Source: Alkalimarinus coralli
GTDB taxonomy: Bacteria; Pseudomonadota; Gammaproteobacteria; Pseudomonadales; Oleiphilaceae
Length of the DNA: 64,000 nt
Direction: 5' to 3'
Assembly (NCBI RefSeq): GCF_023650515.1
Contig: NZ_CP096016.1
Location: 3,102,001-3,166,000, forward strand
The position numbers and the translations under genes are program-made. The notes below the pieces were generated by a model that ran no database searches, was not told the origin of the DNA, and worked only from the letters and a program-made list of their open reading frames with translations. How positions within the stretch are numbered: the stretch's first letter is position 1; each line of letters begins with the position of its first letter. Below, piece after piece: positions 1-64,000 of this stretch.

Positions 1-170
1 ACAGCCCGGCTGTAGAAACCTTAAGGTGGATTCAGCGCGAATTTCCGGTACTTAAGTCACCCGGTGTGACGGATAGCTACCCATTAATGCGCCCTGCCAG
101 TAAAATTGAGCAAAATCCACCCAGCAGCCAGCTTTCTCACACAAATCAAACAACGGGAGCGTCATCATGA
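1..170 (+). CDS. nosD: NosD C-terminus (partial)
   Basis: Only the last ~55 codons of this gene are inside the window. The frame that starts at base 3 is open until a TGA at 168-170. It reads SPAVETLRWIQREFPVLK and then a low-complexity Ser/Asn/Gln tail, which resembles the end of NosD, the periplasmic beta-helix protein needed for copper-site assembly in nitrous oxide reductase. The stop overlaps the nosF start in an ATGA (167-170), so translation is coupled. The assignment rests mainly on the nosF-nosY-nosL neighbours; the fragment is too short for a domain call. Confidence 0.75.
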   Translation, partial: SPAVETLRWIQREFPVLKSPGVTDSYPLMRPASKIEQNPPSSQLSHTNQTTGASS

Positions 171-1141
171 GCGTAGTACAGCTCACCCACGTTAAGAAAC
201 ACTTTGATGGTGTTGCCGCGATTAAAGAACTCTCTCTCACTATTGATGAAGGAGAGGTATTAGGGTTGTTTGGGCACAACGGGGCCGGTAAAACAACTAC
301 GATGAAACTCATCCTGGGGTTGCTCAAACCATCGGAAGGCACTGTGTCTGTTTTTGGCCATGCCCCAACCTCTCCACACTTTAGTGACTACCGCTACAGA
401 CTCGGGTTCTTGCCTGAAAATGTTTCGTTTTACCAGCAACTCACTGGCCAAGAGGTATTGGCGTATTTTGCCAAACTGAAAAAAGTGAGCAAAAACCGAG
501 TATCTCAACTGCTGGAAGAAGTCGGTTTAAATCACGCTGCAAACCGAAAGGTCAAAACCTATTCGAAAGGAATGAAACAGCGACTAGGACTGGCACAGGC
601 ACTCCTGACCGAACCAAAGCTGCTACTGCTTGACGAGCCCACCGTAGGGCTTGACCCCATTGCCACACAAGATTTCTATGGCATGGTCGACCAGCTTAAA
701 AAATCGGGTTGCTCAGTGATACTCTGCTCGCACGTCTTACCCGGGGTGGAAAAACACATTGATCGCGCCGCTATTTTAGGCGCTGGCCAATTACAGGCGC
801 TTGGCACACTGGCAGAGCTTCGACAGCAGGCAGAGCTGCCCACCGTCATTCATGCCTATGGTGGAATTAATCAGGACATTTTACGCTCTGAACTAAAAGC
901 CCATGCCATACAGATATCCAACAATGGCGAGGCAATAGAAATTCAAACATCACATGTAGACAAAACCCATGTTCTGCGGGAACTGATGAAACACCCTAGC
1001 GTCTCAGATGTTGACCTTCAAACACCCTCTTTAGAACAAATTTACCGCTACTACGTAGAAGCCAGCTCACATAAAGCCAATGGAGAGCCTGCACCACATA
1101 TGACAAATTCATTGACTAAAAAGAAAGAAGGAGTCGAATAA
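167..1141 (+). CDS. nosF: NosF, ABC transporter ATPase of the Nos maturation complex
   Basis: This is the ATP-binding subunit of the NosDFY transporter, which supports maturation of the copper centre of nitrous oxide reductase. It is 324 aa. Walker A is GHNGAGKTT (residues 36-44), the ABC signature is YSKGMKQRLGLA (about 132-143), Walker B is LLLLDEP (about 153-159), and an H-loop SHV follows. The extra ~100 C-terminal residues are usual for NosF-type ATPases. The start overlaps the nosD stop (ATGA), and the stop shares one base with the nosY start (TAATG at 1139-1143), so nosDFY is a tightly coupled operon. Confidence 0.93.
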   Translation: MSVVQLTHVKKHFDGVAAIKELSLTIDEGEVLGLFGHNGAGKTTTMKLILGLLKPSEGTVSVFGHAPTSPHFSDYRYRLGFLPENVSFYQQLTGQEVLAYFAKLKKVSKNRVSQLLEEVGLNHAANRKVKTYSKGMKQRLGLAQALLTEPKLLLLDEPTVGLDPIATQDFYGMVDQLKKSGCSVILCSHVLPGVEKHIDRAAILGAGQLQALGTLAELRQQAELPTVIHAYGGINQDILRSELKAHAIQISNNGEAIEIQTSHVDKTHVLRELMKHPSVSDVDLQTPSLEQIYRYYVEASSHKANGEPAPHMTNSLTKKKEGVE

Positions 1142-1965
1142 TGCATGCGATTTGGTGTGTTGCTCAAAAAGAGCTAAAAGACGGCCTTCGTAATCGGTGG
1201 ATTATTGCAATCACACTGGTATTTTCGTTGCTGTCCATCGGTATCTCATGGTTTGGTGCCGCTGCGTCTGGGGTTGTAGGTTTTACCTCAATACCCAACA
1301 CCATTATCAGCCTAGCCAGTTTGGCTGTATTTCTTATTCCCCTAATTGCCCTGCTACTCTCTTACGATGCCATTGTGGGCGAAGATGAGGATGGTACCTT
1401 GCTGCTACTGCTGACCTACCCATTAACAAAAGCTCAGTTGCTGTTAGGCAAACTGCTAGGTCACGGCCTAATCATGGGGATATCCACCGCGCTCGGTTTT
1501 GGCTCCTCTGCGGTGATCATTGCATTATTCGCCAGTGGTGTAGATATCTCAGCACTGTCCATCGCATTTACCCGCTTTATTGTTTCCGCCACACTGCTCG
1601 GCATTATTTTCGTGGCAGCGGCCTACTTTATAAGCACATTGGTATCTGAAAAATCAAAAGCGGCCGGGCTGGCACTGATTTTCTGGTTTATATTTGTTCT
1701 GGTTTTCGACTTGGGCTTGCTGGGTCTACTGGTGGCCACTGACGGTCAATTTAACCCAGACCTATTCCCCTATCTGCTCTTATTAAACCCAACCGATGTA
1801 TTTAGACTCATTAACCTTGTTGGCTTTGAAGGCAGTGGCGGTGGTTTGCTGGTCATGGCCAGCGAAGTTGAATTTGGGTTCACAACATTATTCGGTGTTT
1901 TGCTAGGTTGGCTTTTATTGCCGCTTAGCTTGGCTTATTGGGCATTTTCACGACGAAAGATATAG
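1141..1965 (+). CDS. nosY: NosY, ABC transporter permease
   Basis: This 274-aa inner-membrane protein is the permease partner of NosF. It begins with a KELKDGLRNRW motif typical of ABC-2 type permeases, followed by about six hydrophobic segments. The acidic loop YDAIVGEDEDGTLLLLL after the second segment is characteristic of the NosY/ABC-2 family. The start codon overlaps the nosF stop by one base. A gap of about 90 bp separates it from nosL; the gap holds a short GTGCG-gctg-CGCAC hairpin. Confidence 0.93.
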   Translation: MHAIWCVAQKELKDGLRNRWIIAITLVFSLLSIGISWFGAAASGVVGFTSIPNTIISLASLAVFLIPLIALLLSYDAIVGEDEDGTLLLLLTYPLTKAQLLLGKLLGHGLIMGISTALGFGSSAVIIALFASGVDISALSIAFTRFIVSATLLGIIFVAAAYFISTLVSEKSKAAGLALIFWFIFVLVFDLGLLGLLVATDGQFNPDLFPYLLLLNPTDVFRLINLVGFEGSGGGLLVMASEVEFGFTTLFGVLLGWLLLPLSLAYWAFSRRKI

Positions 1966-2055
1966 ACAAACGGTGCGCAAGCGCCCTATAAAACAACGCT
2001 TAACATATACATACCTAAATAGAGTGCGGCTGCGCACCAAGGGAATAAAACTGAC

Positions 2056-2595
2056 ATGTTAATTCGCAACACGTTAAAAATCACGATGACAACCGCCTTT
2101 GCATTACTGCTTCTTACTGCATGCAGCAATGAAGAACAAACACAGCAGGCAAAAAACACACCTGTGGCGATTGAATCTGGCGACGAATGCCACCTATGCG
2201 GTATGATAATTACAGAATTTCCCGGCCCTAAGGGCGAATTATTCGAGGGGAGAAAAAGCAACGTCAGAAAGTTCTGTTCAACACGTGACCTAATGAGCTG
2301 GTACTTGCAACCAGAAAACAAACCGAACAGTAAAGATATCTATGTTCATGATATGAGTCGAAGTGACTGGAACTCCCCCAATGACGAACACATGGTGAAT
2401 GCCAAAGATGCCTGGTTCGTTGCCGGTTCAAGCATGAAAGGTGCGATGGGGCCAACATTGGCATCTTTTGCCCAGAAAGCAGACGCCGAACAGTTTGCCA
2501 CAAAACACGGTGGCAAGGTCATCGGGTTTAACGATATCACCATGGATATATTGAATTCAGGCACCGCAATGAACATGGGGGGCATGCACCATTAA
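2056..2595 (+). CDS. nosL: NosL, outer-membrane copper lipoprotein
   Basis: NosL is a copper(I)-binding lipoprotein that delivers copper for nitrous oxide reductase. The 179-aa product has a lipoprotein signal peptide with lipobox LLTAC (Cys at about residue 23), then the conserved ECHLCGMIITEFPGPKGE motif with the CxxCGM metal site. It ends in a Met/His-rich tail (MNMGGMHH), a plausible extra copper site. An AAGGGA sequence lies about 10 bp upstream of the ATG. It is the last recognisable nos gene here; no tatE or nosX (apbE) follows. Confidence 0.92.
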   Translation: MLIRNTLKITMTTAFALLLLTACSNEEQTQQAKNTPVAIESGDECHLCGMIITEFPGPKGELFEGRKSNVRKFCSTRDLMSWYLQPENKPNSKDIYVHDMSRSDWNSPNDEHMVNAKDAWFVAGSSMKGAMGPTLASFAQKADAEQFATKHGGKVIGFNDITMDILNSGTAMNMGGMHH

Positions 2596-2816
2596 TTAGT
2601 CGCGCTTGCTATGTGGTGCTCTTTATTATGTATTTGAAGCCCTTTTCGGACGACTAATAAGTGACCAGCAACAGACATAGAAAACGCAGATATAAGCGCA
2701 AAGACACTAACAATAAATGTTAAAAGTTTAAAAACCCCAAAACATCCAAATTTGGGATCGCATGACTCTGTAAAGTATAGGCTCACGGCATTCCAAAGAG
2801 TAATAGGTACGAACAC
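2592..2816 (-). CDS. possible small membrane protein (doubtful)
   Basis: A 74-aa reading frame on the minus strand fills the gap after nosL. Its middle, GVFKLLTFIVSVFALISAF, looks like a genuine transmembrane helix, and an upstream segment has a Cys pair (ESCDPKFGC). The only candidate start is GTG, with no convincing ribosome-binding site. The frame stays open upstream through the 18-bp repeat at 2824-2841, so this may be the remnant of a longer gene. I do not recognise a family. Apart from this frame and the repeat end, the 2596-2896 gap shows nothing. Confidence 0.25.
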   Translation of the reverse strand: MFVPITLWNAVSLYFTESCDPKFGCFGVFKLLTFIVSVFALISAFSMSVAGHLLVVRKGLQIHNKEHHIASATN

Positions 2817-2823
2817 ACTTATA

Positions 2824-2841
2824 GAGACCTTTGCACGACTA
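2824..2841. repeat. solo end of the 140-bp MITE-like repeat
   Basis: GAGACCTTTGCACGACTA is identical to one end (read inward) of the complete element at 11419-11558, including the TA after the 16-bp terminal repeat. The similarity stops after this stretch and no partner end is nearby, so it is a remnant or solo terminus. Confidence 0.55.
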
Positions 2842-2896
2842 GCAATAACTAAAAGTACTCACGCATCGCTCACCTGAAGTTAACGCTTGGTTATAT

Positions 2897-3190
2897 TCAT
2901 TTTTCTGGGAGTTTAAGTAGCTTTTCACTGCGCCACACGCGAATCACTTTTACCGACTTGGCTTCCCGAAGATATACAACTCTGTAGGGTGAATGAATAA
3001 GCTCACGGACTGAATCATCATTGAACTCCGGCACAACGCGGCCTATATCGGGATGCGCCGAGAGTGTTTGAATGTGCTCAATAATTGATGCTATAAAATC
3101 TTGACCTACTTGAGGGACTCCCTGCTCAAGATAGTATTCTTTAATATCAATAAGGTCTTCGATAGCAGACTTTGAAAAAGAAATATTCAC
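2897..3190 (-). CDS. RelE/ParE-family toxin
   Basis: This 97-aa protein has the RelE/ParE fold signature: an N-terminal helix pair (FSKSAIEDLIDIKEYY), the middle motif HPDIGRVVPEF, then ELIHSPYRVVYL and a basic C-terminal segment VIRVWRSEKLL. The toxins of this superfamily either cleave mRNA at the ribosome or inhibit gyrase; the sequence alone does not say which. The YRVVYLRE...VIRVWRSE pattern is nearer ParE-like members. The antitoxin gene is immediately upstream, separated by 3 bp, so the two are co-transcribed. Confidence 0.88.
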   Translation of the reverse strand: MNISFSKSAIEDLIDIKEYYLEQGVPQVGQDFIASIIEHIQTLSAHPDIGRVVPEFNDDSVRELIHSPYRVVYLREAKSVKVIRVWRSEKLLKLPEK

Positions 3191-3193
3191 GAA

Positions 3194-3460
3194 CTAGAGA
3201 CCTAATTGCTTTTTCACATCGCTAATGTCAAAAGTCTCACCTTCTTTGATTTCCATTAAGCCCTGGGCAATACCCTTTACAAACTCAAGCTCTTCTTTGA
3301 CGTTTTCATAGTCATCAAGCCCCTGAACAACAGCAACACCCCGCCCGCGGCTAGTTAAAAGGACAGGCCTATGGGTATCTTTAGCGTGATTTATAACTTT
3401 GCCTGGATTGACCTTGAGATCAGAAAGAGGAATAACGTCCTCGGAGAATTTTGTTTGCAT
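3194..3460 (-). CDS. Phd/YefM-family antitoxin
   Basis: This 88-aa protein begins with a Phd/YefM DNA-binding domain (VIPLSDLKVNPGKVINHAKD, then RPVLLTSRGRGVAVVQ), followed by a C-terminal arm expected to bind the toxin. It precedes the toxin gene, as is usual for type II modules. Such antitoxins normally repress their own promoter; I did not find an unambiguous operator in the 170 bp upstream. Confidence 0.88.
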   Translation of the reverse strand: MQTKFSEDVIPLSDLKVNPGKVINHAKDTHRPVLLTSRGRGVAVVQGLDDYENVKEELEFVKGIAQGLMEIKEGETFDISDVKKQLGL

Positions 3461-3567
3461 GATAAAGCCCTCTTATTAGGACCTGTTTATAGCACCAATT
3501 AACCAGCTTCGTCAAAGTACATAGGCATAATAAAAATGCATGGTGATAAGCAAGCCGATAACCCCCC

Positions 3568-3601
3568 AACATGGTAACAAGCATCAGCTTGTCACCATGT
3601 T
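3568..3601. terminator. strong 15-bp hairpin downstream of the DUF2333 gene
   Basis: AACATGGTAACAAGC and GCTTGTCACCATGTT form a 15-bp stem with one mismatch (a G-U pair in the minus-strand RNA) and a 4-nt loop. It lies 29 bp past the stop of the minus-strand DUF2333 gene and about 108 bp upstream of the antitoxin start. There is no T-run immediately after it on the minus strand, so a terminator role is likely but not certain. Confidence 0.45.
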
Positions 3602-3629
3602 CGGACAATCAGTCAAAAGCAGCGATGCA

Positions 3630-4682
3630 CTACCCTTGCTGCAATAAATTTCTTAGTTCGATAATCGCCGCATTCGCGCGTGAGATGTAAGAAGTCATGG
3701 TAATCGAGTGGTTAGCGGTCATACCAAATCCACTGCCATTCAGAATCATCGGGCTCCAAACGGTTTCTTGCGTGGCCTCCAGCTCAATAATAATCTGTTT
3801 TAGGCTGACCAGTGCATTCTTATCTCGTAGTACTTTATCAAAGTCAACTTCGATGGCTTTCAGGATGTGGATAAGCGCCCAGGTTGTGCCTCTTGCCTCA
3901 TAGAAAATATCATCAATTTTGAGCCAGGGAGTCTTCTTAACAATCAAGCTTGTTGTTGCGGTTGACTGCATGGCAGAAGGGTCGCCAGCCAAGCCCATAT
4001 CCAACTGGTTGCGCCCTACACTTTCACTCAGTCTTTGAGAGAGACTGCCTAACCGGTTTTCAACATCAGACAGCCAGTTACTAAGGTTATCGGCACGGGA
4101 GTAGAATTGGGCATCCTGCTTGTTGTCATCAGCCAAACGTCCAAGATAGCGCGTTAACGCCGCAATTCCCCGGCGATACTCTCGCTCTGTAGAGGGAATA
4201 GCCCAGCTACGGCTATCAAAGTTAAACTGAGGTTCTGCAATCGCCAAGTCGGGGTCTTCTGTAGACTGGCTCTGAACCCGGCTAAGGTCTTTACGCAGGG
4301 CTCTGGCCAAATCCCTGACCTGAACCAAAACGCCAAACTCCCAGCTGGAGATATTGTCTAGCCAAACACCCGGCGGGAAAATATCGTTTCGAATATACCC
4401 TCCCGGCTTCTCAAGCAGTGTTTCTGCCAAAATAATCAGCGTTGCGGTGGTAGTAGACCCGACCACCACTTCATGACCTTCCGAGGTTGCTTTAGCCGCA
4501 GCAACCGGCGCAACATCAAATGTATCAGGCTCGCTACTCCAAAACATACCCAGTACAACAGACACCAATAAATAGATCACAAGTCCACCCAAAAGCACTT
4601 TGGGTAACAGCCCGCCCCCAAGGTAATCTTGCAGGTCTTCCCAGCGATTATTTACGAACTCTTTAACCCTTTCAAATGCCAT
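3630..4682 (-). CDS. DUF2333 family membrane-anchored protein
   Basis: This is a 350-aa protein of a conserved proteobacterial family without a known function. A cytoplasmic N-terminus (FERVKEFVNNRWEDLQDYLGG) is followed by one transmembrane helix (about residues 28-48, VLLGGLVIYLLVSVVLGMFW) and a large, probably periplasmic, mostly helical domain. A conserved-looking GGYIRNDIFPPGVWLDN motif sits after the membrane anchor. It is 41 bp downstream of the LapD-like gene on the same strand and is probably co-transcribed, which may tie it to surface attachment or envelope control. That link is an inference. Confidence 0.8.
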   Translation of the reverse strand: MAFERVKEFVNNRWEDLQDYLGGGLLPKVLLGGLVIYLLVSVVLGMFWSSEPDTFDVAPVAAAKATSEGHEVVVGSTTTATLIILAETLLEKPGGYIRNDIFPPGVWLDNISSWEFGVLVQVRDLARALRKDLSRVQSQSTEDPDLAIAEPQFNFDSRSWAIPSTEREYRRGIAALTRYLGRLADDNKQDAQFYSRADNLSNWLSDVENRLGSLSQRLSESVGRNQLDMGLAGDPSAMQSTATTSLIVKKTPWLKIDDIFYEARGTTWALIHILKAIEVDFDKVLRDKNALVSLKQIIIELEATQETVWSPMILNGSGFGMTANHSITMTSYISRANAAIIELRNLLQQG

Positions 4683-4723
4683 TCTACAACCCTATTTTCT
4701 TAATATAGATTTACTGAAGCTGC

Positions 4724-6709
4724 TTACTCAATATGCTCATGAGGTCTGCATAGATAATACCCCATTGCCCCGTCGATGCCGAGAGGCTCTATTGATTGCC
4801 ACTCATCTTCAAATTCAACCCCGACGGCTATCACCTGTATATCCTGGCCATGCGCAATTTGCAGAACAGACCGCAAAAAGAACTGGTTATCCCGACTATT
4901 TTGAATATCGCGAATAAAGCTATGATCCACCTTAATATAGTGAATCGACAAATGTTGCAAGTAAGCAAAGGGCACAGCAGCAACACCAAACTTGTCAATT
5001 GAAACCTGATACCCAAGCCGCTTGCTGGCGGCAACCAGTTTTTCAAGCTGCTCATCAGCCAGTTGCAAACTGTATTCGGATATTTCAAAAATAAAGCATT
5101 TTGCCGCCAACGGGTGCATTTCCATCGTACCTAAAAGCCAGGCGACGAATCGGTCATCAGCCAATGAGTGAACCGACAAATTAACGCACAACTTGCCATC
5201 AAATCGCCCACCGTCCACTCGCTCTATCATTTTTTCAACAACTAAACGGTCAAAATCTGCCAGCATGGAGAAGCGTTCGGCCATGGGAATAAATACCCCC
5301 GCCATCACCAGCTCACCATTCACTTCAATACGTGACAGTACCTGATGATGAATGATAGTTGAACGATCCCCACTATAGACGGGTTGATAATGAAAGATAA
5401 TGCTTTTTTCAGCCAGCGTATCGCTGAGTATTTTCTGCCACTCATTGGCCTGCCTGACAGCGTCCCCGGGAGTGGCAAAGTCACTGCCACTGACATAACG
5501 CTGCCACCCATTCGGGCCTTCTGCTTGCGCCCTGCGCAATGCCATATCCGCCTCTGACAAAAACATCGGCAGCGATATCTTGGCCAGCGTCGAGGCAACG
5601 CCAATATGCAATACGTCATTCCTACACATCTGTTTCACAAGGTGCAGCCCAGATAGCTTGTGCAGCAAGTCATTGGCAAACTTGTCAGCCTGCTCGTCCA
5701 CAACCCCTGGCAGATAGACCGAAAAGTCTGACCCGGAGCGACGGGCCACAAATGCATCGGCAACCTGCAAAGCGCTGGATTTTATTGCGCCTGCAAGCTC
5801 TATTAAGAGTTCATCGCCCGAACTTCGGCCATATGTCTGGTTGTAGCCTGCAAAATCACTTAATTGGATCAACAACAAGCTACCCACTGCGACACTCTGC
5901 TCCGACTCCAGTTCAGCTTTTAGTCGACCGTCAAATTCTGCCCGATTGCCCAACCCCGTTATCGGGTCATGAAATGACTCCGCCCTCAGGTGCTCAATCA
6001 GTGACAGCTGCTCGCTAAACATCTTGCCAAGCCGGTCTGACATGCTGTTCATAGCAATCGCCACCCGTTTTAGCTCACGGGTTTTAGGCATCGGTGCCCG
6101 ATAACTGAAATCCCGGTTTCTAACAGCGTTGGCTTGTTTCTCAATTCTTCTCAGAGGCAGTAAGATGGTGGTGATCACCAGTTGCATGACCAGAAACGCG
6201 ATTGCGGCAATCAGCGTAAACCACACCAGTTCAACCTTTAAACTGTCCCATAGTTTTTTATAAGCATAACCCGGGTGACTAACGACAGATACGCTGCCTA
6301 ATTGCATCCAGCCGTTAACAACAGCTGCCTGCCCTTCTGGTGCGTTCAGTTCTATCCAATCAACAAACCAGCCAGGAACCCCTTCAATTTTCATTGACGC
6401 ATGCCGCAGTACTTTTGCCTGACCATTAACATCGTAATAGATAATATGCCGGTAGTATCCGCTATCAAACATTGCATCAATCATTGACTCGGCTGCCACC
6501 AGATCACTGGCATCAATCACCGAAGATAGGGATAAACCAAGCGACGTTGCTGCATCCTGCGCATGCGAACTTAGCTGCTGCTGCATGTAGTCCCTGGCGC
6601 TGCTTACATTCAAAAAGAAATTAACGACCAGCAGCGTAGCCATCAACAAGCCCGTGAACCAAAGCAGCAGATGTTTTAACGTTATACTTCGAGGTACTTT
6701 TTTATTCAT
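4724..6709 (-). CDS. lapD: LapD-type c-di-GMP receptor (degenerate GGDEF-EAL)
   Basis: This 661-aa inner-membrane protein has the LapD layout: a transmembrane helix at about 11-31, a periplasmic LapD/MoxY-type domain (with GVPGWFVDW and GWMQLGSVSVVSHPGYAY), a second helix at about 155-180, HAMP, GGDEF and EAL domains. The GGDEF signature is replaced by RSGSDF and the EAL motif by QVL, so neither cyclase nor phosphodiesterase activity is expected. That is the hallmark of the inside-out receptor LapD, which sequesters the periplasmic protease LapG when c-di-GMP is bound. lapG is not adjacent; DUF2333 follows instead. An AGAGG precedes the ATG by about 10 bp. Confidence 0.82.
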   Translation of the reverse strand: MNKKVPRSITLKHLLLWFTGLLMATLLVVNFFLNVSSARDYMQQQLSSHAQDAATSLGLSLSSVIDASDLVAAESMIDAMFDSGYYRHIIYYDVNGQAKVLRHASMKIEGVPGWFVDWIELNAPEGQAAVVNGWMQLGSVSVVSHPGYAYKKLWDSLKVELVWFTLIAAIAFLVMQLVITTILLPLRRIEKQANAVRNRDFSYRAPMPKTRELKRVAIAMNSMSDRLGKMFSEQLSLIEHLRAESFHDPITGLGNRAEFDGRLKAELESEQSVAVGSLLLIQLSDFAGYNQTYGRSSGDELLIELAGAIKSSALQVADAFVARRSGSDFSVYLPGVVDEQADKFANDLLHKLSGLHLVKQMCRNDVLHIGVASTLAKISLPMFLSEADMALRRAQAEGPNGWQRYVSGSDFATPGDAVRQANEWQKILSDTLAEKSIIFHYQPVYSGDRSTIIHHQVLSRIEVNGELVMAGVFIPMAERFSMLADFDRLVVEKMIERVDGGRFDGKLCVNLSVHSLADDRFVAWLLGTMEMHPLAAKCFIFEISEYSLQLADEQLEKLVAASKRLGYQVSIDKFGVAAVPFAYLQHLSIHYIKVDHSFIRDIQNSRDNQFFLRSVLQIAHGQDIQVIAVGVEFEDEWQSIEPLGIDGAMGYYLCRPHEHIE

Positions 6710-7099
6710 TTATAACGGCCTCTTGATCAGGTCTAAATTTACAGGCACAGCCTTATAAATCGAACCTGTGGCTTGACGCAGATAAACTCGCATGTAAATC
6801 GCAATATTGCTCGATTCTGAGAATTTAATATGAACACATTCCCATTTATTACAAATAGTTACACACTATGACATTAAAGGACTATATTACATACTATAGT
6901 CCGGTAGAAAATCTCTACAATAATAGTTAGATTTTTTTGGAAAATAGTTCAATAAATATAAAAAAGCAGCCACTATCGTGTGGGCTTGGGACGAACACGC
7001 TATACTCCTACATCGTTCTGGTTTAATTGGCACCCTCCAGGCGAGCATTGTTTGAACAGAAGCGTGGAAGCCGAAGCTTCACGACCGAAGGAACAATTA
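6710..7099. promoter_or_regulatory. divergent promoter region lapD / cyclase
   Basis: This 390-bp gap separates two divergent c-di-GMP genes and should carry both promoters. The right half is very AT-rich. It contains a perfect inverted repeat GGACTATA-N8-TATAGTCC (6879-6902), a plausible regulator site of unknown identity. No coding frame with a good start is seen; an in-frame extension of the cyclase back to 6980 lacks a ribosome-binding site. Confidence 0.45.
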
Positions 7100-8737
7100 A
7101 TGTCATCAGAAGATCAGCGGGATAAACTTAAACAACACTTCTCCAAACGAGTCACCAGTCAAGCCCGCATCGTGCTCGATAATTGGCAAAAGCTCAAAGA
7201 CTCTGATTGGGCAGACATGCAGTGGCTGAACGACTTAAAAGAGTCATCTGCAAAATTGGGCAAGTTCGCTTCTCGCTTTGAGATGGCACAGCACCAGCTT
7301 GTTGCGAGTGATTTAACAGACGAGTTAAACGCTATAAAGGCAGATGCGACCTCTCTTGATGACGCCAAAAAGGAACGAATCAACAAAGCGATCTCTGCGC
7401 TTAGCGAATGCACTCAAAGAAAGAGCGACAGTAACGCTACAACAGCGCCCCGCACCTTTCTCCGTACCCCTATTTATATCGCCATCAATAATAAAGAGAA
7501 TGCCCAGCGCATTATCAAACAGCTGGAGTTTTTTGGCTTTCGTGCCGTCAGTTTTGATAAGGGTGAAGACCTGATCAAGGCGGCTAAACACGATAAACCC
7601 GAGACCATCGTAATTGACGTCAATTTTGGTGGAGATAAGTTCTCCGGGATTGAAACCATCAAATCGATACAATCCAACCATGAAATGCCCATCCCGATTA
7701 TTTATACCAGCGATGAAGATGACGATATCGAAACGCGCTTAATGGCCTCCCGCAGCGGTGGAGAAGAGTTTTTTCACAAAGTGGTAGACCTTGGCCAGCT
7801 CATCGAGAAGATTGAAGAATATACCAACGCCAGCCCACTGGATCCATACAAAGTATTGGTGGTGGATGATTCCAGAGCCCAGGCACGATATATCGAGAAT
7901 GTACTCACTAAAGCAGGGATGACAACTTGCGTGATTACTGACCCGATGCAGGTGCTGATTGCCCTCAACGACTTCTCACCTGAGATTGTTATCATGGATA
8001 TGTACATGCCCGGCTGCACGGGCATGGAGTTGGCGCGGGTGATTCGACAGCAGGATAAGTTCCACAGCGTGCCGATTATCTATCTTTCTGCCGAAGATGA
8101 TATCAACAAACAGTTACATGCCATGAGTTTGGGGGGGGATGATTTTTTAACCAAGCCTATCAACCCGAAACATTTAACGGCGACCATCCATAACAGAGGG
8201 CGTAGAGCCCGATCACTGTTAGCATTGATGATTAGAGATAGCCTGACTGGGCTTTATAATCACACACATACCCTTTATTTGCTTGAAACGGAAATAGCCA
8301 AGGCCAGCCAGAGTGGATCGAAACTCACCTTTGCCATGCTGGATATCGACTTCTTTAAGAAAATTAATGACAGCTACGGCCACCCTATTGGAGATAGAGT
8401 ACTTAAAAGCCTGTCATTGTTTCTCAAACAGCGGTTAAGAAAAACAGACCATATTGGCCGTTACGGCGGTGAGGAATTCGCGATTGTGCTACCTAACACC
8501 AGCGAAAGCGACGCCAAAGTGATTCTAAACGAGATACGAGAGAAGTTTTCTGAACTCAGGCAACCCGCTGGCGACATAGAGTTTCAGGTTACATTTAGTT
8601 GCGGTGTAGCCTCTGGGCTTAATGAAAACGCCCAGCTAATTTGCGAGCGTGCAGATAACGCCCTGTATGAAGCGAAGCGAGCAGGCCGTAACACCGTTCG
8701 CAGCTATCGGGAGCCCCCCGCTCAACTCACCCAATAA
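7100..8737 (+). CDS. double-receiver GGDEF response regulator (diguanylate cyclase)
   Basis: From ATG 7100 (GAAGGA 8 bp upstream) the product is 545 aa. An N-terminal helical segment of about 115 aa is followed by receiver 1 (about 121-240), receiver 2 (about 249-370) and a GGDEF domain (about 379-535). Receiver 2 is complete: VVDD, MDMYMPG and LTKP. Receiver 1 keeps its phospho-acceptor Asp (VIDVNF) but has AINN instead of the acidic pair, so it is probably not phosphorylated. The cyclase has GGEEF with an RKTD inhibitory site exactly five residues before it, so it should be active and feedback-inhibited. The layout resembles PleD. Its head-to-head position with lapD suggests it supplies c-di-GMP to that receptor. 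Confidence 0.88.
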   Translation: MSSEDQRDKLKQHFSKRVTSQARIVLDNWQKLKDSDWADMQWLNDLKESSAKLGKFASRFEMAQHQLVASDLTDELNAIKADATSLDDAKKERINKAISALSECTQRKSDSNATTAPRTFLRTPIYIAINNKENAQRIIKQLEFFGFRAVSFDKGEDLIKAAKHDKPETIVIDVNFGGDKFSGIETIKSIQSNHEMPIPIIYTSDEDDDIETRLMASRSGGEEFFHKVVDLGQLIEKIEEYTNASPLDPYKVLVVDDSRAQARYIENVLTKAGMTTCVITDPMQVLIALNDFSPEIVIMDMYMPGCTGMELARVIRQQDKFHSVPIIYLSAEDDINKQLHAMSLGGDDFLTKPINPKHLTATIHNRGRRARSLLALMIRDSLTGLYNHTHTLYLLETEIAKASQSGSKLTFAMLDIDFFKKINDSYGHPIGDRVLKSLSLFLKQRLRKTDHIGRYGGEEFAIVLPNTSESDAKVILNEIREKFSELRQPAGDIEFQVTFSCGVASGLNENAQLICERADNALYEAKRAGRNTVRSYREPPAQLTQ

Positions 8738-8779
8738 AATCATCTTAGATAAACAAAACCTGCCTCTTCTTAAACAGAC

Positions 8780-8826
8780 AAGTTTGCCGAATTTTCTTGA
8801 AAATACAGGGAAAAGGCGGCAAACTT
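8780..8826. promoter_or_regulatory. long-loop inverted repeat upstream of aroQ
   Basis: AAGTTTGCCG (8780-8789) and CGGCAAACTT (8817-8826) are perfect 10-bp inverted repeats with a 27-nt spacer. They lie between the cyclase stop and aroQ, 73 bp before the aroQ start. They could be an operator pair, an RNA hairpin in the aroQ leader, or a weak terminator; there is no T-run. Confidence 0.35.
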
Positions 8827-8899
8827 CTTGGAAATAGCAACAAAATTAACTTTACCCCCTTCCATTAACAGTGAAAAAACCGAGAAAGGACACTCTGCT

Positions 8900-9352
8900 A
8901 TGGCGACAATTCTCGTTCTTCATGGCCCTAACTTAAATATGCTTGGCAGTCGTGAGCCAGAAATCTACGGTTCTGAAACCCTGAGCGATATCAATCAACG
9001 GCTGACCAACTCATCAACCGAGCTCGGGCATCACTTACAGTACCTTCAGAGCAATGCTGAATACGAGTTGATTGACCGAATTCATGATGCGAAGCAAGAA
9101 GGGGTCGACTTTATCATTATTAACCCGGCAGCCTTTACTCACACCAGCGTAGCCCTTAGAGACGCCTTACTATCCGTCGAAATCCCTTTTATTGAGGTGC
9201 ACTTATCCAATGTACATTCAAGGGAGGCGTTTAGGCACCACTCCTATTTTTCGGATATCGCTATCGGCGTTATCTGCGGTTTAGGCAGTCAAGGCTATGA
9301 TCTGGCATTACAAGCAGCCATCAAACAACTAAACGAGTCAGCAGGCTATTAG
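8900..9352 (+). CDS. aroQ: 3-dehydroquinate dehydratase, type II
   Basis: AroQ dehydrates 3-dehydroquinate to 3-dehydroshikimate in the shikimate pathway. From ATG 8900 (AAAGGA 9 bp upstream) the product is 150 aa, the normal length. The N-terminal [19 protein letters not shown] carries the flexible loop with catalytic Arg and Tyr. [15 protein letters not shown] and EVHLSN are the substrate-binding segments, with the catalytic His in EVHLSN. An in-frame extension to 8828 has no such motifs and no ribosome-binding site. aroQ directly before accBC is the usual order in this bacterial group. Confidence 0.95.
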
Positions 9353-9420
9353 AATTAAAACAGCTTGGCCTACCTCAGCCTAAGTACTTGTCATCAGTGC
9401 CACAGACCAGCGGCACGAAT

Positions 9421-9495
9421 GAGTACCAAATAAATGAGTACTAAGTAATTAAGTACTAAGGAAATAAGTACCAAGTAAATAAATGTTAGGTGAAT
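9421..9495. repeat. 15-bp tandem repeat, five copies
   Basis: Five degenerate 15-bp units fill the aroQ-accB gap: GAGTACCAAATAAAT, GAGTACTAAGTAATT, AAGTACTAAGGAAAT, AAGTACCAAGTAAAT and AAATGTTAGGTGAAT. The last unit ends 61 bp before the accB start. The array is AT-rich and includes several TAA/TGA triplets, so it does not encode protein. It may influence accBC leader RNA or promoter spacing. Confidence 0.8.
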
Positions 9496-9556
9496 GGCTA
9501 GCAACATCAGTCTCAAGAACAAATACACGCTGCCTAAAGCGAGAAGAGATAACAAC

Positions 9557-10015
9557 ATGGATATTCGTAAGATCAAAAAACTGATTGAGCTAATAGAAGA
9601 GTCAGATATTGAAGAGATTGAAATTAAAGAAGGCGACGATGCGGTGCGCATCAGCAGGCGCAAGCAAGTCATGGCCACGGCACAGCAACCCACTTTTGTA
9701 GCCTCCGCCCCCGAGGCCCCAACTGAGAAAGCTGACAGCTCCAGCCCTCAACAAGAAACCGACCCTGCACCAGAGCACAATGGCCATGTCGTTCGTTCCC
9801 CAATGGTCGGTACGTTCTATAGAGCAGCCTCTCCCAGCGCACCCGCGTTTATCGAAGTCGGGCAAACGGTTAAATCGGGCGATACCATCTGTATTGTTGA
9901 AGCAATGAAGATGATGAACCAGATAGAAGCGGATAAGAGCGGCACGGTCTCAGAGATCTTCATTGAAAATGGGCAACCTGTCGAATTCGATCAACCCCTT
10001 ATCACAATAGTGTGA
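9557..10015 (+). CDS. accB: biotin carboxyl carrier protein of acetyl-CoA carboxylase
   Basis: AccB carries biotin between the carboxylase and transferase halves of acetyl-CoA carboxylase, the first step of fatty acid synthesis. From ATG 9557 the product is 152 aa. It starts with [15 protein letters not shown], followed by a Pro/Ala-rich linker (about 40-75) and a biotinyl domain with EAMKMMN, where Lys118 is the biotinylation site. The in-frame extension back to 9494 reads into the tandem repeat and is unlikely. accC begins 13 bp after the stop, so the pair forms one operon. Confidence 0.96.
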
Positions 10016-10028
10016 TTGAGTACCCAGC

Positions 10029-11366
10029 ATGATAGAGAAAGTACTAATTGCGAACCGCGGAGAGATCGCACTGCGCATTTTGCGGGCGTGCAAAGAACTG
10101 GGCATTCAAACGGTTGCCGTACACTCAAGAGTTGATAGGGACTTAATGCACGTGCGAATGGCTGATGAGTCTGTTTGCATTGGCCCAGATAGCCCCGCTG
10201 AAAGCTACCTGAACATACCCGCTATCATCTCTGCGGCAGAGGTGACCGATGCCGTGGCAATTCACCCGGGTTATGGCTTTTTAGCTGAAAATGCAGACTT
10301 TGCCGAGCAGGTAGAAAAAAGTGGCTTCGCATTTATTGGCCCTACCCATGATGTCATTCGGCTGATGGGGAACAAAGTATCTGCGATTCAAGCGATGGGC
10401 AAAGCAGGCGTTCCAACGGTGCCAGGTTCAGACGGCCCGGTCACCAACAATGATGACCGTACACTGGCCATTGCACATAAGATTGGTTACCCCGTCATGA
10501 TAAAAGCCGCTTCCGGAGGGGGAGGAAGAGGCATGAAAGCGGTATACAGCGAGGCAGAGTTGCTTAGCAGCATCGCGCTGACAAAGAGTGAAGCAAAAGC
10601 CGCTTTTGGTGACGATACCGTCTATCTTGAAAAGTTTCTTGACCGCCCCCGCCATGTCGAAGTTCAAGTACTTGCGGATGGCCAGGGTGGCGCAGTGCAC
10701 CTGGGTGATCGCGATTGCTCACTGCAACGCAGGCATCAGAAAGTCATTGAAGAAGCGCCAGCACCCAATATCAACGAAGAGGCCAGACAGGCTGTATTTA
10801 AAGCCTGCACTAAAGCGTGTATCGATATAGGCTACAAAGGCGCGGGAACGTTTGAGTTTCTCTATCAGGATGAGCAGTTTTACTTTATAGAGATGAACAC
10901 CCGAATACAGGTAGAGCACCCTGTATCGGAGATGATCAGCGGCATTGACATCGTTAAAGAGCAGCTACGCATCGCCAGTGGTTTGCCCCTTTCAGTTTCT
11001 CAGCAGGAGATACGATTCAGCGGCCATGCGATAGAGTGTCGAATCAATGCAGAAGATGCGAAAACCTTTGCACCCAGCCCAGGCAAGGTAAATCACTTTC
11101 ATGCACCCGGTGGCTATGGTGTCAGAGTGGACTCTCACCTGTTCAGCGGATACAGTGTCCCTCCCTACTACGACTCACTGATTGGTAAACTGATAACTCA
11201 TGGGGGAGATCGAGAGAGCGCATTGAACCGCATGTCAGTTGCACTCGATGAACTGGTGGTTGATGGCATTAAGACAAATGTTCCACTGCACCGGACACTC
11301 ATCAAAAATGAGGCGTTCCGCCAAGGTGATTTTACCATTCATCACCTTGAGCAGCTGATAAAATAA
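10029..11366 (+). CDS. accC: biotin carboxylase subunit of acetyl-CoA carboxylase
   Basis: AccC uses ATP and bicarbonate to carboxylate the biotin on AccB. The 445-aa length matches the family. It shows the N-terminal domain ([22 protein letters not shown]), an ATP-grasp domain with the glycine-rich loop [10 protein letters not shown], the [15 protein letters not shown] segment with catalytic His, [16 protein letters not shown] (metal and bicarbonate site), and the C-terminal ECRINAED motif. It is co-transcribed with accB. A MITE-like element separates it from prmA. Confidence 0.97.
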
Positions 11367-11418
11367 GCTCGTTGCGCTTGCTGGCAACCAGTAAATACAC
11401 ATTTAAACCAATTAGCAT

Positions 11419-11558
11419 GAGACCTTTGCACGACGTTACGAGCGAAGCAAAGACAAGGCAAAAAATGAAGAAAAAGCGCAGTTTATGAGTAATAAATGAG
11501 CATTTTGAGTCATTTTTTAACGCTGTATTTGTAAGCGCAGTAGTCGTGCAAAGGTCTC
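11419..11558 (+). mobile_element. 140-bp MITE-like element, complete copy 1
   Basis: The element is bounded by a perfect 16-bp terminal inverted repeat, GAGACCTTTGCACGAC and GTCGTGCAAAGGTCTC. It has no coding capacity. A second copy of exactly the same length, about 90% identical by eye, lies inverted at 45600-45739. This copy sits 24 bp upstream of the prmA start, between accC and prmA, so it may separate the two genes transcriptionally. No clear target duplication is visible here. Confidence 0.85.
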
Positions 11559-11581
11559 AGTACATGGGATAAGGTCACATC

Positions 11582-12472
11582 ATGCCGTGGATACAAGTCA
11601 AAATCGATATACACCCTGCGCAAATTGATAGCATTGAGGATCTTTTGTTAGCCTCCGGGGCTTGCGCGGTAACCCTGGAAGATAGTGAAGATCAACCTAT
11701 TTATGAGCCCGAGCGCGGCACCACCCCGTTCTGGAAACACACTCGGCTAACCGGGCTGTTTGATGCGGCTGCGGATATGCAGGCCATAATTCCTAAAATA
11801 GAAGAACAGTATCAAACGCTGAGTGGCAAGCCACTGCCCTCCCATCGTATAGAAATTCTCGAAGATAAAGATTGGGAACGGGCCTGGATGGATAACTTCC
11901 ACCCTATGCGGTTCGGATCAAGACTTTGGATCTGCCCCAGCTGGCGAGAGCCTGAAGACCCTAACGGCATTAATCTCATGCTTGACCCAGGCCTTGCATT
12001 CGGTACAGGTACGCACCCGACAACTGCGCTTTGTCTTGCCTGGCTTGACGCGCAAGACCTCAATGACAAAGTTGTCGTTGACTATGGCTGCGGCTCAGGC
12101 ATTTTGGGCATTGCCGCACTGTTGCTAGGTGCCAAACGGGTCATCGGGGTTGATAATGACCCTCAAGCGCTTGAGGCATCAAGAGAAAACACCCGCCGAA
12201 ATAATATTGCAGAAGAACGTTTTGAGATATACCTGCCTGAAGAGGCCCCGGATTTAGAAGCGGACGTAATGATTGCCAATATACTGGCTCAACCACTGAT
12301 CAATCTCGCCCCTACCTTGTCAAAAATGACCAAACAAGGCGGTAAGCTGGTTCTATCAGGGATACTTGAGCAACAAGCAGATGGCGTAAGTGAACGCTAC
12401 AGCGAATGGTTTGAAATGGATCAGCCAGAGCAAAAAGAAGAGTGGATGAGGCTCAGCGGTATAAAACGCTAA
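11582..12472 (+). CDS. prmA: ribosomal protein L11 methyltransferase
   Basis: PrmA trimethylates ribosomal protein L11. It is 296 aa, the usual length. The N-terminal substrate-recognition domain (PWIQVKIDIHPAQ) is followed by a linker with DWERAWMDNFHPMRFG, and by the SAM-binding motif I DYGCGSGILGIAA (about 168-180), then GVDNDPQA and the NILAQPL motif. AAGGTC lies upstream of the ATG. Its transcription may start inside or near the MITE, which is only 24 bp away. Confidence 0.96.
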   Translation: MPWIQVKIDIHPAQIDSIEDLLLASGACAVTLEDSEDQPIYEPERGTTPFWKHTRLTGLFDAAADMQAIIPKIEEQYQTLSGKPLPSHRIEILEDKDWERAWMDNFHPMRFGSRLWICPSWREPEDPNGINLMLDPGLAFGTGTHPTTALCLAWLDAQDLNDKVVVDYGCGSGILGIAALLLGAKRVIGVDNDPQALEASRENTRRNNIAEERFEIYLPEEAPDLEADVMIANILAQPLINLAPTLSKMTKQGGKLVLSGILEQQADGVSERYSEWFEMDQPEQKEEWMRLSGIKR

Positions 12473-12592
12473 AGTGGCTGGAGCCTATTAACTACGGGCT
12501 CGCAAGCACTGCTATTCAGAATCCAAAAAAATCGCTACACTTGAATTATCAACTTGATGTCAGATTTTATACAAAGGATGCAAAAGGACACG

Positions 12593-13888
12593 ATGAGCAC
12601 CACTCACTTAACTCAATGCCCTCACTGTCAAGCAACCTTCAAAGTTCAAGATCAACACCTTAACGCAGCGGGTGGGAAAGTCCGTTGCGGATCTTGTCTG
12701 GAAGTATTTAATGCGCTGGAAAACCTTGTTGATTCAACTGCAGCAAAACCCAAACCCGCAACGCCCCCCCATAAAACAAACGGCACCGATCAAGCTGGCG
12801 CGTCCAATAAACCCAATGCGACTGAGACACCTGCGACCGAAGCCGTTAGCGACAAAAATGAGCCTGATGAAGATGAGCTGATATTTGCAGATAATCCTGA
12901 CGAAGATAGTGAAGACGACGGCTATACTGGCCCCGGCACATTCTCATCCGAACTTAGCGACAGCTTTCTTGAGCTAGAGAGCGGTGGTGGCAATCATTTC
13001 TCTGACGAAGAGTTAGAAGACAGCCTTGATAAGGGCGTTACCAGCAAAAAAGCAGGCTCAGATGAAAGCTGGGCTGAACAGATGCTTGAAGAGATCGAGA
13101 CCAGCAAACCTTCAACGCCTGCCACACAAAAAAGCAAGCCAACCGAGCACACAGGTAATACCCCGGCCTCGAACATGCTTTCGGCAGAGTTTTCAGCACT
13201 CGATGAAGATATTACTGAAAAGCTGGATCAGGAGGAGCGCAGCAATAACATTCACCACAAATCCACCTCCTCAGATAGCCCGGATGCAGCGCTTACCAGT
13301 GCACACGCATCGCAACGTGAAGCCCACTACAACCTTTCGCACCAATACCAGAATCTACAAGTAGACCCGTTGGAGCTTCCCCGATCTTCAGAGCGCTCTC
13401 TGCTTGGCACGTTAGTTTGGACGGTTTTAAACCTGTCACTGTTAGTCATACTGTTAGCTCAACTCGCCTGGTTCCACTATGATAAGCTTTCACAATTTGA
13501 CCAGCTAAGGCCTTTTTACGAGCAAGGTTGCCAACTGGTGGGGTGCCAGCTTCCCGATTTAGTTGATACCAGCAAAATCAAAAGCCAAAACCTGATCGTG
13601 CGTAGCCATCCCACTGCTCGCAAAGCACTGATTATCGATGCAGTGATCGTCAACCAGGCTCTCTTTGATCAGCCATTCCCAAACCTCGCGCTATACTTCT
13701 CTGACTTGAACAACAAGGTCATTGCGCAAAGGCTGTTTGAACCCTCAGAATACCTGGCAGGTGATGTTAAGAGCTGGGCAGCTATGCCAAAAGGCACACC
13801 AATTCATATTTCTATTGAAATAATGGATCCGGGCAAAGACGCAGTAAACTACTCGGTTAAATTCTTCAAACACACGCCTCAAATTTAG
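12593..13888 (+). CDS. zinc-ribbon / DUF3426 membrane protein
   Basis: From ATG 12593 (AAAAGGA 5 bp upstream) this is a 431-aa protein. It starts with an MJ0042-type zinc ribbon (CPHC...CGSC, residues about 9-33), has a long acidic, Pro/Ser/Thr-rich disordered region (about 50-260), one transmembrane helix (about 283-305, LVWTVLNLSLLVILLAQLAWF) and a C-terminal DUF3426 domain, presumably periplasmic. The family has no established function and is usually found, as here, between prmA and dusB/fis. The in-frame extension to 12554 has no ribosome-binding site. Confidence 0.88.
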   Translation: MSTTHLTQCPHCQATFKVQDQHLNAAGGKVRCGSCLEVFNALENLVDSTAAKPKPATPPHKTNGTDQAGASNKPNATETPATEAVSDKNEPDEDELIFADNPDEDSEDDGYTGPGTFSSELSDSFLELESGGGNHFSDEELEDSLDKGVTSKKAGSDESWAEQMLEEIETSKPSTPATQKSKPTEHTGNTPASNMLSAEFSALDEDITEKLDQEERSNNIHHKSTSSDSPDAALTSAHASQREAHYNLSHQYQNLQVDPLELPRSSERSLLGTLVWTVLNLSLLVILLAQLAWFHYDKLSQFDQLRPFYEQGCQLVGCQLPDLVDTSKIKSQNLIVRSHPTARKALIIDAVIVNQALFDQPFPNLALYFSDLNNKVIAQRLFEPSEYLAGDVKSWAAMPKGTPIHISIEIMDPGKDAVNYSVKFFKHTPQI

Positions 13889-14196
13889 GCAACTCACGAT
13901 TATGGGCTGGCCGTCATTTTTTACAAAACCCAGCCCACTTGTATAACAATCCAATTAAAATCTCAAAACGGCAAAAAAGCGTTCAATTGTCAACCAAACT
14001 GAGTGAAAAATAATCTATTTTTTCCTCTAAATGCCCCTTTAATGACACGCCTCTGACGAGTATCATTACCCCCCCTGATTAGACCGGTAAAACAGTTTCA
14101 CTCGGTTACCCTGCTCCCAATATATTCAATAGGCTGTATTCAATAGACTGGCGAGACGAAGGGACACAACTAAACAACCTTTCGAAGAGATCAGAT
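13889..14196. promoter_or_regulatory. dusB-fis leader region with 14-bp direct repeat
   Basis: The 308-bp gap before dusB contains a TGGGCTGG...CCAGCCCA hairpin (13903-13937, 19-nt loop) just after the preceding gene, then AT-rich sequence. Two adjacent 14-bp direct repeats TATTCAATAG(G/A)CTG lie at 14123-14150, about 50 bp before the dusB start. Transcription of dusB-fis presumably begins here. No promoter boxes are assigned with confidence and no coding frame is seen. Confidence 0.4.
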
Positions 14197-15186
14197 GTGA
14201 TTCAAATTGGCCCATACACGTTGAAAAATCAACTGGTTTTGGCTCCCATGGCGGGAGTGACAGACCGCCCTTTCAGGCTTCTTTGCAGAAGAATGGGCGC
14301 AGGTATGGCCGTTTCAGAAATGGTTATTGCAGACCCGAAGTTTTGGGGCACGCGCAAGTCAAAACATCGCCTTGACCATACCGGTGAACCTGATCCACGG
14401 TCGGTACAGATAGCGGGCGGCGAACCAGAAATGCTGGCCTTGGCAGCAAAAATGAATCAAGAGCGTGGCGCACAAATCATTGATATTAATATGGGCTGCC
14501 CCGCCAAAAAAGTATGCAATCGAGCTGCCGGGTCTGCTCTGCTGAAAGATGAGCCACTAGTCGCCAGCATTCTTAAGGCTGTTGTAGAGGCCGTTGATAT
14601 CCCGGTGACATTGAAAATCCGGACCGGCTGGGACACCGACCATAAAAACGCCGTCACGATTGCGCGTATGGCTGAAGAGATAGGTATTCAGGCGCTTGCT
14701 ATACATGGTCGAACCCGAACCTGTGGTTATAGCGGAGAAGCAGAATACGACACCATTGCTGAAGTTAAGCAGCAAATATCTATTCCCGTCTTTGCCAACG
14801 GAGATATTGATACACCAGAAAAAGCCCGTTTTGTTCTAGACCATACCCAGGCAGACGGTTTACTGATTGGGCGGGCCGCACAAGGCCGTCCATGGATATT
14901 CAGAGAAATAGACCACTACCTCAAAACAGGTGAACACCTTGCAGCGCCGTCTGCCTCAGAAGTTGGAGCAATACTGCTGACACATCTGAAGGAGCTACAC
15001 CGCTTTTATGGTGAGCTCATGGGTACACGAATTGCCCGCAAGCATGTGGGCTGGTACTTGAAGTCACACAAGAATGGAAGCGACTTCCGGAAAGACTTTA
15101 ATAAGCTGGAATCAGCACAAGAACAAATTGAAAATATAACCAAGTATTTTGAGTGTTTAAGTAATGGAGAGGACATCGCCGCATGA
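14197..15186 (+). CDS. dusB: tRNA-dihydrouridine synthase B
   Basis: This FMN enzyme reduces specific uridines in the tRNA D-loop. It is 329 aa. Family motifs are [13 protein letters not shown] (FMN-binding N-terminus), [20 protein letters not shown] with the catalytic Cys, LKIRTGW, IHGRTR and [12 protein letters not shown]. The start is GTG (14197); an ATG two bases earlier is in another frame. The stop overlaps the fis start (ATGA at 15183-15186), the usual dusB-fis operon of gammaproteobacteria. Confidence 0.95.
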
Positions 15187-15506
15187 CAACTGAAGCATTT
15201 GCAGAAACGACCACTGCAATCCCAGTTTCTTTATCTGAAAACCAAACCGAAGTGGGCCTGCCTTTTGGGGCCGAAGGCAACGTGACCCTGCGCGACAGTG
15301 TAGAAAAAGCGCTAATCAACTACTTTGCCCAGCTGGATGGCACCCCGGCGACAGAAGTGTACCAGCTCGTGCTTAGCGAAGTAGAAGCACCTCTGTTGGA
15401 GCAAGTAATGAAGTACACTCGAAACAACCAAACTAAAGCGTCAGTTTTGTTAGGTTTGAATCGTGGAACATTACGCAAGAAGCTAAAACAGTACGGTCTG
15501 CTATAA
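15183..15506 (+). CDS. fis: DNA-bending nucleoid protein Fis
   Basis: Fis bends DNA and controls rRNA promoters, recombination and growth-phase gene expression. The 107-aa product has a divergent N-terminus and the highly conserved C-terminal helix-turn-helix [20 protein letters not shown]. Translation is coupled to dusB by a 4-bp overlap. The 250 bp after fis contains a short AATATT...AATATT dyad but no convincing T-rich terminator. Confidence 0.96.
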
Positions 15507-15756
15507 TATTTTCTCAGAATATTGTTCGTATTAGGCTCCGTATCTTTGAGTGAGAGCACCTTTGCATTACAAAGTATCTTTACATGATGGAGTTGCTTTA
15601 CAGAAGAGTGTTAGTTTACTAGAGATAGTAACTGTACTTGAAACAAAACCAAAGTAACGGCCTTTACTTCAGGCAACCAGCAGGCTACAGAATCTAAAGA
15701 TCAAAAATGTAGTTTGCCTGCCTCAACTTTTATAAACTTGTTCACGATTAAAAACC

Positions 15757-17340
15757 ATGACTGAAATGCAATCAGGTATCCGTATACGACGCGCTCTCAT
15801 CAGCGTGTCTGACAAATCCGGCATCGTAGAGTTTGCCCAGGCACTCGAAAAGATGGGCGTTGAAATCCTCTCGACTGGCGGAACATTTAAGTTGTTAACC
15901 GATAGTGGCATCGCCGCTATTGAAGTTTCCGACTACACAGGCTTTCCAGAAATGATGGATGGCCGAGTCAAAACATTGCACCCTAAAATTCATGGTGGAA
16001 TATTGGGGCGTCGCGGTATTGATGATGGCGTCATGGATGAGCACAGCATCAACCCTATCGACATGGTGGTCGTCAACTTATATCCGTTTGAAGCCACCAT
16101 CGCCAAACCTGACTGCGATCTGCCAATGGCAATAGAGAATATTGATATCGGCGGCCCAACCATGGTTCGTTCGGCGGCAAAAAACCATAAAGATGTTGCG
16201 ATAGTCGTTAATGCTCCTGATTATGATGCGGTATTAGCTGAAATGAACAGCGCAGAAGGCGCGCTGTCACTTGAGACCCGTTTCGATCTGGCCGTTAAAG
16301 CCTTTGAGCACACCGCAGCCTATGACGGAATGATCGCAAATTACCTGGGTACAAAAACCAACGATAACGCATCTGACACATTCCCTCGCACGTTTAACAC
16401 CCAGTTTGTTAAAGCACAAGACATGCGCTACGGTGAGAACCCTCATCAGCAAGCCGCGTTCTATGTTGAGAAAAACCCCGCGGAAGCGTCTATTAGCACA
16501 GCCAAACAGCTGCAAGGCAAAGCACTTTCATACAATAACGTTGCAGATACCGATGCAGCACTAGAATGTGTAAAACCGTTTGCTGACCCTGCATGTGTCA
16601 TCGTCAAGCATGCCAACCCTTGTGGTGTCGCTATTGGTGCAGACATCAAACAGGCGTACGATCTGGCTTACGCAACTGACCCAACCTCTGCATTTGGCGG
16701 TATCATTGCGTTTAACAGAGAGCTGGACGAACTAACGGCAAAAGAAATTATTGATCGCCAGTTTGTCGAAGTGATTATTGCGCCTACCGTATCTCAAGGG
16801 GCAATTGATGTGGTATCAGCTAAACAAAACGTGCGCTTGTTAGCCTGTGGCGAGTTTGGTGAAGCGCGTATACCTGGCTTTGATTACAAGCGCGTCAATG
16901 GTGGACTACTCGTTCAAGACCGCGATTTAGGCATGGTAAATCATGACGAACTGAAAATGGTGACTGAGCGATCTCCAACCGAGCAGGAACTTAACGATCT
17001 ATTATTCGCCTGGGAAGTTGCCAAGTTTGTTAAATCAAACGCGATTGTATATGCCAAGAATGGCCGCACTATCGGTGTTGGCGCGGGCCAAATGAGCCGA
17101 GTCTATAGCGCTAAAATCGCAGGCATTAAAGCGGCAGACGAAGGTCTTGAAGTTAAGGGGTCTGTCATGTCTTCAGATGCATTCTTTCCCTTCAGAGACG
17201 GTATCGATGCCGCTGCCAAGGCTGGCATTACCGCAGTGATCCAGCCCGGCGGTTCAATGCGAGATCAGGAAGTCATTGATGCAGCCAACGAGCACGGTAT
17301 TGCAATGGTGTTCACCGGAATGCGTCACTTCAGACATTAA
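15757..17340 (+). CDS. purH: bifunctional AICAR transformylase / IMP cyclohydrolase
   Basis: PurH catalyses the last two steps of IMP synthesis. The 527-aa protein has an N-terminal IMP cyclohydrolase (MGS-like) domain ([35 protein letters not shown]) and a C-terminal transformylase domain ([27 protein letters not shown] with catalytic Lys-His, [13 protein letters not shown] and the C-terminal GMRHFRH). Length and motifs are complete. purD follows in the same direction after about 106 bp. Confidence 0.97.
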
Positions 17341-17393
17341 CCCCTGCATTAAGATACTCATCCGAGAGGATCTTATCTAGGCACCCTCTGATT

Positions 17394-17424
17394 CCAGATA
17401 ACGACACCCCATGTCGTTATCTGG
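17394..17424. promoter_or_regulatory. perfect 13-bp hairpin in the purH-purD gap
   Basis: CCAGATAACGACA (17394-17406) and TGTCGTTATCTGG (17412-17424) form a perfect 13-bp stem with a 5-nt loop, 22 bp before the purD start. There is no T-run, so it is not a classic terminator. It could be an RNA processing or stability element within a purHD transcript, or an operator. A weaker AAGAT...ATCTT dyad precedes it. Confidence 0.6.
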
Positions 17425-17446
17425 CAGACTACAGGACAAGCATAAA

Positions 17447-18736
17447 ATGAAAGTACTTCTTATCGGCAGCGGTGGACGCGAACATGCTTTAGCGTGGAAA
17501 GCAGCCCAAGCTGACTATGTTGACACCGTTTATGTTGCTCCGGGCAATGCTGGCACCGCATTGGAACCTAAGCTGGAAAACGTAAACATTGATGTAATGG
17601 ATCTTGAAGGTCTGGCGAAATTTGCTGAAGAGCAGCAAATAGGCCTGACGATTGTTGGCCCAGAGGCACCGTTGGTTGCAGGTGTCGTAGACCTCTTCAA
17701 CGAACGAGGCCTGCGTATTTTTGGTCCCTCAGCGGGCGCGGCCCAGCTTGAAGGTTCGAAGGCATTTACCAAAGACTTTTTAGCGCGACACAAGATACCA
17801 ACAGGTGCGTACGAAAACTTTACTGACATTGATCAGGCACTGGGTTACGTTCGTGAAAAAGGTGCGCCTATTGTCGTAAAGGCCGATGGCCTTGCAGCAG
17901 GTAAAGGCGTCATCGTCGCTATGACGCTTGAAGAAGCAGAAGCAGCCGTTAAAGATATGCTCGCCGGCAATAAATTCGGCGATGCAGGCCACCGAGTGGT
18001 TATTGAAGAGTTTTTAGAAGGTGAGGAAGCCAGCTTCATTGTTATGGTAGACGGTAAAAATGTCTTAGCCATGGCAACAAGTCAGGATCACAAACGCGTA
18101 GGCGATGGCGATACAGGCCCTAATACAGGCGGAATGGGTGCTTATTCACCGGCCCCTGTTGTCACCGCAGAAATACATCAGCGGATTATGGATGAAGTGA
18201 TCTACCCCACGGTCGAAGGCATGGCAGCGGAAGGCAATGACTATACAGGCTTTCTTTATGCCGGTTTAATGATCGCGGCAGATGGCACCCCAAAAGTCAT
18301 TGAGTACAACTGTCGATTTGGCGACCCTGAAACTCAACCCATCATGTTACGCATGAAGTCAGACCTTGTTGACCTTTGCCAAGCCGCTGTAGATGGCAAG
18401 CTAAATGAAAAGAGTTCGGACTGGGATGAGCGAGCATCCGTCGGCGTTGTACTGGCAGCAGGGGGTTACCCCGATAGCTACAACAAGGGCGACATTATCA
18501 CCGGGCTACCTGAGACAGAAGTAGACGGTGAAAAAGTATTCCATGCTGGCACAAAGGACGCAAACGGCCAGGTCATCACTAACGGCGGGCGGGTACTTTG
18601 CGCGTCAGCGCTCGGAGAGTCTGTTACCGAAGCACAGCAGAGAGCCTATAAGCTAACCAAGCAGATCAGCTGGGATGGCGTATTCTACCGCAACGATATC
18701 GCATACCGCGCTATCGAGAGAGAGAACAGCCAGTAG
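17447..18736 (+). CDS. purD: phosphoribosylamine-glycine ligase (GAR synthetase)
   Basis: PurD joins glycine to phosphoribosylamine in purine synthesis. From ATG 17447 (AGGACAAG upstream) the product is 429 aa, the normal length. Motifs are MKVLLIGSGGREHALAWK, the ATP-grasp segments VVKADGLAAGKGVIVA and EEFLEGEEASFI, TGGMGAYSPAP, and EYNCRFGDPETQ (metal binding). The in-frame extension to 17411 lies inside the hairpin and is unlikely to be used. Confidence 0.96.
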   Translation: MKVLLIGSGGREHALAWKAAQADYVDTVYVAPGNAGTALEPKLENVNIDVMDLEGLAKFAEEQQIGLTIVGPEAPLVAGVVDLFNERGLRIFGPSAGAAQLEGSKAFTKDFLARHKIPTGAYENFTDIDQALGYVREKGAPIVVKADGLAAGKGVIVAMTLEEAEAAVKDMLAGNKFGDAGHRVVIEEFLEGEEASFIVMVDGKNVLAMATSQDHKRVGDGDTGPNTGGMGAYSPAPVVTAEIHQRIMDEVIYPTVEGMAAEGNDYTGFLYAGLMIAADGTPKVIEYNCRFGDPETQPIMLRMKSDLVDLCQAAVDGKLNEKSSDWDERASVGVVLAAGGYPDSYNKGDIITGLPETEVDGEKVFHAGTKDANGQVITNGGRVLCASALGESVTEAQQRAYKLTKQISWDGVFYRNDIAYRAIERENSQ

Positions 18737-18740
18737 CTAG

Positions 18741-18782
18741 GTACAAGGTACAAGGTACAAGGTACAAGGTACAAGGTACAAG
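18741..18782. repeat. 7-bp tandem repeat, six perfect copies
   Basis: Six perfect head-to-tail GTACAAG units start four bases after the purD stop and end just before the terminator. A perfect short array like this is prone to slippage and is a likely length polymorphism between strains. Confidence 0.95.
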
Positions 18783-18786
18783 ATGA

Positions 18787-18825
18787 GGGTGGATTAAGCA
18801 TTTAGGCTGATCCACCCTTTTTTTT
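18787..18825 (+). terminator. rho-independent terminator of purD
   Basis: GGGTGGAT (18787-18794) pairs with ATCCACCC (18810-18817), followed at once by eight T residues. It closes the purH-purD transcription unit. Confidence 0.9.
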
Positions 18826-18972
18826 GCCACGAATGAAATTTATACCATATGCTCTTTTAGTTTCCGTTCCTCCACAGGAGTTCAAGTTTTGTATATCCTA
18901 GCAGGGGTTGAATTCACTTGATTCTGCTTCGCTGCATCACGACTACAAGGGCACTGTCGATTCTGAGAGGGT

Positions 18973-19014
18973 TCGTAGCCTTGATGGAAGGAGGCACGAC
19001 TGGAATCAGGGTTT
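18973..19014 (+). repeat. 42-bp intergenic repeat, left copy
   Basis: This 42-bp stretch (starting TCGTAGCCTTGATGGAAGG and ending GGAATCAGGGTTT) is repeated in inverted orientation at 23708-23749 with 41 of 42 positions identical. Shorter relatives lie at 18917-18949 and on both sides of the IS element at 22250-23642. The two near-identical copies bracket the LRAT/TerB island and the IS. Confidence 0.85.
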
Positions 19015-19147
19015 ATCTGTTCGACCATAAGTCCCCCCCCCTAGATTTTGGCTAAGGTAGCGGAACCTATGAAGGCAGAAATCGGCTAAGAGACGACCTC
19101 CTTTAGAAGCGTGAGATTAGCTCAGGGATAACCTCGCTTTGGAGCAA

Positions 19148-19185
19148 AAGATAGCTATAAAGGGCTCGATAAGCCTTTAGCTATG
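19148..19185 (-). terminator. terminator-like hairpin after the LRAT gene
   Basis: On the minus strand an ATAGCTAAAGG...CCTTTATAGCTAT imperfect hairpin is followed by TCTTTTGC. It begins a few bases past the stop of the LRAT-domain gene and is the best terminator candidate for it. Confidence 0.45.
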
Positions 19186-19190
19186 GGTGG

Positions 19191-20234
19191 TTAAAAATCA
19201 AAAGAATCATCAGACTCCATAAAGTTATCAAAATCTTGAAAGTCAGCGAATTCAAGAACAGTACCGAATTGATTATTTATCTGTTCAAGAGAATCAGTAA
19301 AGCGTTTTGTATCAAGTGTTGTTAACGATTCGTCCAATGAATTGAATGCGCTTGAAAATATAGCTGCTCTGCTCTCAAAATGGGTAGATAAATATTCTTC
19401 AAGCTGCGCTCTACTTTTTTGAATCTCGGGTATTAGGCGTTGACATAATTGATTTATTTCATGCCTCCTTTCTTTTGCCTCTTGCACGACAGGGCTATCC
19501 CCAAGCGCCAAAAGGCCAGATTGTTGTAATAAGTTACCAACCACAAGACCTATACTAGAACCAATAAGAAACCCCGCTACGGGAATAGGTATAGCAGCCT
19601 GACCTAACGCACCATAAAAAGACATTGATGCCGTATTAATAACTGTATGACTTATATCCTCGAAAAGTTTTTCTTTATTGATATCACCCTTCAAATAGCC
19701 AACCAGAGATATTCGTGTCTGTTCAAGAGCTACAATATAAGTGCCTCTGGGCAAAACCGCTCGGCTGACTTGATGGACCTGATTGCTTATATGAAGGTTA
19801 TCTATACACCAGTTTGCAAAGTGTTCACAATTATTGAAGACAAGATTATACTGCGACTCTTCAAGTTTGGACTTTGCTCTTTCGACAATTTGTTCAGGTG
19901 AAAACTGAACATGATTATGATACTGAATTGTATATTCCCGCCCATCGCAGAACTCGCCTATACTCACTTTCTCAACTGGCCCACCCCGCATCTCATTCCC
20001 AAATCCCGAGTAATGGATTACCTGTTCATCGCCCACATATACACCATGATGCGTGTAGCCAAGACGAGGGGTTACAAGGTGGGATCCAATTTTGGGTAGA
20101 TTATAATGTCTATTAATTTGGTCGGTCAATGAATGGTCTTCAATTACCGTACTTTGAAAAACCTGATCTAGATATTTCCGTGTAAGAAACTCAGAAACCT
20201 CTTTTTCTGGTAAATTTAATTCTAAATTATTCAA
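19191..20234 (-). CDS. LRAT-domain protein with hydrophobic membrane segment
   Basis: This 347-aa protein has three parts. Residues about 45-150 form an LRAT (lecithin retinol acyltransferase/H-REV107) domain of the NlpC/P60 superfamily: GYTHHGVYVGDEQVIHYSG supplies the catalytic His region, and NNCEHFANWCID holds the NCEHF motif with the catalytic Cys. Residues about 205-245 are glycine-rich and hydrophobic (YGALGQAAIPIPVAGFLIG, then SSIGLVVGNLL), suggesting membrane insertion. A helical C-terminus ends in an acidic Asp/Phe tail. LRAT proteins act as thioesterases, acyltransferases or phospholipases, so activity on membrane lipids is plausible. It is divergent from the TerB-like gene. Function is not established. 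Confidence 0.75.
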   Translation of the reverse strand: MNNLELNLPEKEVSEFLTRKYLDQVFQSTVIEDHSLTDQINRHYNLPKIGSHLVTPRLGYTHHGVYVGDEQVIHYSGFGNEMRGGPVEKVSIGEFCDGREYTIQYHNHVQFSPEQIVERAKSKLEESQYNLVFNNCEHFANWCIDNLHISNQVHQVSRAVLPRGTYIVALEQTRISLVGYLKGDINKEKLFEDISHTVINTASMSFYGALGQAAIPIPVAGFLIGSSIGLVVGNLLQQSGLLALGDSPVVQEAKERRHEINQLCQRLIPEIQKSRAQLEEYLSTHFESRAAIFSSAFNSLDESLTTLDTKRFTDSLEQINNQFGTVLEFADFQDFDNFMESDDSFDF

Positions 20235-20403
20235 ACCGGAAATCCTTTAATTCGTTTTTATAGAAACTTAAGAATGATAGCCTTCGAACCGGCATTAAGG
20301 TACCCGATTTTGCAATCTGTTACATAAATATACGACTGTTTCATTGTTAAATTTGGGTTAGATGACTAGGCTGAAATCCTTACTTAAATTACAAGGATAT
20401 TGC

Positions 20404-20796
20404 ATGTTTATTCACAATTTAACTCCATCACAGCAAAGTATTTTTCTAGGAATGGCAATAGAACTGATAGAAATAGATGGTCAAGTTGATGATCGGGAGT
20501 TCAGCCTGGTTGAAGAATTAAAATCCCTTTGCTCGGTTGAGAGCGAGCCGGTGAAAATCACTTCAAATGATGATTTAGCCACACTGTTTCTCGATCAAAA
20601 ATCTCGAGTTTCGCTTTTGCTGGAATTAATCAGTATTGCATGCGTAGATGAAAATTACGATGAAAAAGAAAAAAATTACATTTCCCAAGTAGCAGGAATG
20701 ATCAAGGTTCCAGAGGTTTTGCTAGAAGACTTGGAATCTTGGGCACAAAGACAAATGACCCTAATGCAAGAAGCTATAATTTTCATGGAGAACTAA
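20404..20796 (+). CDS. TerB-like helical protein
   Basis: From ATG 20404 (AAGGA 8 bp upstream) this is a 130-aa acidic, all-helical protein. It has the two-repeat pattern seen in TerB-like domains: FLGMAIELIEIDGQVDDREF early and LLELISIACVDENYDEKEK later, each a hydrophobic helix followed by an acidic loop that could bind metal. TerB domains occur in tellurite-resistance and membrane-associated stress complexes. The next gene starts 3 bp after its stop, so the two are co-expressed. Family membership is by pattern only. Confidence 0.6.
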   Translation: MFIHNLTPSQQSIFLGMAIELIEIDGQVDDREFSLVEELKSLCSVESEPVKITSNDDLATLFLDQKSRVSLLLELISIACVDENYDEKEKNYISQVAGMIKVPEVLLEDLESWAQRQMTLMQEAIIFMEN

Positions 20797-20799
20797 GAC

Positions 20800-21804
20800 A
20801 TGCCTTTACCCCTTATTTTGGCAGGTGCAGCTTTGGCAACTGGTGTTTATGGAGTAAAAAAAGGTGTCGATGCCAAATCTGATCACGACTCAGCGAAACA
20901 CTGGAATGAACGAGCAGAAGAGCTTTACGATAACGCTAAAACAAAACTAGAGTCAAAACGCGAGAAAGCCCAAACGCAAATGAAAACGCTTGGGAAAACA
21001 AAGTTTGGCCTCTACAAGAACTCAATTGTTCCTTTTGTTGAAACTTTCTCACTAATTAAAGCTATTGATTTTGATGATGAGTCTCTAATAGATAGTTTTG
21101 GACTACCCAATATAGACCGTGCTGAAATGCTCGCGATGGAGGAGTCAGTCTTCGAAATAAAGCAAGCTGTGACTGGAGGGATGACTGCCCTCGGAAGCGG
21201 CGGTTTAGCAGGCCTTGCTGCTTATGGCGGAGTTGGAACATTTGGAGCCGCATCGACAGGAACCGCCATTGGTAGCTTAAGTGGAGCAGCAGCAACAAAT
21301 GCTACTCTGGCTTGGCTAGGCGGAGGATCTCTCGCTAGCGGAGGATTTGGAATGGCCGGCGGAATGGCCGTTTTAGGTGGGGTTGTTGCCGGCCCAGTTC
21401 TAGCAGTCGGCGGAATGATGCTAGCATCAAAGGCTGAAGCAGCAAAACATGATGCATACGCAAATTTTGATAAAGCTGAACTAGCAGCTGAAGAGATGAA
21501 GTCTGCAGGGGTTGCCACAGACGGTATTGGCCGCAGGTTCCGCGAGATAAACAAAATTCTTGTTGGTCTAAATGAGCGATTTATACCACTGCTAAATTCT
21601 TTACAGGATTTAGTTGAAGAAAATAAGGACTATCAAATGTACTCCGAAGAAAACAAGAAGCTTGTTTTCTTGGCCGCATCCACAGCAAAAGTGCTTAAAA
21701 CTATTATGGAATCGCCAATTATTGATAAAAAAGGCTCGTTAACTAAGGAGTCTCGTAAAGCCGTCACTTTAGGAAAAACGACCTTATCAAAAAGCGACAG
21801 CTGA
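20800..21804 (+). CDS. glycine-zipper membrane protein
   Basis: This 334-aa protein has an N-terminal hydrophobic segment (LPLILAGAALATGVYGVKKG), a charged coiled-coil-like stretch (about 30-70), a long Gly/Ala-rich hydrophobic core (about 125-215) with phrases such as ATNATLAWLGGGSLASGG and GMAGGMAVLGGVVAGP, and a helical C-terminus. Repeated small-residue spacing is typical of glycine zippers, which pack into membrane helices or pores. It is 3 bp after the TerB-like gene. I do not recognise a characterised homologue. A pore-forming or membrane-remodelling role is an inference. Confidence 0.65.
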   Translation: MPLPLILAGAALATGVYGVKKGVDAKSDHDSAKHWNERAEELYDNAKTKLESKREKAQTQMKTLGKTKFGLYKNSIVPFVETFSLIKAIDFDDESLIDSFGLPNIDRAEMLAMEESVFEIKQAVTGGMTALGSGGLAGLAAYGGVGTFGAASTGTAIGSLSGAAATNATLAWLGGGSLASGGFGMAGGMAVLGGVVAGPVLAVGGMMLASKAEAAKHDAYANFDKAELAAEEMKSAGVATDGIGRRFREINKILVGLNERFIPLLNSLQDLVEENKDYQMYSEENKKLVFLAASTAKVLKTIMESPIIDKKGSLTKESRKAVTLGKTTLSKSDS

Positions 21805-21855
21805 ATATTTTCAAACAAAATATAGATCAGGGCCTATGTATTGGCCCTTCACTTT

Positions 21856-22146
21856 ATGACAGATAAGCCTCAAAAAATCACTACGGTATCTTTAGAACCA
21901 TTTCCATGCACACAGTGTGGAAAATGCTGCAAAAATGTTGATCTATCTGACCTGACTTCATGGTTGGATAGAGGGGATGGCATTTGTAAGCACCTAAATT
22001 GTGCCACTAACATTTGTAATGTCTATGAGAATAGACCTGACATCTGCCAAATAGACAAACAATATCAAACTTATTATTCTGAAATTTACTCGTGGGAAGA
22101 GTTTACAAACTTGAACCTTGAGATTTGTGAAAAATTACCAAGTTAA
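21856..22146 (+). CDS. YkgJ-type cysteine-cluster protein
   Basis: From ATG 21856 this is a 96-aa protein with eight Cys residues in the pattern CTQCGKCCKN...CKHL...CNVYENRPDIC, matching the YkgJ/Fe-S or zinc cluster family. The reaction carried out by the family is not settled. No good ribosome-binding site precedes it. A short AGGGCC-N8-GGCCCT hairpin (21829-21848) lies between it and the glycine-zipper gene and may weaken or end that transcript. It is the last intact gene of the island. Confidence 0.8.
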   Translation: MTDKPQKITTVSLEPFPCTQCGKCCKNVDLSDLTSWLDRGDGICKHLNCATNICNVYENRPDICQIDKQYQTYYSEIYSWEEFTNLNLEICEKLPS

Positions 22147-22249
22147 AAACAGTCTGGGCAGACTCAATGGAGGATCTACACCTAATTTATAAGTGTCTCT
22201 TTAGAGTCTTTTGCGGACGTTGGGATGTCAGTAGCCTTGATGAAGCGTA

Positions 22250-23642
22250 GAGGCTGTGAAAGTATTAACAAGCAAGAGATTCTTTGCCTTCAAGGCGAAC
22301 TCGAAGCGAATCTGGCGCCATTACAACGCCCCTTTTAATTATTATCTGTAGAAACAGGTAATAATTATAAGCCTTTAAATATAGCTCTGAGCTGAGTTCC
22401 TTCTTTTAAGGCGAAACAGAGCTTTATTTTTTATCTCCTCAAGGAGCCTGTCGAACCCCAACACATTAAGTGTACGTGTGAAGTTATAGCATAACGCCAT
22501 TAAACTAAACTCAGCCGCTACCTTCTCTTGGCCTCTTAGCAGGAAGTGGCTCCAACCTGCTTTCCCTTTTTCCCCTTACCCCCTGTTTTAGGCTTGGGAA
22601 CATAAGGTGTTATCTTATCTTTTACACACTTAGCAATATGCGCCCCGCTGTAATAGCCCGCATCAGCAAGCACTTCTAACTCATCTGAATTCAGTATTTT
22701 CTTTGCTTTTAGCGACATTGGGTGCAATTGTTTAAGATCGTTTGGCTCCGTTGTGACTTCTTCGCAAACAATCAAGTGATGCTTGCTATCTACTGCTATC
22801 TGTACGCTGTAGCCGGATACCTTTTGAGTTCCTTTGTTCAGTAAACGGGCATCTTTGTCTGTACTGCTCTCTTGTGTTCTTTTAGATTTTTCTAACCTTT
22901 TTAATTCGCTCTCTTTATCTTGTTTTTCTTTTTTCCAGTCTTCGAGTTGCTGAAGCACTTTTTCCAGTTCAATATCATTGGGCTTGTTTTCTTCTTCCTT
23001 TTCCTGCGCATCTTGCTGATCTAGCTCGTTCTGCCATTGCTCGATATGCGCCTCTAGCTTTTTGAGCTTCTTCTTGAGACCTGTGGTGGTCGTAAAGCTC
23101 TTGCGGCTCGCGCTTCCTTTAAAGAAACTGCCGTCAATAGCAATGCACTGGCCTTCAAACAACGAAAGTTTCTTGCAGAATAAAATAAACTCTTTATGAG
23201 TCTCCCGAATCGCACGCCGGTTTTGGCTGCGAAAATTAGCGATCGTCTTATAGCTTGGCTTAAGCCCTTGAACTAACCACATCACCTCTATATTGCAGTG
23301 GCACTCTTGTTCTAACCGACGACTCAACTTAATGCGGTTTAGATATCCGTAGAGGTAAAGCTTGAGTAACGCACCGGGAGGGTAGGCAGGCTGCCCGCTA
23401 TTAACCTTGTTCTCTAAGGTATGTTGATAACCGAGCTTTCCTAAGTCTAAACATTCAACATAGGCATCAAGGGCTCTGATGGGATGACTCTCATGCACGT
23501 AGTCATCCATATGGCTCGGAAACAAATCCCCTTGATCGCGGGAGTGTGTTTTCTTGTATTGTCTTCCCATTTTCTTATATCTTCGAAGTCGTTAGGCGAC
23601 GATATTATACAGCGGGGAGCCTATGGATGCTTTCACAGCCTC
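22250..23642 (-). mobile_element. IS1182-type insertion sequence, internally deleted
   Basis: Inverted terminal sequences GAGGCTGTGAAAG (22250-22262) and CTTTCACAGCCTC (23630-23642) bound a 1393-bp element that contains a broken IS1182-type transposase on the minus strand. The flanks (GTAGCCTTGATGAAGC left, GCAGCGGAATCAGGGG right) join into one copy of the local palindromic repeat, so the element inserted inside such a repeat. The ends look intact, so it could still be moved by a transposase from elsewhere. Confidence 0.75.
22375..23570 (-). pseudogene. IS1182-family transposase, deleted and frameshifted
   Basis: The open part (22536-23570, 344 aa) starts MGRQYKKTHSRDQGDLFP and has the first two catalytic Asp regions (CIAIDGSFFKG and LEVLADAGYYSG). 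After PYVPKPKTGGKGKKGKQVG it runs into ATSC and a stop. In another frame the DNA immediately continues as WSHFLLRGQEKVAAEF...LMALCYNFTRTLNVLG down to a TAA at 22375-22377, which is the normal C-terminus of this family. About 100 codons, including the catalytic Glu, have therefore been lost at a deletion near 22555 that also shifted the frame. The gene cannot make active transposase. Confidence 0.85.
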
Positions 23643-23707
23643 GCAGCGGAATCAGGGGAGAGATGTTCATCTTCAAACCTAAAGATACCAACATTAGCTA
23701 TCAACCA

Positions 23708-23749
23708 AAACCCTGATTCCAGTCGTGCCTCCTTGCATCAAGGCTACGA
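23708..23749 (-). repeat. 42-bp intergenic repeat, right copy
   Basis: This is the inverted partner of 18973-19014, differing at one of 42 positions. It lies between the IS and gltS and marks the right edge of the island. The flanking sequence of the two copies is not similar, so the match is confined to the repeat itself. Confidence 0.85.
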
Positions 23750-23800
23750 TTTTAGACTCTTTTCGAAATATCCACTTTTTAGCAATTGAACAAACGGTTC

Positions 23801-25006
23801 CTAAAAACCTCCTTCCATCATCGGTAACGCTAAGAAGAACTTGAGTATCAAAGCATTAGCGATATCAATAAAAAATGCACCGACTAACGGAACAACCAGA
23901 AAAGCTTTGGGTGATGGCCCAAACCGGCTAGTAATCGCATTCATATTACCAATCGCAACCGGAGTTGCCCCAAGCCCTAACCCGGCAAAGCCCGACGCCA
24001 TTACCGCTGCGTCATAGTTTCGCCCCATAACGCGAAACACCACCCACATGGTAAACAGCGTAATAAGTGTCACTTGAATGCACATAACGATAACCGCTGA
24101 CAGAACCCCTTCAGACAGCGCCGCAAATTGCATGGAGATTAAACTCATTACGAGGAATATCTGTAGGCTCAGATTATTTGCAACACTGACCGCTCGCTCG
24201 CTAATCTTAAACTTGACCAGTTCCGCACCATTGGTAATACAGATAGCCATCAACATCGCGGTCAGAAAGCCAGGCAACAGCATTCCCGTACTAAAAAGAA
24301 ACCGGTTAACCAAGTCACCGACTTGAATACAGATAGCAATAATCAAAACCGTTTTCAGAATATCCTCAAGTTTGGTGGGGTGATACTGCTCTTTCACTTC
24401 AGCCACTGTTTTGATGGTATCAAGCTCGCCCTCCGGCTTGAGTCCGTTCACTTTAATCAACCGGCCAGCAATAGGCCCGCCAATGATGCCCCCCATAATT
24501 AAGCCAAAGGTCGCAAAGGTAATACCGAGCGCTTCTGCGTGCTCAAGGCCCGCTTTTGCAGCCTCTGCCCCCCACGCGATAGCCGTACCATGCCCCCCGG
24601 CTAACGAAATACTGCCTATAAAAAGCCCGTAGGCCGGATTGCCGCCGAACGATGTAGCCACCAGCACCCCGGTCGCATTTTGCAAAAACAGAAACATCAT
24701 AGAAATAGCGAGCAGGATCGCCAATGCTTTTCCACCCGCCAGCAGCAACCTGAACTTGGCTGTTAAACCTACTGTTGTGAAAAAGACCAGCAGTAGAATG
24801 TCCCTCAGTCTCATATCGAACTCAACCGTAAGCCCCCAATGACTGCTTACAAGTGTGATAACCAGACTGAACAGCAACCCTCCGGTTACCGCGTCGGGAA
24901 TATTATTTCTTTTGAGTAAAGGAATAACACGATTAATAAATGCCCCGGCAAACACGGCAATGATGCTGAGTATAAGAAAGTCGATTCCCTCGATGCGGTA
25001 ACTCAT
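23801..25006 (-). CDS. gltS: sodium/glutamate symporter GltS
   Basis: GltS imports glutamate with sodium across the inner membrane. The 401-aa product matches the family length and shows about ten or more hydrophobic helices in two repeated halves. Each half carries a glycine-rich re-entrant loop: SISLAGGHGTAIAWG in the first and GFAGLGLGATPVAIGN in the second, both diagnostic of GltS. A terminator separates it from the upstream flavoprotein gene, so it probably has its own promoter in a short region near 25007-25031. Confidence 0.93.
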   Translation of the reverse strand: MSYRIEGIDFLILSIIAVFAGAFINRVIPLLKRNNIPDAVTGGLLFSLVITLVSSHWGLTVEFDMRLRDILLLVFFTTVGLTAKFRLLLAGGKALAILLAISMMFLFLQNATGVLVATSFGGNPAYGLFIGSISLAGGHGTAIAWGAEAAKAGLEHAEALGITFATFGLIMGGIIGGPIAGRLIKVNGLKPEGELDTIKTVAEVKEQYHPTKLEDILKTVLIIAICIQVGDLVNRFLFSTGMLLPGFLTAMLMAICITNGAELVKFKISERAVSVANNLSLQIFLVMSLISMQFAALSEGVLSAVIVMCIQVTLITLFTMWVVFRVMGRNYDAAVMASGFAGLGLGATPVAIGNMNAITSRFGPSPKAFLVVPLVGAFFIDIANALILKFFLALPMMEGGF

Positions 25007-25025
25007 TGTTATCCCATTTATATCA

Positions 25026-25059
25026 ACAAAAAGACGGTGCTAGATTACCAGCACCGTCT
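25026..25059 (-). terminator. rho-independent terminator of the flavoprotein gene
   Basis: On the minus strand AGACGGTGCT pairs with AGCACCGTCT across an 8-nt loop and is followed by TTTTTG. It lies 40 bp past the stop of the lipoamide-dehydrogenase-like gene. Confidence 0.85.
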
Positions 25060-25099
25060 GATAGCGACAAGAATGGGAGTGATTGTAATTACTTAATAG

Positions 25100-26617
25100 T
25101 TAAGCGCCAGGCCCGCAATCCAAGCAGCGCTCTATCACGTCTGGCCCAATATGCAAGTTATGGTTAAGATCGCGCAGGGCCGTTCTAACCCCTTCTTCTA
25201 TCACCGGGTGATAAAACGGCATATCCAGCATCTCGGATACCGTCATGCGTTTTTGAACTGCCCACGATAGCAGGTGTGCAATATGCTCAGCGGCTGGGCC
25301 AAACATCTCTGCCCCCAAAAACAGTCCTGTACCTTGTTCCCCATATACTTTAAGCAGACCTTTGTTCTTTGCCATTACTCTGCTTCTGCCCTGGTCTTCA
25401 AACGAGACCTCTCCCGTGGCATAACAGGTTTGGCAACGTTCTTTAACCTGATCCAGTGTTAGCCCGACTGCCGCAATTTGCGGATCGGTAAACACCACCG
25501 CAATGGGAGCCCTTCTGTTACCCGCAAGAACCCGTGGAAAACCTCCAGCGTTCTGCCCAGCAATACGGCCTTCATCTGCGGCCTCATGCAACAACGGAAT
25601 ATCATTATTGGCATCACCCGCAATAAAAATGTGGCTTCCAGCTTTCGCGTCAATTCGCTGTGCCTGCATGGTATATCGATCAAATAGCGGAACACCTCTA
25701 TCATCAAGCTCAAGGGAGGTATTTTCCAAGCCTAGCTTATCAACATTGGGCACCCGGCCAGTAGCAGCCAAGACAAAATCAAACCGTTCCACCACATCAC
25801 CCTTTTTCAGGTGTTTGTAGGCAATTTCTACCTGTGGCTTTGTTTCACCATCGACGGTTGATTTCACTCGCTCCATTCCCTGCACTTGAGCATCGGGATC
25901 AAGATAGAATTCATCATTAAACGCTTTTCTGGCATAGGCTCTGATATCAGGGTCTCGTATCGCCCCTAAGCCACCTCCCAAGCCGAAGACTTTAACCCTA
26001 ACACCCAGTCGGCTCAGCGCCTGGCCAAGCTCCAGCCCAATGACACCCGGCCCAAACACGGCAATAGAGTCTGGCAGGGTCTCCAGCTCGAAGACGGTGT
26101 CATTGATTAGTAACCGGTCATCTAACTTTTCAAAGCTCGACGGATAGCTTGGTCGACTACCTGTGGCGATAACCACTCGCTCTGCCTCTAGCTCAATTTC
26201 TGCGCCATCTTCCAGTGTGACCGCTACTTGGTGATCGCTTACAAACGATGCAACCCCTCGAAGCCGGTCATCTGCAGGAATATTTTCAACCGACTCCACA
26301 ACAAAGCCCGAAAAACGATCCCGCTCTGAACGAACACGACTCATGACCTCAGCCCCGTCAATGCTCAGCGGGCCAGGGTGAACGCCAAAGACAGGGGCTT
26401 TCTCAATAGAATGTGCTGCTTCTGCTGCCGCGATCAATAACTTACTTGGCATACAACCGACTCTTGCGCAGGTCGTTCCATACGGCCCACTTTCAACAAG
26501 TAATACGCTATCAGTATGCTCCTTGGCTGCACGGTATGCCCCTAAGCCTGCGGTGCCTGCGCCAATTATCAGTACATCAACTTTTCGTATCATTTTTTCT
26601 GTTTGATATGCCTGCAT
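25100..26617 (-). CDS. dihydrolipoamide dehydrogenase-like FAD disulfide oxidoreductase
   Basis: This is a class I pyridine nucleotide-disulfide oxidoreductase of about 505 aa. It has an FAD motif [17 protein letters not shown], the redox-active disulfide [13 protein letters not shown] (CxxxxC), an NAD(P) site [19 protein letters not shown], the second FAD motif [17 protein letters not shown] and a C-terminal dimer domain with [14 protein letters not shown]. It is not next to 2-oxoacid dehydrogenase genes. The peroxiredoxin-glutaredoxin gene just upstream suggests a thiol-redox or peroxide role. Start choice is uncertain: GGGAGGA lies against ATGATG, and a TTG at 26629 is possible. Confidence 0.8.
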
Positions 26618-26738
26618 CATTCCTCCCAAGCCTGGCTAAACCATGTTACTAAGTTTGCACAACCTCATGATCGCCTTAAGATATATTATTTCAGTGTGAG
26701 CCTTACCTCCAGGCAAGGCTCTTCGCAATGGTCAGTGA

Positions 26739-27473
26739 CTAGCGGCTCATATACACTTCCAGTTCATCTGCGCCACCAATCAGAACCCCATCAACAAATA
26801 CTTGAGGTGTTGTTCCTTTTCCGGTAACGGCTTGTAGTGAACTATAGCTAATACCATTTTGCCCCAACTCAATATCTTCATATCGAATACCTTTGGCGTC
26901 CAAAAGGTTTCTTGCTCTGTGGCAGTGTGAGCAGCCAGGCTTGCTAAAAAGCGTTACTCTTGCGGGTAACTTGGCTTCCTCATTGATGTAGTTAAGCATG
27001 GTGTCTGCGTCAGATACTTCAAAAGGGTCGCCTGGCTTTTGTGGCTCAATAAACATTTTTTCAATAATGCCGTCTTTTACCAGCATTGAATAACGCCATG
27101 AGCGCTTGCCAAAGCCCAGCTCATTTTTGTCTACGGCTAAGCCCATGCCTTCTGAGAACTCCGCATTTCCGTCAGGCAAAAAGTAGATATTTTCTGCATT
27201 CTGGTTCTCTTTCCAGGCATCCATCACAAACGGGTCGTTAACTGATAAACAGATGATGCTATCAACACCATTCTCTTTGAACACGCCTGCCAATTCATTG
27301 TATCGAGGTAAGTGCGTGCTTGAGCAGGTAGGCGTAAATGCACCTGGCAATGCAAATAAAACGACGGTTTTACCTTCAAAAAGCTCTTTAGATGTAACTT
27401 GTTTCCACTCATTGTTCTCTCTGATCGGAAATGTAACTTGTGGAACTGCGTGGCCTTCTCTAGATTGCAACAT
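26739..27473 (-). CDS. peroxiredoxin-glutaredoxin hybrid
   Basis: This 244-aa fusion joins a Prx5-type peroxiredoxin (about 1-160) to a glutaredoxin (about 170-244). The peroxidatic Cys is in PGAFTPTCSSTHLP and the glutaredoxin active site is CSHC (KPGCSHCHRAR), with TTPQVFVDG and GGADEL for glutathione binding. Such fusions reduce peroxides at the expense of glutathione. AGGAGA precedes the ATG. It is on the same strand as the flavoprotein gene, about 110 bp upstream of it, and the two may form one peroxide-defence unit. Confidence 0.92.
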   Translation of the reverse strand: MLQSREGHAVPQVTFPIRENNEWKQVTSKELFEGKTVVLFALPGAFTPTCSSTHLPRYNELAGVFKENGVDSIICLSVNDPFVMDAWKENQNAENIYFLPDGNAEFSEGMGLAVDKNELGFGKRSWRYSMLVKDGIIEKMFIEPQKPGDPFEVSDADTMLNYINEEAKLPARVTLFSKPGCSHCHRARNLLDAKGIRYEDIELGQNGISYSSLQAVTGKGTTPQVFVDGVLIGGADELEVYMSR

Positions 27474-27728
27474 TTGTTTCTCCTGGGTCGTGATGTTTAG
27501 TTGATGTAAATAAGATACGATAGAGACACCGATTAAGATAATTAATTGTTTAAATTACTTTGATAGATTTTAAATATAGTTAGTTATATAGGCGACCAGA
27601 CAGACCATCGCCTAGTCAACACAGCCGCCGCGATAGGAGCGACAAAAGCTCACGCCCTCACCTTCAACCATTGTATTAGCCGTGTTAGGATGAGCACCAT
27701 CTCCTCTGAGTGCAGAGGGTAACCTGTG

Positions 27729-28409
27729 ATGAGATTAGATATGTCTGTATTAGAGTATTGGCCAGAGTTTCTAACGGTTGTAACCGTTCACCTTCTTGCC
27801 GTCGCCAGCCCTGGCCCCGACTTCGCTGTCGTCGTAAGACAAAGTATTAGTTTAGGCCGTAAAGAAGCGATATGGACCAGCATAGGGGTGGGAGCCGGTA
27901 TCCTGCTCCATGTGACGTACTCGTTGTTAGGGTTAGGGCTATTGATATCTCAATCAGTCCTGGCATTTAATATTCTCAAGGTTCTCGCAGTTGGCTATCT
28001 GCTTTTTGTCAGTTGGCAATGCATAAACGCAAAACCACAGTCGCTAAACCTGAGTCAATCCGATACACCGAACAGCCGCCTGCTGTCATATCATTCGGCG
28101 ATGTCGTGCTTCCGCCTCGGTTTTTTAACCAACGCGTTAAACCCTAAAGCCACACTGTTTTTTGTGGCGCTTTTTACTGTCGTCATCAGCCCTGGTACTC
28201 CAACCGCCGTGCAACTCTTTTATGGTCTATGGATGGCCTTTGCGACCGGGCTTTGGTTTATCGGGTTATCGCTGTTTCTCTCGCAACAGCGGGTTCGCTC
28301 TTTTTTCTCGCACTTTGGGCACTGGGTCGAGCGTGTAATGGGGGGAGCACTCATCCTCTTAGCCGGAAAGCTGGCATTTGCTACGTTAGATAGCCCAGAC
28401 CCGTCATAG
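27729..28409 (+). CDS. LysE/RhtB-family exporter
   Basis: This 226-aa inner-membrane protein belongs to the LysE family of amino acid and metabolite exporters. It has the N-terminal signature ASPGPDFAVVVRQSISLGRK and about six hydrophobic helices, with FLTNALNPKATLFFVALF in the middle, both typical. The substrate cannot be read from the sequence. A GTG three bases upstream is an alternative start. It is divergent from the peroxiredoxin gene and has no obvious operon partner. Confidence 0.88.
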   Translation: MRLDMSVLEYWPEFLTVVTVHLLAVASPGPDFAVVVRQSISLGRKEAIWTSIGVGAGILLHVTYSLLGLGLLISQSVLAFNILKVLAVGYLLFVSWQCINAKPQSLNLSQSDTPNSRLLSYHSAMSCFRLGFLTNALNPKATLFFVALFTVVISPGTPTAVQLFYGLWMAFATGLWFIGLSLFLSQQRVRSFFSHFGHWVERVMGGALILLAGKLAFATLDSPDPS

Positions 28410-28574
28410 ATTGCACACCTCGTAAATCGGGGCTTAACAGTATATATGTCGCTGAGTATAGAGATAGTTTCTCCATTACCCTGTTCTTGAACTATGCTTT
28501 GATTATAAGCGACGCCTGAGAAGTGGTAGCCATAATCATCCAGGCTCTGTTAATAAACCGGGGGCGGATTGATT

Positions 28575-30515
28575 GTGCTAACATTTTTCAAGTCAATGGT
28601 CAGCAGTAAACTACTGAAGCCGGTTTTTGCCGCATTGATTGTTATCTCTATCGTGCAGGTTTTGCTGTTTATTGTACTCACCTCAAGTAACGTAAACAGC
28701 CTCAACCATAGTATCGAGTCGGGCCTGAAAAACAGCGAACAACAGATAACAACCCAGCTCGCTCAGACAAATTCTCAGGTGGAAACACTCATTCAACAGA
28801 TGGCCGATAAAACCGGCCAATCGCTTTCGGCAACGCTTGCGCTCAACTTTGAAAAAGAAGAACTGATAATAGAAGAGAGCTTCCAATATTCGCTAGAGCA
28901 ATCATCAAGGACACTTGCAACGGTGCTCGCTCAAATAGCACCGCCTTATATTTGGGACAACGATACGCCTGAGCTGACACGCATTGTAGAAATGGCGCAT
29001 CAGACAGACAATGTTGTGTTTGCTATATTCCTGGACAAGGAAAGCAAGCCACTCACTCGCTACCTGAACCGCAAAGACCCCATCATAAAAGACCTCATTT
29101 CCAGCAGCCAGGTTCGCGGTTCAGTTAACAAAGTACTCGAGGCAGCCCCCAAAAATAACGACATTTCGGTTATCTACGAACCAATAAATTCAAGAGATGT
29201 TGAAATAGGCAAGTTTGTCTTAGGGATCAGCAACGCGCAGGTTGTTTCAGAAGTTCAGTCGCTAAAAGATCGCTTTAGTAAACTTATAAACGATAGCAAT
29301 AAGACCGTTAAAGAGACGATGAGAGAAGAGTCGGTCAATGTTGTTGCTGCATTACAAACATCACTCAAAGAAACCACCAACGATCTGGGCGAAACGATTT
29401 CATCATCAATCAACACGATCAGTTCCGGGGCAACAAACTTAACAGTATCTCTAACAACCTTGGTCATTATTGCTTCATTGGTAACCTTACTATGCATGGC
29501 ATTTTTGCTGACCAAGCTCGTGCTTAATAAAATTAATAGCCTGAGAAAAGCCTTATGGGGTATTGCTGAGGGCGAAGGGGATCTTACTCAGCGAGCGCAA
29601 ATTACCGGGAGCGACGAGATTACCAACATGGCAACGGCACTCAACCGTTTTATAGAAAAAACGCAAAGTATCATTACAGAGGTTAACCTCGCTGCGGATA
29701 ACGCCTCAAATATGACAGGCACATTGGCCAATACGGCAAACACGGCTAACAGTGCGGTAAATAGACAACAGAATGAGATTGAGCAGATATCATCAGCTAT
29801 TTCTCAAATGAGCAGTTCAATTCAGCATGTTGCAGAGAGCATTCAAACAGCCGCAAAAAATGTAGAAGATATTCAATCGGAATCCAGCGAAGCCTCCAGC
29901 ATTTCCACTCAGGTAAACGCTCAGTTAAACCAGTTGATAAGAGATATAACGAATGCAAATCAGGTTGTTATGGAGCTTGAAACCCATAGCAACCAGATCG
30001 GCTCCGTGCTCGATGTAATTAGAGGCATCGCCGAACAGACCAACCTTCTGGCACTAAACGCAGCGATAGAGGCTGCCAGAGCTGGAGAGAGTGGACGAGG
30101 GTTTGCAGTGGTTGCCGACGAAGTTAGAGCGTTGGCCAGCAAAACACAGCAATCAACGACAGAAATTCAACAAAGCATTGAGGGCCTTCAAGAGGGCAGT
30201 AAATCTGCCGTCAATGCCATTAACACGGCAAACCGGGTAGCCAAAGAAAGCATTGACTCATTTAGCAATTCAGATGCCCATTTAGAGAGTGTTTCGACTT
30301 CGGTCACACAGCTATTTGACCTATCAACAGAAGTAGCCTCAATGGCAGAAGAGCAAACTCATGTTGCAGAGGAGATTAATCGCAATATTGTAAATATTAA
30401 TGAAGCAACAGAACAGACTGCGTCATCGGTAAACCGGGCTGCAGCCTCAAGCACTGAAATAGACGATGTGGTTAAATTGCTAAAAGATAAGGTGTCCCAG
30501 TTTAAAGTTGAGTAA
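28575..30515 (+). CDS. methyl-accepting chemotaxis protein
   Basis: This chemoreceptor of about 646 aa has an N-terminal membrane helix (about 14-36), a periplasmic region of about 250 aa, a second helix (about 290-312), a HAMP domain (ending near [15 protein letters not shown]) and a long coiled-coil signalling domain with the hairpin tip [20 protein letters not shown], which binds CheA/CheW. The periplasmic part is largely helical with one alpha/beta segment ([18 protein letters not shown]), perhaps a Cache-type sensor; its ligand is unknown. The start is uncertain: GTG 28575 behind GGGGGCGG is preferred over TTG 28569 and ATG 28596. Confidence 0.92.
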
Positions 30516-30574
30516 TGCGCCAACAAAGCATAGTGTATTACTACAGGTGATACAATCTTGAAACAGGGTGCAAC

Positions 30575-30793
30575 ATGTCGACAAAGCAGGCTCTACTCTA
30601 CTCATTTACAGCGGGTGCTGTTTGCCTTTTTTGTACGTGGTTGTTTGGCCACTTATGGGTATTTATCGCGATTGTCTTCGTCGCCTCAATGGGGATTGCT
30701 GTGAAGTTGTCTGAAATAAAATCAATATCTGAGCCGGGCAAAAAAGAAGACCAGCAAACGCAGCCCTCTTCCCAAGGCGATAAGAAACAGTAA
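30575..30793 (+). CDS. small two-helix membrane protein
   Basis: This 72-aa protein has two adjacent hydrophobic helices (about 9-25 and 28-44) followed by a charged, Gln/Lys-rich tail. It is 60 bp downstream of the chemoreceptor on the same strand and has a CAGGGTG ribosome-binding site. I do not recognise the family. The composition (Cys, Trp and Phe in helix 1) looks like real coding sequence. A hairpin closes the unit at 30817-30839. Confidence 0.6.
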   Translation: MSTKQALLYSFTAGAVCLFCTWLFGHLWVFIAIVFVASMGIAVKLSEIKSISEPGKKEDQQTQPSSQGDKKQ

Positions 30794-30816
30794 TTAGCTG
30801 AATTAGTAAATAACGT

Positions 30817-30839
30817 CTGGCTCTCACCAAGAGAGCCAG
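30817..30839. terminator. 9-bp hairpin between convergent genes
   Basis: CTGGCTCTC and GAGAGCCAG form a perfect stem with a 5-nt loop between the small membrane gene (+) and the DAHP synthase gene (-). It has no T-run on either strand, so it is a weak or bidirectional terminator candidate. Confidence 0.5.
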
Positions 30840-30901
30840 CAAATCAAGCCTGTCGCTACACCTCAAACCAAGCCGATTAATACCCTGCTCAGACGAGTAA
30901 A

Positions 30902-31966
30902 TTAACCGCATTGCTCATAAAGCGCTCGAATAGATTTTTCGGTTTGCTCCCAGCTCATGCAGGCATCAGTGATTGAGACGCCGTATTCCATCTCCTCAGA
31001 TATGTTCTGGCGCCCCTCATTGATATGACTCTCAATCATCACGCCCATAATTGACCGATTACCTGAACTAACCTGCTCTGCTATATCACTTAGGACGTTG
31101 GGCTGCTGAAGGTGGTCTTTCCCTGAGTTTTCATGGCTACAGTCAATCATAATACGTTCATTTAACCCGGCATCACGCAATGCGTGCTGGCAACGGGCAA
31201 TATTTAGTGCATCATAATTCGGCTGCCCATTTCCACCTCTGAGCACAATGTGGCCATTTACGTTCCCCCCCGTACGAACAACACCCACTTCCCCATTGTC
31301 AGATACTCCCATAAACGCATGGGGACTGGCCGCCGACTTCATGGAGTGAATAGCTGTTGCAAAGCTGCCGTCTGTTGCATTTTTAAACCCCACCGCCGCA
31401 TTAAGCCCACTGGCCATCTCTCTGTGCGGTTGAGATTCAGTGGTTCTCGCACCAATCGCGACCCAACTGATCAGGTCGTCATAGTAGCTAATCGCCAACG
31501 GGCTGAGGGCTTCTGTTGCCAGGGGAAGCCCCATGGCAGCAAGCTCTAGCAGCAAGGTTCGAGATAACCTGACTCCTTGCTCCATATTGTCAGAGCCATT
31601 CAGGGATGGGTCGTGCAGCAACCCTTTCCAGCCGACGGTGGTTCTGGGTTTTTCAAAATAGCAACGCATCACTATACACAAGCGATCACTCACTTGGGCT
31701 GACAGGTGCGCAAGTCGTCGACCATAATCAATCGCAGACGCGGTATCGTGAATAGAGCAAGGCCCTGTCACCACCAGCATTCGTGCATCCTCACCATTTA
31801 CGATACGATGAATGCTCTGCTGATGCTGTTGAACCTCAAATAACAACGCCGGTTTAGCTTGCAACTGGCGTTTAATCACAGCAGGTGATGGCAAAACCTC
31901 CACGCTGGTAGAGGAGGTCGCTGCCACCGTAGCGTGATTTAAGCTTGTACTCGTTAAGTGTGTCAT
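30902..31966 (-). CDS. 3-deoxy-7-phosphoheptulonate (DAHP) synthase, class I
   Basis: This 354-aa enzyme condenses phosphoenolpyruvate and erythrose 4-phosphate, the entry step to aromatic amino acids. It is of the AroF/G/H type: VVTGPCSIHD, RCYFEKPRTTVGWKGLLHDP, WVAIGARTTESQPHRE, VGFKNATDG, VLRGGNGQPNY and IDCSHENSGK are all present. Which amino acid inhibits the enzyme cannot be told safely. AAGGA lies 8 bp before the ATG. The 32006-32083 leader has an attenuator-like pair of hairpins, suggesting control by premature termination. pheA is 2.3 kb away. Confidence 0.94.
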   Translation of the reverse strand: MTHLTSTSLNHATVAATSSTSVEVLPSPAVIKRQLQAKPALLFEVQQHQQSIHRIVNGEDARMLVVTGPCSIHDTASAIDYGRRLAHLSAQVSDRLCIVMRCYFEKPRTTVGWKGLLHDPSLNGSDNMEQGVRLSRTLLLELAAMGLPLATEALSPLAISYYDDLISWVAIGARTTESQPHREMASGLNAAVGFKNATDGSFATAIHSMKSAASPHAFMGVSDNGEVGVVRTGGNVNGHIVLRGGNGQPNYDALNIARCQHALRDAGLNERIMIDCSHENSGKDHLQQPNVLSDIAEQVSSGNRSIMGVMIESHINEGRQNISEEMEYGVSITDACMSWEQTEKSIRALYEQCG

Positions 31967-32005
31967 CTATGAATTCCTTATTGTTCCCTAATTTAAGCCC
32001 TAAAA

Positions 32006-32083
32006 CGAAAAAACCCCGATCAGCCAAAGCCTTTCGGGGTTTTAAAAATCTTCCGGAAGGCTGTTTTGTTAAACTCACCTTCC
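32006..32083 (-). promoter_or_regulatory. attenuator-like leader of the DAHP synthase gene
   Basis: On the minus strand the leader has a first hairpin GGAAGG...CCTTCC (32083-32055) and then a terminator AACCCCGA...TCGGGGTT with a following T-run (32041-32006), about 40 bp before the start codon. AGCCTT in the first hairpin is exactly complementary to AAGGCT in the terminator loop, so an alternative pairing could block the terminator. This is the layout of transcription attenuation. No Phe/Trp/Tyr-rich leader peptide overlapping the first hairpin is evident, so the sensed signal is unknown. Confidence 0.6.
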
Positions 32084-32444
32084 AGATACGTTATGCTATT
32101 TCATAGGCATCCAGGTTCGCTTAACCGTTTTACTAAAAAAGTAAAACCAATAGTGCCAACCAGTAAAAGTATCAGACGAAAAGACACGAGCCTGCCCCGC
32201 AATGGCTGCGGACAGATCAACAAGTAAGGAATTTAATTGCGTGCTTTTCATATTCATAATGCAGAAGCTTAACGCAAATAATCAAACTTTCAAACCTGAT
32301 TTCAGCAAACTTAATATATTTTTTAGCCGCATTTTTGCATGGCGTCATCAAACAGGTGCCTGCGATTTTAGATATTTAGTGCTACATTCCATATACAGGG
32401 ATGAAAAAACAGTATCTCGCTCAACTGTATCTAAGGATCTCGTT

Positions 32445-33272
32445 ATGAAATTCAGCAGGGTTAAAACAGCCAGCAGGCCGCTGGTCAGATCAAGCTTGGT
32501 GCTTATACTTTTTATTTTAAGTGCATCTGTGCTTGCTCAAACGGTTGAGGTTATTTCTATACAACACCGTTCAGCCGAAGATATCGCCCAACAAGTCAAG
32601 GCACTCTACCCTGAACAGGAATTACGAATCGTTGGCCACAACAAGCAACTTACCGTAAGAGCTAGCGCTCCTATAGTCGATGAGGTTAAACAACTCGTTT
32701 CATCATTGGATACGCCACCGCATCAATTTTTAATCAGTATCTCAAACGATATGAACCATAAGCAGTTGCAATCTGGTATCTCTGGCGCTGCATCAATATC
32801 AACCAATTCTGCCAGCAGTAACGGAGTTAAAATATCTGCTCACAACAAAACATATCAAACACGAGGTTCGGGAAATCAAACCGTAAGGGCGGTAGAGGGT
32901 CACTCAGCCTATATCAGCGCAGGCCAAAAAAGGCCTGTCAGAGGCCGCCAACTGGTCAATGGCCAATGGGTCAACTCAGTGGATTACATTGATATGACCC
33001 GCGGCTTTTATGTTCAACCCAGGCTTATTGGGGAAAGCCAGGTTGAGCTGAAGATTCGATCTCAGCAAAACCGCTCAAGTAAACAACATTACAATGAAAT
33101 AGACACCACGACGGTCGAGACAATACAGGTGGTCAGACTGGGTGAGTGGGTTAGTATCGGCGGAAGTTCGACAGCTAACAACAACCATCAAAGCGGGATC
33201 AGCTACTCCACCCAACGACAGAGCGTGGAAGATCAAAATGTAACCATTAAAGTAGAGCTGGTGACGCAATAG
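32445..33272 (+). CDS. secretin-like periplasmic protein
   Basis: From ATG 32445 (AAGGATC upstream) this is a 275-aa exported protein. A signal peptide ends near SASVLAQ (about residue 33). Next comes a secretin N-type domain (VEVISIQHRSAEDIAQQVKA to VKQLVSSLD, about 34-95). The rest, with GFYVQPRLIGESQVELKIRS and VVRLGEWVSIGGS, resembles the beta-rich strands of a secretin core, but it is much shorter than true secretins. No type II or IV pilus genes are adjacent. The role is unknown; a periplasmic or outer-membrane accessory is plausible. Confidence 0.65.
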   Translation: MKFSRVKTASRPLVRSSLVLILFILSASVLAQTVEVISIQHRSAEDIAQQVKALYPEQELRIVGHNKQLTVRASAPIVDEVKQLVSSLDTPPHQFLISISNDMNHKQLQSGISGAASISTNSASSNGVKISAHNKTYQTRGSGNQTVRAVEGHSAYISAGQKRPVRGRQLVNGQWVNSVDYIDMTRGFYVQPRLIGESQVELKIRSQQNRSSKQHYNEIDTTTVETIQVVRLGEWVSIGGSSTANNNHQSGISYSTQRQSVEDQNVTIKVELVTQ

Positions 33273-33294
33273 CTGCTTTAATCACGCCCCAGAC

Positions 33295-34047
33295 TCAACG
33301 ATCCAGCTGTTCTAATAATATGTCTTTCGCCATATTAACCTGTGCCGCCAGAAAATTGCTTCCACCTCGATCTGGATGCAACTTTTGCATCAATTTACGA
33401 TGAGCATCCAAAATTTCCTCACGTGTTGCCCCCTCGCTGAGCCCCAGAACCTGTAGCGCTTGCGCGGTATCCATATTCGATGGGTTAACATGGGCCTTTA
33501 GCTCATCAAACTGATAGCCAGACTGTTCTGCTTGTTTTCGCCACTCTTTACCGAGACGGCGTTGCAGGAAGGCATCAAAGACAGGCACGGAATCAATATA
33601 CTGGTCGGATGCCAACTGATATAGCTGAAACAGTTGTTGAGGGTTAAGCGCATTTAAGCGCTTGCCTTTAAAATCACCTTGCAATACCTCTCCGTTCATC
33701 TCTCCGTTGCGATGGTTTAGTGTCATAGTCAGCAAAGACGTTTCTACCGTTGACTGATCATCCGAGTCAGCCTGCTTAGATGCTTGTACCTGTTGTTTCA
33801 AATAACGAAATAGCGGGACATACCGAAGCAATACCGGAAGCTTTTTAGTAAACGGGATAACAGCAGCCACAATAGCGGCTATAAAGTGAATTCGCCCCGT
33901 CAGGAGCAGCAGCAACAAAACCCCTGCCGCCAGCACCACAGCGATAATATAGCCGAGTTGTCGGCGCTGCTTAGGGTTGCTATTGATACCGTACCGGATA
34001 AGGCTAAATACGAGTAAAGCAGCTAAAAAACCTATCACTATATGCAT
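33295..34047 (-). CDS. membrane-anchored J-domain protein
   Basis: This 250-aa protein has a hydrophobic helix at about 1-17, one or two further helices at about 31-65, a linker, and a C-terminal J-domain (about 195-250) with the HPD motif (MQKLHPDRGGSNFLAA). HPD activates DnaK ATPase. The arrangement (N-terminal membrane anchor, C-terminal J-domain) resembles Pam18/Tim14-type co-chaperones and related bacterial proteins. Its partner and task are unknown. Confidence 0.82.
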   Translation of the reverse strand: MHIVIGFLAALLVFSLIRYGINSNPKQRRQLGYIIAVVLAAGVLLLLLLTGRIHFIAAIVAAVIPFTKKLPVLLRYVPLFRYLKQQVQASKQADSDDQSTVETSLLTMTLNHRNGEMNGEVLQGDFKGKRLNALNPQQLFQLYQLASDQYIDSVPVFDAFLQRRLGKEWRKQAEQSGYQFDELKAHVNPSNMDTAQALQVLGLSEGATREEILDAHRKLMQKLHPDRGGSNFLAAQVNMAKDILLEQLDR

Positions 34048-34250
34048 CGACTAAACTCTCTGATAACGATAAAACAACCATACGCGAGCCATCTATCTAA
34101 AATCAACCATCAAAGCGGCTCCGTCAAATCCAGATACCTCTTCAAATCGAACAGCCCTCTATCTATATAAGAGAATAGAAGAGTATGATAGATTATCCCG
34201 CGTTCGACTGAAAAAATCTAACCGCCACAACCTGTTTCAAGGAGCTTAAA

Positions 34251-35096
34251 TTGATCGTCTATCAAGGCGTAGAAGGTGCATATTCACATCTTGCCTGCCA
34301 GCACGTATTTCCACAACGACAGGCCAGAGCATGTGAAACCTTTCTGGAAGCGATGCAGGCAGTTGAACAGGGAGAGGCAAATCTTGCAATGATACCGGTT
34401 GAAAACTCAACCGCAGGGCGGGTCGAGGAGATCTATCGTTTGATCCCCAAAATGAGCCTGCATATCGTTGGTGAACATTTTGAACCCGTCAATCACTGTC
34501 TGCTAGCCCTCCCCCAGGCATCACTGGCGTCTATTCGCAGCGTCGGCTCACACCCTCAGGCACTCGCACAATGCAATAACCATATCGCGCAGTTAGGGCT
34601 GGTAGAAGTGGCTAAGCTTGATACCGCTGGCGCTGCTTGCGAAGTCAGCCAAAGCGGGGATACTACAAAAGCGGCAATAGCATCGTCACTAGCAGCAGAG
34701 CTCTATGGCCTTAAGATCCTCAGAGACAATTTCCAGGATGAGCAAGGCAATACGACGCGCTTTATTATTCTTTCTCACACAGAACAGCTCCCCGTTTTTG
34801 AGCAGCACAAATCTTATATCACGTCGATAATCTTCAGAGTCAGGAACATTCCCGCCGCGCTATATAAAACGTTAGGCGGCTTTGCCACCAATGGTGTAAA
34901 CCTCGTCAAGCTCGAAAGCTACATGCCAGGCGGACGCTTAAATGCAAGCCAGTTTCACGTAGACATAGAAGGCCACCTGAATATGCGCTCAATGGAGCTG
35001 GCAATTGAAGAGCTGAGCTTTTTCGCCGAAGAGGTCAGGGTTCTTGGTAGTTATGAAGCCCACCCATTCAGGGCCAGTGCCAATTTTCATGAGTAG
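34251..35096 (+). CDS. pheA: prephenate dehydratase
   Basis: This 281-aa enzyme converts prephenate to phenylpyruvate for phenylalanine. It lacks a chorismate mutase domain. Motifs are YQGVEGAYSHLA, MIPVENSTAGRV, the GNTTRFIIL segment with catalytic Thr, and a C-terminal ACT domain (NIPAALYKTLGGFATNGVNLVKLES) for phenylalanine feedback. The only start consistent with the conserved N-terminus is TTG 34251, preceded by AAGGAG at a good distance. It is monocistronic. Confidence 0.93.
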   Translation: MIVYQGVEGAYSHLACQHVFPQRQARACETFLEAMQAVEQGEANLAMIPVENSTAGRVEEIYRLIPKMSLHIVGEHFEPVNHCLLALPQASLASIRSVGSHPQALAQCNNHIAQLGLVEVAKLDTAGAACEVSQSGDTTKAAIASSLAAELYGLKILRDNFQDEQGNTTRFIILSHTEQLPVFEQHKSYITSIIFRVRNIPAALYKTLGGFATNGVNLVKLESYMPGGRLNASQFHVDIEGHLNMRSMELAIEELSFFAEEVRVLGSYEAHPFRASANFHE

Positions 35097-35282
35097 TCAT
35101 TTACATTTCGGTTTCTACGTATCTATAATTTCGAACAACGATCTATAATAACTCGGTTACGATTCAGCTATAGTTGATTTGAAAACCAAGTCCCACAGTT
35201 TATCGATCCCGATATAACCCCTTTTTCACTCGCCATAGCCGGGTGTCACAGTAAACTAAAGAGTGTCTAACGGAGAACATCC

Positions 35283-36404
35283 ATGCTAAAGCGCATGAGT
35301 ATAATGATTATCATTCTGGCTATCGTTTTTGGTGGCATCTTCTGGTTTTTAGGGTACTTTAAGCCAAAAATGGTCAACCAGTACTTCTCCAGTTTTCAGC
35401 CTCCTCCGGTATCCGTTTCGTCGGCTACCGCTGAAACAAGCTCCCGTACTCCTTTTCTGGAGTCTACCGGCACAGTTATAGCCGTGCAGGAAGTCGTCGT
35501 CACAACAGAGGTGGCAGGGTTGATTCAATCAATCAACTTTAAATCAGGCCAGGATGTTGATAAGGGTGCCCTACTTGTCAAACTGGACACATCTGTTGAT
35601 CAAGCTGAGCTTAAGGGGCTGATAGCCTCAGGTAAACTCGCCGAAGCCAATTTTAAGCGCGACAAGCAACTTATAGAACGTAAAGCAGTCAGCTCTCTTG
35701 ACTATGAGACCAGTCTTGCCAGTTTAAGTACCGCTGAGGCTAACATTGAAAGCCAAAAAGCAACAATCAGCAAAAAATCGATTCGGGCGCCTTTTAGCGG
35801 AAAGCTGGGTATTAGAAAGGTTGATCTGGGGGAATACCTGCAAGCCGGATCACCCATTGTATCATTACAGGCACTGGATCAAGTGTATGTCAATTTCTCG
35901 CTACCAGAGCATCACTTTAGCCAAGTCAGGCTAGGCCAAACAGCCATAGTCACGGTAGCAGCTTGGCCAGAAAAAGAGTTTAAAGGACAGATAACAGCCA
36001 TTGACTCAAGAATCAGCGAAGCAACGAGAAACTTCACAATTCAGGCCACTATCGATAATCCTGAGCATGAGCTTCTGCCAGGTATGTTTTCTGAAGTCAG
36101 ATTAATCACAGGGCAGCCTAGAGATTTGGTTACAGTTCCTGAGCAGGCAGTAGAGCGAAAGCTATATGGCACATCCGTATTTGTTATTTCTGAAACAAAC
36201 GCAGAGCCCGCCCCTGATAGCGGAGAAGAGGCCAAGACAGTTTTAACTGTGGAACGACGCTATATTAAGACCGGACTCACGCTCGACGGTTATGTTGAAG
36301 TGATATCGGGCCTGGAAGATGGGGAGCAAGTGGTCGTGGCAGGGCAACTTAAACTGCAAAACGGCTCACACGTTGTCATTAATAACACGGTTAAACTTAA
36401 CTAA
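35283..36404 (+). CDS. RND efflux periplasmic adaptor
   Basis: This 373-aa membrane-fusion protein links an RND pump to an outer-membrane channel. It has an N-terminal membrane anchor (about 7-25), a biotinyl/lipoyl-like half motif (VAGLIQSINFKSGQDVDKG and IRAPFSGKLGIRKVDLGEYL), a coiled-coil hairpin between them (about 115-165), and a beta-barrel region (LDQVYVNFSLPE). The pump gene starts 10 bp after the stop. It belongs to the HAE1-associated adaptors; substrates are unknown. Confidence 0.93.
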   Translation: MLKRMSIMIIILAIVFGGIFWFLGYFKPKMVNQYFSSFQPPPVSVSSATAETSSRTPFLESTGTVIAVQEVVVTTEVAGLIQSINFKSGQDVDKGALLVKLDTSVDQAELKGLIASGKLAEANFKRDKQLIERKAVSSLDYETSLASLSTAEANIESQKATISKKSIRAPFSGKLGIRKVDLGEYLQAGSPIVSLQALDQVYVNFSLPEHHFSQVRLGQTAIVTVAAWPEKEFKGQITAIDSRISEATRNFTIQATIDNPEHELLPGMFSEVRLITGQPRDLVTVPEQAVERKLYGTSVFVISETNAEPAPDSGEEAKTVLTVERRYIKTGLTLDGYVEVISGLEDGEQVVVAGQLKLQNGSHVVINNTVKLN

Positions 36405-36413
36405 GGGGCTTAC

Positions 36414-39400
36414 ATGCGTTTTACGGACTTGTTTATACGCCGCCCGGTGCTGGCTTCGGTGGTCAGCCTGGTTATTTTGTTGCTCGGTCTGAATGCACTG
36501 AAAGAGCTGCAAGTACGCCAGTACCCTGAACTGGAAAACTCGATTATATCTATCGCAACAGCCTACCCTGGTGCCAGCTCTGAGTTAGTAGCCGGTTTTA
36601 TCACCACGCCTATACAGCAAGCAGTTGCTAGCGCTGAAGGCATTGACTACCTAAAGTCAACCAGCTCACAAGGCGTGAGCCTTATTCAGGCACACTTAAA
36701 GCTGGGTCAGAATGCCAATGCTGCGATGACAGAAGTGCTGGCAAAAGTATCCGAAGCACGGAAAGAGCTTCCTTCAGATGCAGAAGAGCCCATTGTTTCA
36801 AAATCGACGGGAGGCACAACGTCCCTGCTTTACTTGAGTTTTTCCAGTGAACAGATGGAAGAAACACAGATCACAGATTACCTAAAGCGTGTTGTACAGC
36901 CTCAGCTAGAGACCCTGGAAGGCGTCGCGAGTGCTAAAATACTGGGTGATAAGTCTTTCGCTATGCGTGTCTGGCTAAACCCTGGCAAGCTAGCGGCCTA
37001 CAATCTAACACCACAAGATATTGCCCGCTCTCTCAATAGCAATAGTTTTCTATCGGCTGCTGGCCAAACCAAAGGCCAGTATGTAGCGATCAATGTAACC
37101 GCCGACACTGACCTTAAAAGCATTAACGAGTTCCAGCAACTGGTTATAAAGCGTGACGAAGGGGCGTTGGTGAGACTTCGCGATGTAGCGACAGTCGAAC
37201 TGGGCGCAGAAAATGATGACTCCGCCGTTTACTTTAACGGTAAACGAGCTGTTTTTATCGCAATCGATGCCCAACCCTCAGCCAATCCGTTAACGGTTAT
37301 CGACGGCGTTTATGCAAAGCTACCCGATATCCAAAGGCAACTGCCCAGCGCTCTGGAAGCAAAAATAAACTATGACGCCACCCAGTTTATTCGAGACTCC
37401 ATTTCTGAAGTGGTCAAAACTGTCGGCGAAGCGACCATTATCGTTATCTTTGTTATATTTCTGTTTTTAGGCAGTGGCCGTGCGGTACTGATCCCTATCG
37501 TAACGATTCCTCTTTCGCTCATTGGTGTCTGCTTTTTCATGCTGGCAATGGGTTATTCGTTGAACTTGCTGACGTTACTGGCCATGGTATTAGCGATCGG
37601 TCTGGTAGTTGATGACGCCATCGTGGTGGTAGAGAACATTCATCGCCATATTGATGAAGGGCTCTCCCCTTTCAAAGCATCAATTGAAGGGGCACGCGAG
37701 ATAGCCGGACCGGTTATTTCGATGACCCTGACCCTCGCCGCAGTCTATGCACCCATCGGATTTATGGGCGGGCTCACGGGTGGATTATTCAAAGAGTTTG
37801 CGTTCGCGCTTGCCGGTGCCGTGATCATTTCAGGTGTCATTGCACTCACACTCTCTCCCATGATGTGCTCAAAACTACTCACAGAAACCAATAGCCCAAT
37901 GGCCCAGCGTCTCGATCAGCTGTTTGACAAAATCAGGGAACGCTACCAGAATCGCCTTCATCACACGCTCAATTACAGGCCTGTGACACTGGTGATGGTG
38001 CTGACCATGTTGGTAAGCTGTGTGTTTCTTTATCAGTTTTCTAAAAAGGAGCTGGCTCGCAGCGAAGACCAGGGGATTATATTCAGTCTGTCCACGGCAC
38101 CAGAAAATGCAACGCACGATTATGTTGACGCTTATACGGGAGAACTGCTCAAAGCCATCGACTCTTTTGAAGAGAAAGAAGGCTCATTTGTTGTCGCGGG
38201 CATGGATAGCGTTAACTCGGTATTCTCTGGCATGCTGCTAAAGCCGTTCTCTGAACGTGAGAAAACCCAGATGGAACTGGTTCCTGTCATGCAGCAGAAG
38301 CTCTCGGAAATCGCTGGTTTCCAGTCTGTATCATTTAACCTCCCAACCCTTCCGGGAGCAAGTGGACTGCCGATCCAGTTTGTCATTACCTCCGCCCAGG
38401 ATCACCAGGTTTTATATGAGCTTGGTCAGGAGTTGCTCGGCCAGGCAATGCAAAGCGGCAAGTTTATATTTTTAGATACCGACCTAAAATTTAATAAACC
38501 CAAAGCAGATATCAGCATAGACAGAAGCAAAGCCGCTGAAATGGGAATCAGCATGCAGGATATTGGCTCAGCCCTGAGCACCATGCTAAGTGGCGGAACG
38601 GTCAATCGCTTTAATGTAGATGGGAGAAGCTATGACATTATTCCGCAGGTAGAACGTGATCATAGACGAACATCCCAGCAGCTCGATGACTATTATATTC
38701 GAACCGCGGAAGGCAGCCTGATACCGCTTTCGACAATCGCCAAAATTACGGAAGACGTAGAGCCTAATAAACGAGGACAGTTCCAACAGCTAAACTCCAT
38801 GGTCATAGAGGGTGTCATGCGCCCGGGGGTAAGCCTGGGGGACGCTTTGGGCTATCTTGAAAGCACGGCGTTGGAGGTATTCCCTAAAGGCATAGGTATC
38901 GACTATGCGGGGCAGTCGCGGCAGTTTATGCAAGAAGGTAACGTGCTGATATTCACCTTCTTTTTCGCACTGATTATGATTTATCTGGTTCTTGCCGCTC
39001 AATTTGAGAGCTTTAGAGACCCCTTTATTATCTTAATCAGTGTCCCTATGTCACTCCTTGGCGCCCTATTGCCTATTGCATTCGGAGCGACATCAATCAA
39101 TATCTATACCCAGGTAGGATTGGTCACGCTGATTGGACTTATCAGTAAGCACGGTATATTGATGGTTGAGTTTGCCAATAAACTTCAAGTCGAAGAGGGG
39201 CTTGGTAGAAGAGAAGCTATCGAAAAGGCCGCAGGGATTCGCCTCAGGGCGATTTTGATGACAACGTCAGCGATGGTCGTCGGAGTCGTGCCGCTTATTT
39301 TGGCCTCGGGTGCAGGTGCAGCCAGTCGCTTCGATATCGGTTTAGTCGTTGCATCAGGGCTGTCTATTGGTACGATATTCACACTGTTCGTTGTTCCTGC

Positions 39401-39506
39401 AATGTACGTGATTGTGGCCAAAGACCGCACATCAATCGGTGTCGATGAAGACGAACGACCTGCTGGTGATGCAAAACCAGTCAGCGAGCCTGCAACCTTG
39501 CCATAG
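36414..39506 (+). CDS. RND efflux permease, HAE1 family
   Basis: This 1030-aa inner-membrane transporter has the usual twelve helices and two large periplasmic domains. It opens with FTDLFIRRPVLASVVSLVI and has the proton-relay helix MVLAIGLVVDDAIVVVENIHRH (two Asp), the STSSQGVSLIQAHL porter loop, and the C-terminal GLVTLIGLISKHGILMVEFANKL. It forms an operon with the adaptor. No TolC-type outer-membrane gene or regulator is adjacent, so it probably shares a channel encoded elsewhere. Multidrug or metabolite export is likely; the substrate cannot be read. Confidence 0.95.
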   Translation: MRFTDLFIRRPVLASVVSLVILLLGLNALKELQVRQYPELENSIISIATAYPGASSELVAGFITTPIQQAVASAEGIDYLKSTSSQGVSLIQAHLKLGQNANAAMTEVLAKVSEARKELPSDAEEPIVSKSTGGTTSLLYLSFSSEQMEETQITDYLKRVVQPQLETLEGVASAKILGDKSFAMRVWLNPGKLAAYNLTPQDIARSLNSNSFLSAAGQTKGQYVAINVTADTDLKSINEFQQLVIKRDEGALVRLRDVATVELGAENDDSAVYFNGKRAVFIAIDAQPSANPLTVIDGVYAKLPDIQRQLPSALEAKINYDATQFIRDSISEVVKTVGEATIIVIFVIFLFLGSGRAVLIPIVTIPLSLIGVCFFMLAMGYSLNLLTLLAMVLAIGLVVDDAIVVVENIHRHIDEGLSPFKASIEGAREIAGPVISMTLTLAAVYAPIGFMGGLTGGLFKEFAFALAGAVIISGVIALTLSPMMCSKLLTETNSPMAQRLDQLFDKIRERYQNRLHHTLNYRPVTLVMVLTMLVSCVFLYQFSKKELARSEDQGIIFSLSTAPENATHDYVDAYTGELLKAIDSFEEKEGSFVVAGMDSVNSVFSGMLLKPFSEREKTQMELVPVMQQKLSEIAGFQSVSFNLPTLPGASGLPIQFVITSAQDHQVLYELGQELLGQAMQSGKFIFLDTDLKFNKPKADISIDRSKAAEMGISMQDIGSALSTMLSGGTVNRFNVDGRSYDIIPQVERDHRRTSQQLDDYYIRTAEGSLIPLSTIAKITEDVEPNKRGQFQQLNSMVIEGVMRPGVSLGDALGYLESTALEVFPKGIGIDYAGQSRQFMQEGNVLIFTFFFALIMIYLVLAAQFESFRDPFIILISVPMSLLGALLPIAFGATSINIYTQVGLVTLIGLISKHGILMVEFANKLQVEEGLGRREAIEKAAGIRLRAILMTTSAMVVGVVPLILASGAGAASRFDIGLVVASGLSIGTIFTLFVVPAMYVIVAKDRTSIGVDEDERPAGDAKPVSEPATLP

Positions 39507-39536
39507 TTTTCAGGCAAGCAGTCCTGCAGCGTCATA

Positions 39537-39557
39537 CAGGAGGGCCACCCCCTCCTG
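39537..39557. terminator. GC-rich hairpin after the RND operon
   Basis: CAGGAGGG (39537-39544) and CCCTCCTG (39550-39557) form a perfect 8-bp stem 30 bp past the pump stop; a CTTGCC...GGCAAG dyad precedes it. There is no T-run, so it may act as a weak terminator or a 3' stabilising hairpin. Apart from this, a 9-bp tandem array and the fusA terminator, the 39507-39812 gap holds nothing. Confidence 0.45.
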
Positions 39558-39686
39558 TAACCCATCACTTAAACATCTCTCCACTGAACCCCGAAGACAT
39601 TAAGTAGATTTCTAACTGAAAAAGTATTATTTCAAGGGCCCTTAAAGCTTTTAGGAAGCGGAACCTTCACTACATCCCACAACCCT

Positions 39687-39712
39687 GTCTCTACAGTCTC
39701 TACAGTCTCTAC
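39687..39712. repeat. 9-bp tandem repeat, three copies
   Basis: The unit GTCTCTACA is repeated head to tail three times (last copy lacks its final base) in the gap between the RND operon and fusA. Confidence 0.8.
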
Positions 39713-39751
39713 CCCAACCTATACTTCATTCTCTTCTACAGCAATAGACAC

Positions 39752-39787
39752 AAAAAAAAGCCCGGTGATTTTCATCACCGGGCTTTT
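39752..39787 (-). terminator. rho-independent terminator of the EF-G gene
   Basis: A 13-bp perfect stem (AAAGCCCGGTGAT with ATCACCGGGCTTT) and 4-nt loop is followed on the minus strand by a T-run. It lies about 26 bp after the fusA stop. The stem also ends in a short T-stretch on the plus strand, so it may work in both directions. Confidence 0.92.
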
Positions 39788-39812
39788 AGAAAGTCAGCTT
39801 AAGTAATAAGTA

Positions 39813-41897
39813 TTACTTGTTCGCTTTTCTCTCTTTCTCTGCCGCAATAACTTCTTCAGCTACTGAGTTTGGACATGGCAAGTAGTGTGAGAACTCCATA
39901 GAGAACTGACCACGACCTGAAGTCATTGTACGCAGGCTTCCGATATAACCAAACATCTCTGAAAGAGGAACGTCTGCTTTAATACGAACACCGGTAACAC
40001 CAGCCATCTGATCTTTGATCATGCCACGGCGACGGTTCAAGTCACCAATAACATCACCAACATGATCTTCTGGGGTGAATACATCAACATGCATAATTGG
40101 CTCAATCAGCTGTGGGCCTGCCTTTGGAATTGACTGACGGAATGCACCTTTAGCTGCGATTTCAAATGCCACTGCAGATGAATCCACCGCGTGGTAGCCA
40201 CCATCAAACAGTTCAATTTCAACATCCAGCACTGGGAATCCTGCCAATACACCCTCATCCATCATCGTTTTGAAACCCTTCTCAACAGCTGGGAAGAATT
40301 CCTTAGGTACGTTACCACCTACAACCGTTGAAGAGAATACGAAACCAGAACCAGGCTCACCAGGCTTGATACGGTAGTCAATTTTACCGAACTGACCAGA
40401 ACCACCAGACTGCTTCTTGTGTGTGTAGCTGTCTTCAACTTCCTGAGTGATTGTTTCACGGTAAGCAACCTGAGGCTCACCCACTTCCAGCTCAACACCG
40501 TAAGTACGCTTCAAGATATCAACTTTGATATCCAGGTGAAGCTCACCCATACCTTTTAGAATCGTCTCACCTGAATCTTCATCAGTTTCAACACGGAAAG
40601 ATGGGTCTTCTGCTACCATTTTACCGATAGCGATACCCATTTTCTCTGATCCGCCTTTATCTTTAGGCGCAACAGCGATAGAGATTACCGGCTCAGGGAA
40701 TACCATCGCTTCAAGCGTACATTCATGCTTAGGATCACATAGCGTGTGACCTGTCTGAACGTTCTTCATACCTACCACCGCGATGATATCACCCGCCTGG
40801 GCAGTATCAATCTCGTTACGGTCATCAGCCTGCATTTCAACCATACGGCCGATACGCTCGGTCTTGCCTGTAAAGCTGTTAAGAACGGTATCACCCTTGT
40901 TAAGAACACCCGAATAAACGCGAATAAAGGTCAGGGCACCAAAACGGTCATCCATGATCTTAAAGGCCAATGCACGTAAAGGCTCATCAGGAGATACAAT
41001 TGCTTTCTCGCCTGTTGGGTTACCTTCTTCATCAGTAAGATCCTGCGGCTCAACTTCTGTTGGGCTTGGCAAGTAATCTACAACGGCGTCTAGCAGAAGC
41101 TGCATACCTTTGTTCTTAAACGCAGAACCACAGTATGTTGGGAAGAATGCCAGTGTGCGGGTACCTTCACGAATACAACGTTTAAGGTCTTCCGTGGAAG
41201 GCTCTTCGCCGTCCATGTAAGCCATCATCAAGTCGTCGTCCATTTCAACAGCAGTTTCAATAAGCTGTTCACGGTACATTTCGACGTCTTCTACCATGTC
41301 GGCAGGCACATCTTTTACTTCGTAGTTTTCTGGCTGTCCTGTTTCATCCCAAACGTATGCTTTGCGAGATAGCAGATCTACAACACCCACAAATTCATCT
41401 TCACGACCAATCGGCAAAACCATGATCAATGGCTTGGCGCCCAGTACGTTAGTGACCTGATCTGTCACACGCAAGAAGTCAGCACCCATACGGTCTAATT
41501 TGTTAACGAAGATGATTCGCGCAACTTCTGATTCGTTAGCGTAACGCCAGTTGGTTTCTGACTGAGGCTCAACACCACCAGAACCACAAAATACACCGAT
41601 ACCACCATCAAGTACTTTAAGTGAACGGTAAACTTCTACAGTGAAGTCAACGTGCCCCGGTGTGTCGATGACGTTAAAGCGGTGGTTATTCCAGAAACAA
41701 CTTACAGCAGCTGACTGGATAGTAATACCTCGTTCAGCTTCCTGTTCCATGAAGTCTGTTGTTGACTCACCTTCATGAACTTCTCCAAGCTTGTGGATCT
41801 TACCGGTCAGCTTCAAAATTCGTTCTGTAGTGGTTGTTTTACCCGCATCAACGTGCGCGAAAATACCAATATTTCTGTATTTGGATAAATCTGTCAT
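39813..41897 (-). CDS. fusA: elongation factor G (second-type, stand-alone)
   Basis: EF-G is the GTPase that drives ribosomal translocation. From ATG 41897 the protein is 694 aa. G motifs are [12 protein letters not shown] (G1), DTPGHVDF (G3) and NKLD (G4); the C-terminal domains are complete through [12 protein letters not shown]. The start [14 protein letters not shown], followed by [32 protein letters not shown], differs from the str-operon EF-G of Escherichia coli, and the gene is not beside rpsL/rpsG/tuf. It is probably the paralogue often called fusA2/fusB, so the symbol covers the family only. The extension to 41951 lacks a ribosome-binding site. Confidence 0.9.
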
Positions 41898-42170
41898 TTC
41901 TATACTCGATAAGTCAGGGCGAAAATTGCGCGTAAGTATACAGGTTTTCAAAAAAGTTTTCGAAAAAAAACTGCAACTTTACGCATAAAAATCGTACAAA
42001 ATTTCTAATTAAGAAAATTCATCCGATTTTTAGTGATAAAACGATCTTTCAAAATAGGAGGCAATGATAGGCTAAAAGGGATTCCCCCCGCCACATCTAA
42101 TTCGCCAAAAACGCGACTTTGTGTGGGGAATTGTGTAAACCAGTATGAAGAGTTACTTAAATGAACGTAG

Positions 42171-42866
42171 CTAGTCATTGGTATTACCAGCGCGGCCAAA
42201 CAACCCAAACAATGCGTCTTTCTCATCCTGATTTACGGAAGAGGTATCTTCCTTCTCTACAGCGGGGGCCACACAGACTCTATTTCTCCCTGCTTCTTTG
42301 GCCTGATACAAATAGCTGTCGGCTCGTTTTACCATTTCTTCAGCACCGCCTGCCTCTAGGCCAGTGTAAATATCAATGCCAAAACTTGCGGTCAGCAGCA
42401 GCTCATTATCATCAAATACCAAAGGGGTTGTTGCGACCATCTCTCTCACTCGCTCAGCCACCAGCATTGAGTTATGCCTGTCTGTGGAAGGAAGAATAAT
42501 CGCAAACTCCTCCCCTCCATACCGGCATGGAGCATCCATCTTCCTTACCGCCGCCTTAATCAGTGTAGACGCAAGAACAAGAGCCTGATTTCCAACATCA
42601 TGCCCCCAATCATCGTTTACTTTCTTAAAGAAATCGAGATCCATCATAATAAGCCCGGTGGCATACCCAGTTCTCCGGGTTCGCTCCATTTCTTGTTCCA
42701 GAGCCTGTATGAAATATCGAAAATTAGAAAGGCCTGTGAGTGTATCGGTATGCACAAGCTCCGATAATTCTGTGACTTGCTCTCGTAAATCAACCAGTTC
42801 AGAAATAATTTCGCAGGACTCTTTTTGAGATAGGCATGCTGGAGGTGTTAGAGGTATCTGAGCCAT
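42171..42866 (-). CDS. GGDEF diguanylate cyclase
   Basis: This 231-aa soluble protein consists of a short N-terminal coiled coil (CEIISELVDLREQVTELSELV) and one GGDEF domain (about 38-200). The signature is RYGGEEF, with an RKMD inhibitory site five residues upstream, so it should make c-di-GMP and be inhibited by it. It has no recognisable sensor domain; the coiled coil probably dimerises it. The C-terminal ~30 residues are low complexity. It is the second apparently active cyclase of the window. Confidence 0.9.
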   Translation of the reverse strand: MAQIPLTPPACLSQKESCEIISELVDLREQVTELSELVHTDTLTGLSNFRYFIQALEQEMERTRRTGYATGLIMMDLDFFKKVNDDWGHDVGNQALVLASTLIKAAVRKMDAPCRYGGEEFAIILPSTDRHNSMLVAERVREMVATTPLVFDDNELLLTASFGIDIYTGLEAGGAEEMVKRADSYLYQAKEAGRNRVCVAPAVEKEDTSSVNQDEKDALFGLFGRAGNTND

Positions 42867-43001
42867 ACAAGCAGGTAGATCCAGTGGCTAAAACTTGTTT
42901 AAGATGAATACTGTTAGTCTAAGCCACTCATTATTGCTGTCAATGCTTAGCCAGCAAATTCAAAGCTAAAAATCTCCCGCTCTACGAAACTGGTCACGCT
43001 A

Positions 43002-43499
43002 TTAATGAATGAGCATCTCAACCTGACCATCAACAATATATGATGAGTCAAACGTCTGCCTGACTCGGCTATATTGATCTACCAGCAGCGCGGCCTCATC
43101 AGCCAGTTGATTGGTTTTGTAGTGCGAAAGCAACGCCATATAGGTTCTTTTCAGTTCTGAAAAAGCGACAGTTCTTAACGCGCCAGGAAAACGCCCATCT
43201 CTTACTACGTCAATCATTTTCTGATGAACCATTTCCAAGTAATAGGTTTGCGATACACGCACACCGTAACGCTGCCACAGGTCAGCCATATTATGATGTG
43301 ATACAACCATCATGGATATGACCGCAAGGTAGTTATCTGGTGTTCTAACCTGTTCACATGACGGCGTTCTAAACAGTTTTAATAGTCGATCAGATTCGGT
43401 TATCGACTGGCAGTAGAGATCCCTTGCATCACTGTTACAGCGTCTTTTCAACGCGGCATTACCTTTCGTGATCAGCCGTTTCCATTTGTGATTAAACAA
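43002..43499 (-). CDS. helical protein of unknown function, Fur-box unit
   Basis: I do not recognise this gene. The open frame reaches 43583, but the best start is TTG 43499, because AAGGAG lies 7 bp upstream; this gives 165 aa. The product is rich in helices resembling tetratricopeptide pairs (NYLAVISMMVVSHHNMADLW and FSELKRTYMALLSHYKTNQL), with no signal peptide from this start. It follows the 41-aa gene on the same strand; a Fur box lies upstream of both. A role in iron-limited growth is inferred from that box alone. Confidence 0.6.
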   Translation of the reverse strand: MFNHKWKRLITKGNAALKRRCNSDARDLYCQSITESDRLLKLFRTPSCEQVRTPDNYLAVISMMVVSHHNMADLWQRYGVRVSQTYYLEMVHQKMIDVVRDGRFPGALRTVAFSELKRTYMALLSHYKTNQLADEAALLVDQYSRVRQTFDSSYIVDGQVEMLIH

Positions 43500-43551
43500 T
43501 GCAGCTCTCCTTAACAGAATATGTGCGTTGATATTTTTCTTTATAACGTCA

Positions 43552-43677
43552 TTAGTTACCGATAGTCGGTGCGCTAACGACAACGGTCAAAACTAAAGGC
43601 GTGACCGCCAATAACGGGGCAATCGCTACCCAGTACTTGTTAAGCCACCTATTGATCTGTCTCTGCTTGGTGTTCAT
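43552..43677 (-). CDS. 41-aa small membrane protein behind a Fur box
   Basis: The reading frame starts at ATG 43677 behind CAGGAGAGG and encodes MNTKQRQINRWLNKYW followed by one hydrophobic helix (VAIAPLLAVTPLVLTVVVSA) and a stop. It is short, but the ribosome-binding site is the best in the area and the layout (basic cytoplasmic start, single helix) suits a small membrane protein of an iron-uptake unit. The Fur box is 66 bp upstream. Confidence 0.6.
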   Translation of the reverse strand: MNTKQRQINRWLNKYWVAIAPLLAVTPLVLTVVVSAPTIGN

Positions 43678-43742
43678 AAGCCTCTCCTGAATGATATTCA
43701 AAGTTCCTTGGTATTTGGTGCTACATTTTTACATCATCAAAT

Positions 43743-43761
43743 GATAATGATTCTCATTAGC
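43743..43761. promoter_or_regulatory. Fur box
   Basis: GATAATGATTCTCATTAGC matches the 19-bp Fur consensus GATAATGATAATCATTATC at 16 positions. It lies 66 bp upstream of the 41-aa gene (-) and 102 bp upstream of the inositol monophosphatase-family gene (+). Distance and gene type favour control of the minus-strand pair by the ferric uptake regulator. Confidence 0.75.
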
Positions 43762-43862
43762 GAAAAAGTCAAGAGATTGCCGCCCATTTCCAGCAAATAA
43801 TATTTAGTGCTAAATTAATCAACTAAAAGTAACACTCCACCGTTTAAACCACTGAGGCCAGG

Positions 43863-44693
43863 ATGAGCAAAAACGTACTTCAAGAAATTTCTCTATTTGC
43901 CACTGATCTGGCAATCAAAGCAGGAGAACTAATCAAGCATGAGCGTGAACAAAATACGCTGACGCAGACTTACAAGTCTAACCATGAGCTTGTTACCCAA
44001 GCAGATATAAAGGCTGATGAACTTATCACGCGTCAGATTCGTGAGGTTTACCCTGACCATAGAATACTCTCAGAGGAGTCTTCTCCAGACAGCCTGGAGC
44101 AAAACAGTGGCCAACTAGATAGCCCAATCTGGATCATTGACCCTATAGATGGCACGGTTAACTATGCTCATGGCCACCATCAAGTCGCTATTTCAATTGC
44201 TTACGCAGATGCAGGAAAAGTGCAAGTTGGAATCGTTCACTGCCCTTTTCAGGGAGAAACATTTGAGGCCGTTCGTGGGCAGGATAGCTTAATGAACGGC
44301 AACCCTATAGCGGTTAGCCACAAGAGAGAGTTAAGAAAGGCGCTAATCGGTACTGGCTTCCCTTATGACAAAAGCAACCTGGAGCCTCTCATTAAACGCC
44401 TTCGGTTGATAGTTAACAACTGCCAGGATATTCGACGTATTGGCTCCGCTGCCATTGATATATGCTGGGTCGCAATGGGACGGTTAGATGGTTTTTATGA
44501 GTCGCTGAGCCCATGGGATTTCGCAGCAGCCCAACTGATAGCTGAGCAGGCAGGCGCTCGGTGCGGCCACTTTAGTCCTATCCCACTCACGGCATCCAAA
44601 GGTCTTTACGGGGAAGACATTCTTATCGCCACACCGGAGCTATATGACGAGTTGGCGCATCTGTTGAGAAGTGCCACGGATAGAGCAGGTTAA
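43863..44693 (+). CDS. inositol monophosphatase-family protein
   Basis: This 276-aa protein has the complete metal-binding set of the family: SEES near residue 71, IIDPIDGTVNYAHG (about 93-106) and the C-terminal ESLSPWDFAAAQLIAEQAG. Members include SuhB, CysQ and histidinol-phosphatases; which substrate this one uses is not clear. A second family member elsewhere would be expected to be SuhB proper. It is convergent with the solute-binding gene, with 7 bp between the stops. Confidence 0.88.
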   Translation: MSKNVLQEISLFATDLAIKAGELIKHEREQNTLTQTYKSNHELVTQADIKADELITRQIREVYPDHRILSEESSPDSLEQNSGQLDSPIWIIDPIDGTVNYAHGHHQVAISIAYADAGKVQVGIVHCPFQGETFEAVRGQDSLMNGNPIAVSHKRELRKALIGTGFPYDKSNLEPLIKRLRLIVNNCQDIRRIGSAAIDICWVAMGRLDGFYESLSPWDFAAAQLIAEQAGARCGHFSPIPLTASKGLYGEDILIATPELYDELAHLLRSATDRAG

Positions 44694-44700
44694 AAAGCAC

Positions 44701-45516
44701 CTAATCACCGTACGCACCACCTTTGATATAGACGCCATCACTCATTGCATTCAGGTAGCCTTGCAGCTCACCCGTTTCTCTCAAGCGTTTCAGACCCCGA
44801 TTAAAGATATCAAGATAGCGCTTACTTTTGTCATTATTTCGGGCAAACAGTAAGTGCAGAGATTTCGAGTGGATAGGATTTGGGTTGTGGGTGATAAGTT
44901 TTTGTTCTTCTTCTGAGAATAAACGACGAACCATCGCATAACCTACTTCTTTATCTTGAGGGAATACGTGGATTCGTTTTTTTAGAAGCACCATAAAATT
45001 TGTTTCATCACTGACTATTCGTTGCACTTTAAACAGCCCTTCCCGCTCCGCTTTTTCAAACGCCTCACCATAGTAGTACCCTAACGTCCCCCCCACACTA
45101 AGACCTTTCAGGTCAGCTATGCTGCTCCACTTAAAAGGGTAATCTGTTCGATGAAAGAAAACCTGCTCACCACTCACGATCGGATCGCTGCAATAAAAAA
45201 GCTTTTCCCTTTCAGGGGAGCAGTAATAGGGCATGGTCGTATCCCAAACGCCATCCTTGACCATTTGATAGCCACGCGCCCAGGGAAAATAACCAAAAAC
45301 CGTATCAATCCCCTTTTCTTGATAAATTTTTTCTATGACATGCCCAATCGCGCCATGGTGCTGGTAGTCTTTAGATACATAGGGAACCCACTCTCCGGTG
45401 GCAACACGGATTGTCTCACCACCTATCGCAACAGATGATAAAAATAAAAGCAACGCAACACCCAACCGGGCAGCAAGCTGGCTCAGGTATTCCAGTTTTA
45501 TATTGGCAATAGCCAT
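44701..45516 (-). CDS. periplasmic solute-binding protein, family 3
   Basis: This 271-aa exported protein has a signal peptide (about 1-32, LGVALLLFLSSVAIGGE) and then the SBP_bac_3 fold: TIRVATGEWVPYVSKDYQ at the start, GVWDTTMPYYCSPEREKLFYCSDPI, and WSSIADLKGLSVGGTLGYYYG. No permease or ATPase gene is adjacent, so it is an orphan. Such orphans with WVPY...D signatures often act as sensory or stand-alone binding proteins. The ligand is unknown. Confidence 0.85.
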   Translation of the reverse strand: MAIANIKLEYLSQLAARLGVALLLFLSSVAIGGETIRVATGEWVPYVSKDYQHHGAIGHVIEKIYQEKGIDTVFGYFPWARGYQMVKDGVWDTTMPYYCSPEREKLFYCSDPIVSGEQVFFHRTDYPFKWSSIADLKGLSVGGTLGYYYGEAFEKAEREGLFKVQRIVSDETNFMVLLKKRIHVFPQDKEVGYAMVRRLFSEEEQKLITHNPNPIHSKSLHLLFARNNDKSKRYLDIFNRGLKRLRETGELQGYLNAMSDGVYIKGGAYGD

Positions 45517-45599
45517 AAACAGACCTTCGATAGCAGAATACAGTGTCCTCTGAACACACTGCGTTATGTCAGTTTTGAGTTAACCTTACCTTTTATAAT

Positions 45600-45739
45600 G
45601 AGACTTTTTCACGACTACTGCGCTTACAAATACAGCGTTAAAAAATGACTCAAAATACTCATTTATAGACCATAAACTGCGCTTTTTCGTCATGTTTTGC
45701 CTTGTCTTTGATTCGCTCATAACGTCGTGTAAAGGCCTC
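45600..45739 (-). mobile_element. 140-bp MITE-like element, complete copy 2
   Basis: This is the inverted partner of 11419-11558, the same 140 bp long. Its ends have drifted (GAGACTTTTTCACGAC and GTCGTGTAAAGGCCTC). It is flanked on both sides by ATAAT (45595-45599 and 45740-45744), a candidate 5-bp target duplication. It lies between the solute-binding gene and the end of slmA. Confidence 0.85.
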
Positions 45740-45793
45740 ATAATGTCACTAATAGTAGCTACTCATCGCAGCAGAGCAAATGAGTCGCACAAC

Positions 45794-46393
45794 CTATACT
45801 AACAGCCCTTTTGATAGATAATTCCACTGCTCACTCCATCCTTCAAGAGGCGCTTGCTTAAATTCAGACCTGACAAACTGGTGAATACGCCCTTCAGCTA
45901 GCGCCACTAAGAGGTTTGACGCTTTGCTCGCCACCAGCGTCGACCGCTTCCCTTCCCTGATCGCGGCCTCTCTTAATATTCGTTTAATTTGAGCTTCCAA
46001 CCTTTCAAAGAACTGAGAGACCCTGACACGCAAACGATCTTTCTCTCCTGCAAGCGCGTCCCCCATTAAAATACGGCAGATGCCCGGGTTCTTTTCCGCA
46101 AAAGCCAGGACTAAGGTAAGAATGCCCTCGATTTTATCCTGCGAGCTTTTATCCTCTTTCATTATTCGGCTTATACGGCTAAAAACACTCTCTTCTACAA
46201 ACTCAATAAGGCCTTCGAACATTTTACCTTTACTAGGAAAGTGGCGATAAAGCGCCGCCTCGGTCACCCCGACTTCTTTTGCCAAGTTTGCCGTTGTAAT
46301 GCGTGCACCAGGACTCTGCTCTAGCATTAACGCTAGCGATTCCAAAATCTGCTGACGACGATTATTACGATCTTTTTTGGGTGAAGCAGCCAT
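45794..46393 (-). CDS. slmA: nucleoid occlusion factor SlmA (TetR family)
   Basis: SlmA binds specific chromosomal sites and blocks FtsZ assembly over the nucleoid. From ATG 46393 the product is 199 aa. The N-terminal helix-turn-helix reads RRQQILESLALMLEQS to TTANLAKEVGVTEAALYRHF, and PSKGKMFEGLIEFVEES and FVRSEFK near the end match SlmA rather than general TetR proteins. Two more in-frame starts lie upstream (to 46408). AAGGATGGGG precedes the chosen ATG. Confidence 0.9.
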   Translation of the reverse strand: MAASPKKDRNNRRQQILESLALMLEQSPGARITTANLAKEVGVTEAALYRHFPSKGKMFEGLIEFVEESVFSRISRIMKEDKSSQDKIEGILTLVLAFAEKNPGICRILMGDALAGEKDRLRVRVSQFFERLEAQIKRILREAAIREGKRSTLVASKASNLLVALAEGRIHQFVRSEFKQAPLEGWSEQWNYLSKGLLV

Positions 46394-46449
46394 CCCCATC
46401 CTTCCCACTATATATGTATTGAAAAATGCCCCAAGAACCTTATCAGGCG

Positions 46450-47259
46450 TTAACTAAAAAAGGTGCCATCAATCGGTGATGATGCAGAAGCATAGAGTTT
46501 CCTCGGCATACGGCCTGCCAGATAAGCATCGCGGCCGCATTCTACAGCACCCTTCATCGCCCGCGCCATCAGAATAGGATTCTGCGCTGCAGCAATCGCC
46601 GTATTCATTAACACGCCATCACACCCCAACTCCATTGCAATCGTTGCATCAGAGGCGGTACCTACACCCGCATCAACTAACACAGGAACCGCTGCATTTT
46701 CTAGAATCATACGGATATTGTATGGGTTTCTTATTCCTAGCCCTGAGCCAATCGGTGCGCCTAATGGCATCACAGCAACACACCCCATATCTTCAAGCCG
46801 TTTGGCAATAATAGGGTCATCGGTGGTATACACCATCACCTTAAAGCCATCTTTAATCAACTCTTCCGCTGCAACCAAGGTTTCAGTAATATCGGGATAC
46901 AGTGTTTTCTGGTCTCCCAAAACTTCCAACTTAACCAGATCATGGCCACCCAGCAGCTCTCTTGCTAACCGGCAGGTTCGAACAGCATCTTTCGCGGTAT
47001 AACAGCCAGCAGTGTTTGGCAGAATGGTATATTTATCAGGCGAAATAACATCCAGCAGATTAGGTTCGCCAGGGGTCTGACCAATATTAGTTCTTCTTAC
47101 CGCAACCGTTACAATCTCTGCGCCACTGGTCTCAATCGCTTCACGGGTTTCATCAAGGTTCTTGTATTTACCGGTCCCCACCAACAGCCTGGACTGGTAT
47201 ACCTTACCATCAATAACTAACGGACTATCAACGCCTTGATTCGTGGTATTATTTGTCAT
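46450..47259 (-). CDS. thiG: thiazole synthase
   Basis: ThiG builds the thiazole ring of thiamine from deoxyxylulose phosphate, a glycine imine and the sulfur carried by ThiS. From ATG 47259 it is 269 aa. Motifs are [42 protein letters not shown] with the Schiff-base Lys region, [15 protein letters not shown] and [11 protein letters not shown]. thiS lies upstream on the same strand, so the two form an operon. An extension to 47280 is possible but has no better ribosome-binding site. Confidence 0.95.
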
Positions 47260-47353
47260 ATTTTTACCTGGTTTGATCAATTTTCAGATGCTATTTTAAT
47301 TCAATATATCATGCGGTTTATCGCTTCATTCAGAAACAGTGTTAACGCAGGCA

Positions 47354-47554
47354 CTAACCACCGCCAATGGCATGAACTACCTCAAGTGTATCGCCCTGAT
47401 TGAGCGTTGTTGTTGCGTGCTGACTATGAGGCACAATCTCCATATTCAACTCTACAGCAATACGCTTTCCCGTTAGGGAGAGCGCCTGAATCAGATCTGC
47501 AACGGTTGCGCCTGGTTCAAGCGCTTTTTCATCCCCATTTACGATAACGTTCAA
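47354..47554 (-). CDS. thiS: sulfur carrier protein ThiS
   Basis: This 66-aa ubiquitin-like protein ends in the required Gly-Gly (HAIGGG), where the thiocarboxylate is formed. It starts MNVIVNGDEKAL and has the ELNMEIVP strand typical of ThiS. It directly precedes thiG. Other thiamine genes (thiF, thiH, thiC) are not in the window. Confidence 0.93.
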   Translation of the reverse strand: MNVIVNGDEKALEPGATVADLIQALSLTGKRIAVELNMEIVPHSQHATTTLNQGDTLEVVHAIGGG

Positions 47555-47566
47555 TTTAATCTCCCG

Positions 47567-47986
47567 CTAATGACGTTCTTTCCTAACTGCTGACGCAGAA
47601 CTTAAGCCCAACATGACCCAACCTGCGAGAAAACACACACCGCCCACCGGTGTAATCATCCCCAGTTTCTTAAGGCCAGTAAACGCATATAGATATAAGC
47701 TCCCCGAAAACAACACAATACCAATCACAAAACAATAGGTCGCCAACTTAAGATACCGGAGATTTACGGCGAGCGGCAACACCATCATCAGCCCAGCGAT
47801 CAACAAAGCCATGCTGTGGTAGAATTGGTACTCAACTGCGGTCTCATAGATTGCAAACAACTCAACACTGAGCATAGACTTAACTGCATGAGCACCAAAC
47901 GCACCGGCAGCCACACTCAAAAACGACAGCGCCGCTCCCAGAGTGATCACGCTGTAGCCTTTACTGTTCATTAGCGACTCATTCAT
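47567..47986 (-). CDS. DUF423 membrane protein
   Basis: This 139-aa protein has four hydrophobic helices and the DUF423 signature AAGAFGAHAVK near the start, EYQFYHSMALLIAG in the middle and ITPVGGVCFLAGW near the end. No function is established for the family (YgdD/YwdK). Its start codon shares one base with the apaH stop (TGATG), so it is translationally coupled to apaH; thiS starts 12 bp after its stop. Confidence 0.88.
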   Translation of the reverse strand: MNESLMNSKGYSVITLGAALSFLSVAAGAFGAHAVKSMLSVELFAIYETAVEYQFYHSMALLIAGLMMVLPLAVNLRYLKLATYCFVIGIVLFSGSLYLYAFTGLKKLGMITPVGGVCFLAGWVMLGLSSASAVRKERH

Positions 47987-48819
47987 CAGGCTTCACTCAC
48001 CGCAACTCTTTCGTCAAAACCACAGTCACAACTTGTTTTCTGCCAGGTATCAAGGTTTACAAGCGTGAGCCTTCCGCCCCAAACACAACCCGTATCGATG
48101 GCTATCATCTGTGGGTCAGATACATTCCCTTCCAACGCGGCCCAGTGGCCAAATATGATTTTAGTGCGGCCCCTCCGTCCATATGCATACCAAGGTTTAT
48201 AGCCCTCAGGCGCATTTAACGGCCCCAGTTTGCTATCAAAATCTAAAGCGCCATTCTCATCAATAAAGCGCATGCGAGTAAAATAATTGGTAATCACTCG
48301 CCACCGCTCTACGCCAGTTAGTGATTCACCCCAGGTTGTCGGCTCATTGCCATACATAGCCTTAAGGAACGCATCACAATCATTCCCCCTCAGCACAGCC
48401 TCAAGCTCTTTGGCGTATTGCTTCGCCTGCTTGATTTTCCATATATGAGGCACCCCCGCATGAGTCATCACCACTTTGCGGGCTTTGTCCCTGATCATCA
48501 GCTTTTGATGACGGAGCCAGTCCATTAACTCATCAACATCTGGCGCATCAAGAATATCGTTAAAGGTATCCTTTCGCTTACGACTTTGAGCCCCTCGCGC
48601 AACGGCCAGCAAGTGTAGATCATGATTACCCAACACCACCCGTGCAGATTTATCCAGGGACTTAATATATCGCAACGTTTTAAGCGACTCAGGCCCCCGG
48701 TTAACCAAATCTCCAGCCACCCAAAGCGTGTCTTTCAATGGGTCAAATTTAACGTTGTCTAACAGGCAGCGCAGGCTATCGTAACACCCCTGAATATCAC
48801 CTACCGCATATATAGCCAA
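47986..48819 (-). CDS. apaH: symmetrical diadenosine tetraphosphatase
   Basis: ApaH hydrolyses Ap4A to two ADP and removes Np4A caps from RNA. The 277-aa protein has the metallophosphatase motifs GDIQGC, AGDLVNRGPES, VLGNHD and MTHAGVPH in order, with IFGHWAALEG later. It follows rsmA on the same strand after 29 bp. The apaG gene usually found between rsmA and apaH is absent. Confidence 0.95.
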   Translation of the reverse strand: MAIYAVGDIQGCYDSLRCLLDNVKFDPLKDTLWVAGDLVNRGPESLKTLRYIKSLDKSARVVLGNHDLHLLAVARGAQSRKRKDTFNDILDAPDVDELMDWLRHQKLMIRDKARKVVMTHAGVPHIWKIKQAKQYAKELEAVLRGNDCDAFLKAMYGNEPTTWGESLTGVERWRVITNYFTRMRFIDENGALDFDSKLGPLNAPEGYKPWYAYGRRGRTKIIFGHWAALEGNVSDPQMIAIDTGCVWGGRLTLVNLDTWQKTSCDCGFDERVAVSEA

Positions 48820-48848
48820 TACACCACCCTCGTTATTGTCATCACCGA

Positions 48849-49658
48849 TTATGCCCGATCAGTAATTGCATCACTTATTGTCACATACTCTTGCAACGAT
48901 AAGTTTTCAGGCCTAAGTCCGCTGTTAATACCCAACAGCTCCAACTCCTCGGCAGAAATCATCGCCGATAAAGCGTTTCGAAGCGTCTTCCTTCGCATCG
49001 TAAACGCGGTTCTAACAACGCTTTCCAGTGTTTTTATATCCTTGGCGGGGTGTGGCAATGTTTTATGAGGAGTTAACCTGACGATTGCAGAATCCACTTT
49101 AGGCCGAGGGTCAAACGATTCAGGCGGTACGATAAACAGAGGCTGTATCTGGCAATAGTATTGAGCCATAATACCCAACCTGCCATAGTTATTGTCACCA
49201 GGCCCCGCAGCCAGGCGATCCACCACCTCTTTCTGCAACATAAAGTGCATATCGCGCATATTTTCTACATGTTTCAACAAGTGAAAAATAAGCGGCGTTG
49301 AGATGTTGTAAGGAAGGTTTCCAACAAGCCTCAAAGGCTGTCCCGGCAATGCTAACTGGTTAAAGTCAAACGTCAGGGCATCCGCTTCATGAATTACAAA
49401 ATCAGGATAATTGAAAAACTTGGTTCTCAGAATGGGAATCAGGTCGCGATCAAGTTCAACAACGTTTAGCTTACCTTCTGTTGCAGCCAGCAGCTCCTCT
49501 GTTATGGCGCCCAACCCCGGCCCAATTTCAACCAGACACTCATCGGGTTTAGGGTGAATGCTTCTGATTATCCGGTCAATCACACCATGATCATGCAAAA
49601 AGTTCTGGCCAAATCGTTTTCTAGCCTGATGTCCCAAGTTGGACGATTGCTTTGCCAT
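48849..49658 (-). CDS. rsmA: 16S rRNA dimethyladenosine transferase (KsgA)
   Basis: RsmA dimethylates two adjacent adenosines near the 3' end of 16S rRNA. It is 269 aa, the usual length. Motifs are [22 protein letters not shown] (SAM binding), VELDRDLIP and the catalytic NLPYNIS, with the C-terminal [13 protein letters not shown]. It sits in the conserved lptD-surA-pdxA-rsmA-apaH order. Confidence 0.96.
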
Positions 49659-49716
49659 CTGCGTTTTCTCTATATTGATGGTAAATCTTAAGTTATGCCT
49701 GCCTGGACTAAATAGG

Positions 49717-50712
49717 CTAGTTGCTGTTTGATCGCTCTGACATTAATGTCGCCGACTTAACCGCCTGTTCCAGACTGCCAACATCCGCCCGGCCACTGCC
49801 CGCAAGGTCTAATGCCGTGCCGTGGTCGACTGAGGTACGGATGATCGGCAATCCCAGCGTAATGTTCACAGCAGAACCAAACCCCTGATACTTCAGCACG
49901 GGGAGCCCCTGGTCGTGATACATGGCCAGAACGGCATCAGCATCTTCCAACCATCTTGGCGTAAACAGTGTATCTGCAGGAAGAGGGCCTATCAGGTTCA
50001 TTCCTTGAGCGCGAAACTCATCCAGCACCGGCGTAATGGTCTCTATCTCCTCCATCCCCATATGCCCTCCCTCTCCTGCATGAGGGTTTAATCCGGCAAC
50101 AAGAATTCTAGGTGATGCAAGGCCGAACTTGGTCTCTAGATCGTGGTGGAGGATATTAATAATCTGTCGCAATAGTGGCTTGGTAATCGCACCCGACACT
50201 TCAGACAGGGGAAGGTGCGTCGTTACCAGGGCAACTTTTAGCTGCTCAGACGCTAACATCATCACGACCCTGTCAACGCCGCATAAGGCCTGAAAGAACT
50301 CGGTGTGGCCAGTAAAGGCAATACCCGCATCGTTGATGACACCTTTGTGAACTGGCGCAGTGACAACCCCCGAAAACATCCCATTTATGCACCCTTCAGC
50401 CGCTACTTTCAGGGTTTCGAGAACATAATTGGCATGTCTGGGTGAAAGAATGCCCGCTTCAACGGGGCCTTCCAGCATGCCATCAAACGGCTCAGAGTAA
50501 ACGGAAATATGGCCAGGCTGGTTTGAAACGCTGCCACCAGGCTGCCACAACTCAACAGTGAGAGGTAAGCCTAATATACGGGCTCTCTCCTGCAATACCT
50601 CTGCTGCGCATACCAACACCACCGGGCTCTTGAAACCTTTCTGAGCCAGCTGTATACATAGATCCGGCCCTATGCCCGCAGGCTCTCCTGCTGTTATTGC
50701 GAGTGGAGACAT
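49717..50712 (-). CDS. pdxA: 4-hydroxythreonine-4-phosphate dehydrogenase
   Basis: PdxA oxidises 4-phosphohydroxythreonine in pyridoxal phosphate synthesis. The 331-aa protein has the start [20 protein letters not shown], the metal and substrate motifs [45 protein letters not shown] and the C-terminal [17 protein letters not shown] fragment lies between it and surA, so the usual surA-pdxA coupling is loosened to a gap of about 70 bp. Confidence 0.96.
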
Positions 50713-50750
50713 TTAAACTAGCCTTATTTGCGAAATATATAGTGAGCATT

Positions 50751-50768
50751 TTGCACGACTACTGCGCT
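50751..50768. repeat. MITE end fragment in the surA-pdxA gap
   Basis: TTGCACGACTACTGCGCT is identical to the inward-reading end of the 140-bp element next to its terminal repeat. The outer bases (GAGCATT instead of GAGACCT) are only partly conserved. The rest of the element is missing. Confidence 0.55.
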
Positions 50769-50785
50769 CATAGTGTTTTTGTAGC

Positions 50786-52096
50786 CTACTCGGAACCATC
50801 ACGATATTTAAACTCAATAAACGCTTCTTCACGAATTTCGCGAAGCCATAGCGTCAGCTCTTCATCATACTTACGACGATGAATCACCCGTCGCGCTTGA
50901 TTGGCCTGAATCCTGTTTCCCAAATCTTCCATCCGGGTATCCTGCACCTGAAGGATGTGCCAACCGAAATCTGACAGAAATGGCTCACTAATTTCGCCTA
51001 CTTTGCTATGTTGCATGATATCGTCAAAAGCGGGCACCATCTCCCCCGGACTGACCCATTCAAGGTCTCCCCCACTAATTGCAGAAACAGGGTCTTCAGA
51101 GTGAGCCTTGGCAATTGCGGCAAAGTCATCTCCACTGATAATCCGCTCGCGCAACTGTTCAATAATTGTTTTGGCCTCTTGCTCTGTACGCACCTCACTG
51201 GGTTTGATCAGAATATGGCGTACATTGAACTGCTTAACCAGCTGCTCTTTTCCTCCCCGCTTATCAAGCACAGACATAATGTGAAAGCCACTGGGTGTTC
51301 TGAGTAGTTCCGAAGGTTTACCTACTTTCAGGGTTTGAATAATATCCGCCGCAATTGATGGCACCTCGTTCTCTTTACGCCAGCCAATAACCCCCCCCTG
51401 CAAAGCGTTTCGCCCATCCGACTTTGCGACGGCAGTCTGCTTGAAGTCAGCGCCATTGTTAAGTTCGGCAACAATGCCTTCTGCCCGCTTTCTGGCCTCT
51501 TCAACAATGACAGGATTGGCAGGGTCAGAAATAGAAACCAATATGTGACCTAAATAGTACTCGGTGGCCGTGCGCCGTTTACCTTCGGAAGAAGCCAGGA
51601 ATGTCTCTACTTCTTTGTCGGTTACCCGAACCTTTCTGTCTACCTGACGTTGCTGGAGTCTGCTTATCAGGAGTTCACGCCGAATCTGCTCACGAGCCTC
51701 ATTGTAGGTAACCCCTTCAGACTTTATCTCTTCCTGAAACTCATCTAACGTATAGCCATTTCTCTTTGCAATGTTCTGCATGGTTTCATTGAGTTGGTTA
51801 TCGTCTACACGCAAGCCATTTCTCTCTGCCATCTGCAGCTGAATACTCTCAAGAATCAACTGATCCAAGACTCTTTCAGACATAACACTGGCAGGAGGAA
51901 GCGCTGTCCCTTGAGCCTTGAGTCGGGCGGTAATCGTTTTAATGCGCGCTTCTAGTTCTGACACCATGACAATATCGTCATCCACAATAACCAGAACATG
52001 GTCTAGCGGCTTCACCTTACCGTAAGCCGTGGAGAGCGTTAACAAGAACAGCATCGTTAATGTTAAGCAACGAAACAGTATGTTTTTTAACAACAT
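50786..52096 (-). CDS. surA: periplasmic chaperone/isomerase SurA
   Basis: SurA escorts outer-membrane proteins to the BAM complex. The 436-aa protein has a signal peptide (to about residue 26, LSTAYG), an N-terminal chaperone domain (VLVIVDDDIVMVSELEARI), two parvulin domains (about 175-275, YYLGHILVSIS; and 285-385, FNVRHILIKPSE) and a C-terminal helix. It lies between lptD and pdxA, the standard order. lptD is one of its main clients. Confidence 0.96.
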   Translation of the reverse strand: MLLKNILFRCLTLTMLFLLTLSTAYGKVKPLDHVLVIVDDDIVMVSELEARIKTITARLKAQGTALPPASVMSERVLDQLILESIQLQMAERNGLRVDDNQLNETMQNIAKRNGYTLDEFQEEIKSEGVTYNEAREQIRRELLISRLQQRQVDRKVRVTDKEVETFLASSEGKRRTATEYYLGHILVSISDPANPVIVEEARKRAEGIVAELNNGADFKQTAVAKSDGRNALQGGVIGWRKENEVPSIAADIIQTLKVGKPSELLRTPSGFHIMSVLDKRGGKEQLVKQFNVRHILIKPSEVRTEQEAKTIIEQLRERIISGDDFAAIAKAHSEDPVSAISGGDLEWVSPGEMVPAFDDIMQHSKVGEISEPFLSDFGWHILQVQDTRMEDLGNRIQANQARRVIHRRKYDEELTLWLREIREEAFIEFKYRDGSE

Positions 52097-52174
52097 AAAT
52101 CAGCACTACCTAATAGAAATAAATTCAAAAACTAAACGTTTGCCTTTTTAATCGGCGATCTAGTCGACGATGTA

Positions 52175-54529
52175 TCAGTGGTATAGGCTTTCTCGCCCCA
52201 AGTATCCGGGTACCTGTTTATCCAGCTCTTCGCCACTTTCACCAAACCCAGCAATTCCCTTCAACTCAATGCGAAATAAAATCGTGTGAGATAACTCGGA
52301 GTCATCAGTCAGGTAGCTGCTAGACAGCACCTGGGCTCGCCAGCAACAGCTTCGGTACTCCAGTCCTGCCAGCGTGCCTGCGGTTCGCTCATCATTCAGA
52401 TCATACAACCAGCGGCCAAAAACACTGACCTTTTGGGTCACAGGGAAGATGGTTGATATATTTGCCTGCTCCAAGGGGTCACTAGCATCTTTATAGGTAT
52501 GCCCAAGGTTCAACACATAACCATAGTCTGCGGTATGAAGGCTCAATGTGCTATTGCCCTCTACCGTATTGCTTTCGTTATCATCCCATAGACCGGTCAC
52601 TTTTAAATCCATCCCTGCGATAGGTGTCAGAATAAACTCACCCGCATAAGGGGATTCACTTTCAGTTGAAGCTCCAGCGCCGGCCAGGCTCACTTTTCGA
52701 TCCTCAAAATGATAAACCTTACCGATACTGAAAACAGCACTATCGATACCGCTGGAAAGCTGCGTAAAACGGGTTGTCAGCCCTAATGTAATCCGGTTGT
52801 TGTCGCCAACCCTGTCGCCCCCGACAAACCGGTCGTCGTTGAACAACTGGGAATAGCTGAATGAGGTAACGGACGTGTCGAAGTCAGGAATATCATCCTG
52901 TTCAACTTCAGGGGAGTATACGTAAAAAAGCCTGGGTTCTAGTGTTTGATTATAGTCTTGATCACCGACCTGAAATGGACGGTCAAAATAAAGGCCGGTA
53001 TCCAGCGTGGCAAAAGGGACGGTTCGGTTAATATCGTCACTTCCCAGTCCGTTGTCTTCGAGCACATAATTGGTCTGGTCCACTTTAAGAGCAGGAGTCA
53101 GGTAACCCCAGAGTGCTTCCATCGGCATAGATACCTCGGGCTTTATTCTTAGTCGATTACCTTGCACCTTATCATTACCAGTCAGGAATTCATCATCTCT
53201 AAAAAAGTAGACATACTGGGATCCCACCGTCCAATCAAAAACGTCATTATCCCAGTCTCCCACCAAGTTAAGCTCAGGTAGCCTGGAGTAGGGTTTATTA
53301 GGTTCTGTTACAGCCGAGTCAACCGTTTGGTAACCATGAAGCGAGCCATCAAACTGCCAAATATCGTCGACATAGCTGACTTTCCAGACTCTGTCCAAGT
53401 GGGTTTCATTCTCTATGCTCAGTGCCCGGGCAAGGTCTTCCAGGTAATCATCGTCACTGACGACATTGTAATCAATACTCGACGACCACCCGCCAGAGAA
53501 GGTTGAGTCATTCTCAAAGCTCAAGCCCCAACGCTGGCCATCACGCCATGGAAAATCATTAATATGCTCTTCATCCTCGTGAATGTAACCGAGGTTTATT
53601 TTTGATAGGCCATAGCTCGATAGATGCCGCCCCTCTAACTCTGTATACAAACCACGGCCATGGACGTACTGAGGGGTTAACGTGGCATCGTAATCAGGTG
53701 CCAGATTAAAATAATAGGGGGTCGTAATCGCCATACCCCGGCCAACATTTGAGCTTCCTATTGAGGGATAAAGAAAACCACTTTTCCGTTTATCATTTAT
53801 AGGGAAAGTAACCCAGGGAAAGTAAAAGATAGGCACATCTTGCACTCTGAAACGAAAGTGCTCCGCGTAACCAACCCCTTCTTCCTGATCCAGCGTAATT
53901 TCACTGGCGGCAATTGACCAGGACTTATCATTTGGGTCGCAACGAGTAATGGTTCCGTCCTGAATCACCATCACATGTTCAGAAGGTCTGGAAACAGTGG
54001 CCGATTGTCCACGAAAACCTTGCTCATGGGCCAAATACGAGGCACCTTTAATATCGAAGGTGCCCGTTGAAATATCGTAGTTGACTTGCTCCCCCGTCAG
54101 CAGCATATCCGGGCTTCTTAACAAAATGTCGCCGTCAACAGTTACATTGCTGGCCTGTTGGTCAAGATTGGCGGATGCCCCGGTTAGCAGATAGGGCTCC
54201 TGAAAGATTTCTACGTCGCCATTTAAATATGCGTTCTGTTCAGCATCAAATGTAGCGTTATTAGCACGCGCTCTTAAAGGTTTTTCGGACTGGCTTGCCG
54301 CAGACATTGGAGCCCCGTCAGGCAGATAAGAGGGAACCACATACCCTCCTTTACATACGGGAGGAAGCTTGCTTTTCTGCTCGTTAGTCATTAACTCAAC
54401 GGGACGCCAATCGATCTCCGCAGCCGTTTTTGGCTTCCGTTCAGGCGAAGCATCCGCTAAAGAGTCAAAAGAACAAGTAGCCAGCGGCAACACCATAACC
54501 TGTGCGAGTCGATAAACCATTTTTGTCAT
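52175..54529 (-). CDS. lptD: LPS-assembly outer-membrane protein LptD
   Basis: LptD forms, with LptE, the outer-membrane translocon for lipopolysaccharide. The 784-aa protein has an exported N-terminus (signal segment about 1-26), an OstA/LptA-like beta-jellyroll (about 85-230, with RARANNATFDAEQNAYLNGD), and a large C-terminal barrel (YFPWVTFPINDKRKSGFLYP, then EYRSCCWRAQV near the end). The adjacent Cys pair of SCCW is the conserved partner for the disulfides. surA follows downstream; amgK starts divergently upstream. Confidence 0.95.
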   Translation of the reverse strand: MTKMVYRLAQVMVLPLATCSFDSLADASPERKPKTAAEIDWRPVELMTNEQKSKLPPVCKGGYVVPSYLPDGAPMSAASQSEKPLRARANNATFDAEQNAYLNGDVEIFQEPYLLTGASANLDQQASNVTVDGDILLRSPDMLLTGEQVNYDISTGTFDIKGASYLAHEQGFRGQSATVSRPSEHVMVIQDGTITRCDPNDKSWSIAASEITLDQEEGVGYAEHFRFRVQDVPIFYFPWVTFPINDKRKSGFLYPSIGSSNVGRGMAITTPYYFNLAPDYDATLTPQYVHGRGLYTELEGRHLSSYGLSKINLGYIHEDEEHINDFPWRDGQRWGLSFENDSTFSGGWSSSIDYNVVSDDDYLEDLARALSIENETHLDRVWKVSYVDDIWQFDGSLHGYQTVDSAVTEPNKPYSRLPELNLVGDWDNDVFDWTVGSQYVYFFRDDEFLTGNDKVQGNRLRIKPEVSMPMEALWGYLTPALKVDQTNYVLEDNGLGSDDINRTVPFATLDTGLYFDRPFQVGDQDYNQTLEPRLFYVYSPEVEQDDIPDFDTSVTSFSYSQLFNDDRFVGGDRVGDNNRITLGLTTRFTQLSSGIDSAVFSIGKVYHFEDRKVSLAGAGASTESESPYAGEFILTPIAGMDLKVTGLWDDNESNTVEGNSTLSLHTADYGYVLNLGHTYKDASDPLEQANISTIFPVTQKVSVFGRWLYDLNDERTAGTLAGLEYRSCCWRAQVLSSSYLTDDSELSHTILFRIELKGIAGFGESGEELDKQVPGYLGRESLYH

Positions 54530-54722
54530 TTTGTGCCGACTACCCCAAAAAATAGAGACTTATTTGTTTGCAAATAAACCCGCAATGATAAACGGTTATG
54601 GCAATAGTCTCCATAGCTTTAGCTTAATCCCTTTCTTGAAGTCAACGAGCCAATCACTTATGGTTCCATCCAAAATCAATGCGGGGCATAATAACTCGCA
54701 ATTAACACGGGTAAGTGGTGCG

Positions 54723-55874
54723 ATGGATCAGAGATTACAGCAATTACGTCAATGGGTAGCGCTGCAGCTTGGTGGCAAATCATTAAATATTACCCCGGTT
54801 TCGGGCGATGCGAGTTTTCGCCGCTATTTCAGAGTCGAACAGCTGCCTGAGAGTGAACAAAAAGAGCTAAAAACCAGCGCCGCCAATAAGTGCTGGATTG
54901 CAATGGATGCGCCACCTGAAAAGGAAGATAGCCTTCCTTTTGTCGCTATTGCTCAACACTGGGAAGCAAATGGTATTCAGGTTCCCCATATCGAAGCCTT
55001 TGATTTAACCCAAGGGTTTATGTTGCTGCGAGACTTTGGCGACACTTTATTACTTAACGCCCTTTTCGCACCACTCAGTACCGCAGGGTCAAACGCAGCC
55101 ATAGATATAGAAACCTACCTGGCTGGGGATCCAATAGCCGCCAAGACACTTTACCAGTCGGCATTAACAACACTGGCTCAAATTCAGGCCTGCCCCCCAC
55201 CGGCTGATTATGCGCTACCGCCCTATGACAAAGCGTTACTGGCCCGCGAAATGGAACTGTTTCGCGAGTGGCTGGTATCCAAAAAGCTTGGACTGACCTT
55301 AACGCAAAACGAACAAGCGCTTCTTGATCAAACGTTCGGCGTCTTAATTGATGAAGCATTAAGCCAACCCACCACCTGTGTCCACAGAGATTATCATTCA
55401 CGCAATCTGATGGAGCTCAGTGATCAATCTATTGGCGTCCTGGACTTTCAGGATGCCGTGACAGGCCCCATTACCTATGATGCCGTTTCGTTACTAAGAG
55501 ACTGCTATATCGTTTTACCCGATCATTTTGTTGAGGAGCGCTTGCAAGCGTTTTATCAGGCGACACGCAAAGCAGGGCTGCATACTGCTGACTTCACTCA
55601 ATTTACACGCTGGTTTGATTTAATGGGTATCCAGCGACACCTGAAAGCAGCAGGGATTTTTGCTCGCCTATCGTTAAGGGATGGTAAACACGACTACTTA
55701 AATGACGTTCCTAGAACCGTCAATTATATCAACAAGATATCAGCAAAATACGACCAGCTAGCAGACTTTAACCACTGGTTAACAAGCACAGTAATACCAG
55801 CCATTAACAGCAGTTTACTTCCAGTGTCGAGTGTAACGGCTCAGTCAGCAAGCTCTGCACAGCAGAGCCTTTAA
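54723..55874 (+). CDS. amgK: N-acetylmuramate/N-acetylglucosamine kinase
   Basis: AmgK phosphorylates the anomeric position of MurNAc and GlcNAc in the peptidoglycan recycling route that bypasses de novo UDP-MurNAc synthesis. From ATG 54723 it is 383 aa with a choline-kinase-type fold: VSGDASFRRYFRV at the start, the catalytic loop CVHRDYHSRNLM, and GVLDFQDAVTGPITYDAVSLLRD for metal binding. murU follows 4 bp after the stop. The open frame extends to 54531, but the extra residues do not look conserved. Having amgK-murU predicts some fosfomycin tolerance, as known in Pseudomonas. Confidence 0.9.
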   Translation: MDQRLQQLRQWVALQLGGKSLNITPVSGDASFRRYFRVEQLPESEQKELKTSAANKCWIAMDAPPEKEDSLPFVAIAQHWEANGIQVPHIEAFDLTQGFMLLRDFGDTLLLNALFAPLSTAGSNAAIDIETYLAGDPIAAKTLYQSALTTLAQIQACPPPADYALPPYDKALLAREMELFREWLVSKKLGLTLTQNEQALLDQTFGVLIDEALSQPTTCVHRDYHSRNLMELSDQSIGVLDFQDAVTGPITYDAVSLLRDCYIVLPDHFVEERLQAFYQATRKAGLHTADFTQFTRWFDLMGIQRHLKAAGIFARLSLRDGKHDYLNDVPRTVNYINKISAKYDQLADFNHWLTSTVIPAINSSLLPVSSVTAQSASSAQQSL

Positions 55875-55878
55875 TCAC

Positions 55879-56598
55879 ATGAAAGCAATGATCCTTGCAG
55901 CCGGTCTTGGCACCCGCATGCGTCCGTTAACCAACCATACCCCCAAGCCCCTGCTCAAAGCGGCTGGCAAACCCCTGCTTCAATATCACATTGAGGGGCT
56001 AACCTCTTCAGCCGTAGATAGCCTGGTTATAAACACCTCATGGCTAGGCGCTCAAATTTCAGAATTTATCAACATCCACCCGTTGTACAAAGATAACGTT
56101 CAAGTTATCCATGAAGATGAGCCACTTGAAACGGCCGGAGGAATAATCAACGCACTTCCACTACTGGTAAGTGAAAGCGAATCATTTTTCATTGTCGTTA
56201 ATGGTGATGTATGGACAGACTTTGACTATCAAGAGCTATCAGACATTGCCTCCAGGCTCCCAGACTCTGTAATGGGCCACCTGGTCATGGTGGATAACCC
56301 CCCTCAGCACCCAGATGGTGATTTCTACTTACACCCGAACGGGCTGCTGACTGACGAAGCACCAAATGATGGTGACCCTGCCGAGAAGCTAACCTTCAGC
56401 GGTATTAGCCTGCTCAACAAAGCACTTTTTCAAGGGTGCGCTCCCGGTAAACGCCCTCTTGCACCGCTACTTAGAAAAGCCATGGCCCATCGGCAAATCA
56501 GTGGACACAAGACAGACTGTACATGGATGGATATCGGCACCCCCGAACGGCTGGCGCAGCTCAATCAGCACATATTATCGGGCAGTTCGGCGAGTTAA
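55879..56598 (+). CDS. murU: N-acetylmuramate-1-phosphate uridylyltransferase
   Basis: MurU converts MurNAc-1-phosphate and UTP to UDP-MurNAc, the second step of the recycling bypass. The 239-aa nucleotidyltransferase has the signature ILAAGLGTRMRPLTNHTPKPLL, VNGDVWTDFDY and, at the end, WMDIGTPERLAQLNQ. It forms an operon with amgK. It converges on the DUF3530 gene with 16 bp between the stops. Confidence 0.92.
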   Translation: MKAMILAAGLGTRMRPLTNHTPKPLLKAAGKPLLQYHIEGLTSSAVDSLVINTSWLGAQISEFINIHPLYKDNVQVIHEDEPLETAGGIINALPLLVSESESFFIVVNGDVWTDFDYQELSDIASRLPDSVMGHLVMVDNPPQHPDGDFYLHPNGLLTDEAPNDGDPAEKLTFSGISLLNKALFQGCAPGKRPLAPLLRKAMAHRQISGHKTDCTWMDIGTPERLAQLNQHILSGSSAS

Positions 56599-56614
56599 TA
56601 TTTAACAAGGTACC

Positions 56615-57856
56615 TTACGGTGCTCTCATGCCAGGGGCATTCACTTTAAGCCAACCGCGAACCCTCTGAGTCAAGGTGCTTACCGGCAGCGACTTCACCT
56701 CCATAATCGGCAGCCTTACCTGAGAGTAGCCACTGTAGTTATACCTTTTAGCCTGCCCCAGTCTTTGCCTGCCATTTTCAGCACTCGTGCGAGAGGATGA
56801 GTCCACCAGATCAAGCATCTTAAGTGAAAAATCTTCACCAAGTGCTGCCGTAAACCCTGCCTGCGGGCCATCCCGCAGCTGCGCATCAATCCAAACCATG
56901 CTCATACCCTGCTCTGGCAACAGACCTCGATTGCCCGCCAGATAATCCAGCAGCCCCTGCGCCCCCTGTTTGTAGCCAATAATTACGATATTTTGGTAAT
57001 TCTTTTGTGCCGCATGTTCAAGAGCCGCCCTAAGCCTCATCTGCACCCTCTCTTCGAACGTTATGCCAGAAGGTTTGGCCGCTTTCTCATCTGCGGAGAT
57101 ATCAATTAAATCTTCTCCGGTTTCGCTTCCTGCCTCTTCACCGGTCGCTTCGGATGCTTCATTTTCGGCTGCGGTCACCGCCGTGTTATCTGGCTCCTCT
57201 TCAGTCTGACCGCCGGTATCTTCTGCGCCATCATCACCCTCTTTACCTCCCTCTTCACTGCTTTCAGCATTGCTGGCATCTGCTATTTTGAAATATCGAC
57301 CTGAATAACGCGGTGCAGCCTCATTGCCCGGAACGGCTTCCGCCAACTTCACCGGTATTTCTCTTTCTGGAACGGGCCGGTCATTTTCGTAGGGCAACAT
57401 AATAGACAATGTATACCAGCCGTCATCCGTTAACAGAGTTCTCAGCGGCTTAATCACCTGAGGCCAATCAGGGTGTTGGTCTGCGCCATGCAAAAAAATC
57501 ACTGCCCCCTGCGGCTCGGGAGTATTCTCATATAGCTCCAAAGCGAGAAATGAGCTGGCGCTGCCCCCTTTACCTTCTGGGCTATCCAACCAAACAACCT
57601 GCTTTCTCACACTCTCATCAGCCAGCGCCGCCTGCTCTATTGACTCCGGTAACAAGTGAACTCTCTTTGGGCTGTCAGGCTCCTTTGAAGCACTACTTTC
57701 AGCGCCACCAGAACTTTCAGGCCCATCAGATTCTGCACCAGGCACCACCTCGCGCTCTTCTTCCCCTCCTTCCTCTTCACCATAGAGAGGTGCAGACAAA
57801 CAGCAGCATAGTGCAAATAAAGTAACTGAAAACCGAAACCGTTGAACCAACATCAA
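56615..57856 (-). CDS. DUF3530 family exported protein
   Basis: This 413-aa protein has a signal peptide (about 1-26, ending PLYGEE), an acidic Gly/Ser-rich stretch (about 27-65), and an alpha/beta-hydrolase-like domain (GAVIFLHGADQHPDW; NIVIIGYKQGAQGLLDYLAG). The segment where hydrolases have the nucleophile elbow GxSxG reads GYKQG, so the catalytic Ser is missing. A further acidic insert of about 70 residues (about 200-270) splits the domain. The family has no established function. It is probably periplasmic. Confidence 0.82.
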   Translation of the reverse strand: MMLVQRFRFSVTLFALCCCLSAPLYGEEEGGEEEREVVPGAESDGPESSGGAESSASKEPDSPKRVHLLPESIEQAALADESVRKQVVWLDSPEGKGGSASSFLALELYENTPEPQGAVIFLHGADQHPDWPQVIKPLRTLLTDDGWYTLSIMLPYENDRPVPEREIPVKLAEAVPGNEAAPRYSGRYFKIADASNAESSEEGGKEGDDGAEDTGGQTEEEPDNTAVTAAENEASEATGEEAGSETGEDLIDISADEKAAKPSGITFEERVQMRLRAALEHAAQKNYQNIVIIGYKQGAQGLLDYLAGNRGLLPEQGMSMVWIDAQLRDGPQAGFTAALGEDFSLKMLDLVDSSSRTSAENGRQRLGQAKRYNYSGYSQVRLPIMEVKSLPVSTLTQRVRGWLKVNAPGMRAP

Positions 57857-58062
57857 GCGAAATGTCCTTTTAGGTCATAATTGTTCTTATTAATCTCAAA
57901 TGCCTCTTTCAAGAGGGCAATTTAGCGGTATAGAGGATTACTATTTCAACTCATTACGTTAGAATATCGCAAATTTTATCTATATAGGGTAGCAGGTCAG
58001 CGCAACCCGGACTCCACCCTTATTTTTAATGCTTTCAACACTATTCAACAAAAGAGACTCTC

Positions 58063-58746
58063 ATGCCTGAATTTAAAATTGCTCCTTCTATTTTATCGGC
58101 TGATTTTGCAAAACTTGGAGAAGAAGTTGACAACGTGCTGAGTTCCGGCGCAGATATCGTCCATTTTGATGTCATGGATAATCACTATGTGCCCAACCTC
58201 ACCATTGGCCCCATGGTCTGTCAGGCATTAAGAAAGCACGGCGTAACAGCCCCTATAGACGCACATCTGATGGTTAAGCCAGTAGATGACATGATCCGGT
58301 CATTCATAGACGCTGGCGCGACCTATATCACCTTTCACCCGGAAGCATCCGAGCATATTGACCGTTCACTACAACTAATCCGCGACGGCGGCTGCAAAGC
58401 CGGGTTGGTTTTTAACCCCGCGACACCGCTTCACTACATGGACTATGTTATGGACAAACTCGACATGGTGCTGCTTATGTCAGTCAACCCCGGGTTCGGA
58501 GGGCAGAAGTTTATCCCTGGCACCCTGGATAAGCTTCGGTTAGCCAGGGAAAAAATAGATCAAAGTGGTCGCGCCATTCGACTTGAAATAGACGGAGGTG
58601 TAACCATCAACAATATTCGTGAGATTGCGGAAGCCGGAGCCGACACATTTGTAGCAGGTTCAGCGATTTTTAACACCGATAACTACAAAACGACGATTGA
58701 TGCGATGAGAGAGCAGCTAGCGCTGGCCAACAGCACCCAGGCTTAA
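58063..58746 (+). CDS. rpe: ribulose-phosphate 3-epimerase
   Basis: Rpe interconverts ribulose and xylulose 5-phosphates in the pentose phosphate pathway. The 227-aa TIM barrel has [53 protein letters not shown] and LEIDGGV, giving the metal and catalytic residues in full. It starts the rpe-gph-trpEGDC block. A GCTTAA...TTAAGC dyad lies just after the stop. Confidence 0.96.
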
Positions 58747-58803
58747 GCCTGTTTAAGCATTAACACGTTATTCAGTCATCGCTCGCAGCCTCAGGACAGT
58801 TAA

Positions 58804-59490
58804 ATGACAGCACTCGAAACCTTGTTCCCCAACAACTCACCGAAACTGGTCATGTTCGACCTGGATGGGACGCTGGTTGACAGCATTCCAGACCTTGCTG
58901 CGGCTATTGATCACATGCTGCACCATCTTGATCGAACAGCCGCAGGTGAGGACAAGGTACGTTTATGGGTCGGCAATGGCGCTTCAACGCTGGTAAAACG
59001 CGCTCTTGCTGACAGCATGGGCACAACAGACCTCGATAGCATTCCTGATGACATATACGAAGAGGGCTTTCGTCATTTTCTGATCCAGTACCACAAAGTC
59101 AATGGCAACAACAGCGTACTCTACCCGGGCGTTATCGAGATACTCAATAAACTGGCGGCTGATGAGTGCATTTTGGCCATTGTCACGAATAAACCCGGCC
59201 GCTTTACTGAACAGCTGCTTGACAAGCTCGGCATTCACTTCAACTATGTGATTAGTGGAGACACGCTGGAAAACAAAAAACCTGCACCAGATCAGTTGGT
59301 TTATTGCATGCAAGAAGCAAACTGCTCAGCCGCTGAGAGTGTCATGATCGGCGATTCAAAAAGTGATGTTATGGCCGCGAGAACAGCGGGAGTGCCCGTG
59401 ATCTGCGTAAGTTATGGTTATAACCATGGGGAAAGCATACATGACACCTCGCCCGATGCAGTTATTGATTCACTCATAGAGCTGCTGTAA
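58804..59490 (+). CDS. gph: phosphoglycolate phosphatase
   Basis: Gph removes phosphate from 2-phosphoglycolate, a by-product of DNA repair and of oxygen chemistry. The 228-aa HAD-superfamily enzyme has the nucleophile motif MFDLDGTLVDS, a helical cap, VTNKP, and GDSKSDVMAARTAG for metal binding. It is 57 bp after rpe and is probably co-transcribed. Confidence 0.94.
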   Translation: MTALETLFPNNSPKLVMFDLDGTLVDSIPDLAAAIDHMLHHLDRTAAGEDKVRLWVGNGASTLVKRALADSMGTTDLDSIPDDIYEEGFRHFLIQYHKVNGNNSVLYPGVIEILNKLAADECILAIVTNKPGRFTEQLLDKLGIHFNYVISGDTLENKKPAPDQLVYCMQEANCSAAESVMIGDSKSDVMAARTAGVPVICVSYGYNHGESIHDTSPDAVIDSLIELL

Positions 59491-59786
59491 CCTATCGGCG
59501 TCAAGTTATAGCAGACCATGACAAGACTTGGTATCTTGTTAAATTCATTCAAACGAGTCTATTTTCTGGAGTATTCTGAAGTGCAGAACACAACAAATAA
59601 CAACTTTAACCGGCTTGGCGATAGGTTTGTCGCCCGATGGCGTAGGTAACAAAACGCTGATAGAAAGGCTTTCAGCTAAAATACCGTTAAAGTTCGATAT
59701 TTAAGCGACGCTCTGCCCACCAAAGGATCAACGAGCGTGTCGTAGTGACAAGCATAACTGCCGTAACAAGCAGTAAAGGATACAAC
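59491..59786. promoter_or_regulatory. trpE upstream region
   Basis: This 296-bp gap should carry the trpE promoter. A 43-codon frame (59518-59649) is open but has no good ribosome-binding site and only one Trp codon near its end. No tandem Trp codons or terminator hairpin were found, so a classical trp attenuator is not supported. Confidence 0.4.
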
Positions 59787-61268
59787 ATGACACCAGAACA
59801 GTTCGACCACCTCGCTAAAGAGGGGTTTAATCGCATACCCGTCACCCGGGAAGTTTTAGCTGATCTTGACACACCTCTCAGCAGTTACTTAAAACTTGCC
59901 AGCGGCCCCTATTCATACTTATTAGAGTCAGTACAAGGGGGCGAGAAATGGGGGCGTTACTCTATTATTGGCCTGCCTTGTCGAAAGATATTGAAAGTAT
60001 CAGGCCAGCAAATCACCATCTCCCTGGACGGTAAGGTGGTAGAGTCTTACGAAGTCGCTGACCCACTTGAATTTATCGAGCAGTTTCAAAAACGCTATCG
60101 CGCAGCAGATCTGCCTGATCTGCCTCGCTTTAATGGCGGGCTGGTCGGTTACTTTGGTTACGATACCGTTCGATATATAGAACCCAAATTATCGGGTAAA
60201 GCGCCCCATGACCCGCTTCAGACGCCAGACATTCTGCTAATGGTCTCTGAGGATGTCGTGGTATTTGATAACCTCAGCGGAAAGCTGATACTGATTCACC
60301 ATGCAGACCCTGCGGACGAGAATGCTTACGAAAACGCGCAACAAGCACTCGACCAACTGGTTTACAAACTCCGCACCGTCTCTACCTCATCGCTTGAGAA
60401 GCAAGTAGCACCAATCGAGGTAACTGAAAGTGACTTTATTTCAGGTTTTACCCAAACCAGCTTCGAGTCATCTGTTGAAAAAATAAAAGAGTACATTTTA
60501 TCTGGCGATATCATGCAAACCGTTATCGCACAGCGCATGTCGATACCCTACGAAGCAGAGCCGCTGGATCTATACCGCGCTCTGCGCTGCTTAAACCCAT
60601 CGCCTTATATGTATTTCCTGAATCTGGATGAGTTTTACATTGTCGGCTCGTCCCCTGAGATTCTGGCACGGGTTGAGGATAACGAAGTCACCGTAAGACC
60701 CATAGCAGGCACCCGCAAAAGAGGCGCAACCGAAGAGCAGGATCAAGCGCTTGAGAAAGAGCTGTTAGCCGACCCTAAAGAGATCGCTGAACACCTGATG
60801 TTGATTGACTTGGGACGAAATGATGCAGGCCGCGTCAGCCAAACCGGCACCGTTAGAGTCACCGATAATATGGTGGTTGAGAGATACTCCCATGTGATGC
60901 ACATTGTCTCCAATGTAAAAGGCCAGCTTAAAGAAGGGGTATCCCCTATTGATGTGCTTAAGGCCACACTTCCCGCAGGAACCCTCAGTGGCGCACCAAA
61001 AATCAGAGCAATGGAAATTATCGACGAACTGGAGCCGGTAAAACGGGGAGTATACGGAGGCGCTGTAGGCTATCTGTCATGGAATGGCAACATGGATACC
61101 GCTATCGCTATTCGAACAGCCGTTATAAAAGACAAAACCTTACATATACAAGCAGGTGCTGGCGTAGTCGCAGACTCGATCCCCAAACTGGAATGGAAAG
61201 AGACAATGAACAAGGGACGCGCCATATTTAAAGCGGTTGCGATGGCAACCAAAGGGCTGGACGGCTAA
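59787..61268 (+). CDS. trpE: anthranilate synthase component I
   Basis: TrpE makes anthranilate from chorismate using ammonia supplied by TrpG. From ATG 59787 (AAAGGA 6 bp upstream) it is 493 aa. The feedback-binding N-terminus includes [17 protein letters not shown]; catalytic motifs are [36 protein letters not shown] and the C-terminal [10 protein letters not shown]. The extension to 59745 is not supported by a ribosome-binding site. trpG follows 58 bp downstream. Confidence 0.95.
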
Positions 61269-61326
61269 TGACAGGGCAGGCTCAACCTGCTCTACTCGGC
61301 TAAATTTAATATGACTGGAGCAACTT

Positions 61327-61905
61327 ATGCTTCTTATGATCGACAACTATGATTCGTTCACCTATAACGTAGTGCAATATTTAGGTGAATTAGGTGCAGA
61401 TGTTCAGGTTTATCGCAATGATGAAATTACCATTGAGCAGATAAACGAACTCAAACCAGAAAAAATTGTGATATCTCCAGGCCCTTGCACCCCCAATGAA
61501 GCGGGCATATCCATGAAGGTGATAGAGACCTTTGCTGGCAAACTTCCTATTTTAGGGATATGCCTGGGCCATCAAAGTCTTGGCCAGGTGTTCGGCGCGA
61601 AAATTGTTCGCGCCGGGCAAGTCATGCATGGTAAAACCTCTATGATCCATCATAGCAATGCGGGGGTATTTAAAGGCCTTAGCAACCCATTTGAAGCCAC
61701 CCGTTATCACTCTCTGGTAATCTGCAAAAACCACATTCCTGACTGTCTGGAGGTAACCGCATGGACAGAAAATCAGGATGGCAGTATGGAAGAAATTATG
61801 GGCGTCAGGCACAAAACGCTGGATATTGAAGGGGTTCAGTTTCACCCTGAATCTATTCTGACTCAACACGGCCATGACCTGCTTAAAAACTTTTTGGATA
61901 AATAG
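61327..61905 (+). CDS. trpG: anthranilate synthase component II (glutamine amidotransferase)
   Basis: TrpG hydrolyses glutamine to give ammonia to TrpE. The 192-aa protein is a class I amidotransferase with the nucleophile Cys in [11 protein letters not shown] and the His/Glu pair in [30 protein letters not shown] is the standard start. The same subunit may also serve p-aminobenzoate synthase; no pabA copy is in the window. Confidence 0.95.
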
Positions 61906-61968
61906 CGTCGTTTGCAAGCCGGTTAGGCTTGTAATCATCTTAGAAGAATAATGATTGGAGCCTCATCC

Positions 61969-63003
61969 ATGGATATCAAAACTGCACTCAATGCCGTTGT
62001 CGAACGCCGAGATCTTTCTACAGAAGAGATGAAGGTGGTAATGCAACAGATTATGACCGGCCAGGCAACAGACGCCCAGATTGGCGGGTTCCTGATCGGC
62101 CTGCGCATGAAAGGCGAAAGTATTGACGAAATAGCAGGGGCAGCAGAGGTGATGCGGGCGCTTGCTACCAAGGTTTCAATTACCGGCGATCACCTTGTAG
62201 ACACCTGCGGAACAGGCGGAGACGGATCCAACCTTTTTAACGTCTCAACAGCCAGTGCATTTGTCGTCGCAGCGGCAGGAGGCCAAGTTGCAAAGCATGG
62301 TAACCGCAGTGTGAGTAGCAGCACAGGCAGCGCCGACGTACTAGAAGCTGCGGGCATTAACCTGAATATATCTGCCGCCGAAGTTGCACGCTGTGTTGAT
62401 GAAATTGGCGTAGGTTTTATGTTTGCGCCAGCCCACCACAGTGCAATGAAGCACGCGATTGGGCCACGAAAAGAGATGGGGTTGAGAACCATCTTTAATA
62501 TGCTTGGCCCAATGACAAACCCTGCTGGCGTCAAAAATCAGGTGATTGGTGTATTTAGCCAAGCGCTATGCCGACCAATGGCAGAAGTACTTAAGCGGCT
62601 CGGCAGCGAGCATGTACTGGTTGTGCACTCCGCAGATGGGTTAGATGAAATCAGTATCGCCAACGAAACCCATATTGCTGAACTAAAGAATGGCGAGATA
62701 ACGGAATATACCATCAAGCCAGAAGACTTCGGCATCAAGAGCAAAAGCCTTATCGGGCTAAGCGTTGACAGCGCGCAACAAAGCCTTGCACTGATCAAGT
62801 CAGCCCTTGGCAAAGACCATTCAGGCAACGCCAATAACGCACGTGATATCATCACATTAAATGCAGGCGCAGCCATTTACGCTGCCAACCTTGCAGAAAC
62901 ACTCGATCAAGGTATAGCCATGGCAGCGGATGCAATTGGCAGCGGCCTGGCGCTGGCAAAGATAAATGATTTAGCCAGCTTCACCACCTTATTAAAAGAC
63001 TAA
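61969..63003 (+). CDS. trpD: anthranilate phosphoribosyltransferase
   Basis: TrpD joins anthranilate and PRPP. From ATG 61969 (GGAG 8 bp upstream) it is 344 aa; ATG 61951 would add six residues but has a weaker site. Motifs are [17 protein letters not shown] (PRPP and anthranilate loop), [10 protein letters not shown], and [20 protein letters not shown]. trpC follows 16 bp after the stop. Confidence 0.95.
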
Positions 63004-63019
63004 AGGTTTAATCACGAAA

Positions 63020-63826
63020 ATGAGCAGCTCTGATAGCACTCCGACTATTTTGAAAAAAATCGTCGCACGCAAATGGGAAGAAGTTAAAGAACGGCAGCAG
63101 ACGCTATCGCTGGCAAACTGCAAGTCAATGGCGTTTGACCAACCTCAAACCAGAGGGTTTGTTAATGCCATTTCTGAAAACATCAATAATGGTAAGCCTG
63201 CGGTTATTGCAGAAATTAAAAAAGCATCACCCAGTAAAGGGGTTATCAGAGAGGACTTCATCCCGGAAGCGATTGCGCAAAGTTATGAGTCTGCGGGCGC
63301 GGCTTGCTTATCGGTACTGACCGATCATGACTTCTTTCAAGGGCATGAGGACTACCTGAAACAAGCAAGAAACGCTTGTTCATTACCCGTTATTCGAAAA
63401 GATTTTATGGTTGACCCTTACCAGATATTTGAAAGCAGGATAATTGGTGGTGACTGCATTCTATTAATTGCAGCCTGCCTGAGCAAAGGGCAAATGCAAG
63501 ACCTTGCAGGCCTTGCAGATGAAGTGGGGCTTGATGTTCTGGTTGAAGTACACAACGCACAGGAGCTGGAAAGCGCACTAACACTTAATACAAAGCTATT
63601 AGGCATTAACAACCGGGATTTACACTCATTTGAGGTCTCTCTCAACACCACATTTGATCTGCTGAAAAGTATCCCTGAAGATCGTATTGTTGTCACAGAG
63701 AGTGGAATCAACACTATTGACGATGTTCGCCTGATGCAGCAGCACAATGTAAACAGTTTTCTGGTAGGCGAGTCATTTATGCGTGCAGAGAACCCTGGCG
63801 AGAAGCTATCCGAGCTATTTTTCTAA
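63020..63826 (+). CDS. trpC: indole-3-glycerol-phosphate synthase
   Basis: TrpC closes the indole ring to give indoleglycerol phosphate. The 268-aa TIM barrel has [78 protein letters not shown] and VTESGI, with the two catalytic Lys in [10 protein letters not shown] and RKDF. It stands alone (not fused to trpF). No terminator with a T-run is seen before the window ends. Confidence 0.95.
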
Positions 63827-63885
63827 CCTGTAGCCAGTCAAACCATGAGTCGCAATGTTTGATGGATCGAATATCCATAGAGCAT

Positions 63886-63965
63886 AGTGACTCCTCCTTA
63901 TTTGCCTCGCCCTTTACTCGCGTCGTCCTTTACTTACTGGCTCCCTTCCAAACATCTCCTTTATT
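63886..63965. repeat. degenerate 16-bp tandem repeat, about five units
   Basis: Downstream of trpC, units such as TTGCCTCGCCCTTTAC, TCGCGTCGTCCTTTAC and TTACTGGCTCCCTTCC follow each other every 16 bp. On the minus strand each unit presents a purine core like AAAGGACGACG, AAAGGGCGAGG or AAGGAGGAG. The array ends beside an ATG on that strand (63885) that opens a 15-codon frame. No longer gene is visible in the last 170 bp. Confidence 0.6.
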
Positions 63966-64000
63966 TAAGCACTAAATAGCGCTTATTCGAGCTATCGTTC

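Follow-up and report, generated by a model that had tools for sequence, protein, structure and literature searches.

An LRAT domain on the tail of a conserved glycine-zipper module in Alkalimarinus coralli: a candidate membrane-anchored anti-phage system

Background

What could hold together, in one compact block of a bacterial chromosome, the genes for an LRAT-domain protein, a TerB-like protein, a glycine-zipper protein and a small cysteine-cluster protein? The question is raised by a stretch of 64,000 nucleotides from Alkalimarinus coralli (the window, by which we mean the whole stretch that was analysed), for which a sequence-only reading had proposed a membrane-acting defence or stress-response module. 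The explanation that we favour, at slightly better than even odds and on grounds of sequence, modelled structure and analogy, is a membrane-anchored, chromosomal and probably abortive anti-phage module whose LRAT head would attack phospholipids. No LRAT phospholipase is so far known to us as an anti-phage effector.

Organization of the locus

An ORF check of the window found all four open reading frames (ORFs) intact and at the positions given by the sequence-only reading. The LRAT gene, whose product is here called B, is transcribed divergently from the TerB, glycine-zipper (GZ) and cysteine-cluster (Cys) genes, and GZ starts 3 bp past the TerB stop codon. The locus comprises:

19191..20234, minus strand: B protein, LRAT head plus module tail, 347 aa, TTG start (ORF, Pfam, PADLOC, alignment, model)
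19785..20096, minus strand: LRAT/PLAAT-like domain of B, aa 47-150, with His62, His74 and Cys136 (Pfam, fold and sequence match)
19194..19757, minus strand: shared tail of B, aa 160-347, with helical hairpin, coiled coil and C-terminal FDxFM-like motif (alignment, model)
19524..19598, minus strand: hydrophobic segment in the B tail, aa 213-237 (sequence)
20235..20403, no strand: divergent intergenic region between B and TerB, a probable promoter region (sequence)
20404..20796, plus strand: TerB-like protein, 130 aa (Pfam; ORF open from 20362; start placed by homologues)
20800..21804, plus strand: glycine-zipper protein GZ, 334 aa, matching PDC-M09A (PADLOC, alignment, model)
21172..21444, plus strand: conserved Gly-rich tip of GZ, aa 125-215, including ASTGTAI and ATNATLAWLGGGSLA (alignment, model)
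21841..22146, plus strand: CxxCxxCC cysteine-cluster protein, likely ATG at 21856 (Pfam, homologues)

The block is flanked by purD and gltS (gene names assigned by eye), the aligned ends of which lie about 100 bp apart in a relative, G004. On the 3' side of the Cys gene is a transposase ORF of 344 aa (22536-23570, minus strand), which by eye looks IS1182-like and probably truncated.

The purD-gltS junction (window 18736-23801) is variable within the genus, measuring about 100 bp in G004, 1.2 kb in G001, 3.2 kb in G003 and 14 kb in G002, where the insert has urease-like genes. The cargo looks metabolic in two of the four relatives, and the notion of a defence hotspot at this site was dropped, the four holding nothing, no listed ORF or metabolic-looking genes. 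Short tandem AGGTACA repeats directly follow purD (18739-18787), and a dispersed 42-nt repeat occurs as inverted copies at 18973-19014 and 23708-23749; a 301-bp query around the first copy gave 68 matches in the genome, some of which form arrays with a spacing of about 114 or 140 bp, and we read these as a REP-like family.

Linkage and distribution in relatives

A genome collection of 84,980 species was scanned with the GZ alignment, two GZ peptide patterns picking out 259 relatives. The best 80 of these were kept, so that linkage is measured here on the nearest relatives. Removal of the near-duplicates L050 and L055 and addition of L088 gave a set of 79 distinct loci, over whose ORFs of at least 50 aa we ran iterated profiles of the four window proteins; the B profile settled on a region that corresponds to aa 112-344 in the window protein, for the most part tail. 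Within 3 kb of GZ and on its strand, 74 of the 79 loci have a tail-bearing B gene, 51 a Cys gene and 28 a TerB gene, and 22 have all four genes together. Within the same distance no TerB gene was found in 51 of the 79 loci and no Cys gene in 28, some loci being incomplete; where at least 3 kb was available on each side (54 loci), the counts were 53 for tail-bearing B, 39 for Cys, 20 for TerB and 17 for all four. By sequence, then, the four genes form a conserved module, in which tail and GZ are the conserved pair, often accompanied by Cys and TerB. The proposal of a conserved module is thereby borne out, with a different composition: the sequence-only reading had placed LRAT, TerB and GZ at its core, a role that belongs to the B tail and GZ, and had treated the Cys gene as a mere follower, which its frequency near GZ contradicts.

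Phyla could be named for 76 of 78 loci: Pseudomonadota account for 33, Bacillota for 25 and Campylobacterota for 9, with the remainder in seven others. The module genes of L054 (a Fibrobacter bin) and L055 (an Erysipelotrichaceae bin) are identical in size and score, and one of the two bins is therefore probably contaminated. GZ is sparse, being present in 7 of 369 genomes of the class, that of A. coralli included; its linkage was less clear in this class-wide scan, where three of the other six GZ genomes were examined and had tail-bearing B in one, Cys in one and neither in one.

The complete A. coralli genome (4.83 Mb) holds one PDC-M09A match, one LRAT match, four TerB matches and four CxxCxxCC matches. 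Because each family has so few matches in the genome, and because the association recurs in many phyla, it exceeds what chance would give. That the genes were thrown together, or are decaying, beside an insertion sequence and have no joint function in this strain we consider very improbable: a transposase ORF does adjoin the module, and B is inverted in the window, unlike in the 74 loci with tail-bearing B near GZ, but the four ORFs are intact, B retains its catalytic residues and the same set of genes is found in many phyla.

The LRAT-headed B protein

B matches the LRAT family of Pfam at aa 47-144 (3.7e-23) and the PADLOC-DB model PDC-M09B at aa 179-292 (2.9e-11), the latter match being confined to the tail (model positions 331-446 of 480), with the LRAT head outside the matched part of the model; B therefore joins an LRAT head to a tail of the PDC-M09B type. 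In the predicted structure (pLDDT 80, pTM 0.44), the LRAT domain is succeeded by a helical hairpin, then by a long coiled coil and finally by a short helix at the C-terminus. Its five best fold matches in the PDB are domains of human HRASLS2, AdPLA, PLAAT3, PLAAT4 and HRASLS3, at E-values of 2e-6 to 2e-5 and TM-scores by target of 0.71-0.82; HRASLS2, matched by fold at 2.3e-6, also matches B by sequence (3.9e-6). In the alignment, His62 and His74 fall on the PLAAT histidines and Cys136 on the cysteine of the NCEHF motif; all three are kept in each of the six full-length LRAT-headed proteins. By modelled fold and alignment, the head would be a thiol enzyme of the permuted papain-like kind, as are the human PLAATs, in which the two histidines aligned with His62 and His74 are catalytic residues; the sequence-only reading of the LRAT domain as lipid-enzyme-like is supported.

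A study of PLAATs describes the role of C113 of PLAAT3, the aligned NCEHF cysteine, and organelle deformation by these proteins as requiring both LRAT domain activity and a transmembrane segment (PMC9338259). Permuted NlpC/P60 enzymes are considered to act at membranes on lipid-like substrates (PMC3142127). B has the PLAAT order of an enzyme domain followed by a hydrophobic segment. Since PLAATs need both elements and B presents them in the same order, we infer by analogy that B may be a membrane-held phospholipase-like effector. Hydrophobic segments had been expected in the partner proteins, and they are present in the B tail (aa 213-237) as well as in GZ (aa 1-19 and 183-210).

Exchangeable heads on a common tail

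Among the 74 B proteins scanned, 36 match PDC-M09B and six, including that of the window, carry an LRAT head recognized by Pfam; a further protein, L010, truncated at a contig end, has the same head, bringing the LRAT loci to seven. LRAT thus stands as a part of the module, as had been proposed, but as one head among several; moreover, of five LRAT loci that the class scan found outside the module, three were examined and had no GZ, TerB or Cys gene among the neighbours listed. A PD-(D/E)xK-like motif is frequent among the 60 long B proteins, and its E, D and QxK are invariant in 23 aligned nuclease-like heads, which were selected from the 60 for the apparent motif. A profile of these heads found no relative among solved structures, with one match at E 0.1, so that the PD-(D/E)xK assignment is by motif alone. 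A loose regular expression for this motif matched 54 of the 60 and was judged too permissive to serve as a count. One B protein has a GIY-YIG head (Pfam 4.6e-4; L020 by motif), the head of L085 appears HNH-like by eye, and two of the 74 match BnzB of the Bunzi system (L031, 4.6e-125; L058, 1e-116), the L031 protein being encoded 3.7 kb from GZ. Five Selenomonadales-type B proteins have a head of no recognized family. Eight of the 74 are headless, with 129 to 164 aa and a partial tail, and the head is therefore not always needed.

The tail of the window protein shares 52% identity with the tails of L008 (Allochromatium) and L012, both nuclease-like-headed, and 37-49% with those of other LRAT-headed proteins. 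The head of the window protein resembles LRAT heads only and has no similarity to those of L008 and L012. In a tail tree of 65 rows, the six complete LRAT tails form one clade (90/94) whose sister is L008 plus L012 (86/94), placed among nuclease-like-headed Pseudomonadota. The tree was rooted at its midpoint for drawing only, and the nesting and direction of a swap are therefore read indirectly; the pattern suggests that an LRAT head replaced a nuclease-like one on a single occasion and that the new form then spread, reaching among others a Sulfurimonas genome bin. On the GZ tree, four changes are required to place the LRAT loci, although the AU test does not reject their grouping as one clade (p 0.21). 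The distances of GZ and of the tail are correlated (Mantel r 0.683; none of 1000 permutations equally high), which shared descent alone could explain; the four changes count against a simple co-inheritance of GZ with LRAT-headed B.

Nuclease-like and lipase-like heads that can be swapped on a common part resemble polymorphic toxins, and B might be an inter-bacterial toxin of that kind, or the toxin of a toxin-antitoxin-like set, with TerB and Cys as immunity proteins or chaperones. We hold this to be quite improbable. In B the head varies at the N-terminus and the constant part lies at the C-terminus, opposite to the usual arrangement of polymorphic toxins; inspection by eye of the ORFs listed for five LRAT loci recognized no secretion gene; and the Cys and TerB genes are conserved where they occur.

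The glycine-zipper protein and its smaller partners

GZ matches PDC-M09A of PADLOC-DB over nearly its full length (aa 37-300, 6.2e-29) and has no Pfam match at E 1; 34 of the 36 GZ proteins scanned match PDC-M09A. Twenty-six glycines fall within aa 125-215, the hydrophobic Gly-rich tip that is also the most strongly conserved part of the protein. The model (pLDDT 74) shows a long bundle of helices, in which most of the tip falls below pLDDT 50. A fold search of the PDB gave a best E-value of 0.05, nothing below 1e-3 and mostly long helical proteins, for which reason we claim no pore family for GZ; the pore-like character attributed to it by the sequence-only reading finds no footing in these matches or in the low-confidence tip. 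In a profile search of the PDB, GZ gave weak matches to CCM3/PDCD10 and to viral fusion proteins (7e-4 to 1), which we take for a likeness between coiled coils.

GZ might nevertheless itself be the membrane-disrupting effector, acting as an alpha-helical pore or by insertion, with the head of B, LRAT included, as an accessory or activator. The headless B genes (8/74) still adjoin GZ, five of the eight together with a Cys gene, conservation of GZ peaks in the hydrophobic tip, and the assembled cytolysin A pore is among its weak fold matches (rank 28, E 0.31, probability 0.66). The fold matches are non-significant, however, the tip is mostly modelled at low confidence, and 66 of the 74 B proteins retain a large head; we regard GZ as the effector as unlikely.

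The TerB-like ORF (20362-20796) matches Pfam TerB at 1.4e-7, and its homologues suggest the ATG at 20404 as the true start. The Cys ORF matches the Pfam family CxxCxxCC at 4.3e-6, and 49 of the 52 Cys proteins, among them that of the window, have an intact motif. Neither protein of the window matched any PADLOC model at E 1.

Surroundings of related loci

Defence genes near the relatives' loci, as the defence proposal would have it, were found in number: at 1e-10, flanking proteins (142) matched 83 PADLOC models and control proteins (138) matched 10, with no WYL among the latter, figures which count models and not proteins since the models are redundant. For the flank set, 150 of 414 proteins were sampled and 8 of these omitted for size; for the control set, 142 of 214 proteins were sampled, from 20 other stretches in 14 genomes that carry the module, and 4 large proteins omitted. 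The 25 models listed out of the 83 include WYL (10 proteins), JukA, HEC-06 and SspE (2 each), LmuB and AbiEi (1 each) and others. A family search seeded with L011:5810-6856, called WYL by eye, placed a WYL-type protein in 24 of the 79 loci, in 16 of them at most 300 bp from a module gene and co-directional with it. Upstream of the LRAT modules of L011 (Marinobacterium) and L026, related proteins that look HEPN-like by eye (L011:6802-7551 and L026:6761-7411) are encoded beside the WYL-type gene, and no further match to this family occurred in the ORF set searched.

Neither phage records nor viral contigs gave a GZ match, and 5 of 72,556 plasmid records contained one, so that mobility is weakly supported. 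In two of the three plasmid loci viewed, a short tail and a Cys gene adjoin GZ, and in one of these a SIR2 gene and genes of toxin-antitoxin type lie no more than several kb away.

The module might alternatively serve membrane stress or repair, remodelling damaged membrane in the manner of dynamin-like or Psp-like proteins and having no part in immunity. The B tail (LeoB, 1.8e-3, PADLOC-DB) and GZ give weak LeoB/LeoBC matches, and TerB and LRAT domains are known in stress or lipid-remodelling proteins. This we judge improbable given that no GTPase match occurs among the window proteins, that nuclease-like, GIY-YIG and HNH-like heads are ill-suited to repair, that the relatives' loci have defence-gene surroundings and that the distribution within the class is sparse.

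Discussion

For the favoured anti-phage module, we envisage a complex at the inner membrane between GZ, whose model is a bundle of helices bearing a hydrophobic Gly-rich tip, and the tail of B, with its modelled hairpin and coiled coil. The TerB and Cys proteins may restrain this complex or supply it with a sense of ions or redox state. Phage infection or membrane perturbation would release the head; an LRAT head would then cleave inner-membrane phospholipids, depolarising or lysing the infected cell and probably protecting against phage, while in relatives a nuclease-like head would cut nucleic acid instead. Counting against this reading are the headless B proteins, the loci in which no TerB or Cys gene was found near GZ, the looser linkage in the class-wide scan, the distance of L031's BnzB-headed protein from GZ, the four changes in the GZ tree, the weak support for mobility and the metabolic-looking cargo at purD-gltS in two of four relatives. 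More tentatively, the module could exemplify a widespread class of membrane-anchored immunity, in which a core of GZ and tail senses membrane attack and fires whichever head it bears, the LRAT form being the bacterial counterpart of membrane rupture by PLAATs.

Were this true, a candidate of two proteins would grow into a module that counts up to four genes and spans at least ten phyla, nuclease-like and lipase-like heads would be interchangeable on a single membrane core, and LRAT/PLAAT enzymes would gain a bacterial immune setting. The natural loci in which the same core bears different heads make the idea directly testable.

Comparison with known systems

Human PLAAT/HRASLS (H-REV107) proteins share with B the fold (TM-score by target 0.80), the histidine and cysteine residues and the succession of LRAT domain and hydrophobic segment; they differ in that the tail of B is a bacterial coiled-coil part common to nuclease-like proteins. 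The LeoA/B/C dynamins resemble the window proteins through weak profile matches in helical, hydrophobic regions, but no GTPase domain was found in B or GZ. Our literature search found no paper combining LRAT domain, bacteria and phage defense, and none linking LRAT to defence among the matches listed.

TerB is named among the domains of Bunzi (BnzA/BnzB) in one source (PMC10952713) and occurs in both systems, and two relatives (L031 and L058) have a BnzB-like head on the same type of tail. The window differs in having no BnzB match; nor did the PADLOC library, which may hold no BnzA model, give a BnzA match in the four window proteins or in 18 TerB proteins. Dionysus, a reported defence system with a TerB homologue (van den Berg et al. 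2025 preprint; PMC12926258), could overlap with the four-gene module.

The closest likeness is to PDC-M09, a phage-defence candidate of PADLOC whose name was not found in the literature searched; PDC systems are termed unpublished candidates in one source (PMC11811056). GZ corresponds to M09A nearly throughout and the B tail to the tail region of M09B. The A and B genes of the window are close together, with one gene between them and on opposite strands; the differences are the LRAT head of B and the presence of TerB and Cys proteins outside the PADLOC models. The sequence-only reading had called the system undescribed, which does not hold for GZ and the B tail, already known as an unpublished candidate of which the present module is a variant. 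What is new is the LRAT effector head, the conserved partners TerB and Cys, and the swapping of heads.
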